DNA of 64,000 bases from Kineococcus endophyticus (GTDB lineage Bacteria > Actinomycetota > Actinomycetes > Actinomycetales > Kineococcaceae). The DNA is taken from NCBI RefSeq assembly GCF_040796495.1, contig NZ_JBFNQN010000006.1, positions 62,001-126,000 of the forward strand, read 5' to 3'. Positions 1 to 64,000 of the stretch are shown here, piece after piece. Below the pieces are notes generated by a model that was given only the letters and a program-made list of their open reading frames with translations, was not told the DNA's origin and did no database searches. Numbering within the stretch: position 1 is the stretch's first letter; the number at the start of each line of letters is the position of its first letter. A program made the translations under genes and the position numbers.

Positions 1-221
1 GGCCGACGTGCCGCCAGCCCGAGCGCGGCCCCCGCCGCCGGCCACCAGACGACCTCGGAGAGGTCCTGGGTGTCGGCCAGCACCGGCATGAGCGCGGTGA
101 GGAGGGTGACGAGGAGCGCCGTGGTGACCGCGAGCCGGACGCCGCCGCCGCGCACGGGGGCGTCGGGACGGGCGGTCCGGTCGGGCTCACCCGTCCGGCC
201 CTGCTGCAGTCTCGCGATCAT
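1..221 (-). CDS. Membrane protein, N-terminal fragment (runs off the window)
   Basis: Only the first 73 codons are present and the gene continues beyond base 1. The ATG at 221 follows a strong AGGAGGTGG ribosome site. A charged N-terminus is followed by a hydrophobic segment at about residues 32-48, then a short loop and a second hydrophobic stretch containing WWPAAGAALGLAAR. This layout resembles the start of sensory membrane domains such as MASE1 in actinobacterial signalling proteins, but that is a guess from one motif. No catalytic domain is visible. Confidence 0.6.
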   Translation of the reverse strand, partial: MIARLQQGRTGEPDRTARPDAPVRGGGVRLAVTTALLVTLLTALMPVLADTQDLSEVVWWPAAGAALGLAARR

Positions 222-329
222 GACCACCTCCTCGGCAGGTGGGACGCGTTCCTTGAGTGCTCCGACCGGGTGAATCCAGCATCGTGGCTGAATCGTCACC
301 AAGCGTGCAGAGATCGTCGCACTCCGACG

Positions 330-917
330 TCAACGGGGCGCGGTCACGACCAGGTAGCGCGCCGTCGTGTCGTCCGGAGCGCGGAAGGTGCAGTCGGTCG
401 GGGGGCCGAACTGAACGCCGTCGCCGGCCGCCAGGACGTGCGTCACGACGCCCTCGACGAGTTCCAGCGTGCCGTCGAGGACCCACACCTGCTGGTGGAT
501 GCGGGCGTACGCGGCGGCCGGGTAGGTCACGGCCGCCCCGGCGGGCAGCTCGATCTCCGTGAGCTCGAGGTGGCCGCCGGCGGGGGACAGGGACCGGCGG
601 CGGTACCCGCTGGCGGGGTCCGTCCACACGGGGGCGTCGGCGGCGCGCACGACCCGCTCGTCCTCCCGGGTGGGTCCCTCGACGCGCGTGAAGAGCTCCG
701 ACAGCGTCAACCCGAGCGGTCCGCAGAGCCTGCCGAGCAGGGCCGCTGAGGGTTGCGACGCCCCGCTCTCCACCTTCAGCACCGCACCGCGCGAGACCCC
801 GGCGGCCTCGGCCAGCGCGGCGGTGCTCAGGCGGCGGTCCAGCCGGGCGGACCGCAGCTCGTGCGCGAGTCGTGCACCGAACCCTCGGGTGGTGTCGGCG
901 GTGCCGCGGTCGTCCAC
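330..917 (-). CDS. XRE-family transcriptional regulator with C-terminal cupin domain
   Basis: The 195-residue protein starts with an XRE helix-turn-helix at about residues 12-70 (GVSRGAVLKVESGASQPSAA), followed by a cupin at about 110-190 (ELPAGAAVTYPAAAY, HQQVWVLDGTLELV). This is the usual layout of small-ligand-sensing repressors. The GTG start at 917 is preceded by TACAGT and six bases, so the transcript may be leaderless. It is divergent from the PRISE-type reductase, and the shared promoter holds a tandem CACTnnAGTGAG repeat that overlaps the -10. Autoregulation and control of the reductase are inferred. The long open frame upstream of the start is not coding. Confidence 0.9.
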   Translation of the reverse strand: MDDRGTADTTRGFGARLAHELRSARLDRRLSTAALAEAAGVSRGAVLKVESGASQPSAALLGRLCGPLGLTLSELFTRVEGPTREDERVVRAADAPVWTDPASGYRRRSLSPAGGHLELTEIELPAGAAVTYPAAAYARIHQQVWVLDGTLELVEGVVTHVLAAGDGVQFGPPTDCTFRAPDDTTARYLVVTAPR

Positions 918-922
918 CCCTC

Positions 923-946
923 CACTGTAGTGAGCACTCCAGTGAG
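923..946. promoter_or_regulatory. Tandem CACTnnAGTGAG operator candidate
   Basis: Two adjacent 12-bp units, CACTGTAGTGAG and CACTCCAGTGAG, lie head to tail. Each contains a CACT-N2-AGTG palindrome. The first unit overlaps the TACAGT -10 hexamer (924-929, minus strand) of the XRE regulator, and both lie just upstream of the ribosome site of the divergent reductase. Binding by the XRE regulator is inferred from position only. Confidence 0.6.
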
Positions 947-962
947 CGGTGGAGGAGCAGAT

Positions 963-2102
963 ATGCCTACCGTGGTGGTCATGGCCGCCTCCTCGCCCCG
1001 CCCCGACCGCGCCCCCGTCCCCGTGCGCACCCCGCCGGACGGTGCCCACGCCCTCGTCGTCGGCGCCACGGGGATCACCGGCACCGCCCTGGCCGAGCAG
1101 CTCGTCGCCGCCGGCTGGCGCACCTCGGGCCTGTCCCGGCGTCCGCCCACGGTCGACGGGGTCGAGCACGTGCGGGCCGACCTGTTCTCCCGCGACAGCC
1201 TCGAGCGCGAGCTCGCCGGTCTGGCCCCGACCCACGTGTTCGTCACGGCCTGGGCGCGGCAGGAGACCGAGGCCGAGAACGTCCGCGTCAACGGCGGCAT
1301 GGTCCGCGACCTGCTCGCCGTCCTCGGTGCGCAGGGGTCGGTCCGGCACACCGCGCTCGTCACCGGGCTCAAGCACTACCTCGGCCCCTTCGAGGCGTAC
1401 GGCCAGGGGGACCTGCCCGACACCCCGTTCCTGGAGGACGCCCCGCGGCTGGACGCGGAGAACTTCTACTACGCCCAGGAGGACGAGCTGTTCGCCGCCG
1501 CCGAGCGCCACGGGTTCGGCTGGTCGGTGCACCGCGCGCACACCGTCACCGGCTTCGCCGTCGGCAACGCCATGAACCTCGTCCCGACCCTCGGGGCCTA
1601 CGCGGCCGTCGTCCGGGCCACCGGCCGGCCCTTCGTCTTCCCGGGCTCGCGCACCCAGTGGGACGGCGTCGTCGACCTGACAGACGCCGGGCAGCTGGCC
1701 GACCACCAGCTCTGGGCCGCGACGACCCCCGAGGCGGCCGACACCGCGTTCAACGTCGTCAACGGCGACGTCGTCCGCTGGCGCCGGCTGTGGCCGCGGC
1801 TGGCCGGGCACCTCGGCGTCGAAGCGCAGGGCCCGGGCACCGAACCCCTCACCCTCACCGAGCAGATGCGGGACGCCGAACCCGTCTGGGCGCGGCTGGT
1901 GGCCGAGCACGGCCTGGTCGAGGAGGACCTGACGAAGGTCGCCTCCTGGTGGCACAGCGACTCCGACCTCGGCCGCGACGTCGAGGTGTTGGCCGACATG
2001 ACCCGCAGCCGGCTGGCCGGGTTCACCGGGTACGTCAGCACCGAGCGCGCCCTGCTTGGGCTCGTCGACCGCTACCGCGAGGCGCGCGTCCTGCCGGCCT
2101 GA
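963..2102 (+). CDS. NAD(P)-dependent SDR reductase, PRISE-like
   Basis: A 379-residue extended SDR. The nucleotide-binding motif VVGATGITGTALAEQL is near the N-terminus. TGLKHYLGPFEAYG and NFYYAQEDELF follow, which are hallmarks of the PRISE family (progesterone 5-beta-reductase/iridoid synthase-like), where Lys and Tyr of these motifs form the active site. Family members reduce activated C=C bonds in enones; the substrate here is unknown. The ATG at 963 has a GGAGGAG ribosome site. The 3' end overlaps the convergent LOV gene by 31 bp. Control by the divergent XRE regulator is likely. Confidence 0.85.
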   Translation: MPTVVVMAASSPRPDRAPVPVRTPPDGAHALVVGATGITGTALAEQLVAAGWRTSGLSRRPPTVDGVEHVRADLFSRDSLERELAGLAPTHVFVTAWARQETEAENVRVNGGMVRDLLAVLGAQGSVRHTALVTGLKHYLGPFEAYGQGDLPDTPFLEDAPRLDAENFYYAQEDELFAAAERHGFGWSVHRAHTVTGFAVGNAMNLVPTLGAYAAVVRATGRPFVFPGSRTQWDGVVDLTDAGQLADHQLWAATTPEAADTAFNVVNGDVVRWRRLWPRLAGHLGVEAQGPGTEPLTLTEQMRDAEPVWARLVAEHGLVEEDLTKVASWWHSDSDLGRDVEVLADMTRSRLAGFTGYVSTERALLGLVDRYREARVLPA

Positions 2103-2572
2103 GACCACGCGCGGCGCTCGGCCTCGAGGAAGCGGTCGTGCGCCGCGTGCGCCGTCACCCGCGACGTCACGTCGACCTGGTACCCGGCGACGTGGGTGAC
2201 GTCCCCGCCGCCCTGGCGGATGGGGGCCAGCAACAGCTCGTTCCAGAAGACCGAGCCGTCCGCGCGGCGGTTCAGGAGCGTCTCGCGGACCGGCTCGCCC
2301 CGTTCCAGGGCCTCGCGGATGCGGGCCCGGGAGCTCTCGCTCGTCTGGTCGGTCTGCAGGAAGCGGCAGTTCACGCCGAGCACCCGGTCGGCGGCGTAGC
2401 CCGTCAGCGCCGTGAAGGCCGGGCTCACCCAGCAGATGGGCAGGTCGGTTGTGCGCGCGTCGGAGATGACCAGCGAGACGCCCGCGGCGTCCAGGGCCGC
2501 CTGCTCGTAGCCGACGAGACCGGGCAGGACGCCGGCGTCGAGAGCGGGCGGGCGGTCCTTCGGTGGGGACAT
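2072..2572 (-). CDS. Short LOV blue-light photoreceptor protein
   Basis: A 166-residue protein that is almost entirely one LOV-type PAS domain. It has GVNCRFLQ (consensus GRNCRFLQ) with Cys69 as the expected flavin-adduct cysteine, Arg70 and Gln73. Asn101 and Asn111 lie in NRRADGSVFWN, and Gln132 in the terminal YQVDVT strand. All residues known to bind FMN are therefore present. A short helical tail (about 140-166) follows, with no kinase, HTH or GGDEF output domain. The ATG at 2572 follows a GAGAGG ribosome site. It would act alone or through a partner protein. The gene overlaps the convergent reductase by 31 bp. Confidence 0.88.
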   Translation of the reverse strand: MSPPKDRPPALDAGVLPGLVGYEQAALDAAGVSLVISDARTTDLPICWVSPAFTALTGYAADRVLGVNCRFLQTDQTSESSRARIREALERGEPVRETLLNRRADGSVFWNELLLAPIRQGGGDVTHVAGYQVDVTSRVTAHAAHDRFLEAERRAWSQAGRTRASR

Positions 2573-2695
2573 CGAGACCTCTCTCGGCCGCCGGATGGAA
2601 CGTCCCACCCGCTCCCGTCGATGATGCCCCGTTCACCCGATCGGCGCAGCGCAACCGTCCGACCGGTGCAGTCGCCGGTGCCCGACACTGGGGTG

Positions 2696-4951
2696 GTGAG
2701 CATCCCGCACTCCTCGCACTGGGGGGCCTTCTCCGCCGTCCCGACCGACGGCGGCGTCCAGGTCCTCCCGCACCCCGACGACCCCGAGCCGTCCGCCCTG
2801 CTCGCCAACGTCGCCGTGGCGGCGACCCCGACGGCGCGGGTGCTGCGCCCGCACGTGCGCCGCGGCTGGTGGGAGGACGGACCGGGCCCGGACGAGCGGC
2901 GCGGCCACGACGAGTTCCTGCCCGTGGAGTGGGACGAGCTGCTCGACCGGGTCGCCGGGGAGTACCGCCGGGTCCTGGACGAGCACGGACCGCGCGGGGT
3001 CTACGCGGGGTCCTACGGCTGGGCCAGCGCCGGCCGGTTCCACCACGCCCAGAGCCAGCTGCACCGGTTCTCCCACGTCCTCGGCGGCGCGGTCCGCTCG
3101 TCGTGGACCTACAGCCACGGCGTCGGGGAGGTCCTCATGCCCCGCGTCGTCGGCAACCAGGAACCCCTGATCTCACCCACGTCCTGGTCCAGCGTCGAGG
3201 AGCACACCGACCTCGTCATCGCGTTCGGGGGGCTGCCCGCGAAGAACTCCGAGGTCGCCAGCGGCGGGATCAGCCGGCACGAGGTGGCCGGCCGGTTGCG
3301 CGGCGCCCGCCGGCGCGGCGCCGAGTTCGTCCTCGTCTCGCCCCTGCGCGACGACCTCGCCGCCGAACTGGGGGCGCAGTGGCTCGACGTCGTCCCCGGC
3401 ACCGACGCGGCCCTGCTCCTGGCGATGTGCCACGTCCTGCGCGCCGAGGGCCTGCACGACACCGAGTTCCTGCGCCGCTGCACCGCGGGGTCGGAGGAGT
3501 TCCTCGCCACCCTGGACCCGTTCACCCCCGAGTGGGCGCAGGAGATCACCGGGATCCCTGCGCAGACCGTGCGGGACCTCGCCCGCCGGGCCGTCCGGGG
3601 CCGGACGATGGTCACCGTCAGCTGGTCCGTGGCCCGCACCCGGTTCGGGGAGCAGCCGTTGTGGGCGGCCGTCGCGTTCGCCGCCATGGTCGGGCAGATC
3701 GGCCTGCCCGGCGGCGGTTTCGGCCACGGCTACGCCTCCACCGGCGGGGTCGGGAAGCGGGCCGGTTCCTACCCCCTGCCGACGTTCCCGCAGTTCGCCG
3801 ACCCGCTGCGGGTGCGCATCCCGGTGGCCCGCATCGCCGACGCCCTCCTGCACCCGGGGGGGGAGTACGACGTCGACGGCCGCCGCGAGACCTACCCGCA
3901 CCTGCGGCTCGTGCACTGGGCCGGCGGGAACCCGTTCCACCACCACCAGGACCTCACCCGGTTGCAGCGCGCGTTCCGCGCCGCCGAGACCGTCGTCGTC
4001 CACGAACCGTTCTGGACGGCCACCGCCCGGCACGCCGACGTCGTCTTCGCCTCGACGACGACGTTGGAGCGCAACGACATCGGGGCCGCCCGGTACGACG
4101 ACCGGCTCATCGCCATGGGTCGCGTCCACGAACCCCTCGGCCAGGCCCGCGACGACTACGACGTCCTCGCGGAGTTGTCGCAGCGCCTCGGCACCGGGGA
4201 ACGGTTCACCGAGGGCCGCACGGGCGGGGAGTGGGTCGAGCACCTGTGGGAGGAGTGGCGCACCGGACCCGCGGCCCGCTCCGGGATCGACGCCCCGTCG
4301 TACGCGGAGTTCGTCGCGGCGGGGGAGTTCGTGCTGCCGCCCGAACCCGCCGAGAAGGTGATGTTCGCGAGCTTCCGCGCCGACCCGGAGACGTTCCCCC
4401 TGCGGACGCCGAGCGGCCGGGTGGAACTGCACTCCGAGACCGTCGCGGGGTTCGGCTACGACGACTGCCCCGGCCACCCGGTCTGGCTGGAGCCCGAGGA
4501 GGTCCCCGACGCGGAGTTCCCGCTGCACCTGGTGGCGAACAACCCGGCGACGCGCCTGCACAGCCAGCTCGACCACGGCGCCACGTCGCAGGCGGGGAAG
4601 GTCGCCGGCCGCGAACCCGTCCGGATGCACCCCGACGACGCCGCCGCCCGCGGGTTGGGCGCCGGTCAGGTCGTCGTGCTGCGCAGCCGCCGGGGCAGTT
4701 GCCTCGGTGGGCTCGTGCTGTCCGACGCCGTCCGCCGCGGCGTCGTGCAGATGTCCACGGGCGCCTGGTTCGACCCCGTCGCCGGCGCGGCCGCGGGCGT
4801 CACGTGCGGGCACGGGAACGTCAACGTCCTCACCCGCGACGTCGGCTCGTCGCGCCTGGCGCAGGCCTGCACCGGCCAGCACGCGACCGTCGAGGTGAGC
4901 GCGTTCGACGGTGTCCCGCCGCGGGTGACGGTGTTCGACCAGCCGTCCTGA
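2696..4951 (+). CDS. Molybdopterin oxidoreductase, biotin/DMSO/TMAO reductase type
   Basis: A protein of about 751 residues in the DMSO reductase family, closest in style to BisC, DorA and TorZ. SSHWGAF stands at the N-terminus, and GSYGWASAGRFHHAQ carries the serine expected to ligate molybdenum. The C-terminal dinucleotide-binding domain includes VANNPATRLHSQLD and CGHGNVNVLT. There is no N-terminal Fe-S cysteine motif and no twin-arginine signal, so it should be cytoplasmic, like BisC, reducing S-oxides or N-oxides such as biotin or methionine sulfoxide. Start choice is uncertain: GTG at 2693 or 2696, or ATG at 2621/2624. No partner subunit or cofactor gene lies nearby. Confidence 0.87.
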   Translation: MSIPHSSHWGAFSAVPTDGGVQVLPHPDDPEPSALLANVAVAATPTARVLRPHVRRGWWEDGPGPDERRGHDEFLPVEWDELLDRVAGEYRRVLDEHGPRGVYAGSYGWASAGRFHHAQSQLHRFSHVLGGAVRSSWTYSHGVGEVLMPRVVGNQEPLISPTSWSSVEEHTDLVIAFGGLPAKNSEVASGGISRHEVAGRLRGARRRGAEFVLVSPLRDDLAAELGAQWLDVVPGTDAALLLAMCHVLRAEGLHDTEFLRRCTAGSEEFLATLDPFTPEWAQEITGIPAQTVRDLARRAVRGRTMVTVSWSVARTRFGEQPLWAAVAFAAMVGQIGLPGGGFGHGYASTGGVGKRAGSYPLPTFPQFADPLRVRIPVARIADALLHPGGEYDVDGRRETYPHLRLVHWAGGNPFHHHQDLTRLQRAFRAAETVVVHEPFWTATARHADVVFASTTTLERNDIGAARYDDRLIAMGRVHEPLGQARDDYDVLAELSQRLGTGERFTEGRTGGEWVEHLWEEWRTGPAARSGIDAPSYAEFVAAGEFVLPPEPAEKVMFASFRADPETFPLRTPSGRVELHSETVAGFGYDDCPGHPVWLEPEEVPDAEFPLHLVANNPATRLHSQLDHGATSQAGKVAGREPVRMHPDDAAARGLGAGQVVVLRSRRGSCLGGLVLSDAVRRGVVQMSTGAWFDPVAGAAAGVTCGHGNVNVLTRDVGSSRLAQACTGQHATVEVSAFDGVPPRVTVFDQPS

Positions 4952-5005
4952 CCCGTGGGGGAATCCGGTGGCGGCCGGCGGGTCGCGCGGGCCAGCATCG
5001 GGAGG

Positions 5006-5659
5006 GTGCTTCCCGCCGACCTGCACCCGTTCGCCGCCCTGCGCCTGACCGTCCCCGACCCCGACGGGGACGTCGAGCTGCGCACGGGAGACCTCGAGGG
5101 CGTCGTCGAGCTGTCCCGGGTCGCCGCGCGCGGGGTGCACGCCGAGGACGCCATGCCGTTCGCGTTCCCGTGGAGCGACTGCGAGCCGGAGGAACGGGCG
5201 CGGCGCACCCTGCGCTGGCAGCTCGGCGGTTGGGCCTCGTGGACGCCGCAGGACTGGCGGATCGACTTCGTCGTCCGGCGCGCGGGGGCCGTCGTCGGCA
5301 CGCAGTCGCTGGAGGCCCGCGACTTCCGCGTCCTGCGCGAGGTGACCACCGGGTCGTGGCTGGGACGCGAGCACCAGGGGCGCGGGACGGGCACCCTCAT
5401 GCGGACGGCCGTCCTGCACCTGGCCTTCGCGGGCCTGGGGGCGGTGCGCGCCCGCAGCGACGCCTTCCTCGACAACCCCGCGTCCCTGGGCGTCTCGCGC
5501 CGGCTCGGCTACACCGACGACGGGCAGCGCACGGTGGTCCGCCGGGACGCACCCGTCGTGACCCAGCGGCTGCGTCTGGAGGCCGCCGACTGGGACGACC
5601 GTGCGCGGCCCGCCGTGCAGGTGGACGGGCTCGAGCCCGTCCTGGCCGCGCTCGCGTAG
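5006..5659 (+). CDS. GNAT-family N-acetyltransferase
   Basis: About 217 residues with the RimJ/RimL-type GNAT fold. An N-terminal strand-helix (VELRTGDLEGVVELSRVA) is followed by substrate-side residues (MPFAFPWSD), then the acetyl-CoA motif LGREHQGRGTGTLMRTAVLH (Q/RxxGxG/A) and a final LDNPASLGVSRRLGY segment. It probably acetylates a small amine or a protein N-terminus; the substrate is unknown. The GTG at 5006 is chosen because the domain begins right after it; an in-frame GTG at 4955 is possible. It follows the molybdoenzyme on the same strand, with no sign of functional coupling. Confidence 0.82.
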   Translation: MLPADLHPFAALRLTVPDPDGDVELRTGDLEGVVELSRVAARGVHAEDAMPFAFPWSDCEPEERARRTLRWQLGGWASWTPQDWRIDFVVRRAGAVVGTQSLEARDFRVLREVTTGSWLGREHQGRGTGTLMRTAVLHLAFAGLGAVRARSDAFLDNPASLGVSRRLGYTDDGQRTVVRRDAPVVTQRLRLEAADWDDRARPAVQVDGLEPVLAALA

Positions 5660-5806
5660 CGCGCCGGGTCCGGGATCTCAAGCCCCGGGCCGCCGGATGG
5701 GCCGAACGGGTCTGCGGGACGCCCCGGTTGGGGCATCATGGGCCTCCGAACACGGCGCACCGCCCGCGAGGGCGCGCAGCGCCGCCGAGGTGCGGAGGAG
5801 CCGCAG

Positions 5807-7585
5807 GTGACGAACGAGGGATGGCCTGACGACAGGCTCACCTCCTCCGACGTCCCGTCCCTCGTGCGTCACCACGCCGGGCCGGTCGAGGACCCCGACC
5901 GCTACGAGCTGCTGGGTGAGGCCGAGGGCGCGGACGAAGCGTGGCACGTCCTCGACCACCGCGCCCAGGCGGGCGAGGCCCTGTTCACCCTCGCCGCCCT
6001 GCGCCCGCGCGCCGTCGAGGACCTCGAGGTCCGGCACGCGCCGGACCGTGACGGGGACGAGGACGCGGCGGTCCCGGAGGAGGTCTCCCCCGAGGAGTTG
6101 TGGCGCGAACGCGCCGCGGGCCTGGCCCGCGTCCGGCACGCCCGCCTGGCGGGGGTCGTCGACACGTTCTCCGGCCCCGCACCGCACGCGCCGGGACAGG
6201 CGCCCGCCGGCGGGGCCGACTGGAACTACGCCGTCCTGGAGCAGGCCGCGGGCCGGTCCGTCGCCGACTGGCTGCGCGACGACCCCGGAGCCGGCGTCGA
6301 GGAGCGGTTCACCGTCCTGGCCACGGCCGCCAGCGTCCTGTCCGAGCTGCACCGCGGCTCCGAGGACGCCCCGCCGCTCGTCCACGGCGACATCACCCCG
6401 CGGTCGGTCCGCCTCGGCGGCTTCTGGCCCGCCGACGGGGTCCGTCTGGCCGGTGCCAGCCTCGGCGGTCTGCGGCATGGTCCGCTCCAGCGGTCCCCGC
6501 ACACCGTCTACACGGCGCCGGAGGTCCGCGGCGGTGCGCTGCCCTCCGCGGCCAGCGACGTCTTCGGCTTCGGGGCCACGGCCCTGTTCGTGCTGACCGG
6601 CACCGCGCCGGCCACCTCCCCCGACGGCGTGGTGGACCCGTCGCTGGTCCGCCGGCAGCTCGGTGCCGCCCCGCTCACCGCGCCCCACCCGGGCCTGGCC
6701 GACCTGCTGCTGCAGGCGCTGTCCCCGGACCCGGCGCAACGGCCCGACCGGTTGCCGGCGTGGGTCAACGGCATGCGGGCCTTCGTCGAACCCCGCGCCT
6801 CCCTCGACCCCTACGACGGGCAGTCGGCGCCGACGCAGTTCGTGCCCGTCGCCTCCACGGAGGCGACGCGGTCGCTGCCGAAGCGGCCGGTCGTGGTCGT
6901 CGTGGGCGCGCTGCTGCTCGCGACGGCGGGCACGGCCGTGGCCATCACGGCCGTCCAGCAGGGCAAGCTGCGCGACGTCCCGAACCCCGTGGCGATCGTC
7001 CAGCCCCCGCAGGAGTCGAGCACCCTGCCGACCAGCTCGGTGCCCCAGCCCGCGACGACGGCCGGCGGCGCCGCCCCGAGCACCGGACAGCAGACGCGCG
7101 GAGGCGGCCAGGCCCCCTCGACGCGGCGCAGCACGTCGGCGGAGCAACCCTCGAGCGGCGCCCCGACGGCGACCTCGCCGGACGTGCCGTCGAGCGTGCC
7201 GGGCCTGCCGCCCGCGCCCGTCGCCACGAACCCGGGACCGACGACGGGTGTGCTCCCCCCGGTCACGGGCCCGACCACGACGCCGCCCCCGCCCACGCCC
7301 GCGCCGCCCGTGAGCACGGCGCCGCCGGTCTCCAGCGCGCCCCCCACGGTCACGTTGCCTCCGGTGACGCTGCCGCCGGTGACGCCGCCGGTCCCGCAGC
7401 CGACGCCCACGACGCCCAGCTCCACGACGACGACCCCGACGCTCCCGTCGTCGACCCCGCCCGGCACGCCGACGACGACGCAGTCGACGTCCGGGCCCCC
7501 GGTCCTCGTGGACCCCACGGTGACGGCCCCCGGGCCGGGCCTCCCGACCGACCCGTTCCTGCCCCGCGGCGGCCAGACCCCCTGA
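5807..7585 (+). CDS. Transmembrane Ser/Thr pseudokinase with Pro/Thr-rich extracellular tail
   Basis: A 592-residue protein. Residues about 30-350 form a bacterial Hanks-type kinase fold that keeps structural marks: the activation-segment APE (237-239), SAASDVFGFGATALF, and HGD (193-195) in place of HRD. Catalytic features are missing. There is no glycine-rich loop, no VAIK lysine (FTLAALRP), Ser200 replaces the catalytic-loop Asn, and LAGASLG stands where DFG should be. One membrane helix (about 361-383) leads to a tail of about 200 residues rich in Pro and Thr. It is probably a signalling scaffold at the envelope. GTG at 5807 follows GGAGGAG. It ends in a terminator shared with the convergent MFS gene. 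Confidence 0.85.
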   Translation: MTNEGWPDDRLTSSDVPSLVRHHAGPVEDPDRYELLGEAEGADEAWHVLDHRAQAGEALFTLAALRPRAVEDLEVRHAPDRDGDEDAAVPEEVSPEELWRERAAGLARVRHARLAGVVDTFSGPAPHAPGQAPAGGADWNYAVLEQAAGRSVADWLRDDPGAGVEERFTVLATAASVLSELHRGSEDAPPLVHGDITPRSVRLGGFWPADGVRLAGASLGGLRHGPLQRSPHTVYTAPEVRGGALPSAASDVFGFGATALFVLTGTAPATSPDGVVDPSLVRRQLGAAPLTAPHPGLADLLLQALSPDPAQRPDRLPAWVNGMRAFVEPRASLDPYDGQSAPTQFVPVASTEATRSLPKRPVVVVVGALLLATAGTAVAITAVQQGKLRDVPNPVAIVQPPQESSTLPTSSVPQPATTAGGAAPSTGQQTRGGGQAPSTRRSTSAEQPSSGAPTATSPDVPSSVPGLPPAPVATNPGPTTGVLPPVTGPTTTPPPPTPAPPVSTAPPVSSAPPTVTLPPVTLPPVTPPVPQPTPTTPSSTTTTPTLPSSTPPGTPTTTQSTSGPPVLVDPTVTAPGPGLPTDPFLPRGGQTP

Positions 7586-7610
7586 GCCGCGTCAGACCGT
7601 GACGCGGCTC
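7584..7610. terminator. Bidirectional hairpin between convergent genes
   Basis: A perfect 11-bp inverted repeat, GAGCCGCGTCA / TGACGCGGCTC with a GACCG loop. It overlaps the pseudokinase stop codon and the last codons of the convergent MFS gene. No U-tract follows, as is common for actinobacterial hairpin terminators. Confidence 0.75.
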
Positions 7611-8875
7611 CGGCCGCGTCCCTGCAGCAGCGCGCACCCGACGTAGCCGAGCCCCAGCACGACGGCCACCAGCCCGAGCCGCCCGTCGGCGGGGACGAGC
7701 GCGACCGCGGCCGCGCAGGCCAGGCAGTAGCTGACGTTGAAGACGAGGTCGTAGGCCGTGAACACCCGGCCGCGGTAGGCGTCGTCGACGCTGCGCTGCA
7801 CGACCGTGTCGACGCCGATCTTGGCGCCCTGACCGCCCAGCCCCAGCACCGCGGCGGCCACGCTGAGCAGCACCTGCGACGTCGTGAGCCCGAGCACGGC
7901 CTGCCCGACGCCGGCCAGCAGCAGGCACCTGGCGATCCAGCGGTGCACCCGGCCGCCACCGGCGCCCCACGGCGCGAGCACGGCCGCCAGCGCGGACCCG
8001 CCCGCCACCGCGGCCAGCAGCACCCCCAGCGCGGCGAGCCCCGCCGAGGGGTCGTCCGCGTCGGCCAGGACCCGGCGGCACAGCACGACCATGGCCACCG
8101 TCGTCAGCCCGAACGACCAGCGGTGCCAGGCGATGAGCCCCAGGGCCGCGGCGGCCGGCACGCGCTCGCGCAGGTGCCGGACACCCGCGACGACATCGGC
8201 CGCGCTGCGCCGCACGCTCGGGCGCGCCTCGCCGACCGCGCCCGGTGGTGGGCCGAGCAGGGTCCTGGGGAAGGCGAGGGCGGTGAGGCCCGAGGCCGCG
8301 TAGGCCAGCGCCGCGACGACGAGGGCACCGACGTCGGCGCCCGACCCCGTCCCCAGCGACGCCGTCACGGCCACCGTGGCCGTGGCGCCCGCCGCGGCGG
8401 CGACGGTCCCGGCCGTCGGGGTCACGGAGTTGGCCAGCACGAACCGGTCGGGCGCCACGACGTGCGGCAGGGCGGCCGACAGCCCCGCCAGCAACGCCCG
8501 GTTGACCGACAGCACCACGAGCGCGAGGACGCCCACGACGACGTCGGAGGACCCCGCGGCCAGCGCCCCCGCACCGACGAGCGCGACCGCAGCGCGCAGC
8601 AGGTTGCCGTACCCGAGCACCGAGCGGCGCGGACGGCGGTCCAGCAGGACCCCCGCCCACGGGCCGACGACGGTGAACGGCAGCAGCAGGACGGCCGCGG
8701 CGAAGGCGACGTCCGCGGGCGTCGCCTGGCGTTCGGGGGAGAAGAAGAAGAGGGACGCGAGCCCCGCCTGGAAGGCCCCGTCGGCCGCCTGACCGGTCAG
8801 CCGGACCGCCATGAGGTGCCGGTAGCGACGGGTGCCGAGCAGACCACCGAGCTCGCGCAGGACCGCCACCGGCAC
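7592..8875 (-). CDS. MFS transporter
   Basis: About 427 residues with about 12 hydrophobic segments. RLTGQAADGAFQAGL is in the first helix region, and VVGPWAGVLLDRRPRRSVL is the typical MFS loop 2-3 motif. It resembles DHA-type exporters, but the substrate cannot be told. The GTG at 8875 was chosen because the preceding reading frame runs through non-coding promoter sequence; a GTG two codons later is equally possible. The gene is divergent from the penicillin-binding protein. Confidence 0.82.
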   Translation of the reverse strand: MPVAVLRELGGLLGTRRYRHLMAVRLTGQAADGAFQAGLASLFFFSPERQATPADVAFAAAVLLLPFTVVGPWAGVLLDRRPRRSVLGYGNLLRAAVALVGAGALAAGSSDVVVGVLALVVLSVNRALLAGLSAALPHVVAPDRFVLANSVTPTAGTVAAAAGATATVAVTASLGTGSGADVGALVVAALAYAASGLTALAFPRTLLGPPPGAVGEARPSVRRSAADVVAGVRHLRERVPAAAALGLIAWHRWSFGLTTVAMVVLCRRVLADADDPSAGLAALGVLLAAVAGGSALAAVLAPWGAGGGRVHRWIARCLLLAGVGQAVLGLTTSQVLLSVAAAVLGLGGQGAKIGVDTVVQRSVDDAYRGRVFTAYDLVFNVSYCLACAAAVALVPADGRLGLVAVVLGLGYVGCALLQGRGRSRVTV

Positions 8876-9051
8876 ACCGTAGCGAGCCCGTGGGCGCCCG
8901 TCGTGAGCGCCGTGGCGGGGCTGTGGAGGTGTCGTGCGGACCGGCCGGGGCCCTCGCGGACGGCGGGCGGCCCCCCTCCTCCGACGCATACTGGAGCGGC
9001 AGCTGCCGATGGAAAGGCTGCCCCACCCCACCGCTGGAGGACCAGACCCCC

Positions 9052-11352
9052 GTGGCTTCGCGACGCCCAGCTCCCGTCCCGCCGCACCGCCCCGCCGCCC
9101 GTCAGGGGGCCGGCGCCGGTCGCCGGCCGGCCCGTCGTCGACCGCGTCGCCGGGCCGTGCTGGGCTGGGTGCTGGGGATCTTCGTGGCCGGGGTGGCGCT
9201 CGCCGTCGGGGGCTTCGCGGCGGCCTACGAGCTGGTCAAGGTCCCGGACCCGAACAAGCTGGCCGACGCCCAGACGAGCACCGTCTACTTCGCCGACGGC
9301 ACGACCGAGCTGGGCACGTTCGCCGCGCGCAACCGCGAGAACGTCACGCTCGACCAGGTCCCCGACCACGTGCAGAAGGCCGTCCTCGCCGCCGAGGACC
9401 GCACCTTCTACGAGAACCGCGGCGTCTCCCCGACGGGCATCGCCCGCGCGCTGTGGACGAACGTCAGCGACGGGACGACGCAGGGCGGCTCGACGCTGAC
9501 CCAGCAGTACGTCAAGAACTACTACCTGACCGACCAGCAGTCCTACACGCGCAAGTTCGAGGAGTTCTTCATCTCCTTGAAGATCGACCAGCAGCAGTCG
9601 AAGGACGAGACGCTGCAGAACTACCTCAACACCGTGTACTTCGGGCGCGGGGCGTACGGCATCCAGGCTGCGGCGCAGGCCTACTTCGGCGTGGACGCCT
9701 CCCAGCTGAACGTCTCGCAGGGCGCACTCCTCGCGGCGCTGCTCAAGGGTCCCGGCAACTACGACCCCCGCAAGGGGGAGGAGCAGACCGCGGCCGCGAA
9801 GGCCCGCGTCGACTACGTCCTCGACGGCATGGTCTCCGAGGGCTGGCTGTCCCCGGCCGACCGGGCCCAGGCGGGCCTGCCGGAGACGATCGAGCAGCAG
9901 CCGAACACCCAGTGGCGGGGCACGAACGGGTACCTGCTGAAGACCGTGCAGGACGAGCTGACCGGCAAGGTCGGTCTGTCGGAGGAGGACATCGAGCGTG
10001 GCGGTCTGAAGATCGTCACGACGTTCGACCCCAAGGCCCAGGCGGCCGCCGTCCAGGCCGTGCAGGACCAGCTGCCGTCGAAGCTGCCCGAGGGGTTCCA
10101 CGTGGCGCTGTCGGCGATCGACCCGAAGACCGGTGGCGTGACCGCCATGTACGGCGGGTCCGACTACCTCGCCAACCAGTTCAACGACGTGACCCAGGCC
10201 CGGGCGCAGCCGGGCTCGACCTTCAAGCCGTTCGCGCTCGTCGCGGGGCTCGAGGACGGCATGTCGCTGCGGACCACCTTCAACGGCTCCAGCCCGCAGA
10301 CCATCGACGGCTGGCCCGCCCGGAACTACGGCAACGAGCAGTTCGGACGCATCGACCTCATCACCGCCACCGAGCACTCCGTGAACACCGTGTACGGCCA
10401 GCTCAACGAGGAGGTCACCCCCGCCAAGACGCGCGACGTCGCGGTGGCCGCCGGCTACCCCCAGGAGACGCCCGGCCTCGAGGGTGACCAGTACATCTCC
10501 AACGTGCTCGGCACCTCGGCGCCGCACCCGATCGACGTCACCCAGGCCTACGCGACGTTCGCGGCCCAGGGACAGCGGACGGCGTGGCACACCATCGCCA
10601 CCATCGACGACTCGACCGGGGCGCGGACCTACACCGCGTCGCCCACGACGCAGCAGGCGTTCCCGAGCGACGTCGCGGCCGACGCGACCTACGCGCTGCA
10701 GCAGGTCGTGAAGTCCGGGACCGGTTCGTACGCCGGCAGCAGGCTCGGGCGCCCCGCGGCCGGCAAGACCGGGACGACCAACGACAACCTCGCCGCGTGG
10801 TTCGCCGGATTCACCCCGGACATGGCGGCCAGCGTCGCCCTGTTCCAGACGAGCGCCGACGGGACCAAGAACGTCTCGCTCGACCTCGGCGGCGGTGAGG
10901 TGACGGGCGGGTCGTACCCCGTCCGCATCTGGACGGCCTTCATGCGCGCCGCCCTCCAGGGCACCCCGAAGAGCGACTTCCCGGACCGGGCGAACGTCGG
11001 CACCTCGCGCGGCTCGTCCTCGGACTCCACGTCCTCGGACTCCTCGACGTCCACCTCGACGCAGGCGCCGACGCCGAGCGACACGCCCACGCAGACCGCC
11101 ACGCAGTCCCCGACGGACGCGCCGACCGACAGCCCGACCGGCGACCCGACGGCGTCCGGCGAGCCCTCCGACGGGGCGACCAGCCGGCCGACGTCCGGGT
11201 CCGGCCGGTCCACCGAGACCGGTCGCCCGAGCGCCACCGCCACCGGCGGGGACGGCGGGACCGGGGCCCAGGGCCAGGGGCGTGGTGACGCCTCAGCGGA
11301 CCCGGCCGCCGCGACCGCGGGCGGAGCAGCGGGCGCGACCGCCGCCGGGTAG
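9052..11352 (+). CDS. Bifunctional class A penicillin-binding protein
   Basis: A 766-residue peptidoglycan synthase with an Arg-rich cytoplasmic tail and a membrane helix at about 36-59. The GT51 glycosyltransferase domain has catalytic Glu115 in AAEDRTFYENRG, plus GGSTLTQQYVKNYYL and the NYLNTVYFGRGAYGIQAAA motif. The transpeptidase has S389TFK392, S443VN and K572TG. A tail of about 110 residues rich in Ser, Thr, Pro and Asp follows, common in actinobacterial PonA-type proteins. GTG at 9052 follows GGAGG by 11 nt. Its place next to a GT-C transferase and the rpsF cluster is conserved in actinobacteria, so it is a PonA1/PonA2 type. Confidence 0.95.
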   Translation: MASRRPAPVPPHRPAARQGAGAGRRPARRRPRRRAVLGWVLGIFVAGVALAVGGFAAAYELVKVPDPNKLADAQTSTVYFADGTTELGTFAARNRENVTLDQVPDHVQKAVLAAEDRTFYENRGVSPTGIARALWTNVSDGTTQGGSTLTQQYVKNYYLTDQQSYTRKFEEFFISLKIDQQQSKDETLQNYLNTVYFGRGAYGIQAAAQAYFGVDASQLNVSQGALLAALLKGPGNYDPRKGEEQTAAAKARVDYVLDGMVSEGWLSPADRAQAGLPETIEQQPNTQWRGTNGYLLKTVQDELTGKVGLSEEDIERGGLKIVTTFDPKAQAAAVQAVQDQLPSKLPEGFHVALSAIDPKTGGVTAMYGGSDYLANQFNDVTQARAQPGSTFKPFALVAGLEDGMSLRTTFNGSSPQTIDGWPARNYGNEQFGRIDLITATEHSVNTVYGQLNEEVTPAKTRDVAVAAGYPQETPGLEGDQYISNVLGTSAPHPIDVTQAYATFAAQGQRTAWHTIATIDDSTGARTYTASPTTQQAFPSDVAADATYALQQVVKSGTGSYAGSRLGRPAAGKTGTTNDNLAAWFAGFTPDMAASVALFQTSADGTKNVSLDLGGGEVTGGSYPVRIWTAFMRAALQGTPKSDFPDRANVGTSRGSSSDSTSSDSSTSTSTQAPTPSDTPTQTATQSPTDAPTDSPTGDPTASGEPSDGATSRPTSGSGRSTETGRPSATATGGDGGTGAQGQGRGDASADPAAATAGGAAGATAAG

Positions 11353-11366
11353 GGGAAGCTGCAGGG

Positions 11367-12791
11367 GTGAGCGCGCAGACCCCCGACGCCGGCCCGGCCC
11401 CGGAGGCGCAGGTGCCGTCCGTGCCGCCCACCACGGTGGACCCGCTGGCCCGCCAGGGCAGCGAGTTCCTCGGCGGACCGGCCGGACGGCGGCTCGGCGG
11501 GGACGGGCCCTGGTGGGTGCGGGCGCTGCCCGTCTCCCTGGTGCTCGCCACGGTCGCCGTGGCGTTGGGGGCCGTCACCAAGCACCACTGCCGCGCGCAG
11601 GGCTGGAACAGCCCCGACCAGTTCGTCCACGCCTGCTACTCCGACCTGCCGGTCGTCTACACGTCCTCCGGTCTTGCCTCCGGCGGCGGTCCCTTCTCCG
11701 CCGGCGTGAACCTCGACCAGCCGCCGCTGACGGCGTTCCTGTCCTGGCTGGTCGCGCGCGTGGCGCCGCACGAGGTGACCGTCGCCGCCCAGCGCACCTA
11801 CTTCGACGCCGCCGCGGTGCCGCTCCTGCTCGCGGCCCTCGCCCTCGTCGTCTCCGTGCACGCCGTCACCGGTCGGCGCCGCGGCTGGGACACCGTGCTG
11901 CTCGCCGCCAGTCCCGTCCTCGTGCTGACCTCGCTGCTGTCCTTCGACCTCGCGGCCGTCGCCCTCGCCACGGCCGGCCTGGCCTGCTGGGGCCGGCGGC
12001 GTCCCGTCGCGGCGGGCGTCCTGCTCGGGCTGGCGCTGGCGGCCCGGCTGTACCCGGTCCTGCTGCTGGTGGCACTGGTGCTCCTCGCGATCCGGACGGG
12101 TCGCCGGCGCGCGGCGGCGGCGACGGTCGGGACGGCGGTGGGCGTGTGGCTCGCGGTGAACCTCCCCGTCGCGCTGACCGCCGCGACCGCGTGGGCCGCC
12201 CCGCTGCGGTCCTTCCTGGACCAGCGGGCGGGCTACGGCTCCCTGTGGTTGCTGCCCCAGCTCGTCCAGCAGTCCGTCGGGGCGGAGGAGGCCTCCGGGC
12301 TGCCCGGCGGAGCCGTCGTCGTCCTGACGCTCGGGGCCTGGGTCGTGTGGGTGCTCCTCGTCGCGGTCTTCGTCCTGTGGGCACCGCGCCGGCCCCGGCT
12401 GGCCCAGGTGGCGTTCCTGCTGGTCGCGGGCTTCTGCGTGCTGGGCGCGTCCTTCCCGCCGCAGGCCTCGCTGTGGCTGCTGCCGCTGGCCGTGCTCGCC
12501 GTGCCGCGCTGGCGCGACCACCTCCTGTGGTGGGGCGCGGAGGTCGCCTACTTCGGGGCCGTCTGGCTCTACATCGCGGGCCAGACGAACACCGACCGCG
12601 CGCTGCCGCCCGAGCTGTACGCCGCCGTCCTGCTCGCCCGGACGGCCGCGGTGGCGTGGCTGGTGGTGTGCGTCGTCCGTGAGGTGCGGCGCCCGGCGGA
12701 CGACCCCGTGCGGGCCACCCGCGGTCTCGACGACCCCACGGGCGGTGACTTCGACCGGGCGCCCGACGCGCTCGTCGTCCGGGTGGCCTGA
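11367..12791 (+). CDS. GT-C (GT87-like) membrane glycosyltransferase
   Basis: A 474-residue polytopic membrane protein with about 9-11 helices after a 50-residue cytoplasmic lead. The first extracytoplasmic loop contains NLDQPPLTAFLSWL, matching the acidic/Pro-Pro-Leu loop of GT-C polyprenyl-phosphate-sugar transferases. ALAARLYPVLLLVALVLL is typical of the GT87/DUF2029 group. The GTG start at 11367 lies 14 bp after the PBP stop. It probably adds mannose or arabinose from a lipid-linked donor to a cell-envelope glycan. A hairpin terminator follows. Confidence 0.82.
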   Translation: MSAQTPDAGPAPEAQVPSVPPTTVDPLARQGSEFLGGPAGRRLGGDGPWWVRALPVSLVLATVAVALGAVTKHHCRAQGWNSPDQFVHACYSDLPVVYTSSGLASGGGPFSAGVNLDQPPLTAFLSWLVARVAPHEVTVAAQRTYFDAAAVPLLLAALALVVSVHAVTGRRRGWDTVLLAASPVLVLTSLLSFDLAAVALATAGLACWGRRRPVAAGVLLGLALAARLYPVLLLVALVLLAIRTGRRRAAAATVGTAVGVWLAVNLPVALTAATAWAAPLRSFLDQRAGYGSLWLLPQLVQQSVGAEEASGLPGGAVVVLTLGAWVVWVLLVAVFVLWAPRRPRLAQVAFLLVAGFCVLGASFPPQASLWLLPLAVLAVPRWRDHLLWWGAEVAYFGAVWLYIAGQTNTDRALPPELYAAVLLARTAAVAWLVVCVVREVRRPADDPVRATRGLDDPTGGDFDRAPDALVVRVA

Positions 12792-12795
12792 CGTC

Positions 12796-12816
12796 CCGGG
12801 CTCCCCAGGGGCCCGG
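12796..12816 (+). terminator. Hairpin after the GT-C gene
   Basis: CCGGGCTCC / GGGGCCCGG forms a 9-bp stem with one T-G pair and a CCA loop, beginning 5 bp after the stop codon. It separates the cell-wall pair from the ribosomal protein operon. Confidence 0.55.
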
Positions 12817-12886
12817 TGACCGGCCGCTGTGGACCGGCGGGCGGGGGTGTGGCGCTGCGGCGGCACAGTGGACGCCGTGGGGCCGG

Positions 12887-12984
12887 TAGACTCGTCGGGT
12901 TCCCCTCCTCGTCGTGGCACGTCCACGGGCGCGGGCGGGGGGCAGACACGCACCGAGACCCTCCTGCCACGGAAAGACCGTGGC
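12887..12984 (+). promoter_or_regulatory. rpsF operon promoter and 5' leader hairpin
   Basis: A good -10 hexamer, TAGACT, lies at 12887-12892; the -35 is not clear. The leader holds a perfect hairpin, GCCACGG-AAAGA-CCGTGGC (12966-12984), about 16 nt before the AAGGAGG ribosome site. In many bacteria the S6:S18 complex binds a hairpin in the rpsF leader to repress translation. This stem-loop is in the right place for that, but I cannot show it matches the known S6:S18 motif. Confidence 0.5.
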
Positions 12985-13009
12985 CGCCTGAGACCGAAGG
13001 AGGTGGGGA

Positions 13010-13306
13010 ATGAGCGCGCGTCAGTACGAGCTCATGGTGATCCTCGACGCGGAGCTGGAAGAGCGGACCGTCGGTCCCTCGCTCGACCGCTTCCTCAACG
13101 TGGTTCGCCAGGGTGGTGGCGAGGTCGGCAAGGTCGACATCTGGGGCCGCCGCCGGCTCTCCTACGACATCAAGAAGAAGTCCGAGGGCATCTACGCCGT
13201 CGTCGAGCTCACCACCGAGCCCGCCGTCGCGCAGGAGCTCGACCGTCAGCTGAACCTCAACGAGAGCGTTCTGCGGACCAAGCTGCTGCGAGCCGAGGCT
13301 GCCTGA
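13010..13306 (+). CDS. rpsF: Small-subunit ribosomal protein bS6
   Basis: 98 residues with the standard S6 sequence: [18 protein letters not shown] at the start, then [20 protein letters not shown]. It binds S18 and 16S rRNA in the small-subunit platform. ATG at 13010 follows AAGGAGG. Its TGA overlaps the ssb ATG (TGATG), so ssb is translationally coupled. Confidence 0.98.
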
Positions 13307-13881
13307 TGGCGGGTGAAACCGTCATCACGCTGATCGGGAACCTCACGAACGACCCCGAACTGCGCTTCACCCCCTCCGGTGCGGCGGTGGCCAACTTCAC
13401 GGTCGCCTCCACGCCCCGCTCCTTCGACCGTCAGTCGAACGAGTGGAAGGACGGCGAGACGCTGTTCATGCGCTGCGCGATCTGGCGGGAGGCGGCGGAG
13501 AACGTCGCCGAGTCGCTGACGCGGGGCACGCGGGTCGTGGTGACCGGTCGGCTGCAGTCGCGCACCTTCGACACGAAGGAAGGCGAGAAGCGCACCGTCA
13601 TCGAGATGCAGGTCGACGAGGTCGGCCCCTCGCTCCGCTACGCCACGGCGAAGGTCAACAAGACCTCGCGCGGTGGTTCCGGCGGCGGCGGTGGTTTCGG
13701 TGGCGGCGGCGGGTTCTCCGGCGGCGGCAACGGCGGCGGTGGCGGCGGCGGTTGGGGTGGGAACTCCGGCGGCGGCGCACCGCAGCAGCAGGACGACCCC
13801 TGGGCCACCGGCCCGTCCGGCGGGAGCCAGGGCGGCGGCGGCGGTTGGGGCGGCGCGTCGAACGACGACCCGCCCTTCTGA
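13306..13881 (+). CDS. ssb: Single-stranded DNA-binding protein
   Basis: 191 residues. The OB fold covers about 1-112 ([39 protein letters not shown]). A Gly-rich linker of about 60 residues with Gly-Gly-Gly runs follows, then the acidic protein-interaction tip NDDPPF. It coats single-stranded DNA and recruits replication and repair enzymes through that tip. The start overlaps the rpsF stop. The reverse strand of the Gly-rich linker gives a spurious Pro-rich open frame. Confidence 0.97.
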
Positions 13882-13945
13882 CAGCTCTGAACACCATTCC
13901 ATCCCAGGTCTGACGCCTGGGCTCTCACGAGAGGGGAGCACCACG

Positions 13946-14182
13946 ATGGCCAAGGTGCCCGTGCGCAAGCCCAAGAAGAAGCAGAACCCGCTGAAGGCCG
14001 CCAAGATCGAGGCGGTCGACTACAAGGACACGGCGCTCCTGCGCAAGTTCATCTCCGACCGCGGCAAGATCCGTGCGCGTCGGGTGACGGGCGTGTCCGT
14101 CCAGGAGCAGCGTCAGATCGCCAAGGCGATCAAGAACGCTCGTGAGATGGCGCTGCTGCCCTACAGCAGCTCCGCGCGCTGA
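13946..14182 (+). CDS. rpsR: Small-subunit ribosomal protein bS18
   Basis: 78 residues, full length, with [20 protein letters not shown] and [20 protein letters not shown], the classic S18 core that pairs with S6. The ATG at 13946 follows a GAGAGGGGAG ribosome site. There are no zinc-binding CXXC cysteines, so this is the zinc-independent (C-minus) form. Confidence 0.97.
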
Positions 14183-14196
14183 GAAGGGGTCACGAG

Positions 14197-14649
14197 ATGA
14201 AGCTCATCCTCACCCACGAGGTCACCGGCCTCGGGACCCCCGGCGACGTCGTCGAGGTCAAGGACGGCTACGGCCGCAACTTCCTGCTGCCCCGCAACCT
14301 GGCCACCCCGTGGACCAAGGGCGCGGAGAAGCAGATCGACGTGATCCGCAAGGCCCGCAAGGCCCGCGAGATCGCCTCGCTCGACGACGCCAAGGCCGTC
14401 AAGCAGTCGCTCGAAGCCCGCACGGTGGCCTTCGCCGCCCGGGCCGGCCGCGGCGGTCGCCTCTTCGGCGCCGTCACCCCGGCCGACGTGGCGCAGGCGG
14501 TCTCGGCCGCCGGTGGCCCGTCGATCGACAAGCGCAAGGTCGAGATCCTGCAGCCGATCAAGACGACCGGTACGCACAAGGCTCTCGTCCGCCTGCACGC
14601 GGACGTCTCCGCGACGGTGACCATCGACGTCGTCGAGGCCACCGCCTGA
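14197..14649 (+). CDS. rplI: Large-subunit ribosomal protein bL9
   Basis: 150 residues. The N-domain [40 protein letters not shown] and the C-domain [16 protein letters not shown] are diagnostic of L9. It lies 14 bp after rpsR and is the last gene of the operon before a strong terminator. Confidence 0.97.
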
Positions 14650-14664
14650 GTCGGGTCTGCTGAA

Positions 14665-14710
14665 CGACCGGAGGCCGGTCGCACCCCCTGGGTGCGGCCG
14701 GCCTCCGTCG
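14665..14710. terminator. Strong hairpin terminator after rplI
   Basis: A stem of about 21 bp (CGACCGGAGGCCGGTCGCAC pairs with the matching arm ending GGCCTCCGTCG; one bulged C, one G-T) with a 3-nt loop starts 15 bp after the stop. It closes the ribosomal operon and can also serve the convergent SulP gene. Confidence 0.85.
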
Positions 14711-14723
14711 TCCGTGCGGTGCG

Positions 14724-16274
14724 TCAGGCCTGGTGGACGGGCTCCGGCTCCCGGTCGGCGGTGCGGACGCTGACCTGGGCGCCGCGGGCCTCCCGCTGTT
14801 CGACGAAGGTGTCGAGCGCCTCCCGGCAGGCCCGGTCGAGCTTGTCGGGCTCGGCCAGGTGCACGGTCAGCGGACGGTCCACCGGTACCGCCTCGAGGGT
14901 GTCGGCCAGCTGCGGCAGCCGGACGAAGGTCGCCGAGCCGGAGACCTCCAGGTGCACCTCGTCGGCCTCCTCGCGGACCCGCGTCCGCAGGCTGCTGGCC
15001 TGGACGGCGGCCTTGACGAGGGACAGCACGAGACCGACGGCGACGCCCTCCAGCAGGTTCAGCGTGAGGATGGCGACAATCGTCGCGGCGGTGATCGCCA
15101 CCTCGCTGCGCGAGGTCCGCCACAGGGTCCGGAACGGGATGCCGGCGACGAGCTTCCACCCGGCCTGGACGAGGACGGCGGCCAGCGCGGCCATCGGCAC
15201 GAGGCCGAGGAGCGCCGGGGCGGCGAGCGCGAAGACGGCGAGCCAGACGCCGTGCAGGACGCCAGAGGCCTTGGTCTTGGCGCCGGAGTTCACGTTGGCG
15301 GAGCTGCGGACGATGACGGCCGTCATGGGCAGGGCCCCGAGCAGCCCGCAGACGCCGTTGCCGACGCCCTGCGCGACGAGCTCCTTGTCGTACTCGGTGC
15401 GCGGGCCCGTGTGCATCCGGTCGATCGCCGAGGCCGAGAACATGCTCTCCGCGCTGGCGATGAGCGCGACGGTGACGGCGGCGCCGAGGACGGCCAGCGG
15501 GGCGAGGCCCTCCAGCGAGGCGGGCGTCAGCGGCGTCACGACCGACAGCAGCGACTGGACCTCCACGCGGTCGACGTCCAGCCCGGCCGCGACCGTCACG
15601 ACGGTGGCCAGCAGGACCGCGACGAGCGGTCCGGGGACGATGCGCAGCCGGGCGGGGGCGTGCTTCCACAGCCGCAGGACGAGCAGCGAGCCGACGCCGA
15701 CCCCCAGGGCGGTCAGCGCGCGCGGGTCGCCGGGCAGGCTCGCGAGCGCCGCCGGGTAGCCGGCGACGTTGGCGACGGGGTTGCCCTCCTGAGGCCGGTC
15801 GGCGAGCAGGTAGACCTGGCCGAGGACGAGCGTGAGCCCGATCCCGGCGAGCATGCCCTGGACGACCGCCGTGGAGACGGCGCGGAACCAGCGGCCGAGG
15901 CGCGCGAGTCCCAGACCGACCTGGATCAGGCCGGCCAGCAGGACGACGGCGCCGAGCGCCTTCAGTCCCTGCGAGCCGACGATGTCGGCGACGAGGACGG
16001 TCAGGCCGGCGGCGGGTCCGGAGACCTGCAGGCTGCTGCCGGGCAGGGAGCCGACGAGGATGCCGCCGACGATCCCGGTGACGAGGCCGAGCTCCACCGG
16101 GACGCCGGAGGCGACGGCCACCCCCGCGCACAGGGGGAGAGCCACGAGGAAGACGACGATGGAGGCACGCAGGTCGGCGCCGGCGTGGGGCTTCCACGCG
16201 CTCCACCGGGACGCAGGCGGGGTGCCGTCCCCGTGGTGCCGCTGGGTGGGCACGGAGCCCTCGCGGGCGCTCAC
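14724..16274 (-). CDS. SulP-family anion transporter (putative bicarbonate or sulfate)
   Basis: 516 residues. About 12 membrane segments (for example VVFLVALPLCAGVAVASGVP, SGPAAGLTVLVADIVG, SAESMFSASAIDRM) are followed by a cytoplasmic STAS-like domain from about residue 430 (VHLEVSGSATFVRLPQL). The GTG start overlaps the carbonic anhydrase TGA in a GTGA, so the two are one operon. Pairing or fusion of SulP carriers with beta-carbonic anhydrases is a known signature of bicarbonate transport (BicA-like), which is the likeliest role. Sulfate cannot be excluded. Confidence 0.88.
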   Translation of the reverse strand: MSAREGSVPTQRHHGDGTPPASRWSAWKPHAGADLRASIVVFLVALPLCAGVAVASGVPVELGLVTGIVGGILVGSLPGSSLQVSGPAAGLTVLVADIVGSQGLKALGAVVLLAGLIQVGLGLARLGRWFRAVSTAVVQGMLAGIGLTLVLGQVYLLADRPQEGNPVANVAGYPAALASLPGDPRALTALGVGVGSLLVLRLWKHAPARLRIVPGPLVAVLLATVVTVAAGLDVDRVEVQSLLSVVTPLTPASLEGLAPLAVLGAAVTVALIASAESMFSASAIDRMHTGPRTEYDKELVAQGVGNGVCGLLGALPMTAVIVRSSANVNSGAKTKASGVLHGVWLAVFALAAPALLGLVPMAALAAVLVQAGWKLVAGIPFRTLWRTSRSEVAITAATIVAILTLNLLEGVAVGLVLSLVKAAVQASSLRTRVREEADEVHLEVSGSATFVRLPQLADTLEAVPVDRPLTVHLAEPDKLDRACREALDTFVEQREARGAQVSVRTADREPEPVHQA

Positions 16275-16864
16275 AGCGCCACGAAGGCGTCGGCGGCGGC
16301 GTCGTGGCGCAGGACCTGACCGCGGGTCAGGTCGATGAACCACGGGTGGACGGTCACGTCCTCGTCGACGGAGGGGTGCGTCGTGAGGGCCTCGACCTGG
16401 TGCAGCACGTGCTGCTGGACGGCCACGGCGAGCGGGGGCGCGCCGTCGAGGCGCTCGGGGGTGTCGTCGTCGGTCGGGACGCGCAGCGGGGCGAGCCAGC
16501 CGCTGACCTCGGGGACGGGCACGGGCGGGACCTCGCGGCCCACGAGGGCGCTCACGGCGCCGCACCCGGAGTGCCCGGCCACGACGACGTCGCGGATGCC
16601 GAGGACCTCCACGGCGTACTCGACGGTGGCCTGCTCCGCGCCCGGCCGGCCGGGGGTGTAGCTGGGGACGATGCCACCGGCGTTGCGGAGTTCGAACACC
16701 TCACCGGGGCCGGAACCGAGGATGGCCTCGGGGACCACCCGGGAGTCCGAGCAGGTGATGAGGAGGACCTCGGGGTGTTGCGGGGCGGCGAGCTTGGCGT
16801 AGCGCTCGGGGTCGGCGCTGACGGTCTGGGGGAAGCGGCGGGCGGCGTTCAGCAGGGCGTGCAC
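16271..16864 (-). CDS. Beta-class carbonic anhydrase
   Basis: 197 residues. The zinc site is complete: Cys38 with the Asp40-Arg42 dyad in ITCSDSRVVPE, and His98/Cys101 in AGHSGCGAV. FELRNAGGIVPSY matches the conserved core. It interconverts CO2 and bicarbonate in the cytoplasm. It is first in a two-gene operon with the SulP carrier and probably supplies or consumes the bicarbonate that carrier moves. The ATG at 16864 is preceded by GAGGAGC. Confidence 0.94.
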   Translation of the reverse strand: MHALLNAARRFPQTVSADPERYAKLAAPQHPEVLLITCSDSRVVPEAILGSGPGEVFELRNAGGIVPSYTPGRPGAEQATVEYAVEVLGIRDVVVAGHSGCGAVSALVGREVPPVPVPEVSGWLAPLRVPTDDDTPERLDGAPPLAVAVQQHVLHQVEALTTHPSVDEDVTVHPWFIDLTRGQVLRHDAAADAFVAL

Positions 16865-17167
16865 GGCGGCTCCTCGATGCGCGTGACGGGCGGCGTCTCG
16901 GGTTTCGTCGGTCAGGTTCTGACTGTCGGTCGTTGATTACTTCCCGCAACGAATCACTACTCTTCGTCGCGACAAGGATTCACACTGCCACGATCACCGA
17001 GGTTGTCCACCTGCACCGGTTGTGGGTGATGTCACAGGCCGAGGAGGTTTCGGGTGGTTCTAGAGGAATGCTGAAAGCGCTGCGCCACAACGGTTCGGGA
17101 ATGTCCGCGGCAGGTCACCTGTCGCGTCGGTCGTGGGTCCGCGTCGACCCGGTTCTTCAGATCCGCT
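16865..17167. other. Gene-free, lower-GC promoter region
   Basis: About 300 bp with clearly more A/T than its surroundings. It holds the upstream region of the carbonic anhydrase operon. Visible elements are the inverted repeat GTCAG-GTT-CTGAC (16911-16923), two direct copies of TCGGTC around it, CGTTG...CAACG, and one DnaA-box-like TTGTCCACC at 17003-17011. A short plus-strand open frame exists but needs a TTG or internal start and overlaps the MATE gene, so I do not call it. Confidence 0.5.
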
Positions 17168-18493
17168 TCAGGAACGGCCGACCGCTCCCGTGACCATCCA
17201 CGCGTCGCGACGTTCTCGCCGCACCAGCGTCACGAGCCGCGCGAGGGTGTAGAGACCGGCGAACGCGATCCACAACCACACCAGTCCCCACCGTCCCGAC
17301 GGCGCGAGCCAGAGCACCGCGAGGGCGGCGGGCGCGTAGCAGAGCAGCGTCACGACGCCGGCCCCGGCGAGGTAGCGCCCGTCGCCCGCGCCGATGAGGA
17401 CGCCGTCGAGGACGAACACCCACCCGGCCGCCGGCAGGCAGACGGCGAGGACGACGAGCGCGGCCACGAGGAACTCCCGCACCTCGCCCTCGGGGGCGAA
17501 GAACCCGGCGAGCACGGGACTGGTGAGACCGACGAGGAGTCCCAGGCCGACGCCCACCGCGACGCCCCACTGGACCATCCGCCGGATCGTCGACCGCACT
17601 CCCGCGACGTCACCCGCTCCCAGTGACCGGCCCACGAGCGCCTGAGCCGCGATGGCGAGCGCGTCGAGAGCGAGGGCCGTCGTGGTCCACACGGTGATCG
17701 CGACCTGGTGCGCGGCGATGCCGGCGTCCCCCTGGGCGGCCGCGACGAAGGTCGTCAGCAGGGCGGCGACGCGCAGGGTGACGGTCCGGACGAGGAGCGG
17801 GACGCCGTCGCGGGCGTTGCGCAGGACCCCGAGCGGGTGGGGGCGGACCCTGGCCCCGGTGCGCAGGACGCCGCGCGCGACGACCACGGCCAGCGCGACG
17901 GCCATGAGCAGCTGCGTCGTGGCCGTCCCGACGGCCGAGCCGGCGATGCCCCAGCCGACGCCGTGGACGAGCAGCAGGTTGAGGCCGGCGTTGAGGACGG
18001 CGCCCGCGGCGGCCACGACGAGGGGGGTGCGGGTGTCCTGCAGCCCACGCAGCACCCCGGTGGCCGCGAGCACGACGAGCATCCCCGGCAGTCCGGGCAG
18101 GCTCCAGTGCAGGTAGGTCAGCGCGTAGGGCCGTGCCTGCTCGCTGACGCCGAGGAGGTCCACCACCGGACCGGATCCCAGCCGCAGCGCCACCGCGACG
18201 ACGACACCGAGCCCGAGGGCGAGCCAGAGGCCGTCCACGCCCTGGGCGAGTGCGCCCCGCAGGTCGCCCGCGCCGAGCCGCCGCGCGACGGCCGCGGTCG
18301 TCCCGTAGGCGAGGAAGACGAAGACGCTGACCGCGGTGGCCAGCACCGCCCCGGCGATGCCGAGACCGGCCAGCGGCAGGGTGCCCAACCGGGCGACGAT
18401 GGCGGAGTCGGCGAGCAGGAAGAGCGGTTCGGCGACCAGTGCACCCAACGCGGGGACGGCCAAACGGAGGATCTCGGCATCACGCTCCGTCAC
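17168..18493 (-). CDS. MATE-family efflux transporter, DinF-like
   Basis: 441 residues with 12 hydrophobic segments in two related halves. EILRLAVPALGALVAEPLFLLADSA in helix 1 and GVLRGLQDTRTPL and LDALAIAAQALVGRSLG in later helices are typical of the DinF branch of MATE exporters. It likely exports cationic drugs or metabolites using a Na+ or proton gradient. GTG at 18493 has an AGAGGG ribosome site. It is divergent from dnaB, across the DnaA-box-like cluster. Confidence 0.88.
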   Translation of the reverse strand: MTERDAEILRLAVPALGALVAEPLFLLADSAIVARLGTLPLAGLGIAGAVLATAVSVFVFLAYGTTAAVARRLGAGDLRGALAQGVDGLWLALGLGVVVAVALRLGSGPVVDLLGVSEQARPYALTYLHWSLPGLPGMLVVLAATGVLRGLQDTRTPLVVAAAGAVLNAGLNLLLVHGVGWGIAGSAVGTATTQLLMAVALAVVVARGVLRTGARVRPHPLGVLRNARDGVPLLVRTVTLRVAALLTTFVAAAQGDAGIAAHQVAITVWTTTALALDALAIAAQALVGRSLGAGDVAGVRSTIRRMVQWGVAVGVGLGLLVGLTSPVLAGFFAPEGEVREFLVAALVVLAVCLPAAGWVFVLDGVLIGAGDGRYLAGAGVVTLLCYAPAALAVLWLAPSGRWGLVWLWIAFAGLYTLARLVTLVRRERRDAWMVTGAVGRS

Positions 18494-18565
18494 CTTGAGC
18501 CCTCTTGACAGAGCGTTACCGAACCGCAACCGAAGCCACTTCCCCTCGTCCGGACGAACGAACTC

Positions 18566-18728
18566 GTCTCCACACCTGGTGGACAACCTGTGGGCAGCAT
18601 CGTCGCAGGTCAACGCCATCGAGACCCGGGACGACCCGGGAAGTCACCACGTTGTCCCCAGCGTTGTCCACCCCCTGTGCACAACGGTCCCTACCCCGTC
18701 CACAGCCTGTCCACCGCCCTGTGCACAG
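18566..18728. promoter_or_regulatory. Cluster of DnaA-box-like 9-mers upstream of dnaB
   Basis: In this 163-bp stretch I count about nine 9-mers within one or two changes of the actinobacterial DnaA box TTGTCCACA. They are GTCTCCACA 18566, TTGTCCACC 18578 (minus), TTGTCCCCA 18652, TTGTCCACC 18664, TTGTGCACA 18676 (minus), CCGTCCACA 18696, CTGTCCACC 18707 and CTGTGCACA 18720 (minus), plus weaker ones. It lies in the 367-bp gene-free region between the MATE gene and dnaB. DnaA control of dnaB or an origin-associated site is inferred; no dnaA, dnaN or rpmH is in the window. Confidence 0.6.
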
Positions 18729-18811
18729 GGTGGTTTGACCTGTCCCCGGGTCGTCGGTCACTGTGCCGCGTGGACGTGTCGGAGCCGTCCGCTACACCTG
18801 CGACGAGGGAT

Positions 18812-18824
18812 CGTCACGGTGACG
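18812..18824. promoter_or_regulatory. CGTCAC-G-GTGACG palindrome before dnaB
   Basis: A perfect 6+1+6 inverted repeat in the dnaB leader, 36 bp before the start and just after a possible -10 (TACACC, 18792-18797). It could be an operator. No candidate binder is evident. Confidence 0.35.
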
Positions 18825-18860
18825 TCTCCGAGGGAAGTCCGAGGGAAGAGGCCTGCCGCT

Positions 18861-21800
18861 GTGACCACGTACGACGAGCCCCCGGTCGACTTCGGACCTC
18901 CCCCGGAGGACGACGGACCCCGGGGTGGCCGCGGTCGCGGTGGTCGTGACGGAGGACGGGACAGCGGGCGCGGGCGGGAGTCGCGCGGCGAGTCCTTCGA
19001 CCGGATGCCGCCGCAGGACATCGCCGCCGAACAGGGCGTGCTCGGCGGGATGATGCTGTCCAAGGACGCCATCGCCGACGTCGTCGAGGTCATCAAGAGC
19101 CAGGACTTCTACCGCCCGGCCCACGAGCTCATCTACGACGCGATCCTCGACCTGTACTCCCGCGGTGAGCCGGCCGACCCCGTCACCGTCTCGGCCGAGC
19201 TGACGAACAAGGGCGAGCTGACCCGCGTCGGCGGGACGCCGTACCTGCACGACCTCATCTCGACCGTCCCCACGGCCGCCAACGCCGCCTTCTACGCCCG
19301 GATCGTCGCCGAGCGCGCCGTCCTGCGCCGCCTCGTCGAGGCCGGCACCCGCATCGTGCAGATGGGGTACGGCTCGGACGGCATGGACGTCGAGGCCGTC
19401 GTCAACAGCGCGCAGGCCGAGATGTACGCCGTCACCGAGAAGCGGACCAAGGAGGACTACGCGGTCCTCGGGGACGTCATCGAGGGCACCATCGACGAGA
19501 TCGAGGCGAGCTCGCACCGCGGCGAGGGGATGGTCGGGGTGCCGACCGGCTTCGCCGACCTCGACAACCTCACCAACGGCCTGCACCCCGGGCAGATGAT
19601 CGTCATCGCGGCGAGGCCGGCGGTGGGCAAGGCCCTGGCTCTCGACACGCCGCTGCCGACGCCGACGGGCTGGACGACGATGGGCGAGGTCGCCGTCGGC
19701 GACGAGCTCCTCGGCGCGGACGGTCGTCCCACGACCGTCGTGGCCGCGACGGACGTCATGGTCGACCGCCCCTGCTACGAGGTGCACTTCTCCGACGGCA
19801 GCGTGATCGTCGCGGACGAGCAGCACCAGTGGCTGACGACGACTCGCGCCTCCAGGAGGTCTGCAGCGAAGACTCCCGGCTCGGTGCGAACGACCGGAGA
19901 GATCGCGGCGAGCCTCCGGGTGACGAGCGCCGATCACCGGCTCAACCACGCCGTGCCCCTCACGGCTCCGCTCGCTCTGGCCGAACGCGAGCTCCTCATC
20001 CCTCCCTACGTCCTCGGGGCGTGGTTGGGTGACGGACACAGCGCCTCGGCGCGCGTCACCACAGCGGACCCGGAACTCGTCGTGCACCTCGAGGCCGAGG
20101 GTCTCGAGGTCAAACCGCTCGGGAACCTCTCGTACTCCCTGTGCCTCCCCAAGAACGTCGTTGAGGCGCGCGCGTGCGTCGTGTGCGGAGGCGAGTTCGT
20201 TCCGCGCACCTCCCAGGTGAAGACCTGCGGTCGGAGCTGCGGGGGCAGAGCGAAGCTCGTGGGAGGCCGGAGCGTTCAGCCCAGCTGCCCCTCGTGCGGG
20301 CGTCGGTCGAGCGGCTTCGCGCTGTGCGCTGCGTGTCGTGCTGGGACCGGAACGTTGCAGGCACGGCTGAGGACCATCGGTGTCCTCGGGGACAAGAACG
20401 TTCCCACCGAGTACTTGCGGGCTTCCGAGGCTCAGCGGCGTGCCCTCCTGGCGGGGCTGCTCGACACGGACGGCACCGTTGCGCCCTCGGGCGTCGTGCA
20501 GTTCGCGGTGACGTCACGGCGTCTCGCGTGCGGGTTCCGGGAGCTCGTGCACAGTCTCGGGTACCGGTCCGGATGGAGCGAGAAGCCGGTCAGGGGCAGG
20601 TCGAAGGAGAGCTCGATCTCCTACACCGTCACCTTCAGCACCGACGACGATGTCTTTCGGCTGGAACGCAAACGGTTGGTGCACAAGGACCGCCGCGTGC
20701 GCACCTTCCACCGTCGGGACACTCGGTTCATCACCGACGTGCGGTCTGTGCCCTCCGTTCCCGTGCGTTGCGTGGAGGTCTCCAACGAGGAGCACTTGTA
20801 CCTCGCGGGTCGGACGATGATCCCGACCCACAACTCGACGCTGGGACTGGACATCGCCCGAGCCGCCTCGATCAAGCACGGCCTCGCGTCCGTCATCTTC
20901 TCGCTGGAGATGGGGCGCAACGAGATCGCGATGCGCCTGCTGTCCGCCGAAGCCCGTGTCCCGCTGCAGAAGATGCGCAAGGGGAGCATGGACGACGCGG
21001 ACTGGACGCGGTTCGCCCGCACGATGGGTTCCATCAACGAGGCACCGCTCTACATCGACGACTCCCCGAACATGTCGCTCATGGAGATCCGGTCGAAGTG
21101 CCGGCGCCTGAAGCAGCGGGCGGACCTGAAACTGGTCATCGTCGACTACCTGCAGCTCATGACGTCCGGCAAGCGCGTCGAATCGCGCCAGCAGGAGGTC
21201 TCGGAGTTCTCCCGTGCCCTGAAGCTCCTCGCGAAGGAGATCGAGGTCCCGGTCATCGCGTTGTCGCAGCTGAACCGTGGTCCCGAGCAGCGCACCGACA
21301 AGCGGCCGATGGTCTCGGACCTTCGCGAATCGGGTTGCCTGACGGCGGACACCCGGGTCCTGCGCGCCGACACCGGCGCGGAGACGACGATGGAGGAGTT
21401 GTTCGCCCTCCAGGCGCGCGACGTCCCCGTGTGGGCGCTCGACGAGTCGCTGCGCTACGTGCGGCGGCACCTCACCCACGTCTTCCCCACCGGCGTGAAG
21501 CCGGTGTTCCGGCTGCGCACGGCGTCCGGCAAGGAGGTGCGGGCGACGGCGAACCACCCGTTCCTCACGTACGACGGGTGGAAGCCGCTGGGGGAGCTCG
21601 CCATGGGTGATTCCCTCGCCGTACCTCGTCACGTGCCGGCACCCGAGCGACTCGCGGCCTGGGACGACGCTCGGGTGGTGCTGCTCGCGAGACTCCTCGG
21701 GGGCGGCCGGGTGTCGGCCCACCGGCCGGTGAGCTACCGCGGAGGCCGTCAAGGTGGGGTCGCGGCCGTCACCGCGGCTGCCGCCACGATGGGGCTGAGT

Positions 21801-22691
21801 GTCCGAGCGCACGGCGCGGGTTTGGTGCTCAGCGCCGAGCCGGGTGCACAGCACCCGGTCCGTGAGTTCTTCGACGAGCTGGGACTGCAGGGGACCGCTG
21901 TGCCGCGAGGCCTCCCCGCAGAGGTGTTCCACCTGCCCAAGTCGCTGATCGCCCTCTTCCTGGCCCACCTGTCGGCGGAATTCGGCACCGTGGACGTCGG
22001 GTCGGGCGTTCGGTTGACCCATCCCGGGCGGCGGCTCTTGGACGACGTCGCGCTGCTCCTCCTGCGCTTCGGGATCTCCGCCGTCGTGCGTCGGGGAACG
22101 GGGCGCGGTGGGTTCCCGCACGGCTGGACGCTCGACGTGGCCGGTCGCGACGACGTTCGCCGGTTCCTGCAGGAGATCGGCATCGACGGTCGCCTCGCCG
22201 CCGAATCGGCGCAGACGCTCGCCGCCGTCGTCGATCGTCGCGAGCAGTTGGACGCGCCGGTGCGGCTGGCCGACGAGTTGTGGGCTGCCGTGACGGCGAG
22301 CAGCGCCCAGGCGGCTGCCGCGGCGCCCGACGGGGGATCTCTGGCGACGGTCGTGGACGTCCTCGACCGTGTCGACCTCGACGTCCACGCCGTCAACGAC
22401 GTGCTGTGGGACGAGATCGTCGCCATCGAACCCGACGGCGAGGAACAGGTCTACGACGCCACCGTCGTCGGTGGCCACAACTTCGTCGCCAACGGCATCG
22501 CCGTCCACAACTCGATCGAGCAGGACGCCGACATGGTCATCCTGCTGCACCGCGAGGACATGTACGAGAAGGAGTCCCCGCGCGCGGGGGAGGCGGACTT
22601 CATCGTCGCCAAGCACCGCAACGGCCCCACGGACACGATCACCGTCGCGTTCCAGGGGCACTACTCGCGGTTCGTCGACATGGCGACCTGA
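18861..22691 (+). CDS. dnaB: Replicative DNA helicase DnaB with two inteins
   Basis: The 1276-residue precursor would splice to a 483-residue hexameric helicase that unwinds the replication fork. Extein parts are residues 1-257, 659-825 and 1218-1276. The N-domain has [20 protein letters not shown]. The Walker [13 protein letters not shown] is split by intein 1 between Lys257 and Ser659. [10 protein letters not shown] is Walker B, and [11 protein letters not shown] is followed by intein 2. GTG at 18861 follows GAGGGAAGAGG; an upstream GTG is possible. Helicase function depends on both inteins splicing. The 3' end overlaps the convergent methyltransferase by 31 bp. Confidence 0.96.
19632..20834 (+). 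other. Intein 1 in DnaB: class 3-type, with homing endonuclease and Cys-rich insert
   Basis: 401 residues (258-658 of the precursor) inserted in the Walker A loop. The first residue is Ala ([14 protein letters not shown]), so the usual Cys1/Ser1 is absent. The WCT triad of class 3 inteins is present: Trp324 in EQHQW (block B), Cys637 in VRCVEV (block F) and Thr656 in PTHN (block G), followed by Asn658 and extein Ser. The LAGLIDADG motifs VLGAWLGDG (Asp391) and [10 protein letters not shown] (Asp537) look intact. Between them lie eight cysteines in two zinc-ribbon-like sets (439/442/456/460 and 476/479/489/492). Base use looks less GC-rich than the extein. Confidence 0.92.
21336..22511 (+). 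other. Intein 2 in DnaB: class 1, degenerate endonuclease
   Basis: 392 residues (826-1217) inserted after SDLRESG, the site used by the Synechocystis and Rhodothermus DnaB inteins. It has Cys826 at the start ([14 protein letters not shown]), block B TANHP (His899), and the C-terminal [10 protein letters not shown] followed by Ser. The splicing domain looks complete. The endonuclease region retains helices like LAGLIDADG ([26 protein letters not shown]), but the first motif has Gly where the catalytic Asp belongs, so DNA cleavage is probably lost. Confidence 0.9.
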
Positions 22692-23449
22692 GGGGTTTCC
22701 CTCCGCACGCCGACCACCCGGCTCCCGTCGTCCTCCTCACCCGACACGACGGGGAGGACCTCCGCGACCAACCCGTGGTCCCGAGCCCACGCGAGGGCGC
22801 GGCCGGTCTGCCCCTCGTCGAGCTCGGTGAACAACCGCCCCCGCGCGGTCAGCCGGTCGCCGGCCGCGGCGAGCACGCGGCGCAGCACGTCGAGGCCGTC
22901 CGGGCCGCCGTCGAGGGTCCGGCGGTCCTCGTGCTCGCGCATCTCCGTCGGCAGGTGCGCGATCTCCGCGCTCGGCACGTAGGGGACGTTGGCGAGCACG
23001 ACGTCGCACCGCAGCCCGCGCGGCACCGCGTCGAACAGGTCGCCGGTGTGCACGTGCGCACCGGGGAGGTTCACCCGGGCGCAGGCCGTCGCCGCCGGCA
23101 GCAGGTCGGTGGCGTGGACGACGAGGCCGGGCACCCGGTCCGCGAGCGTCCCGACGAGGGCGCCCGTCCCGCAGCCCAGGTCCAGCACGGTGTCGCCCGG
23201 ACGGGCGTGCGCGGCCGCGGCGTCCACGAGGGCCGCGCTGCGGTGCCGCGGGACGAAGACCCCCGGCGCGACGACCCAGCGCCGGCTGCCGAACGCGGCC
23301 CAGCCCAGGACGTCCTCGAGGCGCTCGCCGGCCACCCGCCGCGCCACCAGCGCCTCGACGTCGCCGTCGGCGGCGAGCAGGAGCTCGGCCTCGCGCTCGG
23401 CGAAGACGCTCCCGCTCGCCCGCAACCGTCGCACCACCTCGCTGTCCAC
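22661..23449 (-). CDS. PrmC/HemK-like N5-glutamine methyltransferase
   Basis: 262 residues. A helical N-terminal part (about 1-85) is followed by a Rossmann methyltransferase with the SAM motif [13 protein letters not shown] and [10 protein letters not shown], then [10 protein letters not shown]. Canonical PrmC has NPPY, in which the second Pro-Tyr packs on the target Gln; here the motif is NVPY. That variant is common in the annotated putative N5-glutamine methyltransferases of actinobacteria. It may modify release factors or another protein. GTG at 23449 is preferred by domain start. It overlaps dnaB at its 3' end. Confidence 0.82.
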
Positions 23450-23548
23450 CCTGCGGAGTCTGGCAGGACGCGGGGCCGCGGCCCGGAATCGACGGGATGT
23501 CCGCGCGGTTGGCACCTGCGGAAGCCACACCCTTCGAAAGGTCGCACC

Positions 23549-24538
23549 ATGTCGCTCGCGCTCTCCGTCCTCGACCTGGCCCCCATCGCCCCGGGGCAGT
23601 CGGCCGGCGACAGCATCGCGGCGAGCGTCGCGCTCGCGCAGGCCGCGGAGGAGCACGGCTACCGCCGCGTCTGGTACGCCGAGCACCACAACATGCCCAC
23701 CATCGCGTCCTCGGCGCCGGCCGTGCTCATCGCCCACGTCGGGGCGAACACGTCCACCATCCGGCTCGGTGCGGGCGGCGTCATGCTGCCCAACCACTCC
23801 CCGCTCACCATCGCCGAGCAGTTCGGCACCCTCGAGGCCATGTACCCGGGCCGGATCGACCTCGGGCTGGGCCGCGCCCCCGGTTCGGACGAGGCCACCA
23901 CGTACGCGCTGCGCCGCGACCCGTCGCAGTCGGCCCAGTTCCCCGAGGACGTCCTCGAACTCCAGGCCTACCTCGCCGGGAAGTCCCGCGTCCCGGGTGT
24001 GCAGGCGACGCCGGGCGGCGGTTCGGCGGTGCCGCTGTACGTGCTCGGGTCCTCGACGTTCGGGGCGCACCTGGCGGCCCGGTTCGGCCTGCCGTACGCG
24101 TTCGCCTCGCACTTCGCCCCGCAGCAGCTGCGCGCGGCGGTCGTCTCCTACCGCAACGAGTTCCAGCCGTCGGACCAGCTGGCCGAACCCCACGTCATCG
24201 CGGGGGTGAACGTCGTCGCCGCGGACACGACCGCCGAGGCGCGGGAGTCGTTCGCGCAGGTGCAGCGGCGTTTCGCGACGTCCCTGTTCGGCCGCGGCCG
24301 CACGTTCACCGAGGCCGAGGTCGACATCCTCATGGAGACCGCCGCGGGCCAGCACGTGCAGCAGATGCAGCACTACTCCGCGGTCGGCACCCCGGCGGAG
24401 GTCCGTGAGTACCTGCAGGACTTCGCCCGCGAGGCGGGGGCCGACGAGCTCATCGTCGCCCACCAGGCCCTCTCCACCCCGGCCCGCCTGCGGTCGGTGC
24501 AGCTGACGGCCGAGGCGTTCGAGGGCGCCACGGTCTGA
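23549..24538 (+). CDS. LLM-class flavin-dependent oxidoreductase (luciferase-like)
   Basis: 329 residues, a TIM-barrel bacterial luciferase-like protein. Typical segments are [40 protein letters not shown] and [15 protein letters not shown], and the late strand [20 protein letters not shown]. It matches the MsnO8-type group commonly annotated as LLM oxidoreductase, which uses FMNH2 from a separate reductase. The substrate is unknown. The ATG at 23549 has a GAAAGG site. It is divergent from the methyltransferase gene. Confidence 0.9.
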
Positions 24539-24542
24539 GCGG

Positions 24543-25100
24543 TCAGCGGGCGGGACCGAGCCGGGCGTGCACCCGCGCCACCGCGGCGCGCAGGAAGGGT
24601 TCGCGCTCGGCCCGGGCCCGGAGTTCGACCGCCGGAGCCCCGCGGTGGCGGACGTGCAGGTCGCGCAACCGCTCGGCGAACGGCACGCGCCGGCCGTCCG
24701 GGGTCGTCGTCATGTCGCAGTACAGCAGCGCGTCGGCGACGGGCCCGCCCTCGTCGGGGTAGACGTCGAGCAGGTCCTCCAGGCCGCGCGCCCGGGCGAG
24801 GAACCGGGCGCCGCTGTGGTGCGCGACGAGGCCCACGACCCGCAGCGGCCAGCCGAGGCCCTTGAGGTGGTCGGCGCCGTCGAGAGGGTGGAACCCCGTG
24901 CGCTGCAGCGCGGGGGCGTACCCGACGTCGTGCAGGACGACGGCGGCGACGAGCAGGTCGCGGTCCTCTTCGGGCACGGTGCGGGCGATCTCCGCGGCCG
25001 TGCGCGCCGCCGTGGTGACGTGCATCCACCGCTGGTCGACGTCCGCGAGGAGCTCGCGGGCCAGCGCCAGCGCGTCCTCGGTGCTCGTCTCGTCCATCAT
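24543..25100 (-). CDS. HD-domain hydrolase
   Basis: 185 residues. MHVTTAARTA supplies the first His, VVLHDVGYAP is the HD signature, and LVAHHSGARF and YCDMTTTPDG complete a metal-dependent phosphohydrolase site. Similar HD proteins act on nucleotides or phosphate esters; the substrate here is unknown. The ATG overlaps the TGA of the WYL regulator (ATGATGA), so the two are translated together. The gene ends 4 bp from the convergent LLM gene. Confidence 0.83.
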   Translation of the reverse strand: MMDETSTEDALALARELLADVDQRWMHVTTAARTAAEIARTVPEEDRDLLVAAVVLHDVGYAPALQRTGFHPLDGADHLKGLGWPLRVVGLVAHHSGARFLARARGLEDLLDVYPDEGGPVADALLYCDMTTTPDGRRVPFAERLRDLHVRHRGAPAVELRARAEREPFLRAAVARVHARLGPAR

Positions 25101-26137
25101 CCCGACTCCCCGCTGCTGGAGACTCCGTCGTCACCTGTGGTCGAGCCGTCACGATGGCACGTCCGCAGGTTCCTGCCAACAGTCGGTTGAACGTCGTAGG
25201 TCCTGGTGAGTTCCCGGCCCAGGCGGGCCAGTTCCCTGCGGACGGAGTCCGGGGCCAGGACCTCCAGGTCACCGCCCCAGCCCGCGAGCGTGCGGGCGAG
25301 GTCGAGCGCGGTGGGAGCCGCGAGCCGGCACCGGACCCGGCCGTCACCCGCGCCGTCGACGTCAGTGCGGACGTCGGTGCAGTGCCTCCCGAACTGCCGG
25401 CGCAGCACGGGCAGGAAGCGCTGCGCCACGACGACGGTCGCGGACGTGGTCGACCGCCGCCGTTCCACCTCGTCCACGACGCGGTCCCACTCGCGGGCCA
25501 GGTCGAAGTCCGCGGGGACCTCGAAGGTCTCGGTCAGCTCCTGCAGGCCCTCGACGCGGTCGACGCGGAACGTGCGGCGGCCGGTGGGGCCGTCGGCCAG
25601 CAGGTACCAGACCTCGTCCTTGGCGACGAGGCCGAGGGGCTCGACCACCCGCCGGCTCCGACCGCGCCGGGAGGCGTACGCGAGCTCGACCCGGTGGCGG
25701 GTGACCACGCTGCGCTGCAGGCGGTCCACGAGCTCCGGGCGGTCCTCGGGGACGTCGCCCCAGGCCCCGGGATCCACGACGACGGCCTGGGCCGCGGCCT
25801 CCGCCTCGGCGCGGAAGGTTCCCGGCAGGGCGCGGACGAGCTTGCGCAGCGCCGTGCGGGTCGCCGGGTCGCCCGCCGCGGGTCCGGCCACGAGGAGGAG
25901 GGCGTGCGCCTCGTCGCGGGTCAGCCCGGACAGGTCGGTGCGGGCCCCGCCGACGAGCGACCAGCCACCGCCGCGCCCCGGCTGTGGGTAGACGGGTACC
26001 CCCGCGGTGGACAGGGCCTCCAGGTCGCGGCGGGCCGTCGCGAGGGAGACCTCGAGCTCGGTGGCCACCTCGGCGGCCGTCACCCGCCCCCGGCTCTGCA
26101 GCAGCAGGAGGACGGCCACGAGGCGGTCGGCGCGCAC
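25097..26137 (-). CDS. WYL-domain transcriptional regulator
   Basis: 346 residues. An N-terminal winged helix (DRLVAVLLLLQSRGRVTAAE, VSLATARRDLEALSTAGVPV) is followed by a WYL domain (about 140-215: RVVEPLGLVAKDEVWYLLAD, TFRVDRVEGL) and a WCX tail. WYL domains bind nucleic acid or nucleotide-like ligands. It is co-translated with the HD protein. A perfect 12-bp inverted repeat lies 16 bp upstream of its GTG, so it probably controls itself and the divergent VOC gene. Confidence 0.9.
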   Translation of the reverse strand: MRADRLVAVLLLLQSRGRVTAAEVATELEVSLATARRDLEALSTAGVPVYPQPGRGGGWSLVGGARTDLSGLTRDEAHALLLVAGPAAGDPATRTALRKLVRALPGTFRAEAEAAAQAVVVDPGAWGDVPEDRPELVDRLQRSVVTRHRVELAYASRRGRSRRVVEPLGLVAKDEVWYLLADGPTGRRTFRVDRVEGLQELTETFEVPADFDLAREWDRVVDEVERRRSTTSATVVVAQRFLPVLRRQFGRHCTDVRTDVDGAGDGRVRCRLAAPTALDLARTLAGWGGDLEVLAPDSVRRELARLGRELTRTYDVQPTVGRNLRTCHRDGSTTGDDGVSSSGESG

Positions 26138-26153
26138 AGGACGAGAGTGCCAG

Positions 26154-26182
26154 CAGAAGTGCTCAGGAGGTGAGCACTTCTG
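26154..26182. promoter_or_regulatory. Perfect 12-bp inverted repeat, likely WYL operator
   Basis: CAGAAGTGCTCA and TGAGCACTTCTG are exact inverse copies separated by GGAGG. They sit in the 92-bp region between the divergent WYL regulator (start 26137) and VOC gene (start 26230). Position and symmetry fit a dimeric operator. A terminator is unlikely because no gene ends here. Confidence 0.7.
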
Positions 26183-26229
26183 CCGGGAGCGTGGACCGCG
26201 ACGGACACCGGACGAGCGAGGAGCGCGTG

Positions 26230-26646
26230 ATGTTGCGAGGGATGTCGACCGTGGCGCTGCTGGCCGAGGACTTCGAGGGCGCCAAGCGCTGGTACGCCGA
26301 TCTGCTGGGGTTCGCCCCGTACTTCGACCAGCCCTGGTACGCCGAGTTCCGCGTCGGGGACCACCAGCAGGAGCTGGGCATCCTCAACGCGCAGTTCGCC
26401 GCCGACCTCGGCGGCGTGCCGGCCGTCGACCGCCCCGGCGGGGTGGTCCTGTACTGGCACGTCGACGACCTCGACGCCGCGCTGGCCCGGACGCTGGAAC
26501 TGGGGGCGGTCCTGTTCCAGCCGGTGCGGGAGTTCGGTGAGGGGTTCACGGGGGCGTGCGTCGTGGACCCGTTCGGGAACCTCCTGGGGTTGATGCACAA
26601 CGTGCACTACCTCGACGTTCTAGAGCGCAACGTCTCGGCGGGCTGA
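26230..26646 (+). CDS. VOC-family (glyoxalase/bleomycin-resistance fold) protein
   Basis: 138 residues. MSTVALLAEDFEGAKRWYAD and WYAEFRVGDHQQELGI begin the first beta-alpha-beta-beta-beta unit. VLYWHVDDLDAALARTLELG and CVVDPFGNLLGLMHN form the second. The His and acidic positions of a metal site may be H/E in these strands, but activity is unknown. ATG at 26230 has AGGAG at 6 nt. It lies opposite the WYL regulator and is its probable target. Confidence 0.83.
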   Translation: MLRGMSTVALLAEDFEGAKRWYADLLGFAPYFDQPWYAEFRVGDHQQELGILNAQFAADLGGVPAVDRPGGVVLYWHVDDLDAALARTLELGAVLFQPVREFGEGFTGACVVDPFGNLLGLMHNVHYLDVLERNVSAG

Positions 26647-26650
26647 GAGG

Positions 26651-27397
26651 TCAGCGACCGACGGGGCGGACGAAGTGCGGGCCCGTCGGCCGCCGGCGTC
26701 CCGCCGTCGCGACGGTGAACCGCACGACGTCGCTGCGGTACCGGTCGTCGCCGGCCTCGAACACCCGGCCGTCCGCGCCGTAGGAGAACCGCCGCAGCCG
26801 CAGGACGGGAGTTCCCGCGTCGACGTCGAGCAGGCGGGCGTCGTCCTCGTCGGCCGCGACGGCGTCGATCTCGTGGTCCACGTCGCCGACGTCGTACCCG
26901 TGCGACTGCAGCACCTCGGTGATCGAGACCGCGTCGAGGTCCTCCCCGAGCAGCAGGCGTCCGACCTCCTCGACGTAGGTGAGGCGTTCGAGCATCGTCG
27001 GGCGGTCGTCCAGCGTCCGCAGGCGCAGGACGTCGACGACGCGGTCACCCGGTTCCACGCCGAGCAGGTGGGCACGGTCGGCGTCGGCCCGGTGCAGCGT
27101 CACCGACTGCGTGCGGGCCCCGGGCCGGGCGCCGATCTCCCGGGCCCAGCGCGTGAACGGGACCGAGGTGTCGACGGGCTGACGCGCGGGGCGCGTGACG
27201 ACGCGGCTCGGGCGGCCCCGCGTCGACTCCACCAGGCCCTCCGCGCGCAGCGCGGCCAGCGCGTTGCGGACCGGCCCCCGCGACGTGCGCCACCGGGCGG
27301 CCAGCTCGCCCTCGGTGGGGACGTCGTCGCCCGGGCGCAGGTCCCCGGACGCGATGCGCTCCCGCAGGTCGTCGGCGATCTGCTGGTAGACGCTCAC
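26651..27397 (-). CDS. GntR/HutC-family regulator (PhnF-like)
   Basis: 248 residues. The N-terminal GntR wing is VYQQIADDLRERIASGDLRP, then VPTEGELAARWRTSRGPVRN. It is followed by a UTRA ligand domain (about 85-240: RTQSVTLHRADADRAHLLGV, ERLTYVEEVGRLL). GTG at 27397. It is divergent from an FAD oxidoreductase and phosphonatase-like pair, so it probably represses that operon and responds to a phosphonate or its breakdown product. The effector assignment is inferred from context. Confidence 0.88.
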   Translation of the reverse strand: MSVYQQIADDLRERIASGDLRPGDDVPTEGELAARWRTSRGPVRNALAALRAEGLVESTRGRPSRVVTRPARQPVDTSVPFTRWAREIGARPGARTQSVTLHRADADRAHLLGVEPGDRVVDVLRLRTLDDRPTMLERLTYVEEVGRLLLGEDLDAVSITEVLQSHGYDVGDVDHEIDAVAADEDDARLLDVDAGTPVLRLRRFSYGADGRVFEAGDDRYRSDVVRFTVATAGRRRPTGPHFVRPVGR

Positions 27398-27482
27398 CGC
27401 GGCACCGTACCGACGCCCCGGGTGAGGTGTACATCTGGTTCCTCGTCTGCTTGAGTTGGGTAGACAGCTTGGGGAGGTGCTG
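27398..27482. promoter_or_regulatory. Divergent promoter region, GntR / FAD oxidoreductase
   Basis: An 85-bp region with a -10-like TAGACA (27461-27466) ahead of the FAD gene and no good -35. Symmetric elements that could bind the GntR protein are GGTGTACATC (27426-27435, TGTACA core) and GTCT...AGAC (27445-27465). Confidence 0.4.
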
Positions 27483-28604
27483 GTGACGGACCACAGCGAC
27501 GTCGTCGTGGTCGGGGCGGGGATCGTGGGGCTCGGCGTCGCGGACGCCGCCCGGCGCCGGGGGCTGTCGGTGACGGTCCTGGACCGCTCGCCCGCGGCCG
27601 CCGGGGCGACCGTCCGCAACTTCGGGCACGTCTGCCTCACCCCTCAGACGGGTCGCGCCTGGGAGTACGGCAGCGTCGCCCGCGAACGGTGGCTCCAACT
27701 CGGCCACGACGCGGGGTTCCGCGTCCGCCAGGACGGCACGTGGGTCGTCGCGCGCCACCCCGACGAACTCGCGCTGCTCTCCGCAGCCGCGGACCAGGCC
27801 CCGGACGGAACCCCCGTGCACCTGCTCGACGCCGACGAGTTCACCGCCCGTGTCCCCGTCGCCCGGGCCGTCGGCGGCGCGCACCTGCCCGCCGACCTCC
27901 AGGTCGATCCCCGCCGGGCCGCCGCGGCGCTCGCGGCCCACCTCGAACGACGGGGCGTCCGGTTCCGCTGGCGCACCCCCGCCCTCGGGGTCGAGGAGGG
28001 CCGGGTCGTCACCGGTCGCGGAACCCTCACCGCCGGCCTCGTCGTGGTCGCCGTGAACCACGACCTCGACCACCTGCTGCCCGGACTGGCGGAGGCGGCG
28101 GACGTGCAGCGCTGCGCGCTCGACATGCTCCGCGTCGACGCCGCTCTGCCGGCGCCGTTGCCCGGGCCACTGCTCACGGGGTGGTCCCTCGTGCGGTACC
28201 GCGCGTTCGCGGACCTGCCGGAGGCCGTCGCCGTCCGGGACCGCCTGCACGCCGAGCACCCGCGGTGGGCGGCGTTCGACGTCAACCAGATGTGCACGCA
28301 GCAGCCCGACGGGTCGCTGCTCGTCGGGGACACCCACCGGCGGGGGGCCGGGGTCGACCCGTTCCTGTCCGAGGAGGCGCACGAGCTGCTGCTCGACGGC
28401 GCCGCCGACCTGTTCGGCGTCCCCCGTCCGCGCGTCCTCGAACGCTGGCAGGGCGTCTACGCCAGCGGTCCCGAGGAGTTCCTGCTCGCCCGTCCCGCTC
28501 CTGGTGTCGTCGTCGCGACGGTGACGACGGGCATCGGCATGACCACCGGTCTCGGCTTCGCCGAGCACGCCGTCCAGTCCGCTCTCCAGGGAGAAGGCCC
28601 GTGA
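27483..28604 (+). CDS. FAD-dependent oxidoreductase, TIGR03364-type (phosphonate-associated)
   Basis: 373 residues in the DAO family. The FAD motif is DVVVVGAGIVGLGVADAARR, followed by GATVRNFGHVCLTPQTGRAW, which is typical of the subgroup that travels with phosphonatase-like HAD proteins. TTGIGMTTGLGFAEHA is the C-terminal FAD contact. Members are proposed to deaminate or demethylate aminophosphonates oxidatively to an aldehyde. GTG at 27483 follows GGAGG. It overlaps the next gene by GTGA. The substrate remains a prediction. Confidence 0.84.
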   Translation: MTDHSDVVVVGAGIVGLGVADAARRRGLSVTVLDRSPAAAGATVRNFGHVCLTPQTGRAWEYGSVARERWLQLGHDAGFRVRQDGTWVVARHPDELALLSAAADQAPDGTPVHLLDADEFTARVPVARAVGGAHLPADLQVDPRRAAAALAAHLERRGVRFRWRTPALGVEEGRVVTGRGTLTAGLVVVAVNHDLDHLLPGLAEAADVQRCALDMLRVDAALPAPLPGPLLTGWSLVRYRAFADLPEAVAVRDRLHAEHPRWAAFDVNQMCTQQPDGSLLVGDTHRRGAGVDPFLSEEAHELLLDGAADLFGVPRPRVLERWQGVYASGPEEFLLARPAPGVVVATVTTGIGMTTGLGFAEHAVQSALQGEGP

Positions 28605-29269
28605 CCCGCACCGAACTCCTCGTCCTCGACCTGGCCGGCACCACCGTGCAGGACGACGGTGTCGTGGAACGCGCCTTCGCCCTCGCCCACGAGCGCACGG
28701 GCATCGCCCGGGGGATGCCGTGGCCGCAGGCGCTCGCCCACGTCCGCGCGACGATGGGTCAGTCCAAGCTCGACGTGTTCACCCACCTCGGTGGGGGCGA
28801 CGTCGCGGCCGCGGCCCGGGCGGCCACCGCCTTCGAGGACGCGTACGCGGAACTCGTCGCGGCCGACGGGGTGCAGGAGGTCTCCGGCGCGACGCAGTTC
28901 CTGCGCGACGTCGCCGGGCGGGGGATCCGCGTCGTGCTGACGACGGGTTTCGCCCCCGCCACCCGGGACGTCCTGGTCGATGCCCTCGGCTGGCGCGACC
29001 TCGTGGACGGAGCCCTCTCGCCCGCCGACGTCGGTCGCGGCCGGCCCGCGCCGGACCTGGTGCTGGCCGCCGCCCTGCGGACGCAGGTGTCGGCGATCTC
29101 CGCCGTCGCGGCCGCCGGCGACACCGTCAGCGACGTGCGGTCAGGGCTGAACGCAGGGGCGGGTCTCGTGGTCGGCGTCCTCACCGGCGCCCACGACCGG
29201 CCCGCTCTGGAGGAGGCCGGGGCGCACCTCGTGCTGCCCGACGTCACCGCTCTGCTCGGGCACCTGTGA
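28601..29269 (+). CDS. Phosphonatase-like HAD hydrolase
   Basis: 222 residues. DLAGTTVQDDGVVERAF carries the nucleophile Asp in the DxAGTT pattern shared with phosphonoacetaldehyde hydrolase PhnX. GRGRPAPDLVLAAAL and AAAGDTVSDVRSGLNAGAG give the Lys/Arg and acidic motifs. This corresponds to the PhnX-like family TIGR03351, expected to split the C-P bond of a phosphonate aldehyde or hydrolyse a related phosphate ester. It is coupled by GTGA to the FAD oxidoreductase, which would make its substrate. Confidence 0.84.
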   Translation: MTRTELLVLDLAGTTVQDDGVVERAFALAHERTGIARGMPWPQALAHVRATMGQSKLDVFTHLGGGDVAAAARAATAFEDAYAELVAADGVQEVSGATQFLRDVAGRGIRVVLTTGFAPATRDVLVDALGWRDLVDGALSPADVGRGRPAPDLVLAAALRTQVSAISAVAAAGDTVSDVRSGLNAGAGLVVGVLTGAHDRPALEEAGAHLVLPDVTALLGHL

Positions 29270-29279
29270 GGATCGGACC

Positions 29280-30419
29280 GTGCCCGCGATCGCTCCCCAC
29301 GCCCTGACGATCCCCGCCTCGCCGATCCGCCGGATCTACGACCTGGCCCGGGGCCTCGACGACGTCGTCCTGCTGAACGTCGGGGAACCCGACCTGCCCG
29401 TGGCGCCGCACGTCCTCGCGGCCGGCGCCCGGGCCTGGGAGGACGACGTCACCGACTACACCCCGAACGGGGGGATCCCCGCGCTGCGGGCGGCGATCGC
29501 GGCGAAGCTGGCCCGCGAGAACGACCTGCACGTCGACCCCGAGCAGGTGTGGGTCACCGCGGGCGGGATGCAGGCGCTGCACCAGGTCCTGTCCCTGACG
29601 CTGGGGGCCGGTGACGAGGTGCTCGTCCCGGACCCGGGGTACGTGAACTTCTCGATGACGGCCCGGCACGTGGGGGCCGTGCCCGTCCCGTACCGCCTCG
29701 ACCCCGACGACGGTTTCCGCCCGGACCTCGCCGCGCTCGAGGCCGCCGTCTCACCCCGGACGCGGGTGCTGCTCGTGAACTCGCCGTCGAACCCGCTGGG
29801 GACGGTGTACCCCGCGCCCGTCGTGGCGGAACTGGTGGAGTTCGCTCGGCGGCACGACCTGTGGGTCGTCTCGGACGAGGTGTACGAACGGTTCACGTTC
29901 GGCGTCCCGCACGTCTCGACCGCGTCGCTCGACCCGGACGGCCGGGTGCTGTCGGTGTTCTCGTTCTCCAAGACGTACGCGCTGACGGGTGCCCGGGTCG
30001 GCTGGTTCGTCGCGCCGCTGGACTGGGCGCCGATGCTGCGCACCGCGCAGGAGGCCGTCGTCAGCTGCGTCAACGCCCCCGCCCAGCACGCCGCCCTCGC
30101 CGCTCTGACCGGCGACCAGCAGGTCGTCACCGACGCCCGCGAGCACTACCGCGCGAACATCGATGCGGTCTGCGAGGTGCTGTCCGGCAACGGGATCCGG
30201 TTCCAGCGACCGCAGGGATCGTTCTACCTCTGGGTCGACGTGTCCCACGTGTCCGGCGGCGACGTCGCCGGCTGGTGCGAGCGGTTCCTCGTCGAACGTC
30301 GCGTCGCGGTCGCGCCGGGGTCGGCGTTCGGTACCGGCGGGGAGGGGTGGATCCGGTTGTCCCTGGCCGGGACCCGCGATGACGTGCTGCGGGGTTCGTC
30401 GCGGATCCCGGCTCCCTAG
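29280..30419 (+). CDS. PLP-dependent class I/II aminotransferase
   Basis: 379 residues, fold type I. DYTPNGGIPALRAAI, VTAGGMQALHQVLSLTLG and NSPSNPLGTVYP are standard. The PLP lysine is in FSFSKTYALTGARVGW, and a late Arg in GWIRLSL would bind a carboxylate. It begins 10 bp after the phosphonatase-like gene, so it is probably the third gene of that operon, perhaps removing the amino group of a phosphonate or recycling nitrogen. It could also be an unrelated aspartate-type aminotransferase. A 12-bp palindrome, CTCCCTAGGGAG, covers its stop codon. Confidence 0.87.
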   Translation: MPAIAPHALTIPASPIRRIYDLARGLDDVVLLNVGEPDLPVAPHVLAAGARAWEDDVTDYTPNGGIPALRAAIAAKLARENDLHVDPEQVWVTAGGMQALHQVLSLTLGAGDEVLVPDPGYVNFSMTARHVGAVPVPYRLDPDDGFRPDLAALEAAVSPRTRVLLVNSPSNPLGTVYPAPVVAELVEFARRHDLWVVSDEVYERFTFGVPHVSTASLDPDGRVLSVFSFSKTYALTGARVGWFVAPLDWAPMLRTAQEAVVSCVNAPAQHAALAALTGDQQVVTDAREHYRANIDAVCEVLSGNGIRFQRPQGSFYLWVDVSHVSGGDVAGWCERFLVERRVAVAPGSAFGTGGEGWIRLSLAGTRDDVLRGSSRIPAP

Positions 30420-30426
30420 GGAGTTC

Positions 30427-31407
30427 TCACCAGGCGTAGGCCTCGGGGGCCGGCTTGCTGCCGTGGGGGAACGGCGCGGGGAACAGCTCGTCGAGCCGGT
30501 CGAGCGCGGCCTGGTCGAGCTGCAGTTCCAGCGACCGCAGCGACCCGGTGAGCTGCTGCTCGGTGCGAGGCCCGATGATCGGTGCCGTCACGGCCGGCCG
30601 GGTGAGCAGCCAGGCGATGCCGACGTCCGCGGGGTCCGCCCCGAGTTCCCGGCAGAACTCCTCGTAGGCCTCGATCGCCGCCCGGTTCGCCGCGAGCCCG
30701 TCGGTGTTCGACGTGCCGCGCCCCTCGTCGCCGCTGGCCTGCTTGGCCAGGACCCCGCCGAGCAGGCCGCCCGCGAGCGGCGACCACGGGATGACGCCGA
30801 GCCCGTAGTGCTCCGCCGCCGGCAGGACCTCGAGTTCCACCCAGCGCGACATGAGGTTGTAGAGCGACTGCTCGCTGACGAGGCCGACGATCCCGCGCTC
30901 GGCGGCGCTGGCCTGCGCGGCGGCGAGGTGCCACCCGGCGAAGTTCGAGGAACCGGCGTAGAGGATCTTGCCCTGCTGGCGCAGGACGGACATGCCCTCC
31001 CAGATCTCCTCCCACGGCGTCGCCCGGTCGACGTGGTGCATCTGGTAGAGGTCGATGTGGTCGGTCTGCAGGCGCTTCAGCGACGCGTCGCAGGCCTGGC
31101 GGATGTTGTAGGCGGACAGCTTCCCGTCGTTGGGCCAGTCGGTCATGTCGCCGTAGAGCTTGGTGGCCAGGACGGTCTTCTCGCGGCGGCCGCCGCCCTG
31201 GGCGAACCAGCGGCCGACGATCTCCTCCGTCTCGCCCTTGTGGCTGCCGTAGCCGTTCGCGGTGTCGAAGAAGTTGATGCCGTGCTCGTGCGCGGCGTCC
31301 ATCACGGTGTGGCTGTCGGCCTCGCTCGTGCGGGGGCCGAAGTTCATGGTGCCGAGGCACAGCGGCGAGACGCGCAGACCTGTGCGGCCGAGGTGGCGGT
31401 ACTCCAT
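30427..31407 (-). CDS. Aldo/keto reductase
   Basis: 326 residues, a full-length (alpha/beta)8 AKR. The tetrad is visible as Asp48 and Tyr53 (FFDTANGYG), Lys83 (ATKLYGD) and His124 (YQMHHVD). IIGPRTEQQLTGSLRSLEL near the C-terminus binds NADPH. It matches the YhdN/Gfo-like general stress group that reduces aldehydes and ketones. It is convergent with the aminotransferase and divergent from the response regulator, with no clear partner. Confidence 0.92.
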   Translation of the reverse strand: MEYRHLGRTGLRVSPLCLGTMNFGPRTSEADSHTVMDAAHEHGINFFDTANGYGSHKGETEEIVGRWFAQGGGRREKTVLATKLYGDMTDWPNDGKLSAYNIRQACDASLKRLQTDHIDLYQMHHVDRATPWEEIWEGMSVLRQQGKILYAGSSNFAGWHLAAAQASAAERGIVGLVSEQSLYNLMSRWVELEVLPAAEHYGLGVIPWSPLAGGLLGGVLAKQASGDEGRGTSNTDGLAANRAAIEAYEEFCRELGADPADVGIAWLLTRPAVTAPIIGPRTEQQLTGSLRSLELQLDQAALDRLDELFPAPFPHGSKPAPEAYAW

Positions 31408-31492
31408 GCCGGAACCCTACGCGCGGGGTGGGGGACCGGCGCGGTCGATCTGTCGCCCCGCCCGGCGGGTGCACGCTCGGCATGATGGGCGG

Positions 31493-32161
31493 GTGCGCAT
31501 CCTGCTCGTGGACGACGAGGTGACCCTGGCGACGACGCTCGCCGCGGGCCTGACCGGTGCCGGGTTCGCGGTGGAGCTCGCCCACGACGGGCTCACGGGC
31601 CTGCAGCGGGCGCAGGAGGGGACGTTCGACGTCCTCGTGCTCGACATCATGCTGCCGGGCCTGAACGGGTACGAGGTCTGCCGCACCCTGCGCAGCCGGC
31701 AGGTCTGGACGCCCGTGCTCGTGCTCACCGCCAAGGACGGGGAGTACGACGAGACCGACGCCTTCGACCTCGGCGCCGACGACTACCTGCGCAAACCGTT
31801 CTCCTTCGAGGTCCTGGTCGCCCGGCTGCGCGCGCTCGTCCGCCGTGGGGCCCCGGAACGTCCGGCCGTGCTCGACGCGGGGCGGCTGACGCTGGACCCG
31901 GCGCAGCAGCGCGTCCACCTCGACGGGGCCGAGGTGCGCCTGACGGCGCGGGAGTTCCAGGTGCTGCAGCACTTCATGCGCCACCCCGGCGACGTGCTGA
32001 CGAAGACGAACGTCCTGCAGAACGTCTGGGACGAGTTCTACGAGGGCGACGACAACACCGTCGAGGTGTACGTCGGGTACCTGCGCCGCAAGCTCGGCCG
32101 GGAGTTCTTCGAGACCGTCCGCGGGGCCGGGTACCGGTTCCTCCCGGCGCCCCCGACCTGA
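31493..32161 (+). CDS. OmpR/PhoB-family response regulator
   Basis: 222 residues. The receiver domain has LVDDEVTL, phospho-acceptor Asp in VLVLDIMLPGLNGYE, VLVLTAKDG and DYLRKPFSFE. A winged helix follows (VRLTAREFQVLQHFMRHPG, NTVEVYVGYLRRKLG, TVRGAGYRFL). GTG at 31493 sits 6 nt after CATGAT, so it is probably leaderless. No kinase is adjacent. The best partner is the histidine kinase at 33901-35307, two genes away on the opposite strand. An 11-bp tandem repeat upstream of that kinase fits OmpR-type binding. Confidence 0.93.
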   Translation: MRILLVDDEVTLATTLAAGLTGAGFAVELAHDGLTGLQRAQEGTFDVLVLDIMLPGLNGYEVCRTLRSRQVWTPVLVLTAKDGEYDETDAFDLGADDYLRKPFSFEVLVARLRALVRRGAPERPAVLDAGRLTLDPAQQRVHLDGAEVRLTAREFQVLQHFMRHPGDVLTKTNVLQNVWDEFYEGDDNTVEVYVGYLRRKLGREFFETVRGAGYRFLPAPPT

Positions 32162-32181
32162 CATCGTGGGTCCGGACTGAT

Positions 32182-32199
32182 CCCGGGGACGGCCCCGGG
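32182..32199. terminator. GC-rich hairpin after the response regulator
   Basis: CCCGGGG-ACGG-CCCCGGG, 7-bp stem, 20 bp after the stop and before the ribosome site of the HAD gene. It may terminate or attenuate. Confidence 0.4.
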
Positions 32200-32218
32200 G
32201 CGAGGGCTGGAGGTCGCA

Positions 32219-32881
32219 GTGGGTCAGGACGGGGACGTCGACGTCACGGCACGGGGGTTCCTCTTCGACTGCGACGGAGTCCTCGTCGACTCCGACGCCA
32301 GCGTCCACGCGGCGTGGAGCCGCTGGGCGGTCGAGCACGGCTTCGAGCCCGACGGCGTCTACGCCCAGGTCCACGGCCGGCGCGCGGCCGACACGGTCGC
32401 CCTCCTCGTCCCGGACGCGGCCCGGCAGGCGGAGTCGTTGCATCGCATCAACGTCCTGGAGCTCGAAGCGGCCGGTGAGGTGCCGCCCGTGCCGGGTGCG
32501 CCGGAGCTCGTCGCCGCCGTGCCTCCGGGCGCGTGGGCCGCGGTGACCTCCGGGACGCGTCCGCTGGCCCGCGCCCGGCTGCAGGCCGCCGGTCTGCCGC
32601 TGCCCGACGTCATGGTCACCGCGGACGACGTGAGCGCGGGCAAACCCGCGCCCGAGGGGTACCTCGCGGCCGCCGCCGCCCTGGGCGTGCCGCCCGCCGA
32701 CTGCGTCGTCCTCGAGGACGCCGTCGCGGGAGTGCTCGCCGCGCGGGCCGCCGGGGTGGGCGCCGTCATCGGTGTGGGCGAACGGGCGCTGGCCACCGAC
32801 GCGGACGTCGTCGTCACCGACCTGCGCGCCCTGACCGTGGTGGACGGCGGCCTCCGGGTCGCGGGCAGCAGGCTCCGGTGA
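32219..32881 (+). CDS. HAD-family phosphatase (beta-phosphoglucomutase/GPH-like)
   Basis: 220 residues. Motif I is FLFDCDGVLVDSDASVH, motif II AAVTSGTRPLAR, motif III SAGKPAPEGYLAAA, motif IV VVLEDAVAGVLAARAAG. A small helical cap lies between I and II. It likely removes phosphate from a sugar phosphate or phosphoglycolate. GTG at 32219 has GGAGG at 5 nt. It overlaps the hydroxyacid dehydrogenase by GTGA, so both may act on products of one 2-hydroxyacid route. Confidence 0.88.
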   Translation: MGQDGDVDVTARGFLFDCDGVLVDSDASVHAAWSRWAVEHGFEPDGVYAQVHGRRAADTVALLVPDAARQAESLHRINVLELEAAGEVPPVPGAPELVAAVPPGAWAAVTSGTRPLARARLQAAGLPLPDVMVTADDVSAGKPAPEGYLAAAAALGVPPADCVVLEDAVAGVLAARAAGVGAVIGVGERALATDADVVVTDLRALTVVDGGLRVAGSRLR

Positions 32882-33897
32882 CCGGCAAGCCCGTGGTGCT
32901 GCTGCGGCCCGCGCCGCAGCGGCGCGACCGCATCTTCACTCCGGACACCCTGCGGCGGCTGCACGACCTCTTCGACGTCGTCGACCTCGAGGACGACCCG
33001 TCGCCGGGGGCCGTGGACCGTGCCCTGCCCGACGCGTTCGCGATCGTGGGTCAGCCCGACCTGCCGGCCGAGCGCCTGCGCGGAGCCGAGCGCCTGAAGG
33101 CGATCGTCAACGTCGAAGGCAACTTCTTCCCCAACGTCGACTACGCCACCGCCTTCGCCCAGGGGGTGCGGGTCCTGGGTTGCGGGACCGCGTACTCCCA
33201 GGCCGTCGCCGAGTACGCCCTCGGGCTCGCGCTGGACCTGGCCCGCGGCATCACCCGCGGCGACCGGGCCGTGCGCGCGGGCACCGAGGAGTACACGGCC
33301 GCGGGGAACCTCGACGCGGTCCTGCTCCGGCGGGCCCGCGTCGGGATGGTCGGGTTCGGGAACCTCGGCCGTGCCCTGCGGCCGCTGCTGGCCCCGTTCG
33401 AGACCGCCGTGCGGGTCTACGACCCGTGGCTGCCCGCGGCGGTCCTGCAGGACGCGGGCGTCGTGCCTTCCAGCCTGGAGGACACGCTCTCCGACAGCGA
33501 CTTCGTGTTCGTCCTGGCCACCGCGACGGCCGAGAACGCGCACTTCCTCGACGGGTCCGCCCTGGACCTCCTGCGCCCCGGCGCGCGGCTCGTGCTCGTC
33601 AGCCGGGCGAACGTGGTGGACTACGCCGCCCTGCACGAGCGGCTGGCGCAGGGGCGGTTCCTCGCCGCGATCGACGTCTGGCCCGAGGAACCCATCCCCG
33701 CCGAGGACCCGTTCCGGACCCTGGAGACCGCCGTCCTGTCCGCCCACCGGGCCGGCGGCATCCCGCAGGCCTTCACCTCGATCGGCGACATGGTCTGCGA
33801 CGACCTCGAGCTGATGAGCCGGGGCCTGCCGCCCGTCCGGTTGCAGGTCGCGGCCCCGGAACTCGTCACGCGGTACCGCAACAAGCCCGTGGGCTGA
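32878..33897 (+). CDS. D-isomer-specific 2-hydroxyacid dehydrogenase
   Basis: 339 residues. The NAD-binding motif VGMVGFGNLGRALRP starts at about 155, and catalytic Arg (LVSRANVVDYA), Glu (DVWPEEPIP) and His (LSAHRAGGIP) are all present. The N-terminal substrate domain includes LKAIVNVEGNFFPNVDY. It probably reduces or oxidises a 2-keto or 2-hydroxy acid such as glyoxylate or hydroxypyruvate. It is translationally coupled to the HAD phosphatase. Only 3 bp separate it from the convergent histidine kinase stop. Confidence 0.9.
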   Translation: MTGKPVVLLRPAPQRRDRIFTPDTLRRLHDLFDVVDLEDDPSPGAVDRALPDAFAIVGQPDLPAERLRGAERLKAIVNVEGNFFPNVDYATAFAQGVRVLGCGTAYSQAVAEYALGLALDLARGITRGDRAVRAGTEEYTAAGNLDAVLLRRARVGMVGFGNLGRALRPLLAPFETAVRVYDPWLPAAVLQDAGVVPSSLEDTLSDSDFVFVLATATAENAHFLDGSALDLLRPGARLVLVSRANVVDYAALHERLAQGRFLAAIDVWPEEPIPAEDPFRTLETAVLSAHRAGGIPQAFTSIGDMVCDDLELMSRGLPPVRLQVAAPELVTRYRNKPVG

Positions 33898-33900
33898 CCG

Positions 33901-35307
33901 TCAGTCCGGGGGCAGGGGGGCCAGCGGCAGTTCCACCCGGAAGCTCGTCCCCGGCGCCCCGCCCTCGGGGTCCTCGACGCGCACCGACCCGCCGTGCGCG
34001 GTGACGACGTCGCGGACGACGGCCAGCCCGAGCCCGCTGCCGCCCGCGTCCCGCGCCCGGCTCTCGTCGAGCCGCACGAAACGGTCGAAGATCCGCTCCC
34101 GGTCGGCGACGGGTACCGGGGCGCCGTCGTTCGTCACGACGAGGACCGCCCGGGACCCGTTGCGGCGCAGCTCGACCGCGACCGACGAGTGCGCGTGCCG
34201 GACCGCGTTGTCGACGAGGTTGCGGAGCACCCGCGCCAGCGCCGACGCGTCGCCGAGGACCCGCGCCGGTTCGCGGTGGAGGGCCACGTCCAGACCCGTC
34301 GTGCCGCGCAACCTGCGGTGCTCGTCCGTCACGAGGTCGTCGAGGTCGACCTCCTCCCGCTCCGGTTCGGCGACGGTCCCTGCCCGGCCGCGTTCGTCGA
34401 GCCGGGCCAGCAGCAGGAGGTCCGAGACCAGCCGGTCCAGCCGCTGCGCCTCACCCCGCACCAGCCGGGCCAGGTCGGCCGGGTCGGTGCGTTCCGGTTG
34501 CGTCAGTGCGATGTCGGCGGCCGCGCGCAGCGTCGCGACGGGACTGCGCAGCTCGTGGCTGGCGTCGGAGACGAACTGCCGCCGCACCGCCTCCCCGCCC
34601 TCCAACCGGTCGAGCATCGCGTTCATCGTCGTCGCGAGCCGGGCCACCTCGTCCTGCCCCGGCGGGCGCGGCACCCGCTCGGACAGGTCGCGGTGGCTGA
34701 TGCCCTCCACCGTGCGTCGGATGCGCGTGACCGGACGCAGCGCCCGCCCCACGAACACGTACGTCGCGAACCCCACCGCGAGCAGCAGCAGCGGACCCGC
34801 CACGGCCAACCCGGCGGCCGCGGCGTGCAGCGTGTCCTCCCCGGTGCCGAGGGACTGCGCCACGAACACCGTCGACCGCCGGCCGTCGACCTGCCCCGAC
34901 AGGCTCGTCACGAGGTATGCGTCGTCGTCGAACGGCAGCCGGACCTTCTCGTGGCCCGTCCCGGTCGGCACGGTCGCCGGGTCCAGCAGCGGTGCGGCCC
35001 CCCGCAGGTCCGCGCTGGAGGCGACCACGTTCCCGTCGGCGTCCAGCAGTTGCACCGCGGCGCGTCGGCGGGCCGCCGCGTCGATCGCCGCCTGCAGGTC
35101 CTCGCGGTCCACCCCGGCCAGCGCCTGGACGGACTGCGCCGTGGCGAGGTTCGACGCCTCCAGCGACTGGCGCAGGTCGTCGCGCAGCAGGAGCAGCAGC
35201 AGCCCGCCGGCGGCCAGCACGACGAGGGCCTGCACGAGCACCGCGGCCACCGTCGACCTCACCTGGACGCCCGCACCGCGCCACCGGGTCACCACCCGGT
35301 CGCGCAT
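33901..35307 (-). CDS. HAMP-containing sensor histidine kinase
   Basis: About 468 residues. TM1 lies near 15-37 and an extracytoplasmic sensor domain of about 120 residues runs to TM2 (about 165-190). HAMP (ALRPVTRIRRTVEGISHRDL) follows, then HisKA with SDASHELRSPVATLRAAAD (phospho-His), and HATPase with NLVDNAVRHAH, IFDRFVRLDE and GGSGLGLAVV. ATG at 35307 is chosen; upstream in-frame GTGs exist. Its partner is probably the response regulator at 31493-32161. The promoter region, shared with dedA, contains an 11-bp tandem repeat. Confidence 0.92.
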   Translation of the reverse strand: MRDRVVTRWRGAGVQVRSTVAAVLVQALVVLAAGGLLLLLLRDDLRQSLEASNLATAQSVQALAGVDREDLQAAIDAAARRRAAVQLLDADGNVVASSADLRGAAPLLDPATVPTGTGHEKVRLPFDDDAYLVTSLSGQVDGRRSTVFVAQSLGTGEDTLHAAAAGLAVAGPLLLLAVGFATYVFVGRALRPVTRIRRTVEGISHRDLSERVPRPPGQDEVARLATTMNAMLDRLEGGEAVRRQFVSDASHELRSPVATLRAAADIALTQPERTDPADLARLVRGEAQRLDRLVSDLLLLARLDERGRAGTVAEPEREEVDLDDLVTDEHRRLRGTTGLDVALHREPARVLGDASALARVLRNLVDNAVRHAHSSVAVELRRNGSRAVLVVTNDGAPVPVADRERIFDRFVRLDESRARDAGGSGLGLAVVRDVVTAHGGSVRVEDPEGGAPGTSFRVELPLAPLPPD

Positions 35308-35369
35308 CCGTTCGAGGTTCCCGCTCCGCACCCGCCCAGCATCGACCCTCCACCGGATCGGCACGCCGG

Positions 35370-35391
35370 TTCAGCTGACGTTCAGCCGACG
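35370..35391. promoter_or_regulatory. 11-bp tandem direct repeat, likely OmpR-type response regulator site
   Basis: TTCAGCTGACG is followed immediately by TTCAGCCGACG (10 of 11 identical). This head-to-tail layout with one helical turn spacing is how OmpR/PhoB-type regulators bind. It lies between the divergent histidine kinase and DedA genes, just upstream of a CACAGT -10 six bases before the DedA GTG. The regulator at 31493-32161 is the obvious candidate. Confidence 0.6.
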
Positions 35392-35408
35392 ACTGCCACA
35401 GTGTCCGC

Positions 35409-36038
35409 GTGGGTTCCGCTGTGCACGAGTTCCTCTCGGCCCTGCTCGGGGTGCCGGGCGGCTGGTTGCTGGCCGTCGTGGGCGCGCTCGTCTTCGTCGA
35501 GGACGCGCTGTTCGTCGGGTTCGTCGTCCCGGGCGAGACCGCGGCGGTCGTCGCCGGCGCGGCCGCCAGCCTCGGACGTGCCCCGCTCACGACGACCCTG
35601 CTCGTGGTGGCCGCCGCGGCCGTGGCCGGCGACTCCGTCGGCTACCTCGTGGGCCGCCGCTACGGCGACCGCCTCCTGTCCCTCCGGCCCCTGCGCCGGC
35701 ACGCCGCAGCCCTGGACAAGGGGCGCCGGCTCGTCCGCGACCGTGGCGGCGTCGCGGTGTTCCTCGGCCGCTTCACCGCGTTCCTGCGGGCGGTGACGCC
35801 GGCGCTCGCGGGTGCCTCCCGGATGCCGTACCGCCGTTTCGCGGTGTGGAACGTCGTCGGGGGACTGGTGTGGTCGGCGGCCGCCGTGCTCGTCGGCTGG
35901 ACCGCGGGGACGTCGTACGCGAGCGCCGCGCACACCCTGGGACAGGGCAGCGCCGTCGTCGTGGCGGTCGTCGTGGGTGCGGCGCTCGCGGTCCTGCTCG
36001 TCCGTCGCCGGCGCGCCCGGTCACCGCGGAACTCCTGA
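35409..36038 (+). CDS. DedA-family membrane protein
   Basis: 209 residues. The VTT/SNARE-associated domain includes FVEDALFVGFVVPGETAAVV, GDSVGYLVGRRYGDRLL and the diagnostic FLGRFTAFLRAVTPALAG with its essential Arg. It has about 5-6 membrane segments and a basic tail. DedA proteins flip undecaprenyl phosphate or phosphatidylethanolamine across the membrane. That fits the adjacent uppP, which makes undecaprenyl phosphate. The GTG at 35409 is 6 nt after CACAGT, a likely leaderless start. Confidence 0.9.
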   Translation: MGSAVHEFLSALLGVPGGWLLAVVGALVFVEDALFVGFVVPGETAAVVAGAAASLGRAPLTTTLLVVAAAAVAGDSVGYLVGRRYGDRLLSLRPLRRHAAALDKGRRLVRDRGGVAVFLGRFTAFLRAVTPALAGASRMPYRRFAVWNVVGGLVWSAAAVLVGWTAGTSYASAAHTLGQGSAVVVAVVVGAALAVLLVRRRRARSPRNS

Positions 36039-36067
36039 GACGTCCACCGGAAGGAACGGGGAAGCAC

Positions 36068-36910
36068 GTGCAGTTGTGGCAGGCCGTCGTGCTCGGGATC
36101 GTGGAGGGGCTCACCGAGTTCCTCCCGGTCTCCAGCACCGGGCACCTCACCATCGTCGAGAAGCTGCTGGGCCTGCGCGTCGACGACGCCGGCACCACCG
36201 CGTTCACCGCGATCATCCAGTTCGGGGCGATCATCGCCGTCATCGGGTTCTTCCGGCGTGACATCGTCCGGCTCCTCCTGGCGTGGGTGGGCGGCCTGCG
36301 GAACTCCGCCGACCGGGGGACGGACTACCGCCTCGCCTGGTGCGTGGTCGTCGGGTCGGTGCCGGTGGGCCTGGTCGGGTTCCTCGCCAAGGACGTCGTG
36401 GCCGGGCCGTTGCGGTCGCTGTGGGTCGTGGCGTTCGCCCTCATCGGGTGGAGCGTCGTCATGGTGGCGGCGGAGGCGTACGCCGCCCGGCGGGCGCACC
36501 AGCGCGGAGAGGGTGCCGTCACCCTCAAGGACGCGCTCACCATCGGTGTCGTGCAGTGCCTCTCGCTCGTGCCGGGCGTGTCCCGTTCCGGGGCGACGAT
36601 CAGCGCCGGGTTGTTCCGCGGACTCGACCGCGTCACCGCCACGCGGTTGTCGTTCTTCATGTCCATCCCCGCGCTGACCGCCGCCGGCCTCTACGAGGGG
36701 GTCTCGGCCGGGAACGACGTCTCCCGCACGGTCGGCTGGGGGGCCACGGCCGTCGGCACCCTCGTGAGCCTCGTCGTGGCCTACGCCTCGATCGCCTGGT
36801 TGCTGCGGTTCGTGGCCCACCACCGGATCAGCGTCTTCGCCGGGTACCGCGTCGGTCTGGGCGTGGTGCTGCTGGCGCTGCTGGGGACCGGGACGCTGTC
36901 CGCCGTCTGA
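36068..36910 (+). CDS. uppP: Undecaprenyl-diphosphatase
   Basis: 280 residues, BacA/UppP type. The active-site motifs EGLTEFLPVSSTGH (about 14-27) and LVPGVSRSGATISAGL are intact, with about 7-8 membrane segments. It dephosphorylates undecaprenyl pyrophosphate so the lipid carrier can be reused for cell wall synthesis, and it confers bacitracin tolerance. GTG at 36068 follows a GGAAGGAA site. It lies 29 bp after dedA, and together they form a lipid-carrier recycling unit. Confidence 0.95.
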   Translation: MQLWQAVVLGIVEGLTEFLPVSSTGHLTIVEKLLGLRVDDAGTTAFTAIIQFGAIIAVIGFFRRDIVRLLLAWVGGLRNSADRGTDYRLAWCVVVGSVPVGLVGFLAKDVVAGPLRSLWVVAFALIGWSVVMVAAEAYAARRAHQRGEGAVTLKDALTIGVVQCLSLVPGVSRSGATISAGLFRGLDRVTATRLSFFMSIPALTAAGLYEGVSAGNDVSRTVGWGATAVGTLVSLVVAYASIAWLLRFVAHHRISVFAGYRVGLGVVLLALLGTGTLSAV

Positions 36911-36969
36911 CCGGCGGGCACCCACCCGCGGTCCAGCCCGTCCCCAGCCGGACCTGGTGCGCTGGGGTC

Positions 36970-38100
36970 GTGACCCAACTGCAGGAACCCCCGGTGCTCG
37001 ACGCCCCGCCCGCCCCGCGGCGGCGGCGGCGCGGGCGCTGGGTCGCCGTGTGCGTCCTGTGCGTCCTGGCCGTCCCGGGGGTCTCGTTCGGCCGGGCGAT
37101 GGTCGCTCCCGGCGCCGCACCGGCCTCCGTGCGGGCGGTGGAGTGGGTCCGCGACCACGGCGGCGCGCACCTCGTCGACCTCGCCGAGAACTGGTGGTTC
37201 TCCCGCCACGTCCCCCACGGAGCGGTCCCCGCCGTCCGCGGCCCCGAGGTGCCTGCCGGGACGCCGGGTGCCCCTCCCGTCGTCCGGGGGGCCGTCACGG
37301 AGTCCCCCGCCGAAGGGCACTGGACCGCCGGCCGCCTCGGCTCCGACGGACTGCCCGCGCTCTACTCGACGTGGTTCCGGCCGGACGCCTCCGATCCCGG
37401 TGTGGTCGCCGCGGCCGCGTGGATCCGCGCGGGCAGCTACCGGGCGCACCTCGTCGCGGGGACGAAGGAACCGGACACGGGCTCCTGGCCGGGGGACGCG
37501 CGGGTCGCGCCCGGCGACGTGCCGAACCTGCTCGCGACCTTCAACGCGGGTTTCACGTTCCACGACACCCCGGGCGGGTTCTTCGAGGACGGGCGGTCCA
37601 GCCGTTCCCTCGTCGACGGTCTGGCCACGGCCACCATCAGCGGTTCGGGCGCGCTGCAGGTGGGGTTGCTGGGGGCGGACGTCTCCCTCGCCGGCGGGAC
37701 CACGCAGGCCCGGCAGAACCTGCACCTCGTCGTCGCCGACGGCGCGCCCGTGGCGGGACTGGCCGCCAACGGGTCCGGCCGGTGGGGGACGGCCCACAAC
37801 CAGGGCCAGTACACGTGGCGGTCGGGTCTGGGCGTCGACGCCGCCGGTGACCTCGTCTACGTGGCGGGGAACGGGCTCGACCTCGTGCACCTCGCCGACG
37901 CCCTCGTCGAGGCCGGAGCGGTCCGCGGCATGGAACTCGACATGCACAGCGGCATGGTGTCGTTCTCGAGCTGGGTCCCCGCGCCGGCGGGATCGAAGGA
38001 ACCGGTGGAACCGGCGAAGCTGCTGCCGGACATGACGCGGGAGGCGGACCGGTACCTCGCCCCCGACCAGCGTGACTTCTTCTACCTCACCGTCGACTGA
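36970..38100 (+). CDS. Phosphodiester glycosidase (NAGPA domain) membrane-anchored protein
   Basis: 376 residues. A basic N-terminus and one membrane helix (about 25-45) place the rest outside. The NAGPA-like domain has FNAGFTFHDTPGGFFEDGR, WRSGLGVDAAGDLVYVAGNG and RGMELDMHSG. The family cleaves sugar phosphodiesters; bacterial members act on envelope glycans or capsules. The gene follows uppP and may be part of the same envelope unit. Its 3' end overlaps the convergent small membrane gene by 19 bp. Confidence 0.83.
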   Translation: MTQLQEPPVLDAPPAPRRRRRGRWVAVCVLCVLAVPGVSFGRAMVAPGAAPASVRAVEWVRDHGGAHLVDLAENWWFSRHVPHGAVPAVRGPEVPAGTPGAPPVVRGAVTESPAEGHWTAGRLGSDGLPALYSTWFRPDASDPGVVAAAAWIRAGSYRAHLVAGTKEPDTGSWPGDARVAPGDVPNLLATFNAGFTFHDTPGGFFEDGRSSRSLVDGLATATISGSGALQVGLLGADVSLAGGTTQARQNLHLVVADGAPVAGLAANGSGRWGTAHNQGQYTWRSGLGVDAAGDLVYVAGNGLDLVHLADALVEAGAVRGMELDMHSGMVSFSSWVPAPAGSKEPVEPAKLLPDMTREADRYLAPDQRDFFYLTVD

Positions 38101-38537
38101 CCGTCCCGGCGTCGCAGGAGCAGCACGAGGCAACCGAGGACCTGCGCGGCCGTGAGGGTCGAGACGGCGGCGAGCGCGACGCCGCCGGACGGGCCCGGGA
38201 GCCCGAGCGCCGTGGTGTGGGAGGCGTGGCCGGCCGGGGTCACCAGACCCGGCGACACGGTGGCCGGCGTCGCCAGCAGCGCCGCATGGGCCAGGAGCAC
38301 CGCACCGCCCACGGCGGCCACGACCGCCCAGGTCCGCGGGGAGGGGGCCCGCCACAGGTGGCCCGCGCAGGGCAGGCAGACGAGCGACATCACGAGCAGC
38401 GCGCCGGCCAGCGGCAGCGACGATCCCGCGTGGGCGACGGCGAGCGGAACGTGCAGGACGGCGGCCGCCGCGCCGGCCACCGCGACGCCCCGGGAGACGC
38501 GCAGTTCCCGGGACGCCGCGGTGCGGGCCGTGCTCAC
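38082..38537 (-). CDS. Four-helix membrane protein of unknown function, amine oxidase operon
   Basis: 151 residues with about four hydrophobic segments (for example GVAVAGAAAAVLHVPLAVA and LAGALLVMSLVCLPCAGHLW), a His-containing middle loop, and a basic C-terminus. I do not recognise a family. The GTG overlaps the amine oxidase TGA (GTGA), so it is co-translated as the third gene of that operon. The several His and two Cys in membrane segments could suggest a metal role near the copper enzyme, but that is speculation. Confidence 0.75.
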   Translation of the reverse strand: MSTARTAASRELRVSRGVAVAGAAAAVLHVPLAVAHAGSSLPLAGALLVMSLVCLPCAGHLWRAPSPRTWAVVAAVGGAVLLAHAALLATPATVSPGLVTPAGHASHTTALGLPGPSGGVALAAVSTLTAAQVLGCLVLLLRRRDGQSTVR

Positions 38538-40519
38538 GCGCCGCAGCACCCGCCCGCCGGGGCGTCGTGGCTGCTGCGGGCCACCGGAACTCCCAGCGCG
38601 GGGTTGCGGTCGAAGAACCCGACGGGCTTGAGGGTGAACCCCGCGTAGTCCACCGGCATGACCGGCCAGTCCTCGGGCCGGGGGAAGTGCGTCAGCCCGA
38701 ACGTGTGCCACAGCACGAGGTCCTGGCCGTCGAGGTCCCGGTCCCCGGCGACGAACGCGGGCAGTCCGGCGCCACCGGGGTTCTGGTTGACGAAGTCCCC
38801 CGCGGGGTAGCGCTCCTCGCTGTCGTACTGCGTCACCCACAGGTGCTTCGTCCCGAACGTCGCCCGGTCGTGCACCACCGACGTGTCGTCGGCCAGCAGC
38901 AGCGGCTGGTGCTCGGGGTGCAGCGCGTACCCCGTCGGCTGCCCGAGGGAGTTGGTCTTCTCCGTGTTCAGGACGTGCCACACCCGGCCGGTCGCCCCGT
39001 TCGCCTCCCGCTGGGCCACGGCTTCGCTCGTCAGCCGGGTGGCCTTCCGCGCGAAGGCGTTGCCCCACGGGTTGCCCTCCCCGCGCGGGACCCGGACGGC
39101 GTCGACCTCCTCGACCGCGTTGCTCAGCCCGTCGACCATCATGTCCAGCCGCGCCGAGAACAGGTGCTGGTGGAAGGGCGCCGCCAGGCCCGGGGCGATC
39201 TCGGTGGAGAACTCCAGACCGCCCTCGGGGTGGGCCGCCGTGAAGACGACCCCGGTGGCCTTGGCCTCCAGCTCGATCGTCCCGTCGAGGTAGAGGTACC
39301 AGTAGAACCCGTAGTCGTAGTTCCCGATCGTGGTGAAGAACGAGATGACGAGGCGGCGCTGGCGGCGCGTCTCGTCCATCCCGTTGAACATGTCGGAGTG
39401 CTTCCAGAGCACCCCGTAGTCCTCCTCGTGCAGGCAGATCGCGTTCTGCACGGTCTTGGGGTGACCGGTCTCGTCGGCCAGGACGGCGTCGAAGTAGTGG
39501 ATCTCGCCGAGGCAGTCGCAGCCCAGGGCGAGCGAGTTCACGAAGCGGCCGAACAGGTACTCACCGGTGTCGAAGTAGTTCTGCCAGAACCGCACGGGGG
39601 AGGGGTCGGCATAGGGGACGACCATCTCGGCGACGGACGCCCGGTAGACGACGTCGCGCTGGACGCTCGGGTCCGGCCCGGTGTGGTCGGCCACGGAGAG
39701 CTGGTGCAGCGTCAGCCCCTCGCGGGCGTCGAAACCGACGCGGAACCGCCAGCCCTGCCAGCTGACGACGTCGCCGTCGACGGAGAAGCTGGGCCCTTCC
39801 GGTTGGGTGATGGCGATGGGCTTGAGGTCGGTGCGTTCGGCCTGGGCGTGCGGCGCCTCGTCCCAGTTCCCGCTCTGGCGGGGGATCTCGAAGCGCTGGT
39901 GGTCCAGGACGTGCAGGACGCGACCGGCCGACAGGTCCACGAAGGCGACGATCCCGTCGACGGGGTGCGCCCACGGCAGCGCCGACGGGTCGGGCTGGGC
40001 GAAGGCGAAGACGCGCAGGATGCGGGCCGCGCCGGGGTCGGTGGCCGGGATGTCGTCGTAGTGGCCGGCGGACAGCGGGACCGTCACGACGTCCTCCGGC
40101 GCCAGCCCCCGGGAGGCGAGCGTGGACACCCACCGCTCGTCGGCCCGCAGGACCGGGTCGATCGCGGCGAACTCCTCCTCCAAGATCGGCAGGTGTCCCT
40201 CGACGGCCCCGTCGACCGTGCGGTCGGAGACGATCCCGCGCTGCGAGAGGGAGAGCCGCACGTCGCGGCCGACGCCCGTGGCGGTGTCCAGCAGCAGCGC
40301 GCGGACGGTCCGCTCGACCGGGTCGCCGGGGGTGAACGCGAGGACGGCGGCCTTCGGGGGTTCCAGCAGCCCGAGGTAGGCGAACCGCGTCGTGGGCGTG
40401 AGCGTGGGGCCCAGGAGTTCGCGCGCCGCGTCGACCTCGGCCGCGGTGAGGCGGTCGAGCGGGTGGGTGGGAACGGTGGTGACGAGCAGGTCGGTGGTGG
40501 GTGTCTCGAGCAGGCTCAT
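38534..40519 (-). CDS. Copper-containing primary amine oxidase
   Basis: 661 residues, full-length CuAO. Tyr401 in TIGNYDYGFYWY is the self-processed topaquinone precursor. Copper ligands are HQH in FHQHLFSARLDM and His in LTHFPRPEDWPVMP. The catalytic base Asp is in YFDTGEYLFG. It oxidises primary amines to aldehydes, ammonia and peroxide. No signal peptide is present, as in Arthrobacter-type cytoplasmic enzymes. It ends with GGCCGA, a Cys pair not typical of the family. It is coupled to the permease upstream. Confidence 0.96.
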   Translation of the reverse strand: MSLLETPTTDLLVTTVPTHPLDRLTAAEVDAARELLGPTLTPTTRFAYLGLLEPPKAAVLAFTPGDPVERTVRALLLDTATGVGRDVRLSLSQRGIVSDRTVDGAVEGHLPILEEEFAAIDPVLRADERWVSTLASRGLAPEDVVTVPLSAGHYDDIPATDPGAARILRVFAFAQPDPSALPWAHPVDGIVAFVDLSAGRVLHVLDHQRFEIPRQSGNWDEAPHAQAERTDLKPIAITQPEGPSFSVDGDVVSWQGWRFRVGFDAREGLTLHQLSVADHTGPDPSVQRDVVYRASVAEMVVPYADPSPVRFWQNYFDTGEYLFGRFVNSLALGCDCLGEIHYFDAVLADETGHPKTVQNAICLHEEDYGVLWKHSDMFNGMDETRRQRRLVISFFTTIGNYDYGFYWYLYLDGTIELEAKATGVVFTAAHPEGGLEFSTEIAPGLAAPFHQHLFSARLDMMVDGLSNAVEEVDAVRVPRGEGNPWGNAFARKATRLTSEAVAQREANGATGRVWHVLNTEKTNSLGQPTGYALHPEHQPLLLADDTSVVHDRATFGTKHLWVTQYDSEERYPAGDFVNQNPGGAGLPAFVAGDRDLDGQDLVLWHTFGLTHFPRPEDWPVMPVDYAGFTLKPVGFFDRNPALGVPVARSSHDAPAGGCCGA

Positions 40520-42039
40520 GCGATGTCCTCGCTGTCCGGTGCGGTGTGCGGGGTGGAGCGGACCTGGTGCGGGACCGCGGGTTCGGCGGCGTCGAGCTGC
40601 GCTTCGAAGGCGGCCACGGCCAGCGGGTCCGCGCCGGGCTTCAGGACGCCGACCAGCGGCCCGACGAGGTAGGAGGCCACGATGAGGACGAGGAAGACCG
40701 CGCCGACGGTCCAGCCGCCGACGAGCAGTCCGAAGTTCGCGGCCGTCAGGTAGGCCGCCACCAGCAGCCCGACGACGCCGATGACGGGTGCGACCTTCGT
40801 GTTCCAGACCCGGGCGTCGACGCGGGTGCGGGCGAAGAACACGAGCACCGCGATGCAGGTCAGCAGCATGAGGAGGATGAACCCGAGCGTCGCGATGCCC
40901 GACATCCAGGTGTAGACCTGCAGGACCGGGTCGAGCCCGGCGGCGACGAAGGCGACCACGAGCGCGACCGAGGCGCCGGTCTGCAGGAGCGACGCGGTGT
41001 GCGGCGAGTGGTGCCGCGCGTGCGAACGACCCCAGAACCGCGGCAGCACCCCGGTGTTCGCCATCGAGAACACGTACCGGTTGACGACGTTGTGGAACGA
41101 CAGGACGCAGGCGAACAGGCTGGTCAGCAGCAACGCCTGGACGACGTCCCCGGCCGCGACGCCGACGAAGTCCGACGCGGTCTGCACGACCATGCCCTCG
41201 GGGTCGGCCGCGGCCTCGGTGACGGCCCCGGTGTCGCCCCAGGCCGAGACGACCGACCAGGCCGAGAGCGTGTAGAAGACGCCGATGACGGCGAGCGAGG
41301 CGTACGTCGCGCGCGGGATCGTCCGGTCCGGGTCGCGCGCCTCGTCGCGGAACACCGCCGTGCACTCGAACCCGATGAACCCGGCGAGCGCGAACATCAG
41401 CCCGATGCCGGGTGCGCCGGCGGCGATCCCCGAGGGCGTCAGCGAGGCCGTGGAGAACCCCTCGGGGCCACCGCCGGCCAGCACCACTCCGGCGTCGACG
41501 ACCAGGACGATGCCGATCTCGGCGATCAGCAGGACGCCCAGGACCTTGCTGGACAGGTCGATGTGCCGGTACCCGAGGAACCCGACGACGGCGATGGCCA
41601 GCCCGGTCCACACCCACCACGGCAGGTCCGGCCCACCGAGGTCGTCGGACACGACCCCGCCGAGCGCGGCGCCGAGGTAGCCGTACACCGCGGCCTGGAT
41701 CGTCTGGTAGGTCAGCAGGGCGAGGAAGGAACCCCCCAGGCCGTGCAGGCGGCCGAGCCCGGCCGCGATGTAGGTGTAGAACGCGCCGGCGTTCGGGACG
41801 TAGCGCGTCATGGCGACGAAACCGACCGCGAAGAAGAACAGGACGACCGAACCGACGGCGTACATGGCGGGGAACCCCGCGCCGTTGCCGATCGTGATGC
41901 CGAGGGGAACGCTCCCGCCGACGACCGTCAGGGGTGCGGCGGCGGCCACGACCATGAAGACGATCGAGCCGACGCCGAGACGGCCGGACAGGCGGCGCGG
42001 CTGCGCCGGTGCTTCCGTGGTGCTCGCGGTGGACGCCAT
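40516..42039 (-). CDS. APC-superfamily amino acid/amine permease
   Basis: 507 residues with about 12-14 membrane segments. GSIVFMVVAAAAPLTVVGG and the early-helix segment YVPNAGAFYTYIAAGLGRLHG are APC hallmarks, as are FIGFECTAVFRDEARDPDRT and SFHNVVNRYVFSMAN. ATG at 42039 has GGAGGAG. The stop overlaps the amine oxidase ATG (ATGA). The likely role is import of the amine (such as phenethylamine, tyramine or histamine) that the oxidase consumes. Confidence 0.9.
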   Translation of the reverse strand: MASTASTTEAPAQPRRLSGRLGVGSIVFMVVAAAAPLTVVGGSVPLGITIGNGAGFPAMYAVGSVVLFFFAVGFVAMTRYVPNAGAFYTYIAAGLGRLHGLGGSFLALLTYQTIQAAVYGYLGAALGGVVSDDLGGPDLPWWVWTGLAIAVVGFLGYRHIDLSSKVLGVLLIAEIGIVLVVDAGVVLAGGGPEGFSTASLTPSGIAAGAPGIGLMFALAGFIGFECTAVFRDEARDPDRTIPRATYASLAVIGVFYTLSAWSVVSAWGDTGAVTEAAADPEGMVVQTASDFVGVAAGDVVQALLLTSLFACVLSFHNVVNRYVFSMANTGVLPRFWGRSHARHHSPHTASLLQTGASVALVVAFVAAGLDPVLQVYTWMSGIATLGFILLMLLTCIAVLVFFARTRVDARVWNTKVAPVIGVVGLLVAAYLTAANFGLLVGGWTVGAVFLVLIVASYLVGPLVGVLKPGADPLAVAAFEAQLDAAEPAVPHQVRSTPHTAPDSEDIA

Positions 42040-42122
42040 GACGCTCCTCCGTGCAGGGGGGACCGGGCGGCCCGTCGCCGCCCCGGGAGCGATCCTGCTC
42101 GCGTCCGGTTTCCGTCGTGTTG

Positions 42123-42139
42123 CGCTCGTGTGACGAGCG
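42123..42139. promoter_or_regulatory. CGCTCGT-GTG-ACGAGCG palindrome
   Basis: A perfect 7+3+7 inverted repeat in the 182-bp gap between the amine operon (start 42039, minus) and the diguanylate cyclase (start 42222, plus), about 83 bp from each. It may be an operator for the amine operon. No regulator gene is adjacent. Confidence 0.45.
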
Positions 42140-42221
42140 TTTCCCTCGTCCGGCGGCACCCGATGGGCCGACCGGGCCACCCGTCCTCGTGTCGGCGTGA
42201 TCTGCTGCCGATCACGAGACC

Positions 42222-43346
42222 GTGGGGGGACGATCGACGGCCGGGGACCGCGGGCTCGGCGCCGCGGCCCTCGACGACCCCGTCCCCTCGCTGCGGGCCA
42301 GCCAGGTCTTCATGGTCCTGTGCGCCCCGGCGCTGCTCGTGCTGGCCCTGGCGGTCGTGTTCGTCGTCCCGGAGGTGCTGCGACCGGGGGCCGCTCCCGT
42401 CGTCCTCGGGGCGGGGATCCTGGCCCAGCCGGTCGCCCTGCTGGCCGTCGTCCGGCACCGCCGGACCGGACGGCCGCAGGGCTGGTGGTCGGTGTGGGCC
42501 ACCGGGCTCATCGCCGTCCTCACCGCGAGCGTGGCGGACGAGGCGTTCCGCCAGACGGCCGTCACCGCCCTCGTCGTCGGGCCGCTCTACGCCGCGATGT
42601 TCTGCAGCGCCCGCTCGATGCTCGGGCACCTCGCCCTGGCCCTCGTCGTCGCGACCGGTCTGGCGGCCGACCTGCCGGGTGACGCCCTGGTGCGGGCCTC
42701 CCGGGTGGCGGCCGTCGACATGGTCCTGGCCCTCACGGTCGCCGGGTTGTTCGCGTTGCGGGCCAGGCTCGACGCCGCGGTGGCGCGGGCCGTCGCCGCC
42801 CGGGACCGGGCCGACGCGCTGGCCGCCCGGGACCCGCTGACGGGTCTGCTGAACCGCCGGGGGCTGCGGGCTGCCCTGGCCGCGCGTCCTCCCGGCCCGC
42901 TGGGAGCGGTCCTGCTGGACATCGACCACTTCAAGCGGGTCAACGACTCCCTCGGCCACGGGGCCGGGGACGACGTGCTGGTGCGTGTCGCCGGTGTGCT
43001 CGCCGCCACCGTGCGAGGGGAGGACCTGCTCGCCCGCATCGGCGGGGAGGAGTTCTTCGTGCTCCTGCCCGGCTTGCACCCGCACGAGGTCGCCGCGCTG
43101 GCCGAACGCCTGCGCGCCGCCGTCGCCGCCGACGGAGGTTCGCCACCCGTGACCGTGAGCGCCGGGGTGGCGGCCAGGTCGGCGTCCGCCACGGACGGCG
43201 CCGCCACGGAGGGGGTCGGACCGGACGTCGTCGACGAGTTGTACGCGCGCGCCGACCGGTTGCTCTACCGGGCCAAGCGGGAGGGGCGGAACCGCGTGTG
43301 CGCGGAACCTGGGGACCGGAGGGTTCGGGTGCCGACCACCGGGTAA
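42222..43346 (+). CDS. Membrane diguanylate cyclase (GGDEF)
   Basis: 374 residues. About six membrane segments (25-180) form an unrecognised sensor, followed by a GGDEF domain: RDPLTGLLNRRGL, DIDHFKRVNDSLGHGAGDDV and the active site GGEEF (274-278). An RGED I-site lies five residues upstream, so product inhibition is expected. It should make c-di-GMP from GTP. There is no EAL domain. GTG at 42222. It is divergent from the amine oxidase operon. Confidence 0.92.
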   Translation: MGGRSTAGDRGLGAAALDDPVPSLRASQVFMVLCAPALLVLALAVVFVVPEVLRPGAAPVVLGAGILAQPVALLAVVRHRRTGRPQGWWSVWATGLIAVLTASVADEAFRQTAVTALVVGPLYAAMFCSARSMLGHLALALVVATGLAADLPGDALVRASRVAAVDMVLALTVAGLFALRARLDAAVARAVAARDRADALAARDPLTGLLNRRGLRAALAARPPGPLGAVLLDIDHFKRVNDSLGHGAGDDVLVRVAGVLAATVRGEDLLARIGGEEFFVLLPGLHPHEVAALAERLRAAVAADGGSPPVTVSAGVAARSASATDGAATEGVGPDVVDELYARADRLLYRAKREGRNRVCAEPGDRRVRVPTTG

Positions 43347-43370
43347 CGTCCGGCGGGTCGCGCCCGATGG

Positions 43371-45473
43371 GTGCTCGTGCGCATCCGCCCCACAGGTCAC
43401 ATCCGTCACCTGCCTCGTCTGGCCCTCGTCGGTCTGCTGACGTCCCTGCTGTCCCCGGTCGTCGGTGCCTCCAGCGCCGCCGCAGCCTGGGAGCCGGGGC
43501 CGGCCCGGCTCGCGGTCCTCGCCGGCACGGGGGGCGACCCGAGCGTGCCCAGCACGGGCTTCGGGCGTTTGGCGACGAACCTGGCCGGGCCGATGGCAGT
43601 GGCCGTCGGGGAGGCTCCCGGCGTCGGCACCGGAGAGTTCGCCATCGCCGATCGGTGGGTCGGCAGCGTGGTGTGGCAGGACGCCGCCGGGGTGCGGCCG
43701 GGGACCGCCCTGCAAGACCTCCTGGGCTCGGTCGGTTTCGGGGCGTGGTGGCAGGTCTTCCCCCAGGGGACGACGGACTTCGTCGCCACGGGTGTCGCGG
43801 TGTCCCACACCCACCGGACCAACGACGCCTTCACCGTCTACGCCACGGACCCCGTCATGGGATACCTGCTCGGAGGGAACGACGGTTCCAGCCTCCTCGC
43901 CGGGACCGGTCGAGCGCCCGGGATCCCCGTGCCGGGGCCCGCGTCCGCGTCGCCGCTGCACGCCAACGCCGTCGCGACCGACAGTCGCGGGACCGTCTAC
44001 GCCACCGACCCCAGCGCTGGATCCCTGGTGGCCATCGACCCCGCGACAGGACTCCTGCGGTTGGTCGCCGGTACGGGCACCGCCGTTCCCCTCACGAACC
44101 CCCGGGCGGTCGCCGTCGGACCCGACGACGCCCTCCACGTCATCGACGGGAACGCCGTCGTGCGCCTGGCCGCCGACGGCACGAAGACCGTGCTGGCCGG
44201 GCCCGGCAGCGACCACCCGGTCGACGCGCCCACCGCCATCGCCGTCGGCGTGGACGGGACGCTCTACGTCGCCGACGGGCACACCGTGACCTCGCGGGAC
44301 TCGGCCGGCGCCTGGACCCTCGTCGCCGGCCGCACCCACGGCACGCCCGTGCCGGGCGACGCGGTCGACAGCCCGCTGGGGCAGCCGACCGGGTTGGCCG
44401 TCCGCGGCGACGGGACCCTCGCCATCTCCGACCGGGAGGCGAGGCAGGTGCTGACCGTGACACCCGACCAACCGGCCTACGGGGTTCCCCTCGACCCGGG
44501 CACCCACCGGCTGGCAGGGCCCGACCGTGTGCAGACCGCGGTGCTGGCCTCCCGGCGCTTGGCGCCCTTCGACCACACGGCGACGTCCGTGGTGCTCGCC
44601 CGGGCCGACAGCTACGCCGACTCCCTCGCCGGCGCACGCCTCGCCTCCACGTTGTCGGCGCCCCTGTTCCTGACGTCCGGCGACCACCTCACACCGGAAC
44701 TGCGGGCTGAACTGGACCGTGTCCTGACCCGGTCCCCGCGCGTCTACGTGCTCGGTGACAGCCGGGCCGTCCCCATCACCATCGACGAGGACGTCTACCG
44801 CCTGCGGCCCTTCAGGGACACGGAACGGCTCGCCGGGTCCGACAGGTTCGACACCGCCGCGCAGATCGCGGATCGGGTCGAGTGGTGGGGTGGGGCCGAC
44901 GAGACCACCCCCGTCTTCCTCGTCAACGGCTGGAACTACCCGGACGGTCTGGCGGTGTCCGCCCTGGCTGCACGCACCGGGGGACAGGTCCTCCTGACCG
45001 ACGGCGACCACCTTCCCGAGCGCACGGCGCGGTTCCTCGCCGAACACGATCCCTCGGGTTCTCGCACGGTCCCCGTGGGCGGTGCCGCGGCCGAGGCCGT
45101 GGAGAACGACATCCCGGACCGGGCGTACGAGAACGCGATCGGCAACGCGGTCGTGGGCGCTGACCGCTACGAGACGTCCGCGGTTCTCGCCTCCGCCTTC
45201 GCCCCGGAGACGGGCGATCCGGTCACGGAAACACCGGTCGGACTGGCCACAGGGGAGAACTGGCCCGACGCACTCGTGGGGGCGGCCGCGATGGGTGTCC
45301 TCGCGGGGCCCCTGCTGCTCACGCCCACCGAACACCTGGCCCCGTCGACGACGTCAGCACTGCGATCGCTGACGACCGGACCCGGTCGCGTCAGCACGCT
45401 GGCGGTGTTCGGAGGTGCTGATCGCGTTTCCGACAGCGCGCAGCGGGAGGCGGCCGCGTTCGTGCGGCGGTGA
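43371..45473 (+). CDS. Secreted NHL-propeller protein with three cell-wall-binding type 2 repeats
   Basis: 700 residues. A signal peptide (LALVGLLTSLLSP, cut near ASSAAAA) is followed by a beta-propeller region with repeated NHL-like units (AVAVGPDDALHVID, AIAVGVDGTLYVADG, GLAVRGDGTLAISDREAR). From about 380, three CWB2 repeats begin at HRLAGPDRVQTAVLAS, ERLAGSDRFDTAAQIA and AVVGADRYETSAVLAS. CWB2 repeats bind wall polymers, so the propeller would be displayed at the surface. GTG at 43371 or 43377. A second CWB2 protein lies at 48556-50556. Confidence 0.88.
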   Translation: MLVRIRPTGHIRHLPRLALVGLLTSLLSPVVGASSAAAAWEPGPARLAVLAGTGGDPSVPSTGFGRLATNLAGPMAVAVGEAPGVGTGEFAIADRWVGSVVWQDAAGVRPGTALQDLLGSVGFGAWWQVFPQGTTDFVATGVAVSHTHRTNDAFTVYATDPVMGYLLGGNDGSSLLAGTGRAPGIPVPGPASASPLHANAVATDSRGTVYATDPSAGSLVAIDPATGLLRLVAGTGTAVPLTNPRAVAVGPDDALHVIDGNAVVRLAADGTKTVLAGPGSDHPVDAPTAIAVGVDGTLYVADGHTVTSRDSAGAWTLVAGRTHGTPVPGDAVDSPLGQPTGLAVRGDGTLAISDREARQVLTVTPDQPAYGVPLDPGTHRLAGPDRVQTAVLASRRLAPFDHTATSVVLARADSYADSLAGARLASTLSAPLFLTSGDHLTPELRAELDRVLTRSPRVYVLGDSRAVPITIDEDVYRLRPFRDTERLAGSDRFDTAAQIADRVEWWGGADETTPVFLVNGWNYPDGLAVSALAARTGGQVLLTDGDHLPERTARFLAEHDPSGSRTVPVGGAAAEAVENDIPDRAYENAIGNAVVGADRYETSAVLASAFAPETGDPVTETPVGLATGENWPDALVGAAAMGVLAGPLLLTPTEHLAPSTTSALRSLTTGPGRVSTLAVFGGADRVSDSAQREAAAFVRR

Positions 45474-45500
45474 GGGGTGGCGGAGTGGTGACGGCGGCAG

Positions 45501-45535
45501 CCGGTGGAGGCCTGTGGCCCGCGTCACTCCACCGG
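45501..45535 (+). terminator. Hairpin-like inverted repeat after the CWB2 gene
   Basis: CCGGTGGAG and CTCCACCGG, 9-bp arms around a 17-nt loop, 28 bp after the stop. Possible terminator before the chemoreceptor gene. Confidence 0.4.
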
Positions 45536-45621
45536 TGAAACGTTCAGGGCTCCGACCGTTGCGTCGATGAAACCGCGGGTCCTCGAAGCGCGGGGTCCCC
45601 TGGGGAGGTTCGAGGTCGTCC

Positions 45622-47202
45622 ATGTCGGCTCGTCTGCGTGATCTGCGCGTGTCCACCAAGCTCGTCGCCGGGTTCGGCGTCGTCGTGCTCCTGCTGGTGT
45701 TCACCACCGGCTTCGCCGCGCTCAAGCTGCGGGCCGCGCAGGACAACCTCGACAGCCTCTCCGCCTCGGGGGTCGCCTCCGTCGCGGCGGCCGGCCACCT
45801 GGAGACGTCCTTCGGCACCGTCCGCGAGGACCTGCTGCGCGCCTCCCTGCCCGGCGCCGACGTCACGGCGGCGCTGTCCACACTCGACGCCGACCAGGCC
45901 GCGCTCGACCAGGCGTGGACGACCTACCAGGGCACCGCGCCCTCGGCCACGGCCGCCCAGCAGTCCGCCTACACGACGGGGCTGGCGACGTACCGCGCTG
46001 CCGTGCAGGAGTTCATCTCGGTCGGCACGTCCTCCGGCCAGGCCGCCGCGGCCGCCCTCGGTGCGCAGAAGATCGCGCCGGCCGCGCAGCAGACGAAGGC
46101 CGCGCTCGTGGACCTGACGACGGCGGAGTCCGCCGCCGCGACCGCCATGGCCGCCCAGGGCGGGCGGGACTACCACCGCAACCTCGTCGCGCTCCTCGTC
46201 GTCGCCGCCTTCGCCGTGGCCCTGGCCGTCGTGCTCGCGCTGTCCATCGCGCGGTCGATCTCCCGCCCGCTGGCCCAGACGCTCGAGGTGGTCGAGGGCC
46301 TGGCGCAGGGCCGGCTGGACCGCCGCGTCCCGAACCCCGGCCGGGACGAGGTCGGGCGGCTGGCCGCGGCCACGAACGACTCGATGGACACCTTGACGAC
46401 GCTGCTGCGGGACGTCACGTCCACCGCCGGCGCCCTCACCTCCTCCTCCCGGCAGCTCACCGGCGTGGCCTCGCAGTTGTCCTCCGGCGCTGCGGAATCC
46501 GCCTCGCAGTCGCAGGTCGTCTCCGCGGCCACCGAGGAGATCAGCGCGAACATCGGCACCGTCGCGGCGGCCGGCGAGGAGATGACCTCGGCGATCCGCG
46601 AGATCGCGACATCGACCGCGCAGGCGTCGGAGACGGCGGCGACCGCCGTGGCCGCCGCGCGGGACGCCGGCGAGACGATCGAGCGCCTCGGGGCCTCCAG
46701 CCGCGAGATCGGCGACGTCGTCAAGCTCATCACCTCCATCGCCGAGCAGACGAACCTGTTGGCCCTGAACGCGACCATCGAGGCCGCCCGCGCCGGGGAC
46801 GCCGGCAAGGGGTTCGCCGTCGTCGCCGGTGAGGTCAAGGAACTCGCGCAGCAGACCGCCCGCGCGACGGAGGAGATCGTCGCCAAGGTCAACGCCACGC
46901 AGGCCGACGCCGGTGCCGCGACCGGGGTCATCGCGCAGATCGCCGACGTCATCGCCCAGATCGACGGCCTGCAGGCCACCATCGCCGCCGCCGTGGAGCA
47001 GCAGTCGGCCACGACCAGCGAGATGGTCCGCAACGTGACGGAAGTCTCGACCGGGTCGCAGGAGATCGCCGCCAACATCAGCGGCATCGCCCACGCGGCG
47101 GGCCAGACCACCGACAGCGCAGCGCAGACCGCCGCGACGGCGGACGAGGTCTCCCGGGCGGCGGGCCGGCTCAGCGACCTCGTGGCGGGCTTCCGCTTCT
47201 GA
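45622..47202 (+). CDS. Methyl-accepting chemotaxis protein
   Basis: 526 residues. TM1 (about 15-33), a four-helix-bundle-type extracellular sensor (about 34-185), TM2 (about 190-212), HAMP ([20 protein letters not shown]), then a coiled-coil signalling domain with the CheA/CheW hairpin tip [20 protein letters not shown]. There is no C-terminal CheR-binding pentapeptide. No che or flagellar genes are in the window. ATG at 45622. Confidence 0.95.
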
Positions 47203-47256
47203 GTCGTCCTGCGTCACCGGTTCGGGCCGGGGGCCGGGACGGGCATGATGGCTGCC

Positions 47257-48228
47257 ATGAGCAGCCTGCGCACCACGCCCGACCGGAACCTGGCCCTCGA
47301 ACTCGTCCGGGCGACGGAGGCCGCGGCGATCCGCGCGACGCCGTTCATCGGCCGCGGTGACAAGAACGGTGCGGACGGCGCCGCCGTCGACGCGATGCGT
47401 GAGTTCCTCGGCACCGTCGACTTCGCCGGCGTCGTGGTCATCGGCGAGGGCGAGAAGGACGAGGCGCCCATGCTGTTCAACGGCGAGGAGGTCGGCACCG
47501 GGAACGGCCCGGCCTGCGACATCGCCGTCGACCCCATCGACGGGACCTCCCTCACCGCGCTCGGGCGGCGGAACGCCATCTCGATGATCGCCGCGGCGGA
47601 CCGCGGCGCCATGCTCGACGCCCACACGGTGTTCTACATGGAGAAGATCGTCACCGGCCCCGAGGGCGTCGGCGTCGTCGACCTGCGCCAGCCGATCGGC
47701 GAGAACATCCGTGCGCTGGCCAAGGCCAAGGGCAAGGACGTCGCGGAGATCTCCGTCGGTGTCCTCGACCGTCCGCGCCACGAGCAGCTCATCGCCGACA
47801 TCCGCGCGGCCGGGGCCGGGACCCGGCTCCTCCTCGACGGCGACGTCGCCGGCGGCATCGACGCCGCCTCCTACGAGGGTCGTCTCGACATGTGCGTCGG
47901 CGTCGGCGGCAGCCCCGAGGGCGTCGCCACGGCGTGCGCCATCAAGGCCCTGGGTGGGCTCATCCAGGCCCGCCTCGCCCCCAAGACCGACGACGAGCGC
48001 CAGCACGGAACCGACGCCGGGTTGAAGTTCGACCACGTCTACACCGCCGACGAACTCGTCAAGGGCGACAACACCTTCTTCGTCGCGACGGGCGTGACGG
48101 ACGGGAACCTCGTGGGCGGCGTGCGCCGGCTCGGCCCGGTCATCCGCACGGAGTCGATCGCGCTGCGGGCCCGCTCCGGCACCATCCGGCACATCCGCGC
48201 CGACCACCTCGTCGAGAAGTGGCTCTGA
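47257..48228 (+). CDS. glpX: Class II fructose-1,6-bisphosphatase
   Basis: 323 residues. GlpX signatures are GRGDKNGADGAAVDAMR, VIGEGEKDEAPMLFNGE (metal binding), DIAVDPIDGTSLTALG and GVGGSPEGVATACAIKALGG. It hydrolyses fructose-1,6-bisphosphate in gluconeogenesis and is usually the only FBPase in actinobacteria. ATG at 47257 is chosen because it lies 7 nt after a CATGAT -10-like hexamer (leaderless); ATGs at 47245 and 47248 are in frame. Confidence 0.96.
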   Translation: MSSLRTTPDRNLALELVRATEAAAIRATPFIGRGDKNGADGAAVDAMREFLGTVDFAGVVVIGEGEKDEAPMLFNGEEVGTGNGPACDIAVDPIDGTSLTALGRRNAISMIAAADRGAMLDAHTVFYMEKIVTGPEGVGVVDLRQPIGENIRALAKAKGKDVAEISVGVLDRPRHEQLIADIRAAGAGTRLLLDGDVAGGIDAASYEGRLDMCVGVGGSPEGVATACAIKALGGLIQARLAPKTDDERQHGTDAGLKFDHVYTADELVKGDNTFFVATGVTDGNLVGGVRRLGPVIRTESIALRARSGTIRHIRADHLVEKWL

Positions 48229-48238
48229 GGATCCGGTC

Positions 48239-48546
48239 GTGACGGCGCTGGAGCGGGTGCGGGACTGCTGGCGGGCAGGGACGTCCGCGAGCGCCGCATG
48301 TTCGGCGGGACCTCGGTCATGGTGGACGACCGGATGGTCGTCAGCGTCCGCGGCGACGGCAGCCTGCTGGTGAAGGTCGACCCGGAGCGGTCGGCGGACC
48401 TCGTGGCGCGAGAGGGAGCGGTCCGCGCCGAGATGGGCGCGGGCCGGGACACGGGCCCGTCCTGGCTCAGCGTCCCCGCCTCGGACGACCGGGTGGAGTT
48501 CTGGCTCGGGCTCGCGCTGGAGCACCACGCTGCCGCACTCCGGTGA
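48239..48546 (+). pseudogene. TfoX/Sxy N-domain protein, single-base frameshift
   Basis: GTG at 48239 opens VTALERVRD, matching the start of TfoX-N proteins, but this frame is then lost. The rest of the domain, LLAGRDVRERRMFGGTSVMV and onward to the stop at 48546 (LLVKVDPERSADLV, SWLSVPASDDRVEFWLG), is in another frame. Adding one C at about 48269 would join the two parts exactly. So it is a recent one-base deletion or a sequencing error. TfoX-like proteins regulate competence in gammaproteobacteria; the role in actinobacteria is unknown. Confidence 0.75.
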
Positions 48547-48555
48547 CCCGGGCGG

Positions 48556-50556
48556 TCACGAAACCGCGAACCCGCAACGCGTGCCGGTGGCGGCGTCGGC
48601 CCTCTGCAGACGGACGAACACGCCGTAGCCCAGCCGCGTGTTCGCCGCGGCCGCGGTGCTCGGCCGGCCGTTGACCTGGACGTCGCAGTCCCAGGGGACC
48701 TCGAGCACGGCCGGGGGTCCGCCGTCGCGCAGGTCCACCTGCAAGAACGCGCTCGACGGTTCGCCGGGACCCGGTGCCTGCGTCAGGAGGGTCCCGGAGT
48801 GGAAGTCGCCGTAGACCTCCTTCGGCGGGATGTTCCGCAGCACCGTGGTGCGGCCCTGGCGGGTGGCGGCGTCGACGATCCAGTCCTCCACGGACAGGTC
48901 GCGGTCGAAGGCCGAGAGCGTCGACCGTGCTCCGTCGACCGACACCTGCGTCTGCGCGGTGGGGCGGGGGAGGTGGAACCTTCCGCCGCGGGTGTCGAGG
49001 AGCACGGAGTCGGCCGTGACGTCGAGGACCTGGCCCTCGAGGGACCCGTTGGTGAGGGCGTAGGACGAGGGCACCGCGCCGGGGCCCAGGACGACGGTGT
49101 CGCCGGTGCTGAGGTCGGCGAGGAAGTCGGCCCGTGTCGCGGCGACGCCGTCGACGGTGTAGATGGCGGTCGGGACCAGGTCGGCCGCCGGGACGTCGCG
49201 GAGGGCGACCGCCGTCTCGGGGTCGAGCACGGCGAACCCGGAGGCGGTGGGGGTGACGGGGCCCGACGTCCAGTCCTGCGGCGTCCGGTGGACGAGGGTG
49301 AGGGTGTACCCCTCCCACCGGGGGGTGTTCGACCGGACCAGGACGGCGTCACCGACCCGGGCGGCGGCGAGGAACCGCGCGTACGGCACGTGCTCGCCGT
49401 CGACGACCCAGTAGGCGTCCCGGTCGTCCCCCACGGGCGAGTAGCGCCCGAGGGCGAGGTGCCCGGTGGCCACGTCGACGGCCGTGACCGGGCGCAGCTC
49501 CGGTGCGGTGCCCCGGGCGAGCTCGCGAGCGCGGACCGCGAGCGCGTCCGGCACGCTCGCCACCGAGCCGAAGACCGTCCCGGAGGTCATCGCCGAGCCC
49601 CAGTCCCGGAGGTAGCTCTCCGTCCCGATGCCCAGGGCGCCGGTTCCGGCGGTGAGCAGCAGGGGGGCCTTGCGCCGCCCGGCCCACACGCCGGCGCCGA
49701 GGGCGTCGACGGTGTACCCGTTGGCCAGGGCCACGTTGCTTGTCGCGCCCATGGTGAACGTGGTCCCGGACCGGGCCAGGAGCGCGGCCGTCTCGGTGCG
49801 GTCGCGACCGCCGACCGTCTCCTGGTAGCTGTTCGGCAGCAGGTCGCGGACTTCGTCCCGGACGTCCTGGGAGATGCCGCGTCCGAGGAACACCACGCTG
49901 CGCGGCTGACCGTCCAGGAGGGCCTCGGCCACGACGTCGGGCAGGGCGTCGGCGGCGGTGAGCAGCACTGCCCGGCCCTGGTAGGCGAAGGGTCCGGCCG
50001 CGAGGGCGTCGGCCGCGACCTGACCGGCGGGGAAGTCGCCGCGGGCGAGGTAGACGGTCTCGCCGTCGTCCGGGCCCGACTCGTAGACCTGGGCGGCGGT
50101 GTCGTAGCGGTCCTCGCCGGCGAGGACGTCGCCGACGTCGAACCCTTCCCCGGAGAGCTGGTCCAGGGCGCGGGGTCCGACGGAGTTCTCGTCGCCGAGG
50201 ACGACGACGTCCTCGGTGCCGAGGGCGTGCAGCGCGGCGAGCGTGGCAGTGGGCACGACGTCGCGGTCGGTGAGCAGGACGGGACCGTCCACGAGCCCGG
50301 CGAGGTAGGTCCCCGTGAGCGCGTCGACGTTGCGCCACCCGTTGGCCAGGACGACGGTCCGGGCTCCTTCGGGGAAGGCGTCCAGCGCCGTCAGGGCGGC
50401 GGTCTCGAAGCGGTCGGCGCCGCCGAGGCGGGACCCGGCGGCGTCCGGCACGAAACCGGGTGCGGCCTCCGCCGTGCCGGGGGAGGCCCCGAGGAGGAGG
50501 ACCAGAGCGGCCGTCGCGGCGACGGAGCGGGCGTGACGGGGGAACGGAACGGGCAC
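48556..50556 (-). CDS. Secreted protein with three N-terminal CWB2 repeats
   Basis: 666 residues. The signal peptide SVAATAALVLLLGASPGTAEA is followed by three cell-wall-binding type 2 repeats starting at SRLGGADRFETAALTA, VLAGEDRYDTAAQVYE and TVGGRDRTETAALLAR. The remainder, about 340-666, is beta-rich with no recognised domain (HLALGRYSPVGDDRDAYWVV). Order is opposite to the other CWB2 protein: wall anchor first, effector last. GTG at 50556 has GAAGGA. An inverted repeat frames its probable -10 (TACCCT). Confidence 0.87.
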   Translation of the reverse strand: MPVPFPRHARSVAATAALVLLLGASPGTAEAAPGFVPDAAGSRLGGADRFETAALTALDAFPEGARTVVLANGWRNVDALTGTYLAGLVDGPVLLTDRDVVPTATLAALHALGTEDVVVLGDENSVGPRALDQLSGEGFDVGDVLAGEDRYDTAAQVYESGPDDGETVYLARGDFPAGQVAADALAAGPFAYQGRAVLLTAADALPDVVAEALLDGQPRSVVFLGRGISQDVRDEVRDLLPNSYQETVGGRDRTETAALLARSGTTFTMGATSNVALANGYTVDALGAGVWAGRRKAPLLLTAGTGALGIGTESYLRDWGSAMTSGTVFGSVASVPDALAVRARELARGTAPELRPVTAVDVATGHLALGRYSPVGDDRDAYWVVDGEHVPYARFLAAARVGDAVLVRSNTPRWEGYTLTLVHRTPQDWTSGPVTPTASGFAVLDPETAVALRDVPAADLVPTAIYTVDGVAATRADFLADLSTGDTVVLGPGAVPSSYALTNGSLEGQVLDVTADSVLLDTRGGRFHLPRPTAQTQVSVDGARSTLSAFDRDLSVEDWIVDAATRQGRTTVLRNIPPKEVYGDFHSGTLLTQAPGPGEPSSAFLQVDLRDGGPPAVLEVPWDCDVQVNGRPSTAAAANTRLGYGVFVRLQRADAATGTRCGFAVS

Positions 50557-50579
50557 GGGAGTCCTTCTCGGGGTGTGCA

Positions 50580-50630
50580 CGGGACACGGACCGGACCCGG
50601 ACTCCCAGGGTAGGTCGCACCCGTGTCCCG
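50580..50630. promoter_or_regulatory. Inverted repeat flanking the CWB2 gene -10
   Basis: CGGGACACGG (50580-50589) and CCGTGTCCCG (50621-50630) are exact inverse copies 31 bp apart. A minus-strand TACCCT (50613-50608) lies between them, upstream of the secreted CWB2 gene. They could be paired operator half-sites or an mRNA leader stem. Confidence 0.45.
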
Positions 50631-50696
50631 GCGGAGGAGAACGGCCGGACGGCGATCTCGACCACGCCCCCGGCCGGTCGACGCTCCGTCCCCGGC

Positions 50697-51776
50697 TCAG
50701 CCCCGCTGGTCCAGCCACCCCGACGGCAACGTCCGGGAGCGCCGTGCGAGCGCGGTGCGGCGGGCGGCGGAGAACTCCTCGAACTCCTCGACGGCGACCC
50801 CGTCGCCGGCACGCGTCCACGTTCCGACCACCCGGCCGCCGACGACGACCGTTCCGCGGAACACCCCGTTCCCGCCGGGGGCGACGCGGCTGGCGTGATC
50901 GAGGGCCAGCACCGCGGACCGGTCGGCGTAGCCGAGCAGGAACTCGTCGAACCCGGGCAGCAGGTGGACGCCCCGGGCGGCGCCGCGGTGGGCCGCGACG
51001 AGGTCGGGCAGCGCGGGGTCGACGAGGTGCTCGACCCCTTCGACCTCGACGGCCTCGAACTCGGCGCGGACCGCCTCGAACCCGCGGCGGACGGTGCCCA
51101 GCGGCAGACCGGTCCAGAACGCGACGTCGGTCGCCGTCGTCGGCCCGTGCGAGCGCAGGTGCCGTCGCGTCCACTCCGCCAGCGGGTCCGGCGGGACGTC
51201 GCCCGGTGGGACCCACGGGTCCAGGGGCACGAACAGTTGCTCGCGACCGGCGAGCGGGCCGAGGCAGAGGTCGGCCGTGAGGGCCAGGTGGTGCAGCAGG
51301 TGGTAGCCGCGTCCCCCGCCGGTGCCCTGCCCCGCGGCCTCGAAGGCGGCCAGCAGGTCGGCGCGGGTCGAGCCCGTCGGCGGGCAGTGCGTGCGGACGG
51401 TCGCGCGGGCGACGTCGAGGTCGGCGTCGGTGATGGCCAGTTGCTCGCGCCGGCGGCGGGTGGCGGTGATCGTCCGGGTCGCGCACAGCGCGAGCACCCA
51501 GCGCAGGTCGCTCGCGCGCAGCAGGTGCAGGGTTCCGCGCATCGGCCAGGAGCGGACCACGGTCCCGGCGTCCAGGGCGTCGGCGAGGCTCGTGTTCTCA
51601 CCGGCCCCTGCGCCGGCCCGCGTGCGCAGGGCCACGGCCGTCGCCGCGGCGCGCAGGTCCTGCGCCTGCAGGGCGGCGAGGTGCGTGACGACGGCGGTCG
51701 CGTCCGGCAGGACCGGCACGACCCGCTGGGCCACGAGCCGCCACGTCCCCACGTCCTGCCGCCGCAGCCGGATCAC
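50697..51776 (-). CDS. Winged-helix DNA glycosylase, AlkZ-like (HTH_42)
   Basis: 359 residues, three winged-helix type. Near the N-terminus LAALQAQDLRAA contains Gln37-Ala-Gln39, the QxQ active-site motif of AlkZ. VVRSWPMRGTLHLLRASDLRW and LLPGFDEFLLGYADR are diagnostic of the HTH_42/DUF1006 family. AlkZ members excise alkylated or cross-linked bases; some protect producers from their own genotoxin. No biosynthetic cluster is seen here, so general repair is likely. It lies near dinB and alkA. GTG at 51776. Confidence 0.83.
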   Translation of the reverse strand: MIRLRRQDVGTWRLVAQRVVPVLPDATAVVTHLAALQAQDLRAAATAVALRTRAGAGAGENTSLADALDAGTVVRSWPMRGTLHLLRASDLRWVLALCATRTITATRRRREQLAITDADLDVARATVRTHCPPTGSTRADLLAAFEAAGQGTGGGRGYHLLHHLALTADLCLGPLAGREQLFVPLDPWVPPGDVPPDPLAEWTRRHLRSHGPTTATDVAFWTGLPLGTVRRGFEAVRAEFEAVEVEGVEHLVDPALPDLVAAHRGAARGVHLLPGFDEFLLGYADRSAVLALDHASRVAPGGNGVFRGTVVVGGRVVGTWTRAGDGVAVEEFEEFSAARRTALARRSRTLPSGWLDQRG

Positions 51777-51830
51777 CGGCCCAGCCTGCCGGATCGAGCG
51801 CCCCAGTGCAGAGGGTTCGGCGCGGCGGGT

Positions 51831-52586
51831 TCAGCGCAGCAGGTTCAACCCCGAGACGACGGACAAGCCCAGCACCCACTTCTCGAACGTCTTGATGTCC
51901 ATCCGCTTGGCGACCCACCACCCGATGAGCGCACCCAGGACGACGGCCGGGGCGAGCCGCAGGTCCAGCCAGAGCGAGTCCACGCTGATGAGGCCGAGCC
52001 CGACGCTGAACGGCACCTTGAAGCAGTTGACGATGAAGAAGAACCAGGCGCCGGTGCCGAGGAACGACATGACGCCCAGGCCCATCGTGAACAGGTAGAT
52101 CGACATGGGGGCGCCGCCGGCGTTGGCGACCATCGTCGTGAACCCCGCGAGGAACCCGAACCCCAGCGACGCCCACCGGCGCCGGCTCGGCGACATCGGC
52201 ACGACGTCGGTGTTCTTGCGCAACCGGCGCTGGCGCCACACGTGGATCGCGACGAGGAGCACGAGCAGGACGCCGATGGACCGGCGCATGAACGTGTCGT
52301 CCACGACCCGGACGAAACCCGCGCCCGCGACGACGCCGACCGCGACGTAGGGGAAGAGCCGGACCAGCAGGCCCCAGTCGGCGTGCCGGCGGTAGATGGA
52401 GATGGCGAAGAGGTCGCCGAGGATGAGCAGGGGCAGGATGATCCCCGTGGACTCCTTGGCGGGCAGGACGGCGGCGAAGATCGCGACGGCGATCGTGCCG
52501 GCGCCGCCGATCGACGTCTTGGAGAACCCGATGACGAGGGCCGCCAGGTACAGGGGGATGAGGTCCGTCGTCGCCAGGTCCAGCAC
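51831..52586 (-). CDS. TauE/SafE-family sulfite/organosulfonate exporter
   Basis: 251 residues, 7-8 membrane segments. Both TauE half-motifs are visible: ALVIGFSKTSIGGAGTIAVA in the first repeat and FLAGFTTMVANAGGAPMSIY in the second. It probably exports sulfite, sulfonates or thiosulfate-like anions. GTG at 52586 is 23 bp from the divergent dinB start, so the two promoters must overlap. Confidence 0.9.
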   Translation of the reverse strand: MLDLATTDLIPLYLAALVIGFSKTSIGGAGTIAVAIFAAVLPAKESTGIILPLLILGDLFAISIYRRHADWGLLVRLFPYVAVGVVAGAGFVRVVDDTFMRRSIGVLLVLLVAIHVWRQRRLRKNTDVVPMSPSRRRWASLGFGFLAGFTTMVANAGGAPMSIYLFTMGLGVMSFLGTGAWFFFIVNCFKVPFSVGLGLISVDSLWLDLRLAPAVVLGALIGWWVAKRMDIKTFEKWVLGLSVVSGLNLLR

Positions 52587-52609
52587 CGGGGGAGCGTAAC
52601 CGTGCAGGG

Positions 52610-53974
52610 GTGCCGGTCGTGACCGACCCGTCCGTGCCCGGGGTCGTGCACCTCGACCTCGACGCGTTCTTCGCCGCCGTCGAGCAGCGGGACAAGCCGT
52701 CGCTGCGGGGGAAACCGGTCGTCGTCGGCGGGACCGGTGGGCGCGGTGTGGTGTCCACGGCGAGCTACGAGGCCCGCGCGTTCGGGATCGGCTCGGCGAT
52801 GCCGACGGCCCGGGCCCGGCGGTTGTGCCCGAACGCCGCCTACCTCGGGGGCCGGTTCGAGGCCTACCGGGAGGTCTCCCGCCAGGTCATGGAACTGGCC
52901 CACGAGCTGTCGCCGCTCGTGGAGCCGCTGTCGCTGGACGAGGCGTTCGTCGACCTCTCCGCGGCGCACCCCGACCTCGACGTCGCCGCGGTCACCGCCA
53001 TCGCCGAGGACTTCCGGGCGGCCGTGCGGGCCAGGACCGGGCTGACCGTGTCGGTGGGTGCCGGAGCCAGCAAGCTCGTGGCCAAGATCGCCTCGGACCT
53101 GCGCAAACCCGATGCGCTCGTGGTCGTGCCGCCCGCGGAGCAGGAGGACCTGCTGGCGCCGATGAGCGTGCGGACGATCCCGGGTGTCGGCGCCGTCACG
53201 GGGGACCGGCTGGTCCGGGCGGGGTTGAAGACGATCGGTGCACTGGCGGCCGCGGACGAGGGGGAACTCGTCCGGATGCTGGGCAAGGCGCACGGCACGG
53301 CCCTGCTGGCCTTCGCGCGCGGGATCGACCCGCGGCCGGTGGTGGCCGAGCGCGAGGCGAAGTCCGTCTCGGCGGAGGAGACGTTCGCCGTCGACCTCAC
53401 CGACCGGCGGGACCTCGCGGAACGACTGCGGCGCATGGCCGACCGCGTGGCGGCGCGGCTCGCCGCGGCCGGGTTGTCGGGTCGGACGGTGACGGTCAAG
53501 GTGCGCCGGTACGACTTCTCGACGCTGAACCGCTCGCGCACCCTGGCGCACGCGACGAGTTCGGCGCGCGAGATCGTCCAGAACGCCACCGAACTCCTGG
53601 ACACCGTCGACGTCGCGGACGGCGTCCGGCTCCTCGGGGTGGGGGTGTCGGGGTTGAGCGAGTTCAGCCAGGCCGACCTGCTGGCGGACCTGGAGGACGC
53701 GGTGGAACCGGAGGCCGACGGGGCCCCGGCGGAGGAGGAACCGCTGGAGTCGCCGCAGCCCTACGGCCCGCCCGCGGCTCCGGGGTGGCGACCGGGACAG
53801 GACGTGCGGCACGAGGAGTTCGGGCCCGGCTGGGTCCAGGGATCGGGGGCGGGGCGCGTCACCGTACGGTTCGAGGGCCCGCACACCCCCGTCGGACGGA
53901 TCCGCACGTTCCGCGACGACGACTCCGCGCTGGCCCCTGCCGATCCGCCCGTCTTCGACCCGGAGCACCCGTGA
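52610..53974 (+). CDS. dinB: DNA polymerase IV (Y family)
   Basis: 454 residues. Catalytic residues are Asp16 (VHLDLDAFFAAVEQ) and Asp110-Glu111 (PLSLDEAFVDLS). The helix-hairpin-helix thumb is VRTIPGVGAVTGDRLVRAGL, and the little finger VTVKVRRYDFSTLNRSRTL. An extra C-terminal segment of about 60 residues (GQDVRHEEFGPGWVQGSGAG) is typical of actinobacterial DinB. No clear beta-clamp QLxLF peptide is seen. It bypasses DNA lesions. GTG at 52610. It is coupled to alkA by GTGA. Confidence 0.95.
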   Translation: MPVVTDPSVPGVVHLDLDAFFAAVEQRDKPSLRGKPVVVGGTGGRGVVSTASYEARAFGIGSAMPTARARRLCPNAAYLGGRFEAYREVSRQVMELAHELSPLVEPLSLDEAFVDLSAAHPDLDVAAVTAIAEDFRAAVRARTGLTVSVGAGASKLVAKIASDLRKPDALVVVPPAEQEDLLAPMSVRTIPGVGAVTGDRLVRAGLKTIGALAAADEGELVRMLGKAHGTALLAFARGIDPRPVVAEREAKSVSAEETFAVDLTDRRDLAERLRRMADRVAARLAAAGLSGRTVTVKVRRYDFSTLNRSRTLAHATSSAREIVQNATELLDTVDVADGVRLLGVGVSGLSEFSQADLLADLEDAVEPEADGAPAEEEPLESPQPYGPPAAPGWRPGQDVRHEEFGPGWVQGSGAGRVTVRFEGPHTPVGRIRTFRDDDSALAPADPPVFDPEHP

Positions 53975-54813
53975 AACTCCCCGTCCCCGGTGGCCTGGCC
54001 GCCGAGCCGCTGCGGCGGTTCCTCCTCGCGCACGCCCTGCCGGGCGCCGAGACCCACGTCGACGGGGTGCACCGGCGGGTGTTCTGGACCAGCCACGGTC
54101 CCGTCGAGGCGTCCGTCGACCTCGGGACGCAGGAGCGGTGCGACGTCGTGGTGCTCGACGGGCCGCACGCGGAGGAGGTGGCGCCGGTGGTGCGGCGCTG
54201 GCTCGACCTCGACGGCCACCAGGAGGAGGCCGAACGGCACCTGGCGCAGGACCCGCTGCTGGCGCCGCTCGTCGCGGCCAACCCCGGGCTGCGCGTGCCC
54301 CGCGCGGTGTCGGGGGCGGAGACGGCGCTCCTCACGGTCCTGGGCCAGCAGGTCTCCCTCGCCGCCGCGCGCACGTTCGCCGGTCGGCTCGTCGCCGCCT
54401 ACGGCGAGTCCGTGGACGCCCTGCGGGCCTTCCCCCGCCCGGACGTCCTCGCCGCGGCCGGACCGGACGCGATCCGCGCCGTCACCGGGGTGACGGGGGC
54501 GCGGGCCCGCACGCTGCACGTCCTGGCGCAGACCCTCGCGGACGGTCTGGACCTGGACAACGTCGCCGCCGTGGACCCGGTGACCGCGCACGCCGAACTC
54601 CTCGCCCTGCCGGGCATCGGCCCGTGGACCGCGGACTACGTGGCGCTGCGCGTCCTCGGCGACGACGACGCGTTCCTGCCCTCCGACCTCGTGCTGCGCC
54701 GCGCCCTCGGCCGGACCACCGCGCGCGAGGCGCTGGCCCGGGCCGAGACGTGGCGCCCCTGGCGCGGGTACGCGCTGCTGCACCTGTGGACCGCCGAGGT
54801 CTTCGTGGACTGA
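53971..54813 (+). CDS. alkA: DNA-3-methyladenine glycosylase II
   Basis: 280 residues. An AlkA-type N-domain (1-105) is followed by the HhH-GPD fold: TVLGQQVSLAAARTFAGRLV, the hairpin LPGIGPWTADYVALRVLG, and the catalytic Asp in FLPSDLVLRRAL. It removes 3-methyladenine and other alkylated bases. Its GTG overlaps the dinB stop, so lesion bypass and base removal are made together. Expression likely follows dinB. Confidence 0.93.
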   Translation: MKLPVPGGLAAEPLRRFLLAHALPGAETHVDGVHRRVFWTSHGPVEASVDLGTQERCDVVVLDGPHAEEVAPVVRRWLDLDGHQEEAERHLAQDPLLAPLVAANPGLRVPRAVSGAETALLTVLGQQVSLAAARTFAGRLVAAYGESVDALRAFPRPDVLAAAGPDAIRAVTGVTGARARTLHVLAQTLADGLDLDNVAAVDPVTAHAELLALPGIGPWTADYVALRVLGDDDAFLPSDLVLRRALGRTTAREALARAETWRPWRGYALLHLWTAEVFVD

Positions 54814-54821
54814 GCGTTCGC

Positions 54822-54827
54822 TACGGT
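54822..54827 (+). promoter_or_regulatory. TACGGT -10 of a leaderless gene
   Basis: TACGGT followed by six bases and then the GTG of the SDR gene. Spacing places the transcript start at the start codon. No convincing -35. Confidence 0.5.
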
Positions 54828-54833
54828 GCGTCT

Positions 54834-55568
54834 GTGAAGGGAACCGTCGTCGTCACCGGTGGTAGTCGCGGCATCGGGGCGGCGGTGGTCCTCGCGCTCG
54901 CCGCGCGGGGCGTGCCGACCTGCTTCAGCTACTCCACCCACCAGGAGGCCGCGGACGTCGTCGCGGCGACGGCGGCTGACCTGGGCTCGCCCTCGATCGC
55001 CGTCCAGGCGGACGTGTCCGTCGAGTCCGACGTCAAGCGCCTGTTCTCCGCCGCGCAGGGCCTGGGCCCGGTGACGGGACTGGTGAACAACGCGGGGATC
55101 ACCGCACCGCAGTCGAGGGTCGTCGACCTGGACGTCGACCGGATCCGCCGGCTGCTCGACGTCAACGTCGTGGGGGCGTTCCTCTGCGCCCGTGAGGCCG
55201 TCAAGCACCTGACGGAGGCCGGCGGCGGGACGATCGTCAACGTCTCCAGCCGCGCCGCGGTCCTCGGCAGCCCGGGGGAGTACGTCGACTACGCCGCCTC
55301 CAAGGCCGCGGTCGACACCCTCACGGTCGGGCTCGCGCAGGAGGTCGCGGCCGACGGGATCCGCGTCGTCGGCGTCCGGCCGGGGTTGATCCGCACCGAC
55401 ATCCACGCCTCCTCGGGTGAGCCCGGACGCGTCGAGCGACTGCAGAAGACCGTCCCGATGGGGCGCGGCGGCGAGGCCGACGAGGTGGCCGAGGCCGTCG
55501 TCTGGTTGCTGTCGGACGCCGCCTCCTACGTCACGGGCACCACGCTCGACGTCTCCGGCGGCCGCTGA
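54834..55568 (+). CDS. SDR-family oxidoreductase
   Basis: 244 residues, classical SDR. TGGSRGIGAAVVLALAARG binds NAD(P), NNAGITAPQSRV is the structural motif, and the active site is Ser in IVNVSSRAAVLG with YVDYAASKAAV (YxxxK). GVRPGLIRTDIHASSGEPGR and ASYVTGTTLDVSGGR end the protein. It is similar to FabG-like or glucose 1-dehydrogenase-like enzymes; the substrate is unknown. The GTG at 54834 has a leaderless-type promoter. Confidence 0.92.
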   Translation: MKGTVVVTGGSRGIGAAVVLALAARGVPTCFSYSTHQEAADVVAATAADLGSPSIAVQADVSVESDVKRLFSAAQGLGPVTGLVNNAGITAPQSRVVDLDVDRIRRLLDVNVVGAFLCAREAVKHLTEAGGGTIVNVSSRAAVLGSPGEYVDYAASKAAVDTLTVGLAQEVAADGIRVVGVRPGLIRTDIHASSGEPGRVERLQKTVPMGRGGEADEVAEAVVWLLSDAASYVTGTTLDVSGGR

Positions 55569-55593
55569 CGCCGGCCCGCGGGACCCTGGAGCC

Positions 55594-56562
55594 GTGAGCA
55601 CCCGTCCCCCTCGCCGTCCGGACGTCACCGGGCTGGACCTCGTCGGTGGTCCCGAACCGCTGACCGTCACCCTCGCCGAGCACGACCCCCGCTGGGCGGA
55701 GGCGTTCCGCGAGCACCGCGCGCGCATCCTGGCCGCCCTGGCGGGGCAGGACGTGGACGTCGAGCACATCGGGTCGACGTCGGTGCCCGGCCTCGCCGCG
55801 AAACCCGTCGTCGACCTCGTCGTGGTCGTCGACGACGTCACGGCCGAGGAGGACTACCTCGACCCGCTCCTGGCCGCCGGGTACGTGCTGCGCGTGCGCG
55901 AACCCGGGCACCGGCTGGTCCGCACCCCGGAGCGGGACGTCCACGTGCACGTCTACGGCCGCGGCGACCGGGCGGTCGAGGAGTACCTGCTGCTGCGCGA
56001 CCACCTGCGGCGCGACGAGTCCGACCGGAGGCTCTACGAGTCGGTCAAGCGCGACCTCGTCGCACGCCGGTGGGAGGACACGAACGACTACGCGGACGCC
56101 AAGACGGAGGTGATCACGGCGATCAAGGAGCGGGCGCGAGCCGCGCGCGGGGTCCGCCACGTCCTCTTCGTCTGCGTCCGGAACGGGGGCAAGTCGCAGA
56201 TGGCGGCCGGACTGGCGCGGCGGGCGTTCGCCGAGGCCGGACTCGACGTCGCCGTGTCCTCGGCCGGAACCGCGGCCGGCACCACGCTGAACGCGCAGTC
56301 GGTGGAATCGCTGCTCGAGGTCGGCGTCGACGTCACGGCGGAGGTGCCGCGCCAGCTCACCGAGGACGACGTCCGGTCCGCCGACCTCGTCGTCGTGCTC
56401 GGTGCGGAGGCCCACGTGGAACCCCTCGGTGACACCCCCGTCGAGGTCTGGGAGACCGACGAACCGTCCGCGCGCGGCGTCGAGGGCCTCGAACGGATGC
56501 GACTCGTCCGCGACGACATCGCCGCCCGGATCACCGGACTGGTCGAGCGGTTGCGGCGCTGA
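55594..56562 (+). CDS. GrpB-domain / ArsC-like phosphatase-domain fusion
   Basis: 322 residues. Residues about 30-180 are a GrpB/nucleotidyltransferase-fold domain (VEHIGSTSVPGLAAKPVVDL, HVHVYGRGD). Residues 188-322 are a low-molecular-weight phosphatase/arsenate reductase domain with Cys194 in FVCVRNGGKSQMAAGLARR, VSSAGTAAGTTLN and RMRLVRDDIAARI. The P-loop has Lys200 where classic CX5R has Arg; the NGGKSQMA form is seen in an actinobacterial ArsC-like subgroup. The fusion is uncommon and may join nucleotide transfer with a thiol or phosphate step. There are no other ars genes nearby. Confidence 0.85.
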   Translation: MSTRPPRRPDVTGLDLVGGPEPLTVTLAEHDPRWAEAFREHRARILAALAGQDVDVEHIGSTSVPGLAAKPVVDLVVVVDDVTAEEDYLDPLLAAGYVLRVREPGHRLVRTPERDVHVHVYGRGDRAVEEYLLLRDHLRRDESDRRLYESVKRDLVARRWEDTNDYADAKTEVITAIKERARAARGVRHVLFVCVRNGGKSQMAAGLARRAFAEAGLDVAVSSAGTAAGTTLNAQSVESLLEVGVDVTAEVPRQLTEDDVRSADLVVVLGAEAHVEPLGDTPVEVWETDEPSARGVEGLERMRLVRDDIAARITGLVERLRR

Positions 56563-56844
56563 GGGTCCCGACGCCGCCCGACACGCAGCCGGCCGTCAGC
56601 GCGCCCGGCGGAACGGGACCACGACCGGTCCGCGGGACCCGGACGGCGCGCTCCCGACGGTGACCTCCGGAGGCACCTCGACGGTCTTCCCCGTCCCCCC
56701 GGTTCCAGGGGGTGCTCACTCGTGCGGACTGAGGGGGCGGTGGCGCGTCGCCACGGGGGGAGGTACGACGCGCCGCCGCCCTGCACGAACGAGCATACGG
56801 CTGCCCGTTCGGTCAGGGAGCGTTTCGGTGAGACCCGGCCCGGG

Positions 56845-57768
56845 TCAGGGAAGCAACAGGTCCCGCCGCGCCAGGACCACCTCGCGGAACGCCGCCGCCA
56901 CCCGCGGGAGCTCCTCGTCGCGCCGGACCAGTCCCAGCACGCGGGTGGAGGCCGGGCCGGTGAGCGGTCGTTCCACGACCCCGGCGAACGCCTCGGACGT
57001 GCCGCGCTGCGCCGCCGGCAGCAGGGCCACGCCGAGACCCGCGGCCACCAGGCCGCGCAGGGTGTGGCTGTCCTGCCCCTCGAACGCCACGCGGGGGACG
57101 ACGCCGTGGTGGGCGAAGAGCACCTCGGCGGCCTCGCGCAGCCCGTACCCGGGTTCGAACAGCACGAACTCCTCGTCCGCGACGGCCGCGAGGTCGACGG
57201 GACCCGCGACGGCGAGCGGGTGGTCCTCCGGGAACCCCACGACCAGGGGCTGCTCGACGAGCGGATCGCTGCGCAGGCCCGGGCGGTCCGGGACGGGGGA
57301 GGTGAGGACGAGGTCGACCTCCCCGGCGGTCAGCTGGTCCAGGACGCCGCCCGCCGCCCCCTGGTGGAGCTGGAACCGCACGCCGGGGTGCTCCTGCCGG
57401 AACGCCCGGACGAGCCCGGGGACGGCGGCCGCGCCCAGCGTGTGCAGGAACCCGAGCGAGACGCGGCCGGTGTCGACGGCGTCGTCGTCGCGGACGGTCC
57501 GCACCCCGCGGTCCAGCTCGGCCAGCGCCCGCCCGGCCACGTCCGCCAGCGCCCGCCCCGCGGCCGTCAGGCGGATGCCCCGGCCGTCCGGCACCACGAG
57601 GGGCACCCCGACCGCCCGCTGCACCCGGGCCAGCGCGCGACTCACCGTCGGCTGCTGCAACCCCAGCACCTCCGCCGCCCGGGTGACGTGCCGGGTCTCG
57701 CCGACGGCCGCGAGCACCCGCCACGGCCCCGCCAGAGCCTCCACCTGGTCCACCCGTGAAGTGTGCAT
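56845..57768 (-). CDS. LysR-family transcriptional regulator
   Basis: 307 residues. The N-terminal HTH is VLAAVGETRHVTRAAEVLGL, QQPTVSRALARVQRAVGVPL. The effector domain follows from about 90 (VSLGFLHTLGAAAVPGLVRA, GLVAAGLGVALLPAAQ). ATG at 57768; an in-frame GTG at 57753 follows CACACT by six bases and is a plausible leaderless start. It is divergent from an MFS exporter, like the YnfL/YnfM pair, and probably regulates it. The 282-bp gap downstream holds only a short GTGGCG-CGT-CGCCAC repeat. Confidence 0.92.
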   Translation of the reverse strand: MHTSRVDQVEALAGPWRVLAAVGETRHVTRAAEVLGLQQPTVSRALARVQRAVGVPLVVPDGRGIRLTAAGRALADVAGRALAELDRGVRTVRDDDAVDTGRVSLGFLHTLGAAAVPGLVRAFRQEHPGVRFQLHQGAAGGVLDQLTAGEVDLVLTSPVPDRPGLRSDPLVEQPLVVGFPEDHPLAVAGPVDLAAVADEEFVLFEPGYGLREAAEVLFAHHGVVPRVAFEGQDSHTLRGLVAAGLGVALLPAAQRGTSEAFAGVVERPLTGPASTRVLGLVRRDEELPRVAAAFREVVLARRDLLLP

Positions 57769-57789
57769 GATTCAGGCCCGATCGAGGCA

Positions 57790-57819
57790 TTGGACGCATG
57801 GGTCGACCGTTCCTACCGT
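57790..57819 (+). promoter_or_regulatory. Promoter of the MFS-sirtuin operon
   Basis: TTGGAC (57790-57795), an 18-bp spacer, then TACCGT (57814-57819), six bases before the GTG. This is the clearest sigma-70-type promoter in the window and predicts a leaderless mRNA. Confidence 0.7.
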
Positions 57820-57825
57820 CGAGGG

Positions 57826-59064
57826 GTGAGTCTCGACGCCCGCACCGGCACCCCGCCCTGGCTGGGGCACGAACGCGGCACCCCCGGCTACCGACGGATC
57901 GTCGTCGCGCTGTTCGCCGCCGGGGTCGCCACCTTCGCCCAGCTCTACTCGGTGCAGTCCGTGCTGCCGGCGCTCGCGGACGGTCTGCACCTCGGCGCCT
58001 CCGAGGCCGCCCTCGGAGTGTCCGTCGCGACCGGGGCGCTCGCCGTCTCGGTCGTCGGCTGGAGCGCCGTCGCCGACCGCGTCGGGCGGGTCCCCGCGAT
58101 GGTCGCCTCGGTCGTCCTGGCCAGCCTGCTCGGCCTCGCCGTCCCGCTGGCCGCCTCGCTCGGCCCGCTGCTCGTCCTGCGGGCCCTGCAGGGCGCCGCG
58201 CTCGGCGGGCTGCCCGCCGTCGCCATGGCCTACCTCGCCGAGGAGGTCCACGCCCGCGAGGTCGCGCTCGCCGCCGGGGCCTACGTCTCGGGGAACTCCG
58301 TCGGCGGGCTCACCGGCCGGATCGTGTCCTCCGGCGTCGCGGACCTGTTCGGCTGGCGGTGGGGCGTGGCCGCCGTCGCCCTCGTCGGGATCTCCGCGAC
58401 GGCCGTGTTCTGCCTCCTCGTCCCGCGGTCGCGGGGTTTCGTCCGGCACCGCCGCGTGACCGGCCCGCCGCTGCGGGACCGGTTGCGACGCGCGCTGTCC
58501 GACCCCGCGCTGCTCGTCCTCTACGCGCAGGCGCTGCTCCTCATGGGCGGGTTCGTCACGGTCTACAACTACCTCGGGTTCCGGCTCCTGCAGGCGCCGT
58601 TCTCCCTGTCCCAGACCGTCGTCGGGCTGCTGTTCGTCGTCTACCTCGCCGGCACGCTGAGCTCCTCGGTCGCCGGGCGCCTGGCTGCGCACGGCCGGCT
58701 GCGGGTGCTGCTGGGGTCCGTGGCGGTGTTCGCGGCGGGCTGCCTGTTGACGGTGTCGGCGCAGCTCGCGCTCGTCGTGGTCGGGCTGGTGCTGCTCACG
58801 GCCGGTTTCTTCGCCGCGCACGCCGTCGCCAGCGGATGGGTCGGGGCACGCGCCGAGCCGGGCGTGCGGGCGCAGGCCTCGGCGCTCTACACGTTCGCCT
58901 ACTACGCGGGCTCCAGCGTCGTCGGCTGGCTCGCGGGCTTCGCCTTCTCCGGCGGCGGCTGGGTCGTCGTGGTCGGCGTCGTCACGGCCCTCGCCGCCGT
59001 GGCCGCGGTCCTGGCGGCCCTGGGCCTGCGGGGTCGGACCCCGGCGGGCAGCATGGGGGCGTGA
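57826..59064 (+). CDS. MFS transporter, YnfM/Bcr-like
   Basis: 412 residues with 12 membrane segments. FAQLYSVQSVLPALADGLHL in helix 1, GWSAVADRVGRVPAMVAS (motif A) and LRALQGAALGGLPAVAMAYL are typical of the DHA1 YnfM branch. The likely function is export of a drug or metabolite. GTG at 57826 follows a good promoter. Its TGA overlaps the sirtuin GTG. Regulation by the divergent LysR is expected. Confidence 0.9.
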   Translation: MSLDARTGTPPWLGHERGTPGYRRIVVALFAAGVATFAQLYSVQSVLPALADGLHLGASEAALGVSVATGALAVSVVGWSAVADRVGRVPAMVASVVLASLLGLAVPLAASLGPLLVLRALQGAALGGLPAVAMAYLAEEVHAREVALAAGAYVSGNSVGGLTGRIVSSGVADLFGWRWGVAAVALVGISATAVFCLLVPRSRGFVRHRRVTGPPLRDRLRRALSDPALLVLYAQALLLMGGFVTVYNYLGFRLLQAPFSLSQTVVGLLFVVYLAGTLSSSVAGRLAAHGRLRVLLGSVAVFAAGCLLTVSAQLALVVVGLVLLTAGFFAAHAVASGWVGARAEPGVRAQASALYTFAYYAGSSVVGWLAGFAFSGGGWVVVVGVVTALAAVAAVLAALGLRGRTPAGSMGA

Positions 59065-59903
59065 TCGAGGAACTCGCCGACCTGGTCGGTGCGGGCGGAG
59101 TCTGCGTGCTCGAGGGCGCGGGCATGTCGACCGGATCGGGGATCCCCGACTACCGCGGCCCGAACGGCTCCCTGCAGCGGCACACGCCCATGACCTACCA
59201 GCAGTTCACCGGGTCGGCCGAGAACCGCCGCCGCTACTGGGGTCGCAGCCACGTCGGGTGGGAGCACTTCCGCCGGGCGCTGCCGAACGACGCGCACCGG
59301 ACCGTGGCCGCGCTGGAGCGGGCCGGCCTGGTGACGGGGGTCATCACCCAGAACGTCGACGGACTCGACCTCGCGGCCGGCACGCGCGAGGTCGTCGAAC
59401 TGCACGGCAACCTCGACCGCGTCGTCTGCCTGCACTGCGGCGAGGTCACCGACCGGGCCGAGCTCGCCGACCGCCTGACCGCCGCCAACCCGGGGTTCAC
59501 CGCCCGGGTCGAGGAGTTCCAGGCGCTCAACCCCGACGGCGACGCCGACCTCACCGACGCCCAGCTCGAGGGTTTCGCGACGGTGCCCTGCCGCCGGTGC
59601 GGCCAGGACGCGCTCAAGGCCGACGTCGTGTTCTTCGGTGAGACGGTGCCGAAGGACCGCGTCGAGCGGTGCTTCGACCTGCTCGACGCCTCTCGGTCCC
59701 TGCTCGTGCTGGGGTCCTCCCTCGCGGTCATGTCGGGCTACCGGTTCGTGCTGCACGCGGCCAAGCACGACCAGCCCGTGGCGATCGTGACGGCCGGTCC
59801 GACCCGGGGGGACGAGAAGGCGGCTGTCCGCCTCGACGCGTCCCTCCAGGACGTCCTGCCCGACCTGCGTCAGCGGCTCGGGCTCCGACGCGACTGGCCG
59901 TAG
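59061..59903 (+). CDS. Sir2-family NAD-dependent protein deacylase
   Basis: 280 residues. LEGAGMSTGSGIPDYRG (NAD binding), TQNVDGLDLAAG, catalytic His in VELHGNLDRVVC, and zinc cysteines CLHC and CRRC are all intact, as is LVLGSSLAVMSGYR. It removes acyl groups from lysine, making O-acyl-ADP-ribose. It is translated together with the MFS gene (GTGA), an unusual pairing. It overlaps the convergent aldolase by 34 bp. Confidence 0.94.
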   Translation: MIEELADLVGAGGVCVLEGAGMSTGSGIPDYRGPNGSLQRHTPMTYQQFTGSAENRRRYWGRSHVGWEHFRRALPNDAHRTVAALERAGLVTGVITQNVDGLDLAAGTREVVELHGNLDRVVCLHCGEVTDRAELADRLTAANPGFTARVEEFQALNPDGDADLTDAQLEGFATVPCRRCGQDALKADVVFFGETVPKDRVERCFDLLDASRSLLVLGSSLAVMSGYRFVLHAAKHDQPVAIVTAGPTRGDEKAAVRLDASLQDVLPDLRQRLGLRRDWP

Positions 59904-60538
59904 CCCGCCAGTCCCTCGGCGACGCGGGCGATCTCGTCCGCGGCCAGCGTCCGGACCGGCAGCCCGGTGGCCATGGCCCGCAGCTGCACGTCGCACACGT
60001 ACTCCAGGTAGGCCACCAGGCTCAGCGTCTTCGCCAGGTCGTTCCCGACGACGACCGCCCCGTGGTTCCCCATGAGCGCCGCGGTCCTGTCCCGCAGGGC
60101 ATCGGCGACACCCGTGGCGAGGTCGTCGGAACCGAACGTGGCGTACGGGGCGACGCGGATCCCGCCGCCGAACAGGGCCGTGTAGTAGTGCGACGCGGGC
60201 ACCTCGTCGACCAGGGTGGAGAGAGCGGTCGACGCCGGGGCGTGCGTGTGCACCACGGCCGTGTGGGCGGAACTCTCGTACACGGCCAGGTGCAGGGGGA
60301 GTTCGCTGGAGGGTTTCAGCGGGGCGTCGACGGGTTCGCCGTCCATGCGGTGCACGCCGACGTCGGCCCCCGTCATGGCCTCGTAGTCCAGCCCGCTGGG
60401 GGAGATCACGACGAGGTCGCCGACGCGCACCGACACGTTCCCGGCCGTACCGACGACGAGGCCGTCGCGGGCGAGCGCCTTGCAGGTGTCCGCGACCTGC
60501 TGCCGCACGGGCGCGAGGTCGTCCAGGGGCCGGTTCAC
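59870..60538 (-). CDS. Class II aldolase (fuculose/ribulose-phosphate aldolase type)
   Basis: 222 residues. GTAGNVSVRVGDLVVISPSG binds phosphate, the zinc site is HTHAPAST plus GNHGAVVVG, and the Glu near SSELPLHLAVY is the catalytic acid. It cleaves a 1-phosphorylated ketose to DHAP or similar plus an aldehyde. It is the last gene of a coupled operon (DeoR, kinase, dehydrogenase, aldolase) and so makes the final step. The sugar is unknown. Confidence 0.9.
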   Translation of the reverse strand: MNRPLDDLAPVRQQVADTCKALARDGLVVGTAGNVSVRVGDLVVISPSGLDYEAMTGADVGVHRMDGEPVDAPLKPSSELPLHLAVYESSAHTAVVHTHAPASTALSTLVDEVPASHYYTALFGGGIRVAPYATFGSDDLATGVADALRDRTAALMGNHGAVVVGNDLAKTLSLVAYLEYVCDVQLRAMATGLPVRTLAADEIARVAEGLAGYGQSRRSPSR

Positions 60539-61584
60539 GGCTGCATCCCCGGCTGCAGGATGAACTTGGAGCCGCGGCCCGCGGCCATGTCCTCGAGGCT
60601 GTCCACGAGCGCCTCCAGCGGCCGCACCTCGGTCACGAGCATGGTGCCGTCGACCTTGCCGGTGCTGAGGAGTTCCACGGCCGTGCGGACGTAGTCGGGG
60701 GTGTGGTGGAACACGCCCTTGAGCGTGTACTCCTCGTAGTGCATCGCCGAGGAGTCCACCGAGAACGGCGCTCCCTTGGGGGTTCCGCCGAAGAGCACCG
60801 CGGTCCCGCCCGGGCGCAGGGTGCGGACGGCCTGCTCCCACACGGCGGGCAGCCCGACCGCCTCGATCGAGACGTCCGCGCCGCGCCCGCCGGGAGTGCG
60901 AGCCTTGATCGCCGCGACGCGGGAGTCCGGATCCGGCAGGTCGCTGAGGTCGATCGTCTCGACGGCGCCGGCGGCCCGGGCCTGTTCCAGCCGCCACGGC
61001 GTCTGGTCGACGGAGACGACGCTCGCCCCGCGCAACGTGGCGAGGCGGGTGAACATCAACCCGATGGGCCCCGCGCCGTGGACGACGACGGTGTCCCCGA
61101 GGGAGATCCCGGACTCGTCGATGCCGTGGACGACGGTCGCGAGGGGTTCCAGCGGGGCCGCCGCCTCGAAGGACAGGCTGTCGGGCATGACGTAGGTGTT
61201 GCGCGCCACGATGGCCGCGGGGATCACGACCTGCTCGGCGAAGGCGCCGTTGAGGAACTCCAGGTTCTCGCAGAGGCTGAGCCGTCCGCGCGTGCAGGCC
61301 CAGCAGTGCCCGCACGGGGCGGTGTTCGCCGCGACGACGCGCTGGCCGGGGGAGAACCCGGTGACACCGTCGCCGACGGCGCGCACGACGCCCGCGAACT
61401 CGTGGCCGAACCGCGAGGGCAGGACGGGGAACAGCTTGGGGTGACCGCGCCGGTAGGACTTCAGGTCCGTGCCGCAGGTGGCGGCGGCGCGGACGTCGAC
61501 GAGCACCTCGCCCGGGCCGGGTTCGGGGTCGGGGACGTCCTCCATCCGCAGGTCGCCGGGGCCGTGGAAGATGGCGGCTCGCAC
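60535..61584 (-). CDS. Zinc-dependent alcohol/polyol dehydrogenase
   Basis: 349 residues, MDR family. Catalytic zinc is in TCGTDLKSYR (Cys) and FGHEFAGVV (His-Glu). Structural zinc cysteines are in NTAPCGHCWACTRGRLSLC. The NAD motif is VVHGAGPIGLMFTRLATLRG. It likely oxidises a polyol to the ketose that the FGGY kinase phosphorylates. GTG at 61584 has AGAGGAG. Its TGA overlaps the aldolase GTG. Confidence 0.93.
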   Translation of the reverse strand: MRAAIFHGPGDLRMEDVPDPEPGPGEVLVDVRAAATCGTDLKSYRRGHPKLFPVLPSRFGHEFAGVVRAVGDGVTGFSPGQRVVAANTAPCGHCWACTRGRLSLCENLEFLNGAFAEQVVIPAAIVARNTYVMPDSLSFEAAAPLEPLATVVHGIDESGISLGDTVVVHGAGPIGLMFTRLATLRGASVVSVDQTPWRLEQARAAGAVETIDLSDLPDPDSRVAAIKARTPGGRGADVSIEAVGLPAVWEQAVRTLRPGGTAVLFGGTPKGAPFSVDSSAMHYEEYTLKGVFHHTPDYVRTAVELLSTGKVDGTMLVTEVRPLEALVDSLEDMAAGRGSKFILQPGMQP

Positions 61585-61612
61585 TGGGTCTCCTCTGGGT
61601 GGACGGTGAGGG

Positions 61613-63112
61613 TCAGACGTGCAGCGCGTGCAGGACGTCGCGCAGCGTCGGGTACAGGGACTTGTAGAGCGGCAGGAGGGCTTCGTAGCGCTGCACGTTC
61701 TCCGGCAGGGGTTCCACGACGTCCTCGAAGCTGGTGAGGGCGTGCGAGGCGGTCGCGAGGTCCGGGTGCTCGCCGAGGGTGGTGAGGGCGACGACGGCCG
61801 CGCCGAGGGCGCTGATCTCGCCGTCGGCCCGCTTGTGCAGGCGCCGGCCGAGGACGTCGGCGAGGATTTGGCCCCACAGGGGGCTGCGCATGCCGCCGCC
61901 GATCGCGCGGATCGACCGCACGGGGCGACCCGTCGCCTCCTCCAGACCGTCGAGCTGCGTGCGCAGCTCGAACGCGATGCCCTCCAGCAGCGACCGGTAC
62001 ATGTGCGCGCGCGTGTGGAACCCGCGCCAGCCGAGGACGGCGCCGGAGGACAGGGCGTCCCAGTGCGGGGTCTGCGTCGCGTTCCAGTGCGGCAGCGTCA
62101 GCAGACCCTCCGAACCCACCGGGACGGCGGCGGCCGCGGCCTCCAGTTCGGGGTCCGGGCGGCCGTCCGCTCCGGCCTCGCCGAACTCCCTGCGGAACCA
62201 GGTGGACAGGAACGTCCCCGAGGAGGAGAACGTCTCCAGCGTCCGCTGCCCCGCGAACGCGGACACCATCGTCCGGTAGGCGCGGGAGGGCCGGTACTCC
62301 TCGTGCTGGGCGCCGATGACGACGGCCGTGCCCATGACGAGGTAGGCGTCACCGGGTTCCGTGACACCGACACCGAGGCCGGCGGCCTGGCCGTCGCCGA
62401 GGCCCGCGACGACCACGGTCCCCGCGGCGAGGCCCCACGCCTGCCGCACGACGGGCAGGAGTTCCCCGAGGTCCGCGCCGACGGGAGCGAGGTCCGGCAG
62501 CTGGTCGCGGCGCACCCCGGCGATGCGCAGGAGGTCGGGGTGGTAGTCCTTCGTCTCCACGTCCAGCAGCGCGAGCGGGTCCATCGACGCCGTGCTCGTC
62601 ACCCAGCGACCCGTGAGCCGCTGCACGAGGTAGCCCTGGACGTCGACGACGTGGTGCGCCCGGTCGAGGACGTCGGGGGCGTGGTCGCGCAACCAGGCCA
62701 GCTTGTACAGGCCGGGGGTGATGTCGGCGGGTTTCCCGCAGAGCCGTTCGACGTGCTCGCTGCCGTCGCGCGCCACCTGCTCGGCCGCTCGCCCGTCGAG
62801 CCAGAGCATGGCCGGGGCGAGTGGTTCGCCGGCCTCGTCGAGGCACACGAACGACTCCCGCTGGTGGCTGATGCACAGCGCGCGGACGACACCGCGGTCC
62901 GGGAGCGACTGCAGCGCAGCGCGGACGGCCTCGTCCAGTGCCGTCCACCACGACCGCGCGTCCTGCTCGGCGCGGCCGGGGGCGGGCGAACGCGTCTGGA
63001 GCGGGGAGGAGGCCGAGGCCAGCACAGCGCCGTCGGAGGCGGTGACGAGGGCCTTGACGGCGGTCGTCGAGCAGTCGACGGCGATGACGGCGACGACGGG
63101 GGAGGTGTTCAC
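61613..63112 (-). CDS. FGGY-family carbohydrate kinase
   Basis: 499 residues. VAVIAVDCSTTAVKALVTAS is the N-terminal phosphate loop, AGLGDGQAAGLGVGVTEPG holds the catalytic Asp, and SIRAIGGGMRSPLWGQILAD the C-domain ATP motif. It phosphorylates a ketose or polyol. The GTG overlaps the DeoR stop (GTGA). The order kinase, dehydrogenase, aldolase suggests polyol, then ketose, then ketose-phosphate, then C3 fragments. Confidence 0.93.
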   Translation of the reverse strand: MNTSPVVAVIAVDCSTTAVKALVTASDGAVLASASSPLQTRSPAPGRAEQDARSWWTALDEAVRAALQSLPDRGVVRALCISHQRESFVCLDEAGEPLAPAMLWLDGRAAEQVARDGSEHVERLCGKPADITPGLYKLAWLRDHAPDVLDRAHHVVDVQGYLVQRLTGRWVTSTASMDPLALLDVETKDYHPDLLRIAGVRRDQLPDLAPVGADLGELLPVVRQAWGLAAGTVVVAGLGDGQAAGLGVGVTEPGDAYLVMGTAVVIGAQHEEYRPSRAYRTMVSAFAGQRTLETFSSSGTFLSTWFRREFGEAGADGRPDPELEAAAAAVPVGSEGLLTLPHWNATQTPHWDALSSGAVLGWRGFHTRAHMYRSLLEGIAFELRTQLDGLEEATGRPVRSIRAIGGGMRSPLWGQILADVLGRRLHKRADGEISALGAAVVALTTLGEHPDLATASHALTSFEDVVEPLPENVQRYEALLPLYKSLYPTLRDVLHALHV

Positions 63113-63891
63113 GGGTGCGCCTCCTCGGCGACGACGAGTTCGACGCCCGCAGCGCGCACGGCGTCGACGTCGGCGGGATCGGTCTCGGCGTCGACGACGA
63201 CGACGTCGAACTCCGCGAGGTTCCCGATGCGGTGCACGGCGCGGCGCGTGAACTTCGTGTGGTCGGCCAGCAGGACCCGCAGTTCCGCGCTGCGCAGGAA
63301 GGCGCGCTTGAGGTCCGCCGTGGCGCGGGACGGGTGGAAGCAGGCGCCGTCGGACACGGCCGTGACGGACATGAACACGACGTCGTAGTGCAGGTCGGCC
63401 AGCGCGGCGACGGCGCTGGAACCGCCGAAGGAGGCGAACTCGGGGACGAACTCCCCGCCCACCGCCGTGAGCCGGACCTCCGGTTCGGTGGCGAAGGCGG
63501 TGAGGACGGGCAGGAAGTTCGACACCACCGTGAGGGGCCCGCGCTCCTTGAGGGCGGGGACGAGGTGCAGCGCCGTCGTGCTGTCGTCCAGGGCCACGGC
63601 CTGCAGCGCTCCGCGGTCCGCCGCCCACCGCAGGGCCGCGGCGGCGATGGCTCGCTTCTGCGGCACGTTGAGGTCGGCGCGGTAGGCGTGGTGGTGCTCG
63701 AACGCCTCGCTCGGCCGGGCCTCGGCCCCCGAGCGCACCTTGCGCAGCACCCCGCGGCTGTGGAGGTGGTCCAGGTCGCGGTGGATGGTCATGGCGCTCA
63801 CGCCGAACTCCTCGGCGAGCGCGTCGATGCGCACGGACCCCTGCGCGCGGACGCGTTCGGCGATCACGTGGCGACGGTCGAGACTGCTCAC
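63109..63891 (-). CDS. DeoR-family transcriptional regulator
   Basis: 260 residues. HTH: DRRHVIAERVRAQGSVRIDA, LAEEFGVSAMTIHRDLDHLH. The sugar-phosphate-binding domain has LDDSTTALHLVPAL, VVSNFLPVL and LLADHTKFTRRAVHRIGNL. It is first in the operon and probably represses it until a phosphorylated intermediate appears. GTG at 63891 is chosen; the frame continues upstream to 63993 without resembling the family. Confidence 0.92.
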   Translation of the reverse strand: MSSLDRRHVIAERVRAQGSVRIDALAEEFGVSAMTIHRDLDHLHSRGVLRKVRSGAEARPSEAFEHHHAYRADLNVPQKRAIAAAALRWAADRGALQAVALDDSTTALHLVPALKERGPLTVVSNFLPVLTAFATEPEVRLTAVGGEFVPEFASFGGSSAVAALADLHYDVVFMSVTAVSDGACFHPSRATADLKRAFLRSAELRVLLADHTKFTRRAVHRIGNLAEFDVVVVDAETDPADVDAVRAAGVELVVAEEAHP

Positions 63892-63982
63892 GTGGCTCCG
63901 CTCCGGGACCGGTGGTCGCGTCCGTGCGACCGGGTGAGGGGGAGTCAACCAGCCCTCCGCCCCATTGGCAACAGGCCGCAAC

Positions 63983-63993
63983 GTGAAGTTCAC
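63983..63993. promoter_or_regulatory. GTGAA-N-TTCAC palindrome upstream of the DeoR operon
   Basis: GTGAAGTTCAC, an 11-bp perfect palindrome, about 92 bp before the DeoR start. Nearby are two related GTTGC copies (TTGGCAACAGGCCGCAAC on the plus strand, 63965-63982). Candidate operator for the DeoR protein. Confidence 0.45.
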
Positions 63994-64000
63994 ACGGACA

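Follow-up and report, generated by a model that had tools for sequence, protein, structure and literature searches.

The dnaB locus and its two inteins

The window, a stretch of 64,000 nucleotides of Kineococcus endophyticus (contig NZ_JBFNQN010000006.1, positions 62,001 to 126,000), carries on its forward strand the gene of the replicative helicase DnaB (18861..22691). On translation, the frame was uninterrupted and comprised 1276 residues and a stop, counted from a predicted GTG start, and the product matched TIGR00665 (E 4.2e-156), PF03796 and PF00772. The neighbouring genes included an open reading frame with a single-strand binding protein domain (12829..13881, forward strand; PF00436, E 2.5e-31) and a MATE-family transporter on the reverse strand (17168..18619; PF01554, E 1.6e-39).

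The initial annotation had read this gene as a dnaB interrupted by two inteins after residues 257 and 825, at known DnaB insertion points, and the junctions were found to be exact. The N-extein (18861..19631, forward strand, as are all features below; precursor residues 1-257) ended with the Walker A sequence RPAVGK. Intein 1 (19632..20834, 401 aa) followed at site b in the P-loop, running from ALALDT to IPTHN at 257/258, and the sequence resumed with STLGLD. The middle extein (20835..21335, residues 659-825) ended with SDLRESG. Intein 2 (21336..22511, 392 aa) was inserted at 825/826, at site a in the H4 DNA-binding loop; it ran from CLTADT to AVHN and was followed by the C-extein (22512..22688, 59 residues), which begins SIEQDAD. 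The two inteins accounted for 62.1% of the precursor, in line with the 62% given earlier, and the joined exteins comprised 483 aa.

Whether the inserts were inteins at all was checked by alignment, and both matched solved DnaB inteins far beyond chance. Intein 1 matched the class 3 structures 6rix, 6riy and 6bs8 (E 1.8e-44 to 8.2e-42), with no report from the Pfam intein model. It was different from intein 2, which was matched by the Pfam and NCBIfam intein models and by the class 1 structures 4o1r (E 2.5e-28) and 1mi8 (E 3.4e-26). The motifs agreed with the proposal that the two inteins belong to different mechanistic classes. Intein 1 had no nucleophile at position 1 (Ala1) and possessed the class 3 triplet of block B Trp (W67), block F Cys (C380) and block G Thr (T399), the last within T399-H-N401 followed by Ser. 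A1, Cys380 and T399 were kept in 95/95 b-site relatives; the conservation of D62, H65 and W67 in the named class 3 set was partly built in, because these positions fall inside a pattern used to search for that set. Cys380 (codon 20769..20771) is the putative class 3 nucleophile. Intein 2 displayed the class 1 residues C1, T71-A-N-H74 in block B, H391 and N392, and Ser+1; C1, T71, H74, D374, H391 and N392 were invariant across 20 a-site inteins.

Accepting these motifs as a guide, each intein would splice by its own route. In intein 2, Cys1 would attack the bond after SDLRESG, the N-part would pass to Ser+1, and cyclisation of Asn392 would leave the H4 loop closed. In intein 1, which has no position-1 nucleophile, Cys380 would attack the bond after the Walker A lysine, the N-part would pass to Ser+1, the P-loop serine, and Asn401 would cyclise, restoring GKST. 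Normal ATP binding by DnaB would be possible only after this restoration.

The genome (46 contigs, completeness 100) gave four matches to PF03796, three of which were pieces of this dnaB; the fourth appeared RadA-like on reading its sequence. Both inteins should splice, since no second DnaB was found, and the earlier statement that replication needs two splicing reactions held as far as the sequence tells. It is very improbable that one insert is splicing-dead and the helicase a broken pseudogene: besides this single DnaB, the splicing residues were intact in both inteins, the frame was open, and the exteins were identical to those of the related genomes G006 and G008 at 434 of the 436 residues compared in each case, while the degenerate endonuclease of intein 2 was the only point in favour. 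We hold with high confidence that one chromosomal dnaB encodes a 1276-residue precursor which must splice twice, by a class 1 and a class 3 reaction, and that its inteins are homing elements at different stages.

Endonuclease states of the two inteins

The AlphaFold models of both inteins resembled solved inteins with LAGLIDADG endonucleases. The best fold match for the endonuclease of intein 1 was PI-SceI (1ef0, E 3.6e-16), and that for intein 2 was TliVMA. The intein 1 domain (19959..20687, approximate limits) had two LAGLIDADG motifs of ten residues each (20007..20036 and 20445..20474) with catalytic Asp at residues 134 and 280, present in 89/90 and 90/90 full-length relatives, respectively. 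The mean identity of this domain among the four full Kineococcus copies was 75-79%. The endonuclease is apparently intact and, from its motifs and fold, predicted to be active; intein 1 may thus still invade empty P-loop sites.

Between the two motifs lay an insert with eight cysteines (20175..20336) in the pattern CX2C-X13-CX3C-X15-CX2C-X9-CX2C. The pattern was found in 86/90 full-length relatives, with identical spacing in 81, and was absent from the four phage class 3 inteins compared. It contains two pairs of cysteine knuckles and matched the DZR_2 profile with 20 bits, below the curated cut-off of 27. The insert is probably a double zinc ribbon and would bind zinc accordingly.

Viral and phage sources were also considered, and rejected. 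The single locus from the viral-contig scan with intein 1 matched no more than residues 178-206, a part of the cysteine-rich insert. The 472 phage records matching intein 1 were all less than 60% identical (at most 44% among the 30 matches listed), and none of the 9 records matching intein 2 covered 80%.

For intein 2, the endonuclease region (21651..22370, approximate limits) was degenerate. Residue 123 (codon 21702..21704) was Gly in place of the first catalytic Asp of seven congeners, and residue 216 (21981..21983) was Phe in place of the second, which is kept in six of the seven and is Gly in G004. The region shared 40% amino acid identity with these congeners, which shared 77-83% among themselves, whereas the splicing domain of intein 2 was 90.5% identical to the same seven, which argues for selection on splicing but not on cutting. 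The codon positions pointed the same way: the mean differences to the congeners at first, second and third positions were 0.06/0.05/0.31 in the splicing domain and 0.44/0.40/0.51, nearly flat, in the endonuclease region. With its endonuclease dead, intein 2 would be retained because it splices.

The simplest account, in which the endonuclease decayed neutrally after the split from G006, the nearest relative having it, and no part was exchanged, is conceivable, but we consider it somewhat doubtful. The loss of both catalytic Asp and the flat codon profile are what it would give, and AU tests on this region rejected neither G006 as sister (p 0.136) nor a Kineococcus origin (p 0.629). Against it, the first and second codon positions differed from G006 by 43% and 41%, exceeding the 17.6% of fourfold-site differences in the exteins and the 25% in the splicing domain of intein 2, although misalignment in this gapped region would inflate the apparent divergence. 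Furthermore, nucleotide identity to G006 was about 0.94 on either side of residues 85-348 but about 0.54 within them. The divergence of the region thus seems to exceed what decay after the split from the nearest relative should have produced. For neutral decay, again, counts that no donor of the divergent core was found in 396 genomes of the order, where others were at most 50% identical, and no plasmid match was found. The tree of the region gave this copy no placement, its branch being 4.24 changes per column long, and no origin of the core is therefore claimed.

Comparison with known DnaB inteins

The DnaB of Mycobacterium smegmatis, with the class 3 DnaBi1 and the class 1 DnaBi2, was described experimentally in 2018 (PMC6195587). 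According to that description, it has both sites (b in the P-loop and a in H4) occupied by the same classes as here, and its class 3 intein possesses Cys48 and the block F Cys. The arrangement was also found in several related bacteria: a class 3 and class 1 pair was present in 10 of the 94 readable DnaBs from the nearest genomes, and an H4-site intein in 13 of the 77 named class 3 DnaBs. Two classes at two sites in one DnaB are therefore not new, and the initial annotation overstated the case in calling the pair uncommon. Less ordinary here are the reversed endonuclease states, the eight-cysteine insert, the conserved Cys48 and the divergent core of intein 2; of these, the first three are additional to the initial annotation. 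In M. smegmatis, as reported, the endonuclease domain is in DnaBi2, DnaBi1 being a mini-intein (PMC6195587), whereas in Kineococcus intein 1 carries an intact-looking endonuclease with its insert and that of intein 2 looks dead.

The DnaB inteins of M. leprae and M. chimaera (6rix, 6riy) share the class 3 splicing domain, but the M. leprae DnaBi is reported as a mini-intein (PMC8557812, PMC7664689), and the solved M. chimaera construct has about 145 residues compared with the 401 of intein 1. The DnaB inteins of Synechocystis, Nostoc and M. tuberculosis (1mi8, 4o1r) resemble intein 2 in their class 1 splicing domain, and the M. tuberculosis DnaBi is given the same site as DnaBi2 (PMC6195587). 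Compared with these three, intein 2 lacks both catalytic Asp and its endonuclease region is strongly diverged. The insertion site of the Synechocystis and Nostoc inteins is presumably that of intein 2 as well. The contrast between an intact-looking and a dead-looking endonuclease has a parallel in the inteins TliVMA (active) and PhoVMA (dead), with entries 7qst, 7qss and 7qsu, described as having accessory domains that modulate DNA recognition (PMC8966425). However, the accessory domain described for TliVMA is helix-turn-helix-like and joins the endonuclease and splicing domains (PMC8966425), whereas the cysteine-rich insert of intein 1 lies between the two LAGLIDADG motifs.

Cys48 and a proposed conditional splicing

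Cys48 of intein 1 (codon 19773..19775), the counterpart of the redox-switch cysteine of M. smegmatis (PMC6195587), was Cys in 94/95 relatives, whether an endonuclease was present or not, and it is reported in M. leprae as well (PMC8557812, PMC7664689). This switch partner has been called "non-conserved" in print, and its conservation is relevant to a puzzle raised in PMC6195587. In DnaBi1, the pair of Cys48 and the block F Cys is described as forming a disulfide that blocks splicing (PMC6195587), and zinc as binding the catalytic Cys (PMC6195587, PMC7360933). Splicing of intein 1 is probably redox- and zinc-sensitive too, because Cys48 and Cys380 correspond to that pair.

The host might further have kept the class 3 intein for use as a stress switch, in which splicing, and hence replication, is paused when Cys48 and Cys380 form a disulfide or when Cys380 holds zinc. 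The behaviour reported for the M. smegmatis pair is in agreement with this, and so is the near-constancy of Cys48 beside Cys171 and Cys300, which were Cys in only 3/90 and 4/90 relatives. However, Cys48 was retained just as well where the endonuclease is intact, and all of its replacements reported in M. smegmatis abolished splicing (PMC6195587), so that its conservation may reflect no more than a requirement for splicing; in addition, 4 of the 11 Kineococcus genomes had no class 3 intein. Use by the host is thus rather unlikely.

Taken jointly, the findings permit a tentative reading, which we think possible and no better than that. The P-loop DnaB inteins of actinomycetes would form a distinct homing endonuclease family with a double zinc ribbon for DNA recognition, the switch of Cys48 and the block F Cys would be ancestral and independent of endonuclease loss, and endonuclease cores would be exchanged as modules. 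If so, stress-sensitive splicing would belong to a parasite that is still mobile and would not be an adaptation following domestication, and the dead, divergent core of intein 2, between splicing halves common to a near relative, would mean that cores are swapped as modules. In M. smegmatis, as described, the intein that responds to stress is also the one that lacks an endonuclease, so that class, site, stress response and endonuclease status are confounded. In Kineococcus these factors are separated, with an endonuclease-bearing class 3 intein and a dead partner here, compared with a class 3 intein without an endonuclease and a class 1 partner full-length or absent in the DnaBs of G006 and G008, each of which differs from the present one at 2 of the 436 residues compared. 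This contrast offers a way to test whether splicing becomes conditional once the endonuclease is lost or whether this behaviour is inherent in the class 3 intein itself.

Among the 11 Kineococcus genomes, both sites were occupied in four, the P-loop only in three, H4 only in four and neither in none. Co-occupancy of the two sites exceeded independence (Fisher p 0.0009 on 11/12/9/62), with relatedness uncorrected, and no conclusion is therefore drawn from the excess. In a wider sample, kept out of the counts, any match to intein 1 was present in 27 of 296 genomes of the phylum. A single clade of all five mini P-loop inteins was rejected (AU p 0.014). In Kineococcus, the P-loop intein was full in four genomes and mini in three, and the three mini copies grouped together (support 93/97, not starred).

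The dnaB precursor and the classes of its inteins

The dnaB precursor was encoded on the forward strand at 18861-22691 as an open frame of 1276 residues. Translation of this region placed the two intein junctions at 257/258 and 825/826, exactly as in the initial annotation. Intein 1, in the Walker A loop (P-loop), was 401 aa long and intein 2, in the H4 DNA-binding loop, was 392 aa long; together they made up 62.1% of the precursor, and the exteins once joined comprised 483 aa. In the same region, Pfam matches identified a MATE transporter and an SSB-domain ORF; four more upstream ORFs had no Pfam match. PF03796 was matched four times in the 5.04 Mb assembly: three matches were pieces of this dnaB, and the fourth was a sequence read as RadA. 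No second DnaB was found in the assembly.

Intein 1 possessed Ala1, D62-H65-W67 in block B, Cys380 in block F, T399-H400-N401 in block G and Ser+1, which is a class 3 signature, and matched solved class 3 DnaB inteins with E values of 1.8e-44 to 8.2e-42. Intein 2 possessed Cys1, TxxH, a block F Asp, HN and Ser+1, which is a class 1 signature, and solved DnaB class 1 inteins matched it in the homology search. The mean pLDDT of the AlphaFold models was 87.3 and 81.2, and the best PDB matches were PI-SceI and TliVMA, for inteins 1 and 2 respectively. The claim that one precursor holds two intein classes was thus borne out by signature residues and by matches to solved inteins: both insertions are genuine inteins, the first of class 3 and the second of class 1. 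Both are predicted to splice.

Occurrence of the two-intein arrangement

The two-class arrangement was already known: in the DnaB of M. smegmatis, according to the portion of PMC6195587 available, the P-loop (site b) is occupied by the class 3 intein DnaBi1 and motif H4 (site a) by the class 1 intein DnaBi2. The pair had been described as uncommon; the two-class, two-site pair is real, but its rarity was overstated, given this precedent and 10 cases in 94 readable DnaBs. The window adds a new host for this known arrangement, and its endonuclease states are the opposite of those in the case already studied. Among the open-access papers searched, none found for Kineococcus and inteins concerned DnaB by its title.

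The first sample comprised the 99 genomes closest to that of the window, its own included; DnaB was readable in 94, and G021, G026, G049, G061 and G077, with weak matches only, were excluded. Both sites were occupied in 11 DnaBs, whereas 12 had an intein at the P-loop alone, 9 at H4 alone, and 62 at neither site. Class 3 was combined with class 1 in 10 of the 11, and genome G012 had class 1-type inteins at both sites (locus L077, 1098-2363 and 2865-4145, both on the + strand). The P-loop intein of G012 had Cys at its start and HN at its end, lacked the LAGLIDADG Asp, and was 38% identical to intein 2 of the window, an H4-site intein. In this genome, an intein of the H4-site family may have transferred to the P-loop.

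The second sample was a named collection, in which a search with a class 3 alignment matched at least 593 stretches, 563 being confirmed among the matches listed. The best 80 of the 563 were kept and 78 were parsed (not L112 and L141), L137 being unreadable at the H4 site. An H4-site intein was present in 13 of the resulting 77 class 3 DnaBs: Kineococcus, Kineosporia, Ornithinimicrobium, Nocardia (three), Geodermatophilus (two), Cellulomonas, Kibdelosporangium, Georgenia, Modestobacter and one MAG with no name beyond Actinomycetes. Of the named loci, four duplicated genomes of the 94-DnaB count.

Among 11 Kineococcus genomes, 4 had both sites filled, 3 the P-loop alone and 4 H4 alone, and no genome had both sites empty. 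The P-loop intein was full-length in G000 (the window's own genome), G003, G005 and G009, and a mini intein (140-153 aa) in G001, G006 and G008; those of G009 and G003 were identical to the inteins at the loci named K. rubinsiae and K. vitellinus. The exteins of G006 and G008 each differed from the window's at 2 of 436 compared residues. The H4 intein was full-length in G006, and the H4 site was empty in G008. G000, G001, G005, G006 and G008 formed a supported group in the extein tree (95, quick method) and in the tree of the intein 1 splicing domain (96/90). The two trees were largely concordant, and the group's presence in both speaks for inheritance from a shared ancestor. Within this group, the extein tree joined the window with G006 (93), and the intein 1 tree placed the three minis together (93/97) and separate from the window, to which G005 was the nearest row. 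These differences are compatible with some exchange, although they do not prove it.

Endonuclease states and the divergent core of intein 2

Intein 1 kept both catalytic Asp residues; D134 was present in 89 of 90 full-length relatives and D280 in all 90. Its endonuclease may still cut DNA. Intein 2 had Gly123 and Phe216 where the catalytic Asp was expected. The states were the reverse of those in M. smegmatis, whose class 3 intein is a mini, and the same reversal was found in G033 (P-loop intein of 413 aa with both Asp; H4 intein of 323 aa, degenerate). The mycobacterial DnaB-b inteins studied in PMC5050341 are stated, in the portion available, to be without endonucleases, whereas several Mycobacterium loci in the named set had full-length P-loop inteins of 403-417 aa. 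A 417-aa DnaB intein of mycobacterial type (e.g. L134) also occurred in L143 (CAMCWJ010000145.1), titled Bifidobacterium breve MAG, a contig perhaps wrongly binned.

The splicing domain of intein 2 showed a mean identity of 90.5% to seven congeners (88-91% among themselves), whereas its endonuclease region showed 40% (77-83% among themselves). Mean codon-position differences from the congeners were 0.44/0.40/0.51 in the endonuclease region and 0.06/0.05/0.31 in the splicing domain. Compared with G006, nucleotide identity was about 0.94 over residues 1-84, about 0.54 over residues 85-348, and about 0.94 beyond. Fourfold differences between the window and G006 were 0.176 in the exteins and 0.25 in the intein 2 splicing domain, so unconstrained decay since their split should fall short of the 0.43 and 0.41 observed at first and second codon positions of the endonuclease region, although strong codon bias may keep fourfold differences low and alignment error would inflate the apparent divergence. 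This excess is more in keeping with exchange of the endonuclease core, or with a long-dead core between homogenised flanks, than with decay since the split. However, no donor was found in the genomes or plasmids searched, and the core tree cannot place the window's core, with G006 as its sister not rejected (p 0.136).

Cysteines of intein 1 and related inteins

Intein 1 carried an eight-cysteine insert at residues 182-235, between the LAGLIDADG motifs (CX2C-X13-CX3C-X15-CX2C-X9-CX2C). The pattern was found in 86 of 90 full-length relatives, with identical spacing in 81; it was missing in G011, where the insert is deleted, in G064, which has lost its first half, and in L128 and L183. Four class 3 inteins of phages lacked the insert, as did one terminase-like intein on a chromosome. 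The insert resembled part of phrog_1271, a family of HNH endonucleases from phages (E 1.9e-4), and its match to DZR_2 was weak and under the cut-off. The cysteine pattern suggests zinc binding, and analogy with intein accessory domains (PMC8966425, in part) suggests that the insert may have a role in DNA recognition. In the portions available, the two mentions of zinc in PMC8966425 were of engineered nucleases and the word was absent from PMC5050341; no description of the insert was found in the open-access papers searched, by title or abstract start. A 405-residue frame in G432 (G432:C1:874622-874849) matched mainly the region of the insert (intein 1 residues 163-239, E 5.9e-5) and is possibly a free relative of this module.

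Cys48 is called non-conserved, and its importance intriguing, in the available portion of PMC6195587. In contrast, the position held Cys in 94 of the 95 distinct P-loop inteins compared (89/90 full, 5/5 mini; Thr in G068), a set that is biased to close relatives, was gathered with search patterns that did not include this position, and leaves out G012 (class 1) and L152 (misparsed). Two other cysteines of intein 1, 171 and 300, were Cys in 3 and 4 of 90, respectively. Outside the family, the position was Cys in two of the four phage inteins and the terminase-like intein, and Ser and Thr in the remaining two. C-48 is also present in M. leprae, according to part of PMC8557812. Splicing of intein 1 may respond to stress.

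Related inteins were also observed in other proteins. L100 (G080) and L097 (G008) were another P-loop ATPase, HerA-like by reading of the sequence, with a class 3-type intein; the former was in one frame, with a similar Cys-rich insert and a further large insert, and the latter was spread across two frames. L098 (G035) was one 1724-residue frame, read as VirB4-like, with two class 3-like inteins, one of them in the P-loop. In addition, L101, L102 and L103 (G028, G053 and G044), read as PhoH-like, had LAGLIDADG inteins related to intein 1.
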